From a virus, in the IMG/VR virus record IMGVR_UViG_3300020164_000072, positions 1 to 31,314 of that record: DNA of 31,314 nucleotides. One strand, 5' to 3'. The position numbers were made by a program, and so were the translations under genes. Shown one piece after another: positions 1 through 31,314 of this stretch. Under the pieces are notes generated by a model. It saw only the letters and a program-made list of their open reading frames with translations. It made no database searches and was not told where the DNA came from. Position 1 is the first letter of the stretch; each line of letters opens with the position of its first letter.

Positions 1-558
1 TTTCAATATAAATATATCAGAATCCTTATAATATCTCTAGTTACACTAAGTCTTGCTAGTGTTTTCGCATTTAAATCAGCCAAAATGGATATAAAAACAA
101 AACTACAACATGCTAACGCTGTTTTTATGACCCTTCAAGCGTATACAGATAGTGGTGTTAAATTTCCTGCGCTAGTTGTGGATGAAAGTGACGAAATCAA
201 TGCATACACAGACGGCAAAACAGTTACAATCACGACAGCGATGCTAGAATTTCTACAAACAGACGATGAAATGGCTATTATTTTAGGCCATGAAATTGGT
301 CATGTTATGCTAGGACATTTATTAAATTGGGATATTCCCGTTATATCTCCTACTATTAATGAATCAAACGCTGATCGATATGGTGTTTATTTAGCTTTGC
401 GTGCTGGTTATGACCCATGTGCAGGTGAGGCCCTTTGGCAACGAATGATTGATAAATATGGTCATGAAACTATTAGTCTTGACAATATTCACCCTCCTTT
501 AGATACTAGAGAAGCTAGTATGGATTTTCCAATGTGTCATTTAATATATAAGTTTTAA
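1..558 (+). CDS. Exported M48-family zinc metalloprotease (5' partial)
   Basis: Probable secreted zinc peptidase. The zinc site HEIGH is encoded at 289-303, and the third ligand lies in NESNAD (Glu codon 361-363), as in M48 peptidases such as LoiP/BepA. The first in-frame ATG is at 85, but the frame is open to base 1 and the upstream codons read as a signal peptide: a short basic stretch (KYIR), a hydrophobic core (ILIISLVTLSLASVFA), then polar residues. No ATG, GTG or TTG occurs in that leader, so the true start is left of the window. There is no lipobox Cys, so the mature protein should be soluble in the periplasm. It is short for M48 and has no further membrane segment or TPR domain. Inferred role: cutting host envelope proteins, or helping lysis. 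The family assignment is firm; the function is unknown. Confidence 0.85.
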   Translation, partial: FQYKYIRILIISLVTLSLASVFAFKSAKMDIKTKLQHANAVFMTLQAYTDSGVKFPALVVDESDEINAYTDGKTVTITTAMLEFLQTDDEMAIILGHEIGHVMLGHLLNWDIPVISPTINESNADRYGVYLALRAGYDPCAGEALWQRMIDKYGHETISLDNIHPPLDTREASMDFPMCHLIYKF

Positions 559-644
559 TTTTATTTAAAAATTCTAGCATTCCTCGAATATTTTATTTTA
601 AATTAAACTTTAGTTTATTTATATGCTATTATATCTAATAAACC

Positions 645-673
645 TTGACACAAATGTAGATAAATGTTATTAT
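645..673 (+). promoter_or_regulatory. Sigma70-type promoter for the replication genes
   Basis: TTGACA at 645-650, a 17-base spacer, then TATTAT at 668-673 preceded by TG (extended -10, TGTTATTAT). Transcription would start near 680 and give a leader of about 25 bases with AAGG before the ATG at 705. The 146-base gap from 559 to 704 holds no other gene or convincing terminator. Confidence 0.8.
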
Positions 674-704
674 AACCCTATAGACATCACACTATAAGGT
701 TATA

Positions 705-1982
705 ATGAACAACATAAATATAGTTAGTCCAGATGTAGCTTTAGAAGCAGCTTTGTTAAACATACTGTCGTTTAAAGCTGATTATGACAGTTATATTTAT
801 CTCTTAGATATTAAAAGACTCCTTCCTGACACTAAACTAATCTTACAAGATTATAAGAAATATTATTCTCAGTTCGCGAACCACGAACACATAGATTTTG
901 GTTTATTCTACACAGAATTTTCTCAAAACTGGCATTATAAAGATTTATCAAATGAAGAATTAGATTACTATAAAGATTATGTATTTCCCGCAATTAAGAA
1001 TGCGGCTCCTGAATCAAGAGAGTCTTGCCTAGTTAACTTTATAAAACAAATTGCTATTGAGGATTTAAATAAAAATATTAATAATTTAAATATTACAGAA
1101 TTACGAAATATTTTAGATAAATTTGAATCAACAACTTTCACATTAACACACAATGCTGTTGACCCTGATGCTATTACAGCCACTACTGTTGATTTAGAAA
1201 TACTAGATAAATCTAAGGGTATTCCTTACTTTCTTCCTGAATTACAAAATAGTTTAGGAGGATTAATTCAAGGGCAGTTTGTTGTTATAGCTGCCGATAA
1301 AAATACTGGTAAATCAGCATTTACTATATCTGAGGCAGTACATGCTTTTAAACATTTATCTAATGTAAAAGACTCAGGCCCTATTCTTTATTTTAATAGC
1401 GAAGGAACGCCCGCAGATATTTATGGTAGATTTTGGTCTAATTTATATAGAGATGTATATAAAGAAGGTATGGAAGAAATTGTTGAAAAACGTACTGAAA
1501 TTCGTGCTAAATTCATAGAAGAATATGATATTGATAAATTTGTTGTATTTCAATTAGGAATACAACAATTGGATTTCGTAGAACAAAAGATTAGAAAATA
1601 TAATCCATCATTAGTTATTATCGATATGTTAGATTCATTAGCTAATGAAGAGGATGCTATATCGTTGAAGAAATTGTACGATAGTGTTAGAAGAATTTCA
1701 CTTAGTTCCTGCCCAATTATAGGAACTACACAATCAGGTAATACAGGATACTTTGATAAAGAAACTGGCGAAGAAAAGACTAAACGCTTCTTAAGTGAAC
1801 AAGATGTATTAGGTTGTAAAGCTAAAGTGGCTTCAGCCGAAACTTTTATTGGTATTGGTAGAGAACCTAGTAATCCACATTTGAGATTTATTAGTACCCC
1901 TAAAGTAAAACGTGGGGAACCTATTAAATTTACATGTCAGATTAATCCTAAATATAGTAGTTACGAGGAACTTGCATGGTAG
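705..1982 (+). CDS. Replicative DnaB-like DNA helicase
   Basis: RecA-fold ATPase of the DnaB/T7 gp4 helicase type, expected to unwind DNA at the phage replication fork. The Walker A loop is A197-DKNT-GKS204. A motif-1a-like NSEG with Glu at about 233 follows, then Walker B in LVIIDMLD (Asp307) and a motif-3-like GTTQSG near 341-346. Residues 1-165 are helical and poorly conserved and carry no recognisable zinc-binding primase domain, so a primase must come from elsewhere or from the host. It is the first gene after a strong sigma70-like promoter and is followed by a nuclease and DNA polymerase, fitting an early replication operon. Its stop overlaps the next gene's start by 7 bases. Helicase class is well supported. 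Confidence 0.85.
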   Translation: MNNINIVSPDVALEAALLNILSFKADYDSYIYLLDIKRLLPDTKLILQDYKKYYSQFANHEHIDFGLFYTEFSQNWHYKDLSNEELDYYKDYVFPAIKNAAPESRESCLVNFIKQIAIEDLNKNINNLNITELRNILDKFESTTFTLTHNAVDPDAITATTVDLEILDKSKGIPYFLPELQNSLGGLIQGQFVVIAADKNTGKSAFTISEAVHAFKHLSNVKDSGPILYFNSEGTPADIYGRFWSNLYRDVYKEGMEEIVEKRTEIRAKFIEEYDIDKFVVFQLGIQQLDFVEQKIRKYNPSLVIIDMLDSLANEEDAISLKKLYDSVRRISLSSCPIIGTTQSGNTGYFDKETGEEKTKRFLSEQDVLGCKAKVASAETFIGIGREPSNPHLRFISTPKVKRGEPIKFTCQINPKYSSYEELAW

Positions 1983-2461
1983 ATCATAGTAGATTTGATC
2001 ATTATATTAAAACTAATACTTTATTAAATAATGAAAATAATTGTGTAGAATTTACTAAAGTTGTTAATGAATGGGGATATGCTAGAGTAGGTAAAACATA
2101 CGTAGGAAATAATTATGCACGATTATTACATCGAGCTGTTTGGATTAGACACAATGGTCCTATACCAGAAAAATTACTTGTATGTCATAAATGTGATAAT
2201 CCTAAATGTTTAAATTTGCAACATTTATTTTTAGGAACTGTTGCAGATAATAATAGAGATAAGATGCTTAAAGGGAGATGTTCAAGAGTGAAGGGTGAAT
2301 CTCGGCCTAATTCTAAATTAACAGATATTAAAGTTAGAGAAATAAGAAACTATCAAGGAAAGTTGTCAGGCCCTAAAATTGCAGCTTTATATAAGGTTCA
2401 TTCTTCTTTAATTTATCGTATTTGGACAGGTGAAATTTGGAGTCATGTAAAACAAAATTGA
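1976..2461 (+). CDS. HNH homing-type endonuclease (HNH_3 style)
   Basis: Predicted free-standing HNH nuclease of 161 residues. The core runs from about residue 53 (HRAVWIRHNGPIPEKLLV) through CHKCDNPKCLN to HLFLGT and NNRDK, the pattern of HNH_3 homing nucleases. The C-terminus (NSKLTDIKVREIR onward) is a DNA-binding helix-turn-helix like those in phage homing nucleases. The ATG at 1976 lies inside the end of the helicase gene with GAGGA six bases upstream, and the stop falls 17 bases before the polymerase start. Placement exactly between two replication genes is typical of a selfish insertion that spreads by cutting a neighbouring conserved gene. The reading frame looks intact; activity is not proven. 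Confidence 0.8.
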   Translation: MVDHSRFDHYIKTNTLLNNENNCVEFTKVVNEWGYARVGKTYVGNNYARLLHRAVWIRHNGPIPEKLLVCHKCDNPKCLNLQHLFLGTVADNNRDKMLKGRCSRVKGESRPNSKLTDIKVREIRNYQGKLSGPKIAALYKVHSSLIYRIWTGEIWSHVKQN

Positions 2462-2478
2462 TGGTAATGGAGAGACAA

Positions 2479-4626
2479 ATGACTAAATTTTGTGTTCTAG
2501 ATACAGAAACCAGCATTGGAAAAACTATCCATTCAGGCACATTTCGTGATCCTAAAAATGATATATACACATTAATTTATGGGACACATCCTAAAGCTAT
2601 TAATGTAGAGCATAATCTACAAGGATTCAAAAGAACCTTGTCTGAAGGTTGCGTCAAAGCTTTAGAACAATCCGATTGTATTATCGCACATAATGCACCA
2701 TTCGATTTAGCTTACATATGGCATGACAAGTCTTTTCAAGCCTTTATTAAAAGAGGGGGCTTTACTTGGGATACTCAAATTGCTGAATATCTTATGTCTG
2801 GACAACGACATGCATTTGCTTCCCTTGCAGAACTGCAATTAATCTATTTAGATAAAAAAGTAAAAGAAGATAGAATTTCTAAACTATTTAAAAAAGGGAT
2901 TGGTGCTGATGTAATCATAACACATAAAAACAGTCATAAAAGAATATTTGAATTATTTAATAAATACTGTTATGGAGACGGCAGTTCTACATTTGAAATA
3001 GCTGTTAAACAAATAGAAAGAGCTAAAAGACTCGGTATGGTAGATGTTATTAAAACATATAACATGTATATGTTGGCCTTAGTATCTACAATGACTACAG
3101 GGATTAAAGTTGACCTAATAAATACAGAAAAAACATTAAAAGCTTTGAAACTTAAATCTATAGAGTTTTTACAAAAGTCCGAAGAGATTGTTAGCCAATT
3201 CTGGTCTGATCCAGACTTACCACCATTTAATATACAGTCTCCTACACATAAGAGTGCCCTGTTGTTTGGTGGAAGTATTAAATGTAAGAAACGAGAAGAC
3301 GCTGGATTTTATAAAAATGGTAAACCCAAGACTAAAATTATTGAAACTAATATAGAAATTCACGGATTTAACTTGCCCATAACACTAACATCACCTAGTG
3401 AAGTAAACGGCAGGTATAGAACTGGTGCTGAAATTATTGAAAAAATTTCTAATACAATTGAAGATCCATTAGTTAAACAATATTGTAAATTACAAAAACT
3501 GTCTATGAAAGTGGAGAAAGTGTGCTCAACTTATCTTGAGCCATTTCTTAACTATTCTATTGACGGGATATTGTACCCACACTACAATAATACAGCTACA
3601 ACAACTGGGCGTTTAAGTTCATCTAAACCTAATTTACAAAACATTACAAGTAAAGGAGGCATGGAGAAATATATTAAAAATCAATTCATAGCACTAGTCG
3701 GTTACAAATGTGTGTCTATAGATTTTAGTCAGCTAGAAATTTATATTCTAGCAATGATTAGTGAAGATCCTAAACTTACTAATGACCTATTAGACGGAGT
3801 TGATTTTCATATATTACGCCTTTCTTACGCAGAAGATATGGCCTATAATGACGTATACAAATTGTGTAAAATAGATAAATTACCAGAATGGGAATTAAAG
3901 CGTAGTAAAGCTAAGACTATTAGTTATCAAAAAGCCTATGGTGCTTCACCTAAAAAACTAGCCCTGTCTACAGGATTAGATGAGGATGTTATTAAAAAGA
4001 TCTTTACCAAAGAAGATGAAGATTATCCTTGCGTTAAAGAATTTAATGATAAAGTAGTTAGTACTGTAAACAGTAATAAATTTCCTTCATTATCTAAACA
4101 CATACCTAATTTTCGAAAAGGGTTTAATAAGTACTCTAAAAGATTTATTGGTGGAATAGAATTGCTTCCGATTATGAAAGATAAATTAAACGCAGATTAC
4201 ATAAATGATAGATTTAGAGATATTGGTTATTACCAATCTATTACAGGTAAGCGATATGCATTTGAAGAAATGGGACAATATGATAAATTTGGAAAGGTAA
4301 GAGCAGGTTTCTCACCTACACAGATGAAGAACTATGCGGTACAAGGCGGTGCAGCAGATGTTGTAGCTCTTGCAACTAGTGAAATCTTTCAATACATTCT
4401 ATCATTGAATAATGACGATGTTAAGATGATTAATCAGGTGCATGATAGTATTGAGTTTTACGTAAAAGAAGATAAATTAAGCTTGACAGTCCCTAAAATT
4501 AAAGGTATAATGGAGGATATACCGACTTTATTTAAAAAGTATTTAAAGAAAGACGCCCCTTTTAAATTTAAAGTAGATGTAAAAGTAGGTAATAACTTCT
4601 ACTTAATGGAAAATTATGAAGCATAA
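2479..4626 (+). CDS. PolA-type DNA polymerase with 3'-5' exonuclease
   Basis: Family A DNA polymerase, 715 residues from the chosen ATG at 2479 (GGAGAG at 2469-2474); the frame is open back to 2437, inside the nuclease gene. The proofreading domain has D8-x-E10, HNAPFD (Asp76) and Y162xxxD166. The polymerase domain has TTGRLSSSKPNLQNI, motif A DFSQLE (Asp415), motif B R475-SKA-K479-TIS-Y483 and motif C VHDS (Asp656-Ser657). Tyr483 matches Phe762 of E. coli Pol I; Tyr there is also found in T7 polymerase. Ser657 replaces the usual Glu of motif C (HDE), while both metal-binding aspartates are kept. No 5'-3' exonuclease domain is fused; that activity is a separate gene at 5681. Clearly the replicative polymerase of this phage. 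Confidence 0.95.
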   Translation: MTKFCVLDTETSIGKTIHSGTFRDPKNDIYTLIYGTHPKAINVEHNLQGFKRTLSEGCVKALEQSDCIIAHNAPFDLAYIWHDKSFQAFIKRGGFTWDTQIAEYLMSGQRHAFASLAELQLIYLDKKVKEDRISKLFKKGIGADVIITHKNSHKRIFELFNKYCYGDGSSTFEIAVKQIERAKRLGMVDVIKTYNMYMLALVSTMTTGIKVDLINTEKTLKALKLKSIEFLQKSEEIVSQFWSDPDLPPFNIQSPTHKSALLFGGSIKCKKREDAGFYKNGKPKTKIIETNIEIHGFNLPITLTSPSEVNGRYRTGAEIIEKISNTIEDPLVKQYCKLQKLSMKVEKVCSTYLEPFLNYSIDGILYPHYNNTATTTGRLSSSKPNLQNITSKGGMEKYIKNQFIALVGYKCVSIDFSQLEIYILAMISEDPKLTNDLLDGVDFHILRLSYAEDMAYNDVYKLCKIDKLPEWELKRSKAKTISYQKAYGASPKKLALSTGLDEDVIKKIFTKEDEDYPCVKEFNDKVVSTVNSNKFPSLSKHIPNFRKGFNKYSKRFIGGIELLPIMKDKLNADYINDRFRDIGYYQSITGKRYAFEEMGQYDKFGKVRAGFSPTQMKNYAVQGGAADVVALATSEIFQYILSLNNDDVKMINQVHDSIEFYVKEDKLSLTVPKIKGIMEDIPTLFKKYLKKDAPFKFKVDVKVGNNFYLMENYEA

Positions 4627-4771
4627 TATAAAATTACATAGATACTTATACTTTGTTTCGCTAAGCTGTGTAATAACGGGGCTATTTGTAGGCAGTCATA
4701 CAATTTTATTGTATGCTACAGTAGCCAACGTTCTTACCGGTATTTTAAAAGAGTTTGATAACATGAACTAA
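4616..4771 (+). CDS. Small membrane protein, 51 aa, between polymerase and SSB
   Basis: Short reading frame missed by length cut-offs. It starts with ATG at 4616, overlapping the polymerase stop by 11 bases, and ends in TAA at 4769-4771, 12 bases before the next ATG. A weak TGGA lies upstream, so coupling to polymerase translation is likely. The product begins MKHNIKLHRY and has two hydrophobic stretches (about 11-25 and 27-44) with a basic N-terminus and an acidic C-terminal end (KEFDNMN). It would sit in the inner membrane. No family recognised; holin-like or host-interaction roles are possible but unsupported. The snug fit between neighbours makes the frame likely real. Confidence 0.6.
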   Translation: MKHNIKLHRYLYFVSLSCVITGLFVGSHTILLYATVANVLTGILKEFDNMN

Positions 4772-4783
4772 GGAGATAACTAT

Positions 4784-5446
4784 ATGGTTTTCACGAATGG
4801 ACAGGAATCACAACAAAAAGGTAAAATTACGGGCTACGAACGTACTGGAGAAGGTACTAAAGTAGATAAAATTACTATTAACTACATTCGTACAGATAAT
4901 GACAGTAACCAAGCATCTACAGCCTCCAAGTTGACAAGTAATTTCTCTAATGAAGAAAAAGAACTGCTAAAATCCGCAGCTAAAAATGGAGATGAACTTG
5001 TCTTAGTTAAAGTCTTTGCACAAAAAGAAGGGGCTCCTCAAGGTTTCTGGAATTTAAAAGAAATTAAGGCGGCCAGTACTTTTACATCTAAACCTAAACC
5101 CGCATTTAACAAACCCGCATTTAACGGAGGAGGGGGCGGAAATTCTTTTGCAACTAAAACACCATATAATGAAGCCGGTGTTAAAGTAGGCGCTACATTA
5201 CACGATGCTGTAGCTATTGTTGTTGCCCAACAAGGCACTAAAACAAGTGTAGAACAAGTGGGTAAAGTAGCTAGAGAACTTCTAAAACTTAGTATGGCAT
5301 TAGAGCAGGAGGTTAAATCAGGAGAGTATAATAAACCTAATGAGTCAAAACCCAGTCAAACAAAAACAATTACTCAGTCAATTAAAGCAGATTCATCTTT
5401 AGATGACTTAGATGATGATTTTGAATCATTAGAAATTGAACTTTAA
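4784..5446 (+). CDS. Single-stranded DNA-binding protein (SSB-like)
   Basis: Probable phage ssDNA-binding protein of 220 residues that coats single strands at the fork. Residues 10-95 form a mostly beta region that could be an OB fold. A glycine-rich flexible stretch (GGGGG near residue 115) leads into a second, helical region at 128-177, and the end is strongly acidic (SLDDLDDDFESLEIEL), the type of tail SSBs use to recruit partners. The start has a good ribosome site (GGAG, eight bases upstream). It lies between the polymerase and a terminator and before the 5'-3' exonuclease. The call rests on composition, tail and context, not on a recognised SSB signature. Confidence 0.6.
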   Translation: MVFTNGQESQQKGKITGYERTGEGTKVDKITINYIRTDNDSNQASTASKLTSNFSNEEKELLKSAAKNGDELVLVKVFAQKEGAPQGFWNLKEIKAASTFTSKPKPAFNKPAFNGGGGGNSFATKTPYNEAGVKVGATLHDAVAIVVAQQGTKTSVEQVGKVARELLKLSMALEQEVKSGEYNKPNESKPSQTKTITQSIKADSSLDDLDDDFESLEIEL

Positions 5447-5456
5447 TAATACCTAA

Positions 5457-5485
5457 GGAAGGGCGCTCTAATTGCGCCCTTTATA
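5457..5485 (+). terminator. Rho-independent terminator after the SSB-like gene
   Basis: Perfect 8-bp stem AAGGGCGC (5459-5466) / GCGCCCTT (5474-5481) with a 7-base loop, followed by a short T-rich run (TTTATATT). It lies 12 bases after the SSB-like stop and is the only strong hairpin in the first 7 kb. The weak T tract suggests partial read-through into the genes downstream. Confidence 0.75.
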
Positions 5486-5498
5486 TTAAAGGTGAATT

Positions 5499-5684
5499 AT
5501 GTCCAATCTTATTCTTAATATAAAAGCAATATTTAATGAGTTGGTATCAAGAAAGCAACTTGATCCTAATAAAGAAACGGCTAAAGCTATTGAGGAGGCT
5601 AGAAAGGGTGAAGGAATTGTAAGATGTAAAGATGTTGATGATATGTTTGATAAATTAGGCCATGATTCGAGTGAGGGATTATGA
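5499..5684 (+). CDS. Short protein resembling the C-terminal part of RelB/DinJ antitoxins
   Basis: 61-residue protein. Residues 23-54 (PNKETAKAIEEARKGEG, then IVRCKDVDDMFDKLG) closely follow the pattern seen at the end of RelB/DinJ-family antitoxins, the part that wraps around the toxin. The usual N-terminal ribbon-helix-helix DNA-binding region is absent; residues 1-22 form a different short helix. No toxin gene is adjacent: the next gene, overlapping by ATGA, is the phage 5'-3' exonuclease. AAAGGTG precedes the start. An orphan antitoxin-like protein could neutralise a host toxin, but the similarity was judged by eye and the function is inferred. Confidence 0.5.
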   Translation: MSNLILNIKAIFNELVSRKQLDPNKETAKAIEEARKGEGIVRCKDVDDMFDKLGHDSSEGL

Positions 5685-6550
5685 GTAAATTACTATTAAA
5701 TATAGAAGCCGATGAAATTCTCTATCGCTCCGCATTTGCAGTCGAAAAACAGGCTTATAAATTAGTAACCCCTAAGAAAACCTATGATTTTGGTAATAAA
5801 CACACTAAATCACAAATTATTCAAAAAGTCAAGACGTTAGCTCTAAAAGAATTCTCTTTAGAAGGATATAAAATAACAGAACCTTTAGAACATGCGATTT
5901 ATATTGTAAAATCCCAATTAAAATCATTAAATAACATTGGAGCCCTTAATTTATGGCTCTCTCCTTCTAATGGCTCTAATTTTCGTTTTAAGCTTGCTAA
6001 AACACCTGGTCCTAAAGGGCTAGGTTATAAAGCCAATCGCCCCGCTAGACCCCTTCATTATGCCTCTATTAGAGAGTATTTAATTAAGCATTGGGGTGCA
6101 CAGGAAATAGATGGATTTGAGGCTGACGATGCCTTGGGGATGTATCAAACAGACAACACTATTGCATCCCACATAGACAAAGACATTTCTATGATAGAAG
6201 GAAAACATTATCACTGGGTTAAACAAGAAAGATATGTAGTAAATGATAGTATTGGTGTTTTACCCATGGATGGTCAAAGAGGGACAGGAAAAGCTTTCTT
6301 CTTTCACCAAATGCTTACAGGTGACAATGTCGATAATATACCAGGAATACCTAACATTGGACCTGTCAAGTCATCAAAGCTATTAAGCAAGGCTAAAACA
6401 GAGAAAGAAATGCTTGCTATTGTTACAGAAATGTATTATAATCATTATAAGGATGAATATAAAGAAAAACTATATGAAATCGCTAATCTCTTATATATTG
6501 TTGATAATCAGAAACGTAACGGTGAGGATTATTTAAATGATCTCAGATAA
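5681..6550 (+). CDS. 5'-3' exonuclease (FEN / T7 gp6-like)
   Basis: Structure-specific 5' nuclease of the Pol I N-domain/FEN superfamily, expected to remove RNA primers and process 5' ends in replication or recombination. Metal-binding residues are seen at E9/D11 (NIEADE), E147-D149-D150 (FEADDALG) and D166/D168 (HIDKDIS). The helix-3-turn-helix region is GDNVDNIPGIPNIGP at 214-228, a hallmark of the family. The length of 289 residues suits free-standing phage versions. It complements the polymerase upstream, which lacks this domain. The start overlaps the previous stop by ATGA and the end overlaps the next gene by 14 bases, so it belongs to one co-translated run. Confidence 0.9.
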   Translation: MSKLLLNIEADEILYRSAFAVEKQAYKLVTPKKTYDFGNKHTKSQIIQKVKTLALKEFSLEGYKITEPLEHAIYIVKSQLKSLNNIGALNLWLSPSNGSNFRFKLAKTPGPKGLGYKANRPARPLHYASIREYLIKHWGAQEIDGFEADDALGMYQTDNTIASHIDKDISMIEGKHYHWVKQERYVVNDSIGVLPMDGQRGTGKAFFFHQMLTGDNVDNIPGIPNIGPVKSSKLLSKAKTEKEMLAIVTEMYYNHYKDEYKEKLYEIANLLYIVDNQKRNGEDYLNDLR

Positions 6551-6722
6551 ATATACTTTTATTATGGAAGGTGATATAGATGTAGAAGGCTATAGAAAAG
6601 TCTTAGTGTCTGGACAACATCAAACAATAGATGAAATTTTAGAAGATTTTAAATCTTTTCTCTTAGCATGTCAATTTAGCGCCAAAATAGTTGCCGAAAT
6701 TAATAATGATGGAGACTTATAA
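6537..6722 (+). CDS. Hypothetical protein, 61 aa
   Basis: Small acidic protein that begins MISDKYTFIMEGDIDVEGY; no family recognised. It is soluble, with a predicted helix at about 30-58 (IDEILEDFKSFLLACQF). GGTGAGG at 6521-6527 supports the ATG at 6537; a second ATG lies at 6564. It overlaps the exonuclease end by 14 bases, and its stop shares TAATG with the next start, so it is translated as part of the same run. Confidence 0.6.
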   Translation: MISDKYTFIMEGDIDVEGYRKVLVSGQHQTIDEILEDFKSFLLACQFSAKIVAEINNDGDL

Positions 6723-7177
6723 TGAACATTAAAACTTGGGGCATACGCTTAAAAAACCCAGAACAAGAAGAAGCTTTAAAATATTATCCCCTACCTAACC
6801 ACCCAAATTATTTTGTAACAAAGAAGGGAAATGTATACTTAACAAAAGCTGGTGTTTATAAGAAATTAAAACCAGCACTACACAATGCCGGTTATTTAGC
6901 TATCATGCTAGCTGCAAATAATGGAATATATAGTATTGATAATGCCTTATACTGGTTTGAGTGTGGGGTATTGCCACAAAAACAGTATAAAATTTATTAG
7001 ATAACTGGGATTGGAGAAGCCCATTGTAATGCAAAATTAACAGAAAAAGATGTTGTGCAGATAAAAGTATTATTAAAAAAAGCTGTATTAAACCAAAGAA
7101 CTATCGCTCGAATATTTGGTGTGTGTGAGCAAACAATCAGCAACATTAAATTTAACAGAGTTTGGAGAAGAGTATGA
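6722..7177 (+). pseudogene. Decayed NUMOD4/HTH homing endonuclease fused to a PhoH N-terminal copy
   Basis: Residues 1-22 (MNIKTWGIRLKNPEQEEALK) match the start of the PhoH protein encoded just downstream at 13 of 22 positions. Residues 23-70 fit a NUMOD4 motif (PNHPNYFVTKKGNVY, then KLKPALHNAGYLAIML), common in homing nucleases. A TAG at 6998-7000 ends the first part (92 aa). The same frame then continues to TGA at 7175-7177 as GEAHCNAKLTEKDVVQIK and on to ISNIKFNRVWRRV, a helix-turn-helix end like that of the HNH nuclease at 1976. The catalytic HNH core expected between the two parts is missing. Reading: a homing nuclease that invaded the 5' end of phoH and then decayed. The 92-aa piece may still be made. 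Confidence 0.7.
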
Positions 7178-7815
7178 GTTATAAAGTGTGGGGTATTACC
7201 CCAAAAAATGAAGAGCAAAAAGTCGCTTTAAAATACTTGACAGACCCTTCTGTGGAGCTCGTAGTGCTTAATGGTGGGGCAGGTAGTGGTAAGACCTTAT
7301 TATCGCTTGCAAGTGCATTAGAATTGGTTATAGAGCAACACATGTATAAAGAGATAATATTTACTCGAGGACCTACAGGCGTCGGTGAGGATTTAGGACA
7401 TTTACCAGGGGAATTAGAGGAAAAACTATTGCCTTGGATGGGTGCTTTAATGGATAACTTAGAGATGTTAGTAGGAGACTCTAAAACTACACAATCTATT
7501 ATAGAAAGTAAGATAAAAACAATCTCTATTCAACATATTCGTGGTAGAAGTTTACGCGGTAGATTTGTAATTATCGACGAAGTGCAGAATCTCACACCAC
7601 AGCAATTAAAGGTTATTATCACCCGCATAGGTGAAAACTCTAAAATTGTATGTCTAGGCGACACCTCACAGATTGATAATCGAAAACTAACTATTCACAA
7701 CAATGCCCTTACAATTCTAGAATCTAGAATTGGGAATGAAGACTTTATTAAAGCTGTTTATCTAAAAGACTGTGAAAGAAGTAGACTTAGTCGATGGGGC
7801 GGGGAAAATCTATGA
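7174..7815 (+). CDS. phoH: PhoH-like ATPase
   Basis: P-loop ATPase of the PhoH family, 213 residues. Walker A is GGAGSGKT at 34-41 and Walker B is FVIIDEVQNLT; GDTSQID further on matches the sensor region of the family. Motif FTRGPTGVGEDLGHLPG is also characteristic. PhoH proteins are frequent in phages and are linked to RNA binding or unwinding, but their exact role is not settled. The ATG at 7174 is chosen because GGAG at 7164-7167 is correctly spaced; an in-frame TTG at 7162 would swallow that site. The start overlaps the end of the decayed nuclease by 4 bases, and the stop shares ATGA with the next gene. Confidence 0.9.
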   Translation: MSYKVWGITPKNEEQKVALKYLTDPSVELVVLNGGAGSGKTLLSLASALELVIEQHMYKEIIFTRGPTGVGEDLGHLPGELEEKLLPWMGALMDNLEMLVGDSKTTQSIIESKIKTISIQHIRGRSLRGRFVIIDEVQNLTPQQLKVIITRIGENSKIVCLGDTSQIDNRKLTIHNNALTILESRIGNEDFIKAVYLKDCERSRLSRWGGENL

Positions 7816-8048
7816 CTTTAATGCTCCTTATAGCAAATATAGCCGTGTTCTTTAGTGCCCTTATAGGCATGCTATGTATTGCTAATAAAAACAAATGGGG
7901 CTTTGTCATCTTTATTCTAGCAGAATTATCCTTGGCATACATAGGCTACAGCACTAAAAGCTATGGCTTAATATTTACAGCGGGTATGTATGCCTGCATG
8001 AATGTATACAGTTGGATTAAGTGGACGAATGAAAAAATTAAAAGATAG
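7812..8048 (+). CDS. Small three-helix membrane protein, faintly PnuC-like
   Basis: 78 residues from the ATG at 7812, which overlaps the PhoH stop as ATGA and follows GGGGAAAA. Three hydrophobic segments (about 3-22, 28-43 and 50-68) point to an inner-membrane protein. The end, MNVYSWIKW, and the spacing of its helices recall half of a PnuC nicotinamide-mononucleotide transporter, but it is far shorter than PnuC (about 240 residues) and the likeness is weak. It could equally be an unrelated small phage membrane protein. It overlaps the next gene by 20 bases. Confidence 0.6.
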   Translation: MTLMLLIANIAVFFSALIGMLCIANKNKWGFVIFILAELSLAYIGYSTKSYGLIFTAGMYACMNVYSWIKWTNEKIKR

Positions 8049-8403
8049 ACCATTTAATGGTGGATCGATGACTGAGGCAGCCTTCTTTGGATGGATACGT
8101 TCAGGTTTAAGACGAATGTCTATTCGATGGAGACCAAAGAATGAAGTATTAGCAGAAATTAGAAGACCTAAAGAGAATGGAGGGAGAAGTAAATGGGAAT
8201 ATCCATGTAAAACATGTAAACAATGGTTTATAAGAGCACATGTAGAAGTTAATCATATAATTCCCTGTGGCAGTCTTAAAAGTTTTGGTGATATTGGACC
8301 ATTTTGTCAACGACTATTCTGTGAAAAAGATGGATTTGAAATTTTATGTCTTGACTGCCATAAAAAATTAACGTATAATGAAAAGAATAAGGAGAAACTA
8401 TAA
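8029..8403 (+). CDS. HNH-type zinc-binding nuclease-like protein
   Basis: 124 residues from the ATG at 8029 (AGTGGA upstream). A zinc knuckle C60-KT-C63 leads to VNHIIPCGSL (His76), and C107-LD-C110-H111 closes the fold: the arrangement seen in small phage HNH proteins that carry CxxC and CxxCH pairs. Such proteins may nick DNA in packaging or replication, or act as mobile nucleases. The N-terminus is basic (KKLKDRP, GLRRMSIRWR) and suited to nucleic acid binding. Its stop and the next start share TAATG. The fold is fairly sure; the substrate is unknown. Confidence 0.7.
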   Translation: MKKLKDRPFNGGSMTEAAFFGWIRSGLRRMSIRWRPKNEVLAEIRRPKENGGRSKWEYPCKTCKQWFIRAHVEVNHIIPCGSLKSFGDIGPFCQRLFCEKDGFEILCLDCHKKLTYNEKNKEKL

Positions 8404-8564
8404 TGAATTATTTAGCAATTCCTATTATAATAGCTTTAGTGCTACTCAATGTATTTGGTCCAGATGGTGTTTTATTAGTATCAATAGCAGGACCAATGTT
8501 TATAATGTTTTATGTTACTTATAGATTATTTAGAACTATATTTAATTGGATAGATAAACAATGA
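8403..8564 (+). CDS. Small membrane protein, 53 aa
   Basis: A short frame between two overlapping junctions: its ATG (8403) shares TAATG with the HNH gene's stop and its TGA shares ATGA with the next gene's start at 8561. The product begins MNYLAIPIIIALVLLNVFG and has two hydrophobic segments (about 3-18 and 23-40) followed by a basic end (YRLFRTIFNWIDKQ). No family recognised. The double overlap argues strongly that it is a real, translationally coupled gene. Confidence 0.65.
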   Translation: MNYLAIPIIIALVLLNVFGPDGVLLVSIAGPMFIMFYVTYRLFRTIFNWIDKQ

Positions 8565-9007
8565 AAAAATTAATAGATTTTTATTATAATCTTAAAGCTT
8601 TTAAAGACAATCTTAAATGGATGATCCCTGCTGCTTGGAATTTTAGATGTTGGGATTATCAATATAATATTGATTTATTTTCTAAAAGTTTAGAGGTTAC
8701 AGGAAATACAATGATTAAATACGGAAACTGTGTTAATAGTAAAAAGCATGGAAGAAGAGCTATTTATGCAGCACATAAATTAAAAACTGCTTATAACTAT
8801 TATGATGATAAAAGTATAAACTATTTATTTAAAATTAATCCACTTATAAGACAAAATAATACATTAAAACATACATATAAACATTCAGAAAAGTATTTTG
8901 ATAAACTATATGAAGTAGCGTCTAAAAGAGTAAAAGAAATAGAGAAAAATAGACAGAAAGAAGCTTGGACATATTTACATAAACACTTGCCATTTTTTTG
9001 GGATTAA
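8561..9007 (+). CDS. Conserved phage-type hypothetical protein, 148 aa
   Basis: Basic, aromatic-rich, mostly helical protein. The pattern WNFRCWDYQYNIDLF near the N-terminus and the end HKHLPFFWD resemble a widespread phage hypothetical family that keeps a W-DY core and a terminal aromatic-Trp-Asp. No catalytic motif or membrane segment is visible. The start overlaps the previous stop by ATGA, so expression depends on coupling. Function unknown. Confidence 0.65.
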   Translation: MKKLIDFYYNLKAFKDNLKWMIPAAWNFRCWDYQYNIDLFSKSLEVTGNTMIKYGNCVNSKKHGRRAIYAAHKLKTAYNYYDDKSINYLFKINPLIRQNNTLKHTYKHSEKYFDKLYEVASKRVKEIEKNRQKEAWTYLHKHLPFFWD

Positions 9008-9009
9008 GA

Positions 9010-9294
9010 ATGAAATTAACTAAATTAGTTTTATGCCTTGTTGTATTACTTCATTATGTAACTTTTTTAAGTTTTGTGCTTACTTGTTTAATTAGTTTTT
9101 TATTTATACCGTGGTTTGTCGCTATAACTCTTATTGCTTTAGTTATACGAGTAATATTTAGTCCGGATGAGTGCCCTTTAACAACTTTAGAAAATGTCTT
9201 TAGAAAAAAATTAAATTTAAAACCATCTAAAGGGTTTTTAAAAGACTATATTTTACATATCAAAGATACATTAAAATACCTTATTAATAATTAA
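9010..9294 (+). CDS. Small membrane protein with a CPLTTLEN motif
   Basis: 94 residues from the ATG at 9010 (GGGA six bases upstream); an in-frame TTG at 8998 is less likely. Two hydrophobic helices (about 3-28 and 30-52) are followed by ECPLTTLENVFRKKL and GFLKDYI. A CPLT-x2-EN-x2-R motif followed by a GF-x-x-YI segment is reminiscent of DUF2784 membrane proteins. Role unknown. Last gene before a new promoter at 9297. Confidence 0.6.
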   Translation: MKLTKLVLCLVVLLHYVTFLSFVLTCLISFLFIPWFVAITLIALVIRVIFSPDECPLTTLENVFRKKLNLKPSKGFLKDYILHIKDTLKYLINN

Positions 9295-9296
9295 TG

Positions 9297-9325
9297 TTGA
9301 CACAAACAAATTTTTATAGTATTCT
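9297..9325 (+). promoter_or_regulatory. Sigma70-type promoter before the RNase H-fold exonuclease
   Basis: TTGACA at 9297-9302, a 17-base spacer and TATTCT at 9320-9325. The ten bases TTGACACAAA are identical to those at the 645 promoter. AGGAG follows, then ATG at 9352. Confidence 0.7.
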
Positions 9326-9351
9326 ATAAATAATCCTTTTAGGAGTAATTA

Positions 9352-10239
9352 ATGAATAAAGTACAAGGTGGTGTTAAAAAGCCTTTAATTCTCTTTTATG
9401 ATTTAGAATCGCTTCCGCTACAAGCTTATGTCTGGGGTTGCGGCGAAAATCATATTCGACATCAACAATTACTTCCTAATAAAAACATGTGGGAATTAAT
9501 TTGTATTACATATTGCTGGAATGATGACCCTGTACAAATTATTAAATGGACACCAGAAGGCGGTACAGAACAAATGATGAAAGAGTTTGATCTATTACTT
9601 GAAAAAGCCGATCACACTATTGGTAAGAATAGTGATAGATTTGACGTTAAAATTCTTAATGCACATAGAATGTTGCAAGGTCTTCCAGGTAATCCGTCTT
9701 GGTCTAAATACGCAGACGACTTAGAAAAACAAATGAGGAGATATTTTAGACTTCCCTCACAATCGTTAGATTATATATCTGCGCAATTAGGCCTAGGTGG
9801 TAAGGTTAAAATGGAACTTCAAGATTGGATTGATATTGATAGATATTTTGATGTTCAAAAATTATTACAAGATAAACGCTTAGATGAAGTCAGTATAAAT
9901 GCTGTATGCAATAACCAATATAGAACATCTATAGATGATATATTAAAAGTTGGTAAAAAAGCAATGGATAAGATGTGTTTCTATGGTAAGAAAGATACAT
10001 GTGATACTCGTACTCTGTGGAACAAACTTAAAAAACATTTTGAACCCAAATTAAATCTTGCTACACTTTACAACTCTGCTACGGACATTACTTGTAGACA
10101 TTGTAATGGAAGTAATTTAACAAAATGGGGAACTAAAGCATCAGGTAAGACCTTATGGCAAACATATCAATGTAAAGACTGTATGTGTTATGCTGGTAGA
10201 ACACCTATTAAAATGACAAGTAAGACGAGGTTATCATAA
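9352..10239 (+). CDS. RNase H-fold 3'-5' exonuclease with C-terminal zinc ribbon
   Basis: 295-residue DnaQ-like nuclease (RNase_H_2/YprB type). The catalytic acids fit YDLESLP (D17, E19), KNSDRFDVKIL (Asp98) and YGKKDTCDT (Y211, D215). After about residue 245 a zinc ribbon follows: C248-x2-C251 and C274-x2-C277 (ITCRHCNGSN, QCKDC), which may bind nucleic acid. The polymerase already carries proofreading, so this enzyme probably acts in DNA degradation, recombination or end processing; that is inference. Strong ribosome site (AGGAG) and its own promoter at 9297. The stop shares TAATG with the next gene. Confidence 0.75.
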   Translation: MNKVQGGVKKPLILFYDLESLPLQAYVWGCGENHIRHQQLLPNKNMWELICITYCWNDDPVQIIKWTPEGGTEQMMKEFDLLLEKADHTIGKNSDRFDVKILNAHRMLQGLPGNPSWSKYADDLEKQMRRYFRLPSQSLDYISAQLGLGGKVKMELQDWIDIDRYFDVQKLLQDKRLDEVSINAVCNNQYRTSIDDILKVGKKAMDKMCFYGKKDTCDTRTLWNKLKKHFEPKLNLATLYNSATDITCRHCNGSNLTKWGTKASGKTLWQTYQCKDCMCYAGRTPIKMTSKTRLS

Positions 10240-10559
10240 TGACTAAGCTGTATTATGTAGTAGAAATCAAGGCAGGGGGTCGTGAAGAACTTACTGTTAG
10301 ATGCCTGCCTTCATCTATATACAAACTAAAAAAGAGAAGGGGCGTTATATACACATACGACCAATTAATAACATGTGCGGGTTCCATGCTCCTTCATAAA
10401 ATTAACAGCTACATGATATTTGGTTTAGTACTAAATATACAAAATCCTGGTTCTTTAAAACTAAATAATCATAATTTAGAATCTATATTAAAAACTAGGC
10501 TTAGCGATCAGTTAGATAAATATATTATGTTTTCTATGTTGGGAGAAGGATTAATATGA
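10239..10559 (+). CDS. Hypothetical protein, 106 aa
   Basis: No family recognised. It begins MTKLYYVVEIKAGGREEL, with a beta-rich N-terminal half and a helical, basic second half. No membrane segment and no clear motif. TAATG overlap with the exonuclease and ATGA overlap with the next gene place it in one co-translated cluster under the 9297 promoter. Confidence 0.6.
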   Translation: MTKLYYVVEIKAGGREELTVRCLPSSIYKLKKRRGVIYTYDQLITCAGSMLLHKINSYMIFGLVLNIQNPGSLKLNNHNLESILKTRLSDQLDKYIMFSMLGEGLI

Positions 10560-10765
10560 CTTTCTTATTATATAAAAAAGAAGAAGAAATTAAGGATGAC
10601 ATTTCAATTAAGTCTGTGCGAGATTCATTAAAATCGTTAAATGGACAATTAGGGTATTTAGCTTGTGCTCCGATACTTAGTATTGAAGATAAATTTGCAT
10701 TAAAAGCTGCCATATCATTTATATATAAAGCATATAGCACACTAGAATTGGTTATTGACAAATAG
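10556..10765 (+). CDS. Hypothetical helical protein, 69 aa
   Basis: Small all-helical protein with a charged N-terminus (YKKEEEIKDD) and alternating hydrophobic helices; no family recognised. ATGA overlap upstream. Its last codons and stop contain the -35 element of the next promoter (10755-10760), so the promoter begins inside this gene. Confidence 0.55.
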   Translation: MTFLLYKKEEEIKDDISIKSVRDSLKSLNGQLGYLACAPILSIEDKFALKAAISFIYKAYSTLELVIDK

Positions 10766-10783
10766 TTATAAATATATTATAAT
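10755..10783 (+). promoter_or_regulatory. Perfect-consensus sigma70 promoter
   Basis: TTGACA at 10755-10760, exactly 17 bases, TATAAT at 10778-10783: both hexamers match consensus. AAGGAG and ATG (10802) follow after a leader of roughly 12 bases. Probably the strongest promoter in the window; it drives 10802-12121 and possibly the ClpX-like gene. Confidence 0.85.
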
Positions 10784-10801
10784 GAGAAAAAGGAGATATT
10801 T

Positions 10802-11020
10802 ATGTATAATGAAAACTATGACTACATATTATTTGAAGTAGTACTACTCAAAAAAAGACTTAAAGATTACTACCAAGAAGAAGTAACAGATAATAAGGCA
10901 GATATTCTAAATGGTAAAGCTATATTACTTGCTAATGCTTTACAAACGATAGACCATTTAGCACACACACTAGAATTATACGATAGACAATTTATTAGTA
11001 AACAAGAGGATGTTAACTAG
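10802..11020 (+). CDS. Hypothetical protein, 72 aa, first gene of a strong promoter
   Basis: Acidic helical protein starting MYNENYDYILFEVV, probably two helices with a coiled-coil-like pattern (VLLKKRLKDYYQEEV). No family recognised. Its place right after a perfect promoter with a strong AAGGAG suggests high, early expression, a position often held by host-takeover proteins; that role is inference only. The 61 bases after it hold a short hairpin (GCAGT-GAAG-ACTGC) but no gene I trust. Confidence 0.6.
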   Translation: MYNENYDYILFEVVLLKKRLKDYYQEEVTDNKADILNGKAILLANALQTIDHLAHTLELYDRQFISKQEDVN

Positions 11021-11081
11021 TCAATGACTTATGGTATTGCAGTGAAGACTGCCGTAAAGTCAATAAATAAGGAGTGCTTAT

Positions 11082-11309
11082 ATGAAACAGGATTTAAATT
11101 ACGATTTAATGGCAGGATCAAAGAATTTTTATTTCGATTTAATGGCAGAATCATTAGTTGACGACATTAAAACAGCTTCATCTATTAGTGAGGGTGAAAA
11201 GATTCTTTCTGACCAATTACAGTATATTTATACTCAGGGACTTGAACAAGGTGTATTAAATTGTATTGCTAAATTAGAGCACGAACGATTAGTCGGGATC
11301 TGCAAATGA
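11082..11309 (+). CDS. Hypothetical protein, 75 aa, with an internal repeat
   Basis: Soluble, acidic, helical protein; good GGAG site before the ATG. Residues 7-24 hold a repeated unit (YDLMAGSKNFY then FDLMAES) encoded by a 33-base-period direct repeat. No family recognised. Its stop shares ATGA with the SbmA-like transporter start, so the two are translated together and might cooperate. Confidence 0.6.
   Translation: MKQDLNYDLMAGSKNFYFDLMAESLVDDIKTASSISEGEKILSDQLQYIYTQGLEQGVLNCIAKLEHERLVGICK
11102..11153 (+). repeat. In-frame 19-base direct repeat, period 33
   Basis: CGATTTAATGGCAGGATCA at 11102-11120 and CGATTTAATGGCAGAATCA at 11135-11153 differ by one base. The 33-base period keeps frame and duplicates a DLMA unit near the start of the 75-aa gene. 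Confidence 0.8.
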
Positions 11310-12121
11310 TAAAATGGCTCACTGCCCTAGGACTAGTAAATATATTAGAAGTATTATTAGTCTTAGGCTTGACATTCTGGAGAGAACATTTCTGGAATGC
11401 AATATCTACTAAAGATATTCATGGATTCTTTTTTTATTTAGGTATATTTGCCGTATTAACCCTAGTTCTTTGTTTTGTAACATCCTCCAGTGTTTATTTT
11501 GGAACAAGAGCAGCTATTTCTTGGAGAGAGAAACTTAGCGCTTTAGCTAATAAATTTAAGACATCAAAAATAGAAAACGTTTCTCAAAGAATTCAAGCTG
11601 ATTGTTTTGACTACCCTAACTTATGTATTGTATTAGGCGGCGGTGCTTTTAAGGCTTTCCTGTATGTTCTCTTATTCTCTTTATCAATCATATTCAACTT
11701 TAATTCTGTGTGGCTAATATGGATAATAGGTTATAGTATTCTATCCACTGTCATTGCTCATTATATTGGGGCACCATTAGTCCACCTTAATTATAAAAAT
11801 CAAATGCTAGAAGCTACATATAGAAATTCCTTGACAAAATTAAATTTTCGTAAATGTATTGACATTCAACTAAAACTAGCGAAGAAACTCAAGCATCTAC
11901 AGTACTTCCAGAGCTTCTACGGACAACTCGGCGTGATTATCCCCTTGCTCATCATAGCACCAGAGTACTTTAGTACAACGATGACCCTGGGCCATCTAAT
12001 GCAGGCTAATAGCACAATGGGGACGCTTTCTGATTCACTTAGTTATGGCATTAATACTTTTGATCAATTCAACAAACTCCGCTCATGTAAAAAACGCTTG
12101 AAAGAGTTAAAAATCATCTAG
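11306..12121 (+). CDS. SbmA/BacA-like peptide transporter (membrane domain only)
   Basis: 271-residue inner-membrane protein with the order of motifs seen in SbmA/BacA and the related YddA-type ABC membrane domain: WREHFWNAISTKDIHGFFF (25-43), ISWREKL (71-77), NVSQRIQAD (91-99), IPLLIIAPEYFS (212-223), TLGHLMQ (227-233) and a terminal RLKEL. Hydrophobic segments fall at about 3-23, 41-62, 106-131, 135-160 and 205-219. There is no nucleotide-binding domain, as in SbmA, which works on a proton gradient and imports peptide antibiotics. SbmA is about 400 residues, so this is a shortened form. Bases 11880-12040 are markedly richer in G+C than the rest of the gene. Role in infection unknown. Confidence 0.7.
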   Translation: MIKWLTALGLVNILEVLLVLGLTFWREHFWNAISTKDIHGFFFYLGIFAVLTLVLCFVTSSSVYFGTRAAISWREKLSALANKFKTSKIENVSQRIQADCFDYPNLCIVLGGGAFKAFLYVLLFSLSIIFNFNSVWLIWIIGYSILSTVIAHYIGAPLVHLNYKNQMLEATYRNSLTKLNFRKCIDIQLKLAKKLKHLQYFQSFYGQLGVIIPLLIIAPEYFSTTMTLGHLMQANSTMGTLSDSLSYGINTFDQFNKLRSCKKRLKELKII

Positions 12122-12138
12122 CAATTCTTCCAAATATA

Positions 12139-12154
12139 TGTTATTATATATAAT
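12139..12154 (+). promoter_or_regulatory. Extended -10 promoter candidate for the ClpX-like gene
   Basis: TGTTATTAT at 12139-12147 repeats the extended -10 of the 645 promoter, and TATAAT follows at 12149-12154. No good -35 is present. A transcript from here would have a leader of about 15-22 bases containing AAAGGA before the ATG at 12177. Moderate support in such AT-rich DNA. Confidence 0.45.
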
Positions 12155-12176
12155 ATATACAACAAAAGGAAATGAT

Positions 12177-13190
12177 ATGCTGTACTCTAGAAGTAACGAG
12201 ACTATTCTTAAAGAACTAGACCAAGTGGTATATGGACACAAAGCAGCTAAAATGGCTTTGATTACACTAGTCAATCGTTCTAAGATGCGTTATCACCAAA
12301 TATGGCATGCTGAAACACCTGTAGCTCAGGACGATTTAGTTAAGAATGTTAACTGTCTATTGATTGGTAATAGTGGTACAGGTAAAACCCATTTGGTTCA
12401 ATCTTTGTCTAAGATTTGTGATTTTCCTTTGGTTTGTATAGATGCCAACCAATTAGCACCTACTAACGCGTCTGATGGATTTAGTGTTGATAGACTGATT
12501 AAAACTCTTAAAAAAGAAGCGTCTAGGTTGGTAGAAGAAAAGCCAGAAATATACTTTTCTAAAGATGGTGCTCTAGATCAAATGGTTGTGTTTATCGATG
12601 AAGTAGATAAACTAGCCAAAGCATTCGACAGCACTGGTAGTTGGAACCAACATGTACAAGCAGGGTTTCTATCTCTGTTTGAGAACACTACTGAATTGGC
12701 CAATCTTTCATTTATCTTTGCCGGCGCATTTGATAAAATGACTCTTAGTAAAGAAAGTAATAAAAGATCTATTGGCTTTAAAACAGAAGTACATGAAGTA
12801 AATAATGAATTTGATTTGGAACAAGAAGTTATTAAATATGGACTACTTCCGGAATTAGTAGGTCGTATTCATAATATCGTACCTCTTGACAAATTGGAAA
12901 AGGCTGATTATAAGAAGATATTGAGAACTCTTATTCTTCCAAATATGAGAAAAGAATTGAAACATTTTAATTGCCCAAACTTCACCTTGTCTGTTAAAGA
13001 AGAAGAGGATATAATTAATAAAGCTGTAAAATCTAAGATGGGTGTTAGAATACTTAGGAAAGAAGTCTTGAAATTGGCTCAAGAAATAGAATTTGATTAC
13101 GAATGGGAGGTTGTAGCACCAAAACCAAAACCAAAATCTAGAATCTTTGAAGCAGAACTTAAAGACTTGATTGCAAATAAAAAGGACTAA
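12177..13190 (+). CDS. ClpX-like AAA+ unfoldase without N-domain
   Basis: 337-residue AAA+ ATPase most like ClpX. Walker A GNSGTGKT (64-71), Walker B VVFIDE (137-142), sensor-1 region LSFIFAGAF, arginine finger in PELVGR (Arg230), sensor 2 in GVRILRK (289-295). The pore-1 loop GYVG of ClpX appears as GFSV (101-104), keeping the aromatic residue. IGF at 199-201 sits where ClpX has its ClpP-docking loop. The zinc-binding N-domain of ClpX is absent, and the stretch with the RKH loop is deleted (FENTTELANLSFIF). The ATG at 12177 with AAAGGA is preferred to the in-frame ATG at 12138. No protease subunit is encoded nearby. It may use host ClpP or act alone as a remodeller. Confidence 0.85.
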   Translation: MLYSRSNETILKELDQVVYGHKAAKMALITLVNRSKMRYHQIWHAETPVAQDDLVKNVNCLLIGNSGTGKTHLVQSLSKICDFPLVCIDANQLAPTNASDGFSVDRLIKTLKKEASRLVEEKPEIYFSKDGALDQMVVFIDEVDKLAKAFDSTGSWNQHVQAGFLSLFENTTELANLSFIFAGAFDKMTLSKESNKRSIGFKTEVHEVNNEFDLEQEVIKYGLLPELVGRIHNIVPLDKLEKADYKKILRTLILPNMRKELKHFNCPNFTLSVKEEEDIINKAVKSKMGVRILRKEVLKLAQEIEFDYEWEVVAPKPKPKSRIFEAELKDLIANKKD

Positions 13191-13193
13191 ACT

Positions 13194-13310
13194 ATGCCAA
13201 CTGTAATGATGATAGCTTTAGGTATTGGTGTCCTAGTCCCATTAGCGGGACTAGGTTTCTTAACTGCAGCACTTGTTATCTGGTGCGTTTATAATGAAAC
13301 TACTTTTTAG
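13194..13310 (+). CDS. Tiny hydrophobic protein, 38 aa, at the convergence point
   Basis: Short frame with AAGGA seven bases upstream of its ATG. The product is almost one membrane helix (MIALGIGVLVPLAGLGF and on to LVIWCVYNE). It overlaps the end of the opposing ejection-protein gene by 11 bases, and its middle is made of a perfect inverted repeat. It may be a real small membrane protein or a chance frame over a terminator. Confidence 0.4.
   Translation: MPTVMMIALGIGVLVPLAGLGFLTAALVIWCVYNETTF
13232..13261 (+). terminator. Strong hairpin between converging arms
   Basis: Perfect 9-bp stem CCTAGTCCC (13232-13240) / GGGACTAGG (13247-13255) with loop ATTAGC, followed by TTTCTT. It would end plus-strand transcription from the early arm; on the minus strand the hairpin has no T run. 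It lies within the 38-aa frame. Confidence 0.65.
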
Positions 13311-15141
13311 ACTTGTCGTCTAAATAAGAATCACCTGGCGGTGCTAAATAAGTATCTGTAAAACCTTGTGGACCACTACCATCAAATATATGAGCAACAC
13401 GTCTTGCAGACATACCAGGACCAGCAATAGATACTTTATCTAAAACTTTTTTAAATGTCATTAATAATGTTTGTTCATTTGGTTTAGACATTAATTTAGC
13501 AACGTCCGGTTTCCATTTCCCATTAATTGTTAAATCAACCAATGCTTTATTATATCTACCTAGTGTAAGATCATCTACGAAACTTGAAAGACGACTAAAG
13601 ATAGTCGCAGATCCATTCATAAGATTTCCTCTTATAGAAGTACCTGCATTAACGCCTTCTGGTTTTGCTTTAAGCAATGATTCTAAAGGCGATTGTCTAA
13701 TCTGATTTAATACTTGTATTACATCAGAAGCTTGATAGTCATTACCACCGGTACGTTTAACAGCTTCTATAAATCTAGATTGTTTTTCAGGAGTGCTCCA
13801 TAATTTATTATACATCTGATCTAAAGTAACCTCACCATTTATAGCTCTAGGTTCTGGTTTAATCATTCCTAATTCTTTATTAATCTGACTCTTTAATGTA
13901 AGTCTTTCAGCTATTTTCCTAGCTTGAGCATATTGAGGATATTCACTATCTAATCTATCAACAATCTGTGCTCTAGCATCTTGTAAAACAGATTTTTCAG
14001 AAGCTGATATTGTTTTTTCATTTCCATTTAAAAATGTTTTATTATTATATAATTGACTATCAATCTCTTTTTTTACGGCATCAAGTTTTAATACGCTGTT
14101 ATCAGGCATTTCTTTTAAAGCTTGAGGCATCAAAGGATTTTTATTTAGTGCTTGAAGTTCATTAGAAATTACAGGATGACTTAATAAAGCTTCTGATGTT
14201 TGAGGAGTAGCTTGTAAGGGTGCTAAGTCTTCATACATTTTAGCTTTAGTTGTTTTAGCTACTTCATCACCTTCAGGAACAAAATTATCTATAAGGTCTT
14301 TAACTTTTGTTTTTAATACACTAGATCTGTCATTTAAATATTTAGCTGCTTCTAGTTTACTTTGTTGAGAAACTAAATATCCTTTCTCTGCCTGAGGTAA
14401 TATATTACCTCCCACAGTTTCTCCTGGAGTTAATGTTACACCGACTCTGTCAGCAGCTTGTCCTCTAACTAACGTATTGTTTAAATTAGTTGTATTACTA
14501 ATATTAGAAGCAATTTCCTGTGTGGCAGCATCTTCTGGTTTGAATAATTTCCTTAATAAACCTGGAGAAGATTCAGCCGTGGAATTTAATAAGGATTTAG
14601 CACCCATCCAGCCTAGTTCACCTGCAGCCCCAAATACGCCAGACATTGCAGCCCCATATAAGCCTCTTTCTTGTCTTTGTTCTGGAGATCCATATTGACT
14701 CCCCATTAAAGTTCCACCTGTAGCAGCATAAGATGCTATTTTAGTAGCAAGATTAGCTTTAGCTACTGGTAATAAGGCCTCTTGTCCAATATATCCTGAA
14801 AACTCCCCTATTTTTGAAGCTACTGGATGATCTATAAGATCTTGGGCATATTCTCTTTCTTTTTGTTGATTCAATTGTGTAACAGCTTTATTAAATTTAT
14901 CTGGGAGATAATTAGATAATAATTGTAATCCGCCTTCAGCAGTTCTACCAAAAGCCCTATTCCAGCCGTCTATAGCAGACATAAAAGCACTATTATGTAC
15001 TGGCTCTTGTTGTGCTTCTTGTTTAGGAACTAAATCTTGAAATTGATTTTTAGGCGAAGCAACAGAATTATCTGGAGTAGTGTTAACTTCAGGAGAACTT
15101 GTATCTGGCTGTTTAGGAATTAAATCATCAAAAGAACCCAT
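13300..15141 (-). CDS. Ejection / DNA-transfer protein (gp16 position)
   Basis: 613-residue protein, last of the virion operon and in the place of P22 gp16, the ejection protein that helps DNA cross the inner membrane. The N-terminus repeats a short motif (FDDLIPKQ at 4-11 and FQDLVPKQ at 33-40) often seen in phage ejection proteins. Two small-residue-rich stretches (about 85-180, for example GQEALLPVAKANLATKIASY) could insert in a membrane; the rest is helical. AAAGGA precedes the ATG, which shares TAATG with the previous stop. It probably travels in the capsid and is released at infection. Role assigned from position and composition rather than clear homology. Confidence 0.65.
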   Translation of the reverse strand: MGSFDDLIPKQPDTSSPEVNTTPDNSVASPKNQFQDLVPKQEAQQEPVHNSAFMSAIDGWNRAFGRTAEGGLQLLSNYLPDKFNKAVTQLNQQKEREYAQDLIDHPVASKIGEFSGYIGQEALLPVAKANLATKIASYAATGGTLMGSQYGSPEQRQERGLYGAAMSGVFGAAGELGWMGAKSLLNSTAESSPGLLRKLFKPEDAATQEIASNISNTTNLNNTLVRGQAADRVGVTLTPGETVGGNILPQAEKGYLVSQQSKLEAAKYLNDRSSVLKTKVKDLIDNFVPEGDEVAKTTKAKMYEDLAPLQATPQTSEALLSHPVISNELQALNKNPLMPQALKEMPDNSVLKLDAVKKEIDSQLYNNKTFLNGNEKTISASEKSVLQDARAQIVDRLDSEYPQYAQARKIAERLTLKSQINKELGMIKPEPRAINGEVTLDQMYNKLWSTPEKQSRFIEAVKRTGGNDYQASDVIQVLNQIRQSPLESLLKAKPEGVNAGTSIRGNLMNGSATIFSRLSSFVDDLTLGRYNKALVDLTINGKWKPDVAKLMSKPNEQTLLMTFKKVLDKVSIAGPGMSARRVAHIFDGSGPQGFTDTYLAPPGDSYLDDKSKK

Positions 15142-16634
15142 TATTGATTTCCTTTTAGTAATTCTTTAACTCTCTGATTTACAGCAGCTTTACTAGCGCC
15201 CGCTGCTACAGCAGCACGAGCCTGTTCAGCAATATCTGGTGGGACATTAGGTTGCATCCAGTCATTAGGAGAAGAAGGATCATATATTGACAAATCTTTT
15301 TCATCAACACCAAATTTCTGTGCCATTCCTTTATACCTATCATTTATAGTTTGTTGCTTAATAGAAGCTTTTTCATATACTTTATCAACTAATATTCTAA
15401 GTCTTTGAATTTCTGTAGGGTTTAATGCTTGAATACCGTTAGGGCTATATACACTTTCTAATTTCTTTCTGGCAACTGCAACAGTATTATCACTATTAGC
15501 AAATGCAGCAACGTCAGGTTCAGATAGTGCGCCTTTATTAAACATCATAGCGACATTTCTATAAGCAGCTGTTTGCGCAGCACCACCACCACCACTAGCG
15601 ATAGCATCCATAGCACCTTCAAATGTATTCTTTTGGTCTTGTAGTTCTATAAATCTCTTACTTTCAGCTTGTAATTTAGAATTCATATTAGAAGTAATTT
15701 GATATTTAGCTGCATTAGCTTGTGCTTGGTCTTTTGCTTGTCCAGCATTAACCATCATATTTTTATATTGTATACTGTCTAATTTTTCCTTATTATAGTC
15801 AGCATTAACTTCATGCTGTTTATATTCAGAAATCATTCCTCTAAGTGATGGACTATTTTCCATAGTCTCACCATTCTGCAATCTAGATCGAATATCAATA
15901 TCTAGTTTACCCATAGCAGATTCAGAAGTTAATTGAGCTCTCTGAGCACCAAATAATTGACTCTCTGGCATAGCTTGTCCAGCAGCTAACATAAACATAT
16001 TAATTGCATTAGAATCTAATCCATCAGACGCGTTAGGATTAATAGTTTTAATAATAGGTAACATATGTTGATACATACCACTTCTATCTTGTTCAGGAGC
16101 ATTTAATAATGACTGCCCCATTTTACCTATTACATTATAACCTTCTACCATAGCTTCTGCTTGTTTACTTGGTACTAAAGATTGCATTACTTTATTGCCC
16201 ATAATACTAGCATCAAGTTCTAATTTTTGTTTAGTAAAATCCATAGCTCTTTGAGGATCATTAGCCCCTAAGAAATCTATAACTCCTTCATAACCACCTT
16301 GTTGGAATGATGTTGCCATTCCTTGTTGAATAAATTGTTCTTGGGCTCTATCTTGTCTTTTCCAATCAAAAGACTCTGCTCCGTGCATAGAAACACGTTC
16401 TTCTCTGATATCGCCATGTTGTGCAATATCTAACATTCCTTTTCTATTAGCATCTTCATTTTGTTTAAATTGAAGATCTTTAGCTGCCATGACCCCCTGC
16501 ATCCAACCAAGTGATGGATCAGCGCCAGCAGGAACTATAGGTGCTTGTTGAGCAGGATTAGTTGCTCGATATTGTACATCTCGTGCATCTGCATTAGGAA
16601 GATCTGTACTAAGTAAATCAGTTTTTGTTAACAT
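15141..16634 (-). CDS. Internal virion / ejection protein (gp20 position)
   Basis: 497 residues, strongly helical, rich in Ala, Gln, Asn and Met, without membrane segments. It lies second from the end of the virion operon, where P22 has gp20. Such proteins are packed in the head and ejected ahead of the DNA. A glycine run (GGGGAA at about 348-353) may be a hinge. The ATG at 16634 is preceded by AGGATGGG, a slightly distant ribosome site. The 50-base gap upstream holds nothing else. Confidence 0.6.
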   Translation of the reverse strand: MLTKTDLLSTDLPNADARDVQYRATNPAQQAPIVPAGADPSLGWMQGVMAAKDLQFKQNEDANRKGMLDIAQHGDIREERVSMHGAESFDWKRQDRAQEQFIQQGMATSFQQGGYEGVIDFLGANDPQRAMDFTKQKLELDASIMGNKVMQSLVPSKQAEAMVEGYNVIGKMGQSLLNAPEQDRSGMYQHMLPIIKTINPNASDGLDSNAINMFMLAAGQAMPESQLFGAQRAQLTSESAMGKLDIDIRSRLQNGETMENSPSLRGMISEYKQHEVNADYNKEKLDSIQYKNMMVNAGQAKDQAQANAAKYQITSNMNSKLQAESKRFIELQDQKNTFEGAMDAIASGGGGAAQTAAYRNVAMMFNKGALSEPDVAAFANSDNTVAVARKKLESVYSPNGIQALNPTEIQRLRILVDKVYEKASIKQQTINDRYKGMAQKFGVDEKDLSIYDPSSPNDWMQPNVPPDIAEQARAAVAAGASKAAVNQRVKELLKGNQ

Positions 16635-16684
16635 ATTAGACTACCCATCCTGAAGAATTTCTATTTTGATTTAACATAAGTCAC

Positions 16685-18106
16685 CTATACTTGCCAATAG
16701 CCAGACGGTCTAAATGATGCACCTGAGTTAGCAGCAAAAGAATTAGCTTGTTGCTGATTTTGATAAACATTATATCCCCATGCTGCTGCATTAGTTCCAG
16801 CATTCATTATACCGGCGGTAGCACCTAAAGCAGCATTACTAGCAGCTTGTTGTCTATCTAAATTAGCTTGTTTCTGATTATATTGGAAAGCAGCATTAGC
16901 TTGAGCAGTTTGTTGAAGTAAATTAGCTTGGGCTGCATTACTACTATTTATAGAATTACCAATATTATTATACGTTTGTGCACCAGCACTACCAAGACCT
17001 GTAGCTAAACTAGATTGAGCAGCACCTTCACCTACTTGGTTATTAGCTATAGAATTAGTAAATTGAGCTCCCAAACCAGAAATAGAATTTAAATTTCCCA
17101 TATATTGACTAAAAGTATTAGCAGCTAATCCTTGGCCATATTCAAGTAAAGATGCTAATGTATTACCACTATTTAACATTCCAACAGCAGCCCCTCGTCT
17201 AGCAATGGCGGCAGTTCCTGATGCTAATTGATTTGCATATCCTGGAGTTGAAGCAAGTTTTGCGCCAACTTCTTCACCTGTATATGCTTTCTGACTTTCA
17301 GGGCTGTAGAATTGATTGTAATCATTAGTCAATCCTTGAAGTTTATTTCCTGTAAGCGTAGCTGCAGCATTTTGAGTCTCTAAATCAGCTACTTTAGCAT
17401 TATAATCTTGTTTCATACTAACAGCGGAAGCTGCGGCATCTCTCCTTGCTGTGAACCCAATGTTTTTGTCAGATAAATAAGCTTCTTCTTGACTAAATGG
17501 TTGTCCAGCATTATATTGATTTCTTACATTCTGTAAAGCTAATTGATGCTCATCAGGAGCAACTAGGGCCGCTTTCTTTCCTGCTAAATCAAAAGGGGTA
17601 TTTAAAGTATTAAGTTTTGAAATAATATCTTGTTTAGCCGCAGCACGAGCTGCTGGATCTGTAAGGTTTTCAGCAGATTGAATTTGATTTTGTAAATCGG
17701 TAGTATTACTAACCCCAATTCCATTAAGTCTGTTAGCATAACTAGAAGTAAGGGAAATAGGTTGTAATCCCAACATTTTCATTTGTTCTGCCATGGCTTG
17801 TTGCCCAGCTATAGAAATAGGTTGTAATGTAGCATTAGCTGTATTATAACTTTGTTGTATTTGCTGAGAAGCTGTATTTACAGCCTGTGTATAATATTGT
17901 AGTCCTTGTTGATAATATTGTTGTTGTGCTTGTTGTCCTGATTTTAACAAATCTACCATATTATTTGGATTTATTTGAATAGCAGAATTTAAGGCTTTTG
18001 CTTCTTTAGTTTTACCACCGCCTTGACTATAAACTAAGTTAGGTCCAGCATTAGCAACATTAGTTGATCCTGCTAAGCCTGATGCAGATTGTGTAGTACT
18101 TGCCAT
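16685..18106 (-). CDS. Ejection / DNA-transfer protein (gp7 position)
   Basis: 473 residues, low-complexity helical protein rich in Gln, Ala, Asn and Ser. The part GAAVGMLNSGNTLASLLEYG and the following QYMGNLNSISGLG match a pattern common in phage DNA-injection proteins (a small-residue NSG turn, then long amphipathic repeats). The order GNAT-like, this gene, then two more large helical genes copies P22 14-7-20-16. It should be a minor virion protein released into the periplasm during DNA entry. The C-terminal 100 residues are mostly Ala/Asn/Gln (LLQQTAQANAAFQYN). Confidence 0.65.
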   Translation of the reverse strand: MASTTQSASGLAGSTNVANAGPNLVYSQGGGKTKEAKALNSAIQINPNNMVDLLKSGQQAQQQYYQQGLQYYTQAVNTASQQIQQSYNTANATLQPISIAGQQAMAEQMKMLGLQPISLTSSYANRLNGIGVSNTTDLQNQIQSAENLTDPAARAAAKQDIISKLNTLNTPFDLAGKKAALVAPDEHQLALQNVRNQYNAGQPFSQEEAYLSDKNIGFTARRDAAASAVSMKQDYNAKVADLETQNAAATLTGNKLQGLTNDYNQFYSPESQKAYTGEEVGAKLASTPGYANQLASGTAAIARRGAAVGMLNSGNTLASLLEYGQGLAANTFSQYMGNLNSISGLGAQFTNSIANNQVGEGAAQSSLATGLGSAGAQTYNNIGNSINSSNAAQANLLQQTAQANAAFQYNQKQANLDRQQAASNAALGATAGIMNAGTNAAAWGYNVYQNQQQANSFAANSGASFRPSGYWQV

Positions 18107-18108
18107 TG

Positions 18109-18612
18109 TTAATTACCTATTAATAATTTATTTTCTACTTTTGGAAGTAATTCTCGACCAAAAATAAGTAAATCCACCAATTGTCCTCTCCAAATCATTG
18201 ATTTAGTTAAACAACCCTCTTGTTTAAATCCCAATCCTTTTATAGCATCATGTACATGTTTACAAGGTGTAGGGCTAATTATCATAACTTTTTTAAGATT
18301 TGGATAATATTTTTGTAAATATTTACCATATTCTATATGTAAAGGTTTTAATATACCACTATGGTGTAAATTACTTTTTAAATATAAATGAAGTGATACA
18401 GTACTTTCCGTAAATAATGTTGCTTGTACTATACAAATTAATTTATTTTTATGATAAATCCCTGTTATTGTACATGGGGCAGGGTTATATCCTCTATTAT
18501 TATCAAAGTCTTTTAGGGCTTCATCTCCTAGTGCCATAAAGCATAGGAGAGGATCTTCTAAAAAAAATTGTGCTGCTTTTACATTGTCTATGGTTTTAAA
18601 AGCAAATTTCAT
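18109..18612 (-). CDS. GNAT-like acetyltransferase-fold protein (gp14 position)
   Basis: 167 residues with the layout of phage GNAT-like proteins: a beta-rich middle (ITGIYHKNKLICIVQATLF), a helix with LHIEYGKYLQKYYP, and a C-terminal LGFKQEGCL followed by DLLIFGRE, the usual end of the GNAT fold. In P22 the same place holds gp14, a small head-assembly protein. The acetyl-CoA loop is not obvious, so enzymatic activity is doubtful and a structural or assembly role is as likely. The start has no Shine-Dalgarno; a -10-like TGATATAAT ends only six bases before the ATG (separate entry). Confidence 0.65.
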   Translation of the reverse strand: MKFAFKTIDNVKAAQFFLEDPLLCFMALGDEALKDFDNNRGYNPAPCTITGIYHKNKLICIVQATLFTESTVSLHLYLKSNLHHSGILKPLHIEYGKYLQKYYPNLKKVMIISPTPCKHVHDAIKGLGFKQEGCLTKSMIWRGQLVDLLIFGRELLPKVENKLLIGN

Positions 18613-18618
18613 ATAGCT

Positions 18619-18627
18619 ATTATATCA
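18619..18627 (-). promoter_or_regulatory. Extended -10 element directly before the GNAT-like gene
   Basis: On the minus strand TGATATAAT spans 18627-18619 and is followed by AGCTAT and the ATG at 18612. Transcription would begin about at the A of the start codon. The -35 match is poor (TTAGAA). Candidate only. Confidence 0.4.
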
Positions 18628-18632
18628 TATAA

Positions 18633-19916
18633 TTAAGTATTTCTAATTCCATAGACATAAAATAGTCCTGTAGATATATTTCCACTATCCATAAAAAATC
18701 TTACTCCATCTATTGCGGTTACTGAGGCAGTATATAATGCAGAACCTGGTGCACTAAGTAAAGCACTAGATTGAGAATAATATACTGCATGCCAAGTGGC
18801 CATATGATATTGTACAGTATTTGCAGGATTATAAAGTAATAAATCAAAGTTAAGAGTATTATAAGTACTATTTCCTAATGGATCACTAGTGGAATTAATA
18901 GCTATAGATGTAGTTCCAGCGGTACTTCCTGATAAACCACTGGCAACATCAGTATTTCTAAATAAAGAAGATTTATAATTACTTCCTGTATCAAAAGTTC
19001 CTGCTGTAGAATATCTCATAGATAATGTAACATTATTATTAACAGGTTTTATCTGAGTACCAATAATTCTAAGTGCACTATAAGTAGATAAACTTAAACT
19101 TGTAAAATCTACTGTGGCTTGACTAGATGCTGAAGCAGATGTTAATAATACTAGACTACCTGTAGTGGCTGATGCCCATGTACCGTCCCCCCTCCAAAAT
19201 GTAGAAGCAGAGGCAGATGTACCGCTATTTAAATTACTAACGGCTAAATTCCCTGTGACACCAGTAGCCAATGGTAAAGATGTGCCACCAGATAATGAAC
19301 CAACTAAATGATCTGTAATAATTACATTGCCTGTTACAGTTAAATTACTTGCTGTAGAAATAGCACCAGTAGCTTGTATAGTGCCTGTTACAGTAGTATT
19401 GCCTGTTATAGTAGTGTTTCCAGTTACAGTAGTAGCACCTGTTACAGCTAATACTCCTGAGCCTTTAGTTGTAACTTGAAGACCAATATTAGTATCTGTA
19501 CCCGTAACTGTAACTACAGGAGGATTTGTTGTTGTACTATTTCTAATTTCTAATCGATTAATAGCACTAGCAACTGCTGTAAAAGTAATAATTGGGTTGC
19601 CATTGACATCAACAATTTCCGAAAAGGAATTAGATGTAACATCAGCAATATTATCTACAGTCCATATAGTATTTAACAACGCATCTTTTAATATTAATTT
19701 AGTAGATCCTTTAATAATAATATTAGCTTCACCTCTACTATTTAATTGTACAGGATTACTATTGGCGTTTGTAGAATTAGCCGCATCTGTTAATGTAGGA
19801 TAGGTTGCTAATGGTGTAGAAGATCCTGCGGAATAACTATATACAAAACCCCCATTTAAAGGATCTCCATTGTTATCAAATGCAGAAAATATTGGTTCGC
19901 CTATTATTTTGCTCAT
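18633..19916 (-). CDS. Tail fibre / receptor-binding protein 1 (gp26 position)
   Basis: 427 residues. The N-terminus ([20 protein letters not shown], then [11 protein letters not shown]) is a common attachment domain of phage tail fibres. Residues about 145-215 are a beta repeat of TVTGNTTI-like hexapeptides, typical of a trimeric shaft. Residues 257-427 form a terminal domain paralogous to the end of the fibre at 22913. It lies where P22 has the tail needle gp26, between the gp10-like and gp14-like genes, so it may close the tail or form the tip. Good ribosome site (GAGGT). Virion role is firm; attachment point and receptor are unknown. Confidence 0.75.
19384..19455 (-). repeat. Four 18-base tandem repeats in the fibre shaft
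   Basis: Units start at 19384, 19402, 19420 and 19438 (plus-strand CCTGTTACAGTAGTATTG and variants); each encodes one six-residue TVTGNT-type unit. A more diverged copy lies near 19330. Gain or loss of units would change shaft length without breaking frame. Confidence 0.75.
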
Positions 19917-19917
19917 G

Positions 19918-21687
19918 TTATACCTCTATTTCTGTAATATTTATGCTTCCACTAACAATAGACCACTTAATTGGAGCAACAATTGTAAATTCAAATATCC
20001 AATTCGCTGATGACCCAAGTCTATTCCAAATAATTCTTTTTCCATATTCACCAATTTGTCCTAATGACCGCATTTGCTCATTACTCCAAGTATATCCACC
20101 ATCATTCGAATATCTCATACTAATCATAGGATCTGATCCACTTCCTGAGGAATTAGCTAATCCTGTGGTACAACATAATTCTAACATATCAATACCAAAA
20201 TATTTAAAATCTTGATTAATTTGAGCCGTTGATCTTACACAATAAATATCTGTGCCCGCATCATTAAAATAATTTGGGTGTGAAATATATAACTTAGAAG
20301 AATTTCTATTTCCAACAACTGTTAATCCATTATTACTTACAGCCATTTCTGCCAAATCAGGATCATATACATCAAAAGTACTATCATAAAATGTTCGTTC
20401 GTGCCAAGTTTTTGTTGTTAAATCATATACCCATGTTTTATTTTCTGTTGGAAATGTAATTTGATACATTAAATGACCACGTTCTTGATAACCGCAAGCC
20501 ACAGCATCCTCAATTGTTTCGTATTCAGAAAAAATATTATTCAAAGCATCTGTGCTTACTGATACTGCAGCATTACCTGTAGTTTGTGAAGTTACTGCAG
20601 ATGAATCAACAGCCATGGCAATAAATTTTCTACTGTCAAACCAGTATAAGGTATTATCAATATTAATAACTGAGGCAGGAGCAATACACCCAATAGATAG
20701 TTCACTGCCTATTCGTGGTGCTAACGGCATTCCTGTTGCATTAGCTGCATCATACCATACTTCTATGTAATCTTTTTTAAATATCCATAATTGTCTATTT
20801 TTAACTTGTAAAGATACAATAGGACTATTATTAATTTCTGCTGTAGCAAGGTCTAATGCATCATATGCCGAACCATCATTTATTTGACTAGCATAAAATC
20901 TATTACTATCTGGAACAGCAATAAAGAAATAACCATCTAAAAATGCTACACAACTTCCACCTTGAAAATCAGGGTCTATTATTTGAGCAAAAGCATTAGC
21001 TGTTCCTGTAGAAAAAGGGCCTGTAGATACAGTGATACCATCTGTCCCTGCAGTAAATCCTGTTCCACTCTCAGTAATAACTATAGGAGTGGAATCAATT
21101 CCTGTTAATGTTAATATTCCTGTACCCCCGCTAGCTGCAGTAATATTAGTAGTGCTTGTCAGTGTATTGATTTTAGTAATTAGTGCTACAACAGTTAGGG
21201 CAGTAGTTACAGCAAATGCTGTATATATTGGAGTTCCATTAATTGTTAATGTATATGTATCTCCTCCTGTACCTCCAATAGGTCCAACTGTGACAGCATT
21301 ATAATTTAAAGGGGAATATAACCATCCAGATGTTGTCCCGTTAACAATAATAATTTGATATGGATTAGCTGCTATTGATACCAGCCCTGAATAATTATTA
21401 ATTGTCCCTAATTCTGTAAAAGATGCAGTGTGTGCTGTATAATCAATTACCACTTTAAAAAATTTATTACTTGCTACAACATAAAGAACATCATCAAGAA
21501 ATATCATTTCTCTAATTGTTGATACACCAGTAAGAGTAGTCATTAATTTTTTACCTACTCTAGAAATAAGAGTTGCTTTTCCTCTACCTTCAGGTCCGGG
21601 GTTTGTAATATAAGCATTTATACACCGTTGATTATTAGTCGCAAGTGAATAATGTTCGTATGAACCACCATTTATACTTAGATCCAT
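19918..21687 (-). CDS. Packaged-DNA stabilisation / tail hub protein (P22 gp10-like)
   Basis: 589 residues from the ATG at 21687, one base after the upstream stop; an in-frame GTG at 21732 is less likely. The start [20 protein letters not shown] and the repeated beta segments ([40 protein letters not shown]) suit the propeller-like gp10 family that closes the portal channel after packaging. Residues about 145-210 are a Thr/Gly-rich beta domain ([15 protein letters not shown], then [10 protein letters not shown]) that looks like an inserted surface domain. Order after the gp4-like gene matches P22. Confidence 0.8.
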
Positions 21688-21688
21688 A

Positions 21689-22651
21689 TTAAGTCTCAAT
21701 ATCTGGTTGTAGAGATACTGAAGTAACTTCACTATCCCAATCTAATAAATTTTGTAACATACTCTGTGCTATAGGAGCAATACTATTAATCATTTTTTGA
21801 TCTTTACCAAAAGCAGGGCAAAGTCTTAATGATAATTGCCATGTGATAGGTTCAAGCCATTCACTTGGAAAATCAAAATTATCACCAACTGCATCTAAAT
21901 CTTCAATCATTCTTTCAGAGGTAAAGTTTAATCTATAGATACCACTAGTAGGGCGTTGCCACACATATAATATACCTGTAGTATTTGTTGGATCATAAGC
22001 AAATTGATTAGGAAGACCAGAATTAGTTTTACTAGGAAGATTCATATAATCGTAATAAGAAATTTCTGCCATTTCTACTTCTGTAAGAGATGTAGTAGCA
22101 CCATTATCAATACCTTGTGCTCTTCTACAACCTAAAATTCTTAGTGGCTTACTAATTTTAGTAGTAAAGGTATATACCTCAGCATTATCAGAAGCTGCAG
22201 TGGTAATACCAGAGGTCAATGTTAATGTAGTAGAAGTTGGTATAGTGGCTATAGTAGTATAATGAACAGCTGTACTTGTAAGGACTATTCCAATATAATC
22301 TCCTACAGTCATTCCTGTTGTGCTATCTACTGTTACAGATGTGGCACTTGCTGCTAAAACCCCATTTAATCTAGTAATGATTGCATCACTAGCTAAACAA
22401 GCATTAGCCGTACTGCCTAATGTATATGAAGCTTGATCTTTAGTTAAAAATAATGTATTTTCTTCTCGTGTCCAAAGATGTAATCCTTGAGAACCCCAAG
22501 CTTTAATCATTTTATTTAATGTATTACTAGCAAAATTAAAATCTTCAGAAGATATTGTTCTACCTAAGCCATAAACACCAATATTTTGAAAGGCGTCATT
22601 AATAACATCACTTTTAGTCTGTGTAAAATTAGTGCTTCCTGAAGTAGCCAA
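21689..22651 (-). CDS. Head-completion / tail accessory factor (P22 gp4-like)
   Basis: 320 residues. Helical N-terminus (TKSDVINDAFQNIGVYGLG, then NTLNKMIKAWGSQGLHLW) and C-terminus (WLEPITWQLSLRLCPAFG) are those of the gp4 tail accessory factor that binds the portal ring and ends packaging. Residues about 84-155 insert a Thr/Ser-rich beta domain (SVTVDSTTGMTVGDYIGI). The start codon is TTG at 22651, supported by a strong AAAGGAG six bases upstream; no suitable ATG exists. Placement just before the gp10-like gene fits P22 order. Confidence 0.8.
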   Translation of the reverse strand: MATSGSTNFTQTKSDVINDAFQNIGVYGLGRTISSEDFNFASNTLNKMIKAWGSQGLHLWTREENTLFLTKDQASYTLGSTANACLASDAIITRLNGVLAASATSVTVDSTTGMTVGDYIGIVLTSTAVHYTTIATIPTSTTLTLTSGITTAASDNAEVYTFTTKISKPLRILGCRRAQGIDNGATTSLTEVEMAEISYYDYMNLPSKTNSGLPNQFAYDPTNTTGILYVWQRPTSGIYRLNFTSERMIEDLDAVGDNFDFPSEWLEPITWQLSLRLCPAFGKDQKMINSIAPIAQSMLQNLLDWDSEVTSVSLQPDIET

Positions 22652-22685
22652 TTTATTCTCCTTTATCTATAGCAACTAGAGTTAC

Positions 22686-22913
22686 TCATGCTATCACCTT
22701 CGGATATTTATTTTTTATAGCCTGTATTCCAGCTCTCCACGCATCAAGACCATCGTGAAATATGGTGTCTAGCTGGTCTGGTATTGATGGATAGGCTTTT
22801 GCACGAAGCTCTGCGTAGGTTGGCCCCGTATAGGACGCCCACTCCAGTCTAATATTAGTTTCTTCCTCATCGGACATTACCACTGTTTTTCCGTCCACTA
22901 TTTTTGTAAGCAT
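22686..22913 (-). CDS. Small tail-fibre-associated protein, 75 aa
   Basis: 75 residues. SIPDQLDTIFHDGLDAW then IQAIKNKYPK is a pattern common in small proteins encoded right after fibre genes in tailed phages; these may help fibre assembly, though this is not proven. TAATG overlap with the fibre stop implies coupled translation. The gene is clearly richer in G+C (up to about half in places) than the rest of the window, as is the end of the fibre gene. Confidence 0.65.
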   Translation of the reverse strand: MLTKIVDGKTVVMSDEEETNIRLEWASYTGPTYAELRAKAYPSIPDQLDTIFHDGLDAWRAGIQAIKNKYPKVIA

Positions 22914-24526
22914 TATGCTTTTGCTCCATAAAGGTAAACTGTCCCAGATGCGATGTTTCCAGAACTCATTAATAGTCTAAATCCGTCCACTGCAGTAGTT
23001 GGGGCGCTTTGCCCACCGCCAACGGTCCCAAGAAGAGTAGCACCATAGTAATATCCTTGGCTTATACATTTCTTTGATTTTGTTGTATTTGAGCAATTAA
23101 AAAAGTCTACTATCCAACTACCGGGATTGGTGTTTACCATAGCATCACCAGTCGCATCTAATATAATTCCTGTTGCCCCAGCCGCTGATCCACCAAAACC
23201 CACAGCCGCCGTTGTCCAGCGCAAGTTTTGGTACGAGTAATCGGCTGTTGATCTAAATACGCCGGCAGCTGATGTTCGAAGTAACAAATTTACACTGTTT
23301 GTTGCAGGTAAAAAATCCCTTATAACAAGTCTATAGGAGTCATATACTGAATTGCTAATCGAGGTGAAATCAATAGTGGCGGATGATGAAGCGGTGGCTG
23401 ACGATATTAAAACAAAATCGTTAAAGTTTGTCCATGCTGAGCCATTATATCCTTCAAACGCTGTGTTGGTAGTATTAAACCTAAAATACCCTGCTACTGG
23501 ACTTCCGTCTCTTTGTGCTGTTGTTCCAGTAGGCAGAATCTCCGAACCTGTAGTAGCACTTATTACTGCTAAAGCAATTTTAGCAGCATCAGTCGTTGAC
23601 CCAGCAGTACCGCCATTAGCAACAGGTAATACTCCTGTAACATCAGTAGTTAAAGTTGCTTTAGCAGCAGTCCAATTAGTGCCGTCAGAACGAAGTAAAT
23701 TACCTGCAGTACCAGGCACTGCATAAGTTTCTGTACTAGCAGTCCAATTAGTACCATCAGATTTAATCATTTTACCAGAAGTTGCTGAAGCATTAGGGAA
23801 AGTGGGGGTTGATAGTACATAATTTGTGCCGTCAGATAATAATAATTTATTTGCTGTTGCACCAGCACTAGTTGGTATTGTAGAAGTACTCCATGTAGGA
23901 GTTGTACTTGATCCTGATAACAGCATTTTATTAGCTGTAGCAGTTCCTGAGAGCACCGCTAAGGCACTTGCAGTGGAATAGACTACCCCACCATTAGATG
24001 CTGTTAAACTTGCTGCTGTACCGCCTCTAGTTAGGCCTAATTGACCTGTCCAACCTAGAGTGAGAGATGACGCTTGTAAAAGAGCTGTGGCAGGTGTTCC
24101 ACCAAGAGTTAATGTAACATTAGTGTCGTCTACTTTAGTAAGGGCTGCAGGAGTTAGCGTGGCTTGGTAACCTGGAATTGTTAAACCAGAGGGTAATGTA
24201 GTAGAAGCACTAGGTACACCAGAACCGTTATAAGAAAGAACAGCATTAGCTACAGCAGTTAATTGTGTTAAGGTTGTAGCACCTGTAGCATATAACATTG
24301 AATTAGTACTATAAGAAGCAATACCTGTACCACCATAACCAGGTGCTATTGTTGTTGCATTCCACACTCCTGTAGTTAAAGTGCCTACAGTAGTTCGAGC
24401 TGTACTACCAATATCAGAATAAGTTATAAGAGAAGTTGTACCGGCTACACGTTCACCAACTAATTTATCTCCGGCAGTAATTACTCCTAAACCTGTTAAA
24501 TCCTGTACTTTAACTGTAGTTGTCAT
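22913..24526 (-). CDS. Tail fibre / receptor-binding protein 2
   Basis: 537 residues. The N-terminus (TTTVKVQDLTGLGVITAGDK) and the repeated LLLSDGTNY / MIKSDGTNW / LLRSDGTNW units spaced about 25 residues apart (roughly 210-300) are typical of phage fibres. TTAQRDGSPVAGYFRFNTTN (near 340) is another fibre-type beta unit. Residues 373-537 form a terminal domain paralogous to that of the 18633 fibre (shared ATIDFTS / ATVDFTS, DGFRLLMSSGNI / [12 protein letters not shown]). That domain is encoded by GC-richer DNA than the shaft. TAATG overlaps at both ends. Confidence 0.75.
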   Translation of the reverse strand: MTTTVKVQDLTGLGVITAGDKLVGERVAGTTSLITYSDIGSTARTTVGTLTTGVWNATTIAPGYGGTGIASYSTNSMLYATGATTLTQLTAVANAVLSYNGSGVPSASTTLPSGLTIPGYQATLTPAALTKVDDTNVTLTLGGTPATALLQASSLTLGWTGQLGLTRGGTAASLTASNGGVVYSTASALAVLSGTATANKMLLSGSSTTPTWSTSTIPTSAGATANKLLLSDGTNYVLSTPTFPNASATSGKMIKSDGTNWTASTETYAVPGTAGNLLRSDGTNWTAAKATLTTDVTGVLPVANGGTAGSTTDAAKIALAVISATTGSEILPTGTTAQRDGSPVAGYFRFNTTNTAFEGYNGSAWTNFNDFVLISSATASSSATIDFTSISNSVYDSYRLVIRDFLPATNSVNLLLRTSAAGVFRSTADYSYQNLRWTTAAVGFGGSAAGATGIILDATGDAMVNTNPGSWIVDFFNCSNTTKSKKCISQGYYYGATLLGTVGGGQSAPTTAVDGFRLLMSSGNIASGTVYLYGAKA

Positions 24527-25185
24527 TATGTATTCCCTGCTAATATGTATGCACCACTACCATTAGTTATTGTATAACTAGTTTGTGATGTTATTAAGTA
24601 TTTATCTGTTGGGCCTAGAACAGTATCTGACCGGTTTACTGGATAGTACGCAATAGTAGAAGGCCCCATACCAAATGTATTAATAGCTGCTATTGTATAT
24701 GAATAATCTACAGAAATATCTCCCGTTAAATCTTCATAATATGTTGAGTTAATATTTGTATTGGATTCAATAGTCTCATCCAAAGTTAGTTGTGGTTTTG
24801 CCCGAGTTATTTGATACCCGATAATTGGGCCACTTCCAGCATTTACCGGACCTTGCCATTGTAATATAATAGTACTATTAATAGGATGTATAGTAGCTAT
24901 TGCTAATTGAGGAGCACTCGGAACTCTATTATCATAAGGATTTACAATATTAGTATCTGGTGCTTCACTTCTTACTAATTTAGGATTAATAATATTTAAT
25001 TCGGAAATAGAAAATGGAATATTCTGAGGATTAGTTTTATCAGCATCATCTTTACAGACGAGTAAATTCGACTGAGTATTATATCTATCAGTTATTAATA
25101 TTGCATCTTTTTGTCTGATCTTTCTACCACATACATCACATAATATATAGGCATATCCTGGACCAGTTTTCCTTTCTATTGGCAT
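24526..25185 (-). CDS. Virion protein with zinc finger and fibronectin type III domain
   Basis: 219 residues. The N-terminus has ILCDVCGRKIRQKD (C16, C19) and LLVCKDDADK (C44), like the short CxxC...CxxC/D finger found in phage structural genes, though the fourth Cys is an Asp here. Residues 88-183 look like an Fn3 domain: VPSAPQLAIA, ILQW, GYQITRA, YSYTIAAINTFGMGPS. Fn3 domains on virions often bind carbohydrate or host surface weakly. Placed between a small virion protein and the fibre, so likely part of the adsorption apparatus. Weak ribosome site; TAATG coupling. Confidence 0.65.
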   Translation of the reverse strand: MPIERKTGPGYAYILCDVCGRKIRQKDAILITDRYNTQSNLLVCKDDADKTNPQNIPFSISELNIINPKLVRSEAPDTNIVNPYDNRVPSAPQLAIATIHPINSTIILQWQGPVNAGSGPIIGYQITRAKPQLTLDETIESNTNINSTYYEDLTGDISVDYSYTIAAINTFGMGPSTIAYYPVNRSDTVLGPTDKYLITSQTSYTITNGSGAYILAGNT

Positions 25186-25592
25186 TAATTAGGTCTAACT
25201 TCTAATATTAAAGTAATTTTATTGCCTGAAGCTAAACCAGTAGTAGTTAATAGAATATTACCTGTAATTCCTGTTCCGGCTGTATTTTTTAATCCGCCTA
25301 TATCTTTAAAATTCATATCCATACTGTAACCATTATACGGCATTGCTAAGGCTAGGACTTTTGTAGAAGCGTCAAAATCTAAATTTACAACACCTAATGC
25401 AGCATTAGATACATATCTTGCCCGTATAATAGTAGATTTTAAAGGGTCCGCTATTCCGATAGCTGTTGCTACAGCACTGCTATTATAAATTATTGTGTTT
25501 GTTTCTTGAGTTCCATCACTCGCAATACAAATATATTGTATAACTCTTTGTTCATTAGCTAGTAATCTAGTGTTTGTTATTGTATTAGCCAA
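25185..25592 (-). CDS. Small virion-associated beta protein, 135 aa
   Basis: 135 residues, beta-rich, no charged clusters, typical of small phage structural proteins encoded between capsid and fibre genes (LLANEQRVIQYICIASDGTQ, then RARYVSNAALGVVNL). Start codon TTG at 25592, with GAGGAG well placed; no better ATG. A terminator-like hairpin lies just upstream, so expression may depend on read-through. Function not recognised. Confidence 0.6.
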   Translation of the reverse strand: MANTITNTRLLANEQRVIQYICIASDGTQETNTIIYNSSAVATAIGIADPLKSTIIRARYVSNAALGVVNLDFDASTKVLALAMPYNGYSMDMNFKDIGGLKNTAGTGITGNILLTTTGLASGNKITLILEVRPN

Positions 25593-25631
25593 AATAAATC
25601 TCCTCTTTTAGCTGTTTATAATAATGTAAGA

Positions 25632-25652
25632 AGGGGCTTTCGCCCCCTTTTT
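25632..25652. terminator. GC-rich hairpin between beta-helix and small virion gene
   Basis: Stem AAGGGGC / GCCCC(C)TT with a 4-base loop (TTTC on plus, GAAA on minus). The plus strand has a run of T after it; on the minus strand, the coding direction, the tail is TTCTT. It can end or attenuate late transcription, and would also stop antisense transcription. Confidence 0.6.
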
Positions 25653-25653
25653 A

Positions 25654-26619
25654 TTAAGAATCAGCACCTGGTAGTAGGTAGCCAGACAATGCAACAGAAC
25701 TAGAGTATTTATTTTCCATAAACATGAAACCAGAAGATGCTGTTACTAAGATTTCAGATGTGTCATCTAAACTTGTAATTAGATTATATCTGATAATACC
25801 AGCATTAGTAGTTCCATCAGTAGTAATAATAATACCTGTAGTTGCTGCTTGAGCACCAACTAAACTAATAACATTTCTGCTAATCTCTACATCTGTAACT
25901 ACTTTACCTGTGGCAATAGGCATTAAACCTGCAGTGCTTGTAGCAGCATGTTTAACAATACTGTCTTTAATAGTTAAACCACGATTAGTTCCATTCATTT
26001 TTACAAGACATGAACCAGAAGTAGTGCCTAAACCATTCATTTGACATTCAATAATAGCTAAACCATCAGTATTATTGGAAGTAGCACTAGTATCAACAAT
26101 AGCTTTAAAATTAAGAACTGATGAAGTATCTCTAAATTCACAATTATTTAAACTGAAGCCTTTAGCTGTAGTTGTAGTGAATAAAGCTGCAATAGCTAAA
26201 AAATTAGCTACAAATAGACAGTTACTAATTGAAATATTAGCTGCTGTAACATTAATAGTAGCTGTATTAGCTGTATCTAGGGTAAATGTTGGTCTTAGAG
26301 ACCCTACACCTAAACCTACAATAGCAACACCAGCAACACTGAGTGTTAGAGCTGTAGCACTTGAAATTGTTTCGGCATGTCCAGGCATAACCATGATGAT
26401 ATCACCACGACTAGCTGTACAGGAGGCCATAGCACCACTTAATGTGCTGAATGGTTTTTGATAACTTCCGAGATTACCATCACTACCACCAATACCGCCA
26501 TCGGCAACTACTGCGGAGTTATTTAAGAAGAATACTTTCCCTGGATGAGCTAAATTAATAGGGAGTCCACGTACCGTAAGGCCGTTGGCAAATCCATGTG
26601 GGTAATTTGAAATTGGCAT
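25654..26619 (-). CDS. Right-handed beta-helix virion protein
   Basis: 321 residues. The start MPISNYPHGFANGLTVRGLP and then HPGKVFFLNN, followed by a GSDGNLGSYQKPFSTLSGAM stretch, is typical of phage structural proteins with a pectate-lyase-like beta helix (repeats such as ISISNCLFVANF, FSLNNCEFRDTS, LAIIECQMNGLG, LTIKDSIVKH). No catalytic residues can be named. It may be a head fibre or a surface spike. GGAGAAA lies 11 bases before the ATG. Its transcript may start at the extended -10 site at 26727. Confidence 0.65.
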   Translation of the reverse strand: MPISNYPHGFANGLTVRGLPINLAHPGKVFFLNNSAVVADGGIGGSDGNLGSYQKPFSTLSGAMASCTASRGDIIMVMPGHAETISSATALTLSVAGVAIVGLGVGSLRPTFTLDTANTATINVTAANISISNCLFVANFLAIAALFTTTTAKGFSLNNCEFRDTSSVLNFKAIVDTSATSNNTDGLAIIECQMNGLGTTSGSCLVKMNGTNRGLTIKDSIVKHAATSTAGLMPIATGKVVTDVEISRNVISLVGAQAATTGIIITTDGTTNAGIIRYNLITSLDDTSEILVTASSGFMFMENKYSSSVALSGYLLPGADS

Positions 26620-26677
26620 ATATTTTATTTCTCCATTATTATAGTTATCTATAATTAATTGTTAAACTTGAGAAGAG

Positions 26678-26698
26678 CTGGCCCCATAAAGAGGCCAA
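26678..26698 (-). other. Leader hairpin upstream of the beta-helix gene
   Basis: Inverted repeat TGGCC / GGCCA around a 9-base loop, about 30 bases downstream of the 26727 promoter and 60 bases before the beta-helix start. May protect the 5' end of the transcript; no T run, so not a terminator. Confidence 0.4.
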
Positions 26699-26726
26699 TT
26701 CTAACTATTTCTTTGCGTTCAAGTAT

Positions 26727-26735
26727 ATTATAGCA
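26727..26735 (-). promoter_or_regulatory. Extended -10 promoter for the adsorption genes
   Basis: On the minus strand TGCTATAAT spans 26735-26727, in the 183-base gap after the capsid gene and its terminator. No good -35. It would restart transcription for 25654 and the genes beyond. Same TGnTATAAT form as the site at 18619. Confidence 0.5.
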
Positions 26736-26762
26736 TTCTTTATTCGAATACTATCATATAAT

Positions 26763-26796
26763 TGGATAAAGTCCAGAGGTTTTTAAATTCTGGACT
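26763..26796 (-). terminator. Terminator after the major capsid gene
   Basis: Minus-strand stem AGTCCAGA (26796-26789) / TCTGGACT (26777-26770), 11-base loop, then TTTAT. It starts seven bases after the capsid stop and probably shortens transcripts there to favour capsid output. Confidence 0.7.
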
Positions 26797-26802
26797 GTTG
26801 AT

Positions 26803-27708
26803 TTAAGCACCAGGACTTCCATATATTCCGCGAGGATCAGTCCATCCAAAAGAAAATCTTTCAGAAGCTTTGAACTTAACATTTTCAGTATCGAAGTCAC
26901 TATCATCTTTGATTTCTAGTGCTCTACGAGAGAAATGTTTTAGACCTTCAGCTACGTCAGTTTTAATAAAGAATGCATCAGTGTCAGTTAGATAATGATT
27001 CATTACAATACCACCTGGCAACATACCAAGGCTAACCATAGCATTAATATCTCTTTCAGCAGTTCCTGGACGATCCATATTCTTAAGAATACGTTGAGCT
27101 TCAAATTGAAGTTGGCGAGGAATAATTAATTTCATTCCGCGAGCACTCATTCGAAGATTTGCATCATCAACAAAACCTGCGATATCAATAAGAGCTTGTT
27201 CTAAAGATGCTTCACTTAAATCTGCAGCTGTAGCAATCTTGTTAGAGAAAGTACCGCCTTTAGAAAGTAAATGAGCTGTAGAACAAAGTTCTAAAGCATC
27301 AGCACCAGTATAAGAACTATTGAATGCTCTATTTAGAATATTAGCAGCAACGTTTTCTTTAGTTTGTTTCATAGAACGAGCCAAAGCTTCAGAACGTTGT
27401 TGAGCTAATTTAATATAGAGATTATCTTCAATAGCTTCTCTAGAAATTACATAACCTAATGCATAAGTAACATGAACATAGCGTTTCAAGAACCCTTGTT
27501 GCATACTATCATATGATAAAGCCATGCCTTCTGGTTTTACTGCTGCTAAACCAAATCCATTAACATTAACATCTTCTTCAAAATTCATTGATGACATCAT
27601 TGTATCGAAGATTTGTTTATATTCTTCTGGATATTGATTATAAGCAAGACCAAACCAGGAATTTACTCCAGGGCGCAAGGCCTTGGAAATCGCACCTGTA
27701 TTTATCAT
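26803..27708 (-). CDS. Major capsid protein
   Basis: 301 residues, the main shell protein. The N-terminal half with FDTMMSSMNFEEDVNVNGFG, SYDSMQQGFLKRYVHVTYAL and LAQQRSEALARSMKQTKENV has the E-loop and long spine helix arrangement of HK97-fold Mu gpT/podovirus-type capsid proteins; the end ERFSFGWTDPRGIYGSPG is common in this group. A GGAG site precedes the ATG. It lies after the scaffold and the decoration-type gene and is followed by its own terminator, fitting high expression. Confidence 0.85.
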   Translation of the reverse strand: MINTGAISKALRPGVNSWFGLAYNQYPEEYKQIFDTMMSSMNFEEDVNVNGFGLAAVKPEGMALSYDSMQQGFLKRYVHVTYALGYVISREAIEDNLYIKLAQQRSEALARSMKQTKENVAANILNRAFNSSYTGADALELCSTAHLLSKGGTFSNKIATAADLSEASLEQALIDIAGFVDDANLRMSARGMKLIIPRQLQFEAQRILKNMDRPGTAERDINAMVSLGMLPGGIVMNHYLTDTDAFFIKTDVAEGLKHFSRRALEIKDDSDFDTENVKFKASERFSFGWTDPRGIYGSPGA

Positions 27709-27711
27709 ATA

Positions 27712-28296
27712 TTATATCTCCGTAACATTGGTAGCACTAGCATTAACTTCAGTATGCAAGTTGGGTCTAACTAACCATTTAGCATATGTTCCTACAGCGT
27801 TATCTGATTTTGGAGAAAGACCTACGATAATCCAGGTGTTGTTTGTAGCTTTAGCATTATTATCAATTTGATATTTAGAACGACCAATAGTTGTATCTGC
27901 ATTTAATGCAGTGACGCTATTAATATGTTTACCAACATCTGTAACAGCTAGTGCAGTGCCTGCTCCACCCTCTTGTACTTCAAAGAGTAGGTTTGGGTCA
28001 TCAGCAACTAATACATAACCAATATCAGCAGCAGCTAAGTAACCTACTTGACTTAGATTTCCTAGGACAGGTTCAATACCAATAACAACACCAGTAATAG
28101 CAGAGCCAGTTGTAGCACGAACGATTTCAGGGCCACCGTAGGGATCGGAACTTGATACAACACGAATTACAGGATCGCCTACGCCAATAATACCGGCTGT
28201 AGCATCTTTATAATACCGATTGCATTGGCCTGTGTAAGGTTTACCATCAGAGTGTCGTACAGGTTCAAAACCGCGTGGCGCGTTTAAATTTGCCAT
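27712..28296 (-). CDS. Capsid decoration / structural cement-type protein
   Basis: 194 residues, beta-rich. The start LNAPRGFEPVRHSDGKPYTG and the later ITGVVIGIEP and GYVLVADDPNLLFEVQEGG are typical of proteins encoded just before podovirus capsid genes and thought to stabilise or decorate the shell. No membrane or catalytic motif. AAAGGAA before the ATG; three bases separate it from the capsid start. Role inferred from place and pattern. Confidence 0.65.
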   Translation of the reverse strand: MANLNAPRGFEPVRHSDGKPYTGQCNRYYKDATAGIIGVGDPVIRVVSSSDPYGGPEIVRATTGSAITGVVIGIEPVLGNLSQVGYLAAADIGYVLVADDPNLLFEVQEGGAGTALAVTDVGKHINSVTALNADTTIGRSKYQIDNNAKATNNTWIIVGLSPKSDNAVGTYAKWLVRPNLHTEVNASATNVTEI

Positions 28297-28316
28297 TTGT
28301 TTTTTCCTTTAATAAA

Positions 28317-28730
28317 TTATTTAATCTCCATATCCCCATAATCTGCACCGGATTGGGCAAACTTACTTGGGTCATATGAAGCCTCGACGCGATCAATTTC
28401 TTTTTGTTTATCTTTTTGATCTTCATCATAAATTTCTTTTGGAATCTCCATTAAAATTGCTGTTCGACAAGAAGCATTGATATCTTTATTCACTACTTTT
28501 CGTACTACTGAGCCTAATTGAGATTCTGATTGAGCTCTTTCATCGCTACTATTAGCATTTTTATCCATTACTGGAGTCCAACCTGCTTGCATGTAAGATT
28601 CAATTCTATCAGGAGTTTCATTAACATACCGTCTTTCCCATCCTTCCCGATGAGTGGCTGCTAATGCTCGCTGCTTATGTAATGGCGTTCTCTGTGGCCT
28701 TTTACTACTGTCTAAATGTTTATTAGTCAT
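28317..28730 (-). CDS. Hypothetical virion-module protein, 137 aa
   Basis: Charged, hydrophilic protein between scaffold and decoration genes. GWERRYVNETPDRIESYMQA then GWTPVMDK recalls small phage proteins in this position whose role is not known. I chose the ATG at 28730, eight bases after GGAG; GTG at 28763 and ATG at 28736 are in frame but poorly placed. Probably needed for head assembly. Confidence 0.6.
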   Translation of the reverse strand: MTNKHLDSSKRPQRTPLHKQRALAATHREGWERRYVNETPDRIESYMQAGWTPVMDKNANSSDERAQSESQLGSVVRKVVNKDINASCRTAILMEIPKEIYDEDQKDKQKEIDRVEASYDPSKFAQSGADYGDMEIK

Positions 28731-28749
28731 ACTCATAACTCCATCTAAA

Positions 28750-29559
28750 TTATTTAAGTTCACCTAAGTCAACTAAATCTTTTATGTATTTCTCTACAGT
28801 CATTATACCACGAGATTTAAAATCTTGTGCTACCTTCTTCTGTTCATATGATAAATCATTAAAAGAATATTTTCTATTAGATGATTTTCTGGCTACATTA
28901 TCACCATCCCCCATTTCAACATAAGAATTATCTCTACTAACGACTTCTTTTTTATTAAAATAATTAGGGAATCGTTTTACCATATGTTCTTCTAGTGCTT
29001 GCATATGATCTTTTGGAGATAATTTTCTAGACATTAAATCAATATCACGTTGTTTAACGAATTCAGCAATTTCCATTTCTTCAAATCCAGGAGATTTAAA
29101 GATATGTCCATATTTGTCTGTGAAAGCATCAGCTTCAGGAATAGATGCTGGAACTGCGGTTAATTTTGCTTGTTCATGTTCAATTTGTGTAACAGTTTGT
29201 AAGTCACCTCTTAAAACAGCTTCTTCTTTTTCTTTTCGTAATGTATCTAAAGCTCTATTGTACGCTAATTTTTCTTGTTTGGTCATATGCTCTGTTAAAG
29301 AATCAATAGCTTTCTGCATTTGTTTTAATTGTTTACCACGAGCTTTGATTTCTTCATATAGAGGTTCTGTGCGAGCATATTCTTCTGCTGATTTAACACC
29401 ATCAGGACTCCAACCTTTATCCATCTGTTCTTTTTCAAAAGCTGTATAATCTTTACCAGAATGGTCTACAGGTTCTTCTATAATTTCTTCATGTTGTTCT
29501 TTATCTTCAATAATACCCTGAGCTTTTAGTTCTGTTTTAATTTCGTCTTCTATTGACAT
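28750..29559 (-). CDS. Scaffolding protein
   Basis: 269 residues, highly charged and helical, with a coiled coil at about 70-130 (KQLKQMQKAIDSLTEHM, then LDTLRKEKEEAVLRGD). This composition and the place between portal and capsid are those of scaffolding proteins that template the procapsid and then leave. The C-terminal helix (EQKKVAQDFKSRGIMTVEKY) may bind capsid. AGGAG precedes the ATG; one base separates it from the upstream stop. Confidence 0.7.
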   Translation of the reverse strand: MSIEDEIKTELKAQGIIEDKEQHEEIIEEPVDHSGKDYTAFEKEQMDKGWSPDGVKSAEEYARTEPLYEEIKARGKQLKQMQKAIDSLTEHMTKQEKLAYNRALDTLRKEKEEAVLRGDLQTVTQIEHEQAKLTAVPASIPEADAFTDKYGHIFKSPGFEEMEIAEFVKQRDIDLMSRKLSPKDHMQALEEHMVKRFPNYFNKKEVVSRDNSYVEMGDGDNVARKSSNRKYSFNDLSYEQKKVAQDFKSRGIMTVEKYIKDLVDLGELK

Positions 29560-29560
29560 A

Positions 29561-29902
29561 TCATTCTCCTACAAAAATTGCTTGAACATCTTCGTCATTA
29601 ATAATTCTATAGATTTCATCATCTTCAATATCAGTTCTATCATCACCTGAATATCGACAAATCATGACAAGATCTCCTTCTTTACACCATGGGTGCCCAT
29701 CATCAAATGCTTTAAAAGCTGTAGGCCCTAAAGCTACAATTCTAGCTTCTTGAGTACTAAGTTTTTCTGCATTCAATTTCTTGTTGGTTTTTACTTCAAC
29801 AATAATTTTTTGGTCTCCATAAGTGACTTCTTTTACTTCACTTACTCTTTTTAACTTCACCAAAACTCTATGTCCTGCTGGTTTTATCTGTCTCTTCAAC
29901 AT
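29561..29902 (-). CDS. GroES-like co-chaperonin
   Basis: 113 residues with the order of strands of Cpn10: IKPAGHRVLVKLKRV at the start, ARIVALGPTAFKAF, CKEGDLVMICRYSGDD, and an end VQAIFVGE corresponding to the ILAIVE end of GroES. Between strands the usual mobile loop (GGIVL in GroES) is replaced by a charged segment with QKIIVEV. It lies next to the scaffold, so the likely job is helping host GroEL fold the capsid protein. It overlaps the preceding gene by 35 bases; GGAG lies eight bases before the ATG. Confidence 0.7.
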   Translation of the reverse strand: MLKRQIKPAGHRVLVKLKRVSEVKEVTYGDQKIIVEVKTNKKLNAEKLSTQEARIVALGPTAFKAFDDGHPWCKEGDLVMICRYSGDDRTDIEDDEIYRIINDEDVQAIFVGE

Positions 29903-30134
29903 CTAAGTCGTCTCCATCGTCTAAGTCTTCACAAGTTATCTCTAACACTAGATCAATTCCTTCTCGCATGCCCAATAATTTAGTCATACGTGATTGGCAA
30001 TCCTCGGCGAGGATATTGTTAGCGTTGATCATACCACTTTCAATATTTTTTCTTACGTCTTCTAAAGCTTTAAATAAGGCAATTGTAATTGGATCTTTTT
30101 TCCAAGTTCTAAAATTACTAATGTCTATTTTCAT
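29868..30134 (-). CDS. Hypothetical protein, 88 aa
   Basis: Soluble protein starting MKIDISNFRTWKKDPITIAL; one long helix at about 17-45 and an acidic tail (EDLDDGDDLDVEETD). No family recognised. ATGA overlap with the upstream gene and a 35-base overlap with the GroES-like gene place it firmly in the head operon. Confidence 0.6.
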   Translation of the reverse strand: MKIDISNFRTWKKDPITIALFKALEDVRKNIESGMINANNILAEDCQSRMTKLLGMREGIDLVLEITCEDLDDGDDLDVEETDKTSRT

Positions 30135-30436
30135 GTATTAAATCCTTGTAGATCGTCTACATTTTCATAATCTGGCAATAAATCTGCGGGGGTCGCGTCA
30201 TCAGGAGTCATAATCCCTAAATCATCTATATTAACCATTGGATTTCTTGTTTTAAATTCTTGATATCCTTGTGCCATATTATCAGGTATTATCGGCATAT
30301 ATGATTCAATTTTAGGAACTTTATTTGGTATATCCATATTAGGTATTTTAAATGGCTCGAGACCAGGATCTGTTGTATCATCTACATTAATCATCTCGGG
30401 TAATAAATCTACTAATTCAACAGGTTTCTTTCTCAT
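30131..30436 (-). CDS. Hypothetical protein, 101 aa, Pro/Asp-rich
   Basis: Likely disordered acidic protein rich in Pro, Asp and Met (repeat-like LVDLLPEMINVDD and PADLLPDYENVDD). No family recognised. It overlaps the portal stop and the next gene by four bases on each side. A short linear-motif protein could bind portal or scaffold; that is a guess. Confidence 0.6.
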   Translation of the reverse strand: MRKKPVELVDLLPEMINVDDTTDPGLEPFKIPNMDIPNKVPKIESYMPIIPDNMAQGYQEFKTRNPMVNIDDLGIMTPDDATPADLLPDYENVDDLQGFNT

Positions 30437-31314
30437 GATTTATCCTTTTCTTTCAGAATATTTCTGACCTGTTCAGGAGATAATCCCTTTAATTTGGCCG
30501 TATGTAAAATATCATGTTCAGAATATTTTGGTATTCCTTTTTCTTTAGCATCCAACTCTATTTTTTTATTCTCAGTCTTATCTTTAATAAGTGTTTTAGT
30601 TAAATCTGTACTTACTTTAGTTGCTTTAGTTTTAGCATCCATAGAATTTAATACTAATTTAGCTTGATCTAGTTCTTGTTTATGATTAAATTGAGCACCC
30701 TTCATTAAATCAGAAGAATTAAGTTTAGCCGCAGCAATAGCAACTTTACTATCACCATGAGAAGCATCAATTTGCATTTTAACTGTTCTAGCAGCAGATT
30801 CTTGTATTTGTGAATCTGTCATAGCAGCTTTTAATGCCATATCTTGTTGTCCAATACTAGCATTTTGAGCCAGCACTGTCATTTTGTGCCCCATTTCAAC
30901 TATTTGAGCATTAATTAGTTGAATTTGCGCTAAAATAAGTTGTTGATCTGGAGGAGGGGGTGCACTAGGGTCTGGTTTTGGTAATAATCTATCAATAGTT
31001 GATTGATCTAAGCTCATAGATTGTAATGTATACTCATCAGCAGCTCTCATATCAACTGTAGGGAGTTGGTGCATAACCATAGATCTATTTAATCGTTGTT
31101 GATCACTAGATAAAGAAGGGTCTGATACAGGATAAACATCCATACTATATAATTCAAAATCTTTTTTAGCATCTGCTTCTGGATCATCCATAATTTCTTT
31201 ATATTTTGCATCAGAAAGATGGTGAGCATTTAAAGCATAAAGTTTTGTATATTCTTTTTTTAAACTTCTATATAATCTTTTGTTAATTGCAGCAAATATC
31301 TTACTACCTTGCTC
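30433..31314 (-). CDS. Portal protein, C-terminal part (partial at right edge)
   Basis: 293 residues in frame to the window edge; the first ATG at 31191 is internal, since the codons before it read EQGSKIFAAINKRLYRSLKK, typical of podovirus portals. DVYPVSDPSLSSDQQRLNRS is also a portal signature of the P22-like type. The last 170 residues are helical and Ala/Gln/Lys-rich, like the barrel that reaches into the head of P22 portal. The missing N-terminal part and the terminase should lie to the right. It heads the head operon seen here. Confidence 0.8.
   Translation of the reverse strand, partial: EQGSKIFAAINKRLYRSLKKEYTKLYALNAHHLSDAKYKEIMDDPEADAKKDFELYSMDVYPVSDPSLSSDQQRLNRSMVMHQLPTVDMRAADEYTLQSMSLDQSTIDRLLPKPDPSAPPPPDQQLILAQIQLINAQIVEMGHKMTVLAQNASIGQQDMALKAAMTDSQIQESAARTVKMQIDASHGDSKVAIAAAKLNSSDLMKGAQFNHKQELDQAKLVLNSMDAKTKATKVSTDLTKTLIKDKTENKKIELDAKEKGIPKYSEHDILHTAKLKGLSPEQVRNILKEKDKS

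Follow-up and report, generated by a model that had tools for sequence, protein, structure and literature searches.

Transporters of the SbmA/BacA type (SLiPTs) have been described as connecting the primary (ABC) transporters with the secondary ones, the ATPase having been lost and a glutamate ladder gained (PMC13316013). SbmA works through this ladder, formed by E193, E203, E269, E276, E287, and E378, with Y368 as the gate, and the loss of any conserved glutamate leaves the protein inactive or severely impaired; the ladder of YddA is incomplete (PMC13316013). An N-terminal domain, TM0, is a further described feature of SLiPTs (PMC13316013). In the part of the literature covered by our search, we found no report of SbmA homologues in phages.

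Here, we compare with these systems a phage-specific protein that is related to the membrane domain of type IV ABC exporters but has no ATPase, referred to below as the compact protein. Conserved in phages, devoid of an ATPase, and left with very little of the ladder, it offers a natural test of what a bare exporter fold is able to do, and its clade may represent a second loss of the ATPase besides that of SbmA. On contigs of uncultivated phages, members of this superfamily are common and fall into two distinct kinds; the records of true cultured phages yielded none.

The Phage Locus

The window, the whole stretch of DNA analyzed here, is an IMG/VR virus record of 31,314 bases with 34% GC. It encodes PolA, a DnaB-like protein, PhoH, an exonuclease, a major head protein, and a connector protein, and this set of replication and structural genes within a viral record marks the window as a phage fragment. 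The replication genes include a DnaB-like helicase (705-1982), a protein resembling a polymerase exonuclease subunit (9352-10239), and a separate PolA (2437-4626), which suggests a split replication set.

The compact protein is encoded on the forward strand at 11306..12121, from an ATG start, and is 271 residues long. A sigma70-type promoter-like site on the same strand (TTGACA-N17-TATAAT, 12/12, at 10755..10783) and an intrinsic-terminator-like hairpin of nine pairs, six of them GC (13232..13255, +), are both consensus matches only, and on their account the ORFs beginning at 10802, 11082, and 11306, together with a ClpX-like gene, look like a single four-gene transcription unit. The predicted unit opens with a 72-aa ORF (10802..11020, +), followed by an ORF for a soluble protein of 75 aa (11082..11309, +) with no family match in Pfam or PHROGs. 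The stop codon of the latter overlaps the ATG of the transporter-like gene (ATGATAA at 11306), making translational coupling of the two likely, in keeping with the co-translation anticipated in the original prediction. The ClpX-like AAA+ ATPase, also foreseen as a neighbor, comes directly after (12177..13190, +); its ORF opens at 12138, and 12177 is the likely start, with a purine-rich AAAGGA site just 5' of it. No zinc-binding domain was seen in this ATPase. The hairpin lies 3' of the ClpX-like gene, where the predicted unit meets the convergent structural genes, among them a structural-side protein (13300..15141, −) with homologues that identify the corresponding slot in contigs L209, L210, L212, L214, and L077.

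Homology and Predicted Fold

All four motifs on which the gene was first recognized (WREHFWNA, ISWREKL, SQRIQAD, and APEYFS-TTM-TLGHLMQ) are present in ORF 11306-12121. A profile search matched both families above cutoff: Pfam SbmA_BacA (PF05992) over residues 20-268 at 71.7 bits (cutoff 24, E 9.5e-20) and ABC_membrane_2 (PF06472) at 63.5 bits (cutoff 24.4, E 2.6e-17), both far above chance. A sequence search of the PDB returned E. coli SbmA at 7e-9 and Mycobacterium tuberculosis Rv1819c at 4e-9. The SbmA equivalog model of NCBIfam (NF008306) scored 55.3 bits, far under its cutoff of 492, and identity to SbmA is about 24%. A search for defence systems gave no match for the ORF. The PHROGs family phrog_11436, a wider viral family already catalogued with its function left blank, matches the window protein and those of L050, L215, L053, L072, and L217, although the match is partial and weak for the compact clade (24-43 bits).

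The ORF stops after TM6 and contains no ATPase domain, as had been predicted, and no ABC nucleotide-binding domain (NBD, PF00005) scored above cutoff in ten contigs including the window, all of them fragments of genomes that may carry a distant gene.

The AlphaFold2 model (pLDDT 83.4, pTM 0.77) was built with a 38-sequence alignment consisting mostly of SLiPTs, which may pull it towards SbmA; from the single sequence the prediction was poor (pLDDT 55). It contains six long transmembrane helices in the arrangement of type IV exporters, with TM6 broken at residues 245-247, and the distribution of charge fits the cytosolic ends and loops of a predicted N-in/C-in topology. The top five Foldseek matches in the PDB are all SbmA, with TM scores of 0.81-0.87 for the inward-facing forms. 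Superfamily and fold thus agree with the original assignment. The VIA Z scores are close to a tie (21.3 for SbmA vs 21.2 for PCAT1), and on this predicted model the fold alone would not decide between SbmA and type IV ABC exporters. The shared fold is also all that speaks for a dominant-negative hetero-oligomer with host SbmA, a role that had been put forward for the protein; at about a quarter of residues in common, such pairing would be unlikely, and we regard it as the least probable of the readings weighed here.

Ladder Residues and Phylogenetic Placement

By alignment, the residues of the window protein at positions E193-E203-E269-E276-E287-E378 of SbmA are A-I-N-E-N-K, with a tyrosine at 368, and those of the L050 homologue are E-L-N-E-N-K, again with the tyrosine. 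The window protein accordingly keeps one of the six ladder glutamates, the E276 equivalent, and at least four of the six positions are replaced in every full-length compact member. This pattern is close to that of YddA-type ABC proteins, which have E, L/I/V/T, N/S, E, and N/R at the first five positions, apart from the tyrosine, since their gate is mostly tryptophan. In other viral SLiPTs the pattern is EEEEE almost throughout, as it is in most bacterial ones. TM0 is missing, the compact protein beginning at about SbmA residue 87; short N-termini also occur in viral and bacterial PF05992 proteins of 320-345 aa.

In an unrooted tree, the compact pair sits on a very long branch between the ABC membrane domains and the SLiPTs. 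Constraints that unite the pair with bacterial SLiPTs (p 0.001) or with viral SLiPTs of the L072 type (p 0.009) are rejected by the approximately unbiased (AU) test, in a tree whose lack of a root leaves a position as sister to SLiPTs and one with the ABC proteins indistinguishable, and long-branch attraction may account for the placement. Taken together, ladder positions and tree would put the compact protein between YddA-type ABC membrane domains and SLiPTs.

With SbmA/BacA SLiPTs (PF05992), the compact protein shares a homologous six-helix exporter fold with no ATPase domain, the gate tyrosine, and a broken TM6; it differs in lacking TM0 and most ladder glutamates, in an intracellular loop 2 (ICL2) about 22 residues shorter than that of SbmA, and in its apparent position outside the SLiPT clade. 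That it is nevertheless a bona fide proton-driven peptide importer of the SbmA/BacA type would agree with the PF05992 match and with SbmA as the best Foldseek hit, but the absence of TM0, the replaced ladder positions, and the apparent placement outside the SLiPT clade make this improbable. The label of SbmA/BacA peptide transporter, against which the equivalog cutoff and the AU test also stand, is therefore not supported.

The resemblance to YddA/Rv1819c-type ABC proteins (PF06472) extends from membrane-domain homology to ladder positions A/E-I/L-N-E-N, near those of YddA, and to the APxxF and LS motifs. Unlike them, the compact protein has no NBD and a tyrosine in place of the gate tryptophan, and both of its cytosolic loops are shorter than YddA's (ICL1 by about 15-20 residues, ICL2 by about 22). 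If the protein were half of an ABC transporter and relied on an NBD of the host, with the ATPase supplied in trans, the YddA-like ladder positions and an N-x-x-QR motif would be accounted for. However, it is the loops meant for coupling helices that are shortened, and none of the ten contigs supplied an NBD; we consider this arrangement very improbable.

Compact Homologues on Phage Contigs

The compact gene is not confined to the window. A second contig in IMG/VR, L002, has this cassette at 99%, and scans of IMG/VR recovered homologues of about 272 aa that are 45% identical over their full length (L050-L052 and L209-L212), together with L213 (238 aa), L214 (partial), and L215 (39-40% identical, on a 46.3-kb contig), for an overall range of 39-47% identity. 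PF05992 scores 61.6-69 bits on the L050, L213, and L215 proteins. A 33-residue deletion in ICL2 of L213 removes the E276 equivalent, which thus appears dispensable. Bacterial homologues retrieved with a broader profile do not exceed 29% identity, and motifs specific to the clade had no match in 84,980 species genomes, a weak negative given how strict the motifs are.

A convergent structural block adjoins the gene in L050, L209, and L214, as it does in the window, with flanking structural proteins 25-46% identical to the window's. Relatives found through the head protein had no compact gene in the sequenced genome parts compared, so the gene seems to be kept patchily. Between L050 and L209, dN is 0.0127 and dS 0.132 (dN/dS of about 0.10), indicating purifying selection; the window and L002 differ by five changes, too few for an informative ratio. 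A relic gene is ruled out by this ratio and by a frame that remains intact across 39-47% identity. With homologues in diverse IMG/VR phages and purifying selection in one pair, ORF 11306-12121 is a genuine phage gene, as originally claimed.

The neighborhoods hold several further genes. An endolysin adjoins the compact gene in L050, L209, and L214 but on the opposite strand, and none was found in the window; a holin of a lysis cassette was rejected on these grounds. Directly upstream of the compact gene, L209 (9134-9757) and L050 (3007-3633) encode a membrane protein related to haemolysin III (PF03006). A triad of PrkA kinase, DUF444 (YeaH-like), and SpoVR occupies L209:1514-6155, where all three are strong Pfam passes, and L213:9117-12393 and 13579-15078, where they are recognized by sequence likeness only. 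A ClpP-like protease ORF (PF00574, just above cutoff) occupies L213:5876-6403, its stop codon overlapping the compact gene's start, and in L215 a secreted trypsin-like protease lies two genes upstream. M48-family metallopeptidases (HExxH) occur at 85-558 in the window, L050:2224-2757, and L213:7760-8314, the latter two with hydrophobic N-termini.

A Possible Conduit and Its Alternatives

Conservation within the compact clade is highest in TM5, in TM6, and at the C-terminus, and the invariant residues cluster in TM5 and at the C-terminal end. The gate tyrosine Y247, equivalent to SbmA Y368, is invariant in the clade, and the IAPxYF and LSYG motifs of TM5/TM6 are retained. The explanation that we favor, at a probability of roughly 0.4, is that the compact protein is a homodimer of the exporter fold that has kept its gate and acts as a passive, or differently or loosely coupled, conduit. 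It ranks ahead of a non-transporting binder and of a transporter driven by its own acids, though our confidence in any mechanism for this protein is low. The homodimer would place 12 transmembrane helices in the host inner membrane, where the retained gate (Y247, IAPxYF, and LSYG) could allow it to switch or open and let peptides or other small amphiphiles through. Passage would be passive or driven by clade-specific acids, the invariant E15 in TM1 and D99. Predicted to be made together with a ClpX-like unfoldase, the protein probably serves the infected cell, in peptide or metabolite traffic, and not virion structure. Proteases recur near compact genes, namely the ClpX-like protein in the window, the ClpP-like in L213, the trypsin-like in L215, and M48 enzymes in several; as a hint from gene neighbors, this fits peptide traffic.

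By analogy with SbmA, which is crippled by the loss of ladder glutamates (PMC13316013), transport by the compact protein may be absent. On a rival reading, the fold would survive as a scaffold for docking onto a membrane protein of host or phage, be it for superinfection exclusion, to block a host ABC transporter, or as a membrane anchor for the ClpX-like ATPase. Such a pseudo-transporter would explain why both known energy-coupling devices, ladder and NBD, are gone, why ICL2 could shrink and lose 33 residues again in L213, why the C-terminus CRKRLKE, predicted to be cytosolic, is highly conserved, and why a ClpX-like gene is co-located in the window. It is an odd fate for a protein whose gate tyrosine and TM5/TM6 core are among its best conserved parts, and the reading suffers further in that no ClpX-like gene was found in the L050-L052 contigs and none is adjacent in L215. 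We judge this reading unlikely, though it comes next after the conduit.

Clade-specific acids might instead drive an active transporter with a coupling of its own, protonation of E15, D99, and E169 replacing the SbmA ladder. E15 is invariant in every full-length compact member and lies within TM1, and D99 is likewise invariant; however, these amount to four independent sequences only, and E169 is missing in L213. We hold such a transporter to be distinctly unlikely. A shade less credible again is the broader proposal of a third, phage-specific class of exporter-fold transporter, dependent on neither ATP nor the ladder of SLiPTs, which would have arisen by a separate ATPase loss, acquired its own coupling residues, and moved peptides from phage or host proteolysis.

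Full-Ladder Viral SLiPTs and an ExbB/ExbD-like Module

SLiPT genes with a full ladder are present on more than 100 other contigs of IMG/VR; they make up most of L053-L111 and L216-L287 and reach 459 bits with PF05992. A phage copy of this family had been called unexpected. That holds for INPHARED, where the SbmA matches are only host DNA filed as phage; it does not hold for IMG/VR. Of the INPHARED candidates, records CAKLQH020000002.1, CAKLQF020000003.1, and OR850887.1 were rejected as bacterial chromosome DNA around sbmA: pepO and gatAB are present on the Acinetobacter 'phage' MD-2021a contigs, and in the Salmonella 'phage' fragment ampH-sbmA-yaiW-like genes follow the E. coli order. A weak PF05992 match in a related phage, G010, proved to be a 352-aa coiled-coil/TM protein and not SbmA. 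Within IMG/VR, L057-L060 and L104 carry an enterobacterial-type sbmA, and some of the full-ladder contigs may include host DNA.

Like the compact proteins, the full-ladder viral SLiPTs are encoded on viral contigs and homologous to SbmA_BacA, and some share the genome slot (L077); they differ in their length of about 320-345 aa, in being nearly all EEEEE-x-E, and in that many adjoin an ExbB/ExbD-like pair. At 22 of the 63 loci from the first scan, the SLiPT gene has genes for ExbB-like and ExbD-like proteins and for a third, small membrane protein close by, mostly as immediate neighbors, and a second scan found the pair in the SLiPT flanks at 13 loci, giving at least 35 in all. At 80 bacterial SbmA loci, no such pair was found in flanks of up to 3 kb. 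The pairing in phages of a putative proton channel with a presumed proton-driven peptide importer looks undescribed. All 11 of the ExbB-like proteins tested match Pfam MotA_ExbB (E <= 0.01), and the module of ExbB-like, ExbD/TolR-like, and third membrane protein lies at L072:5809-8283, L077:5635-8165, L110:4110-6641, and L079:3767-6777, among others.
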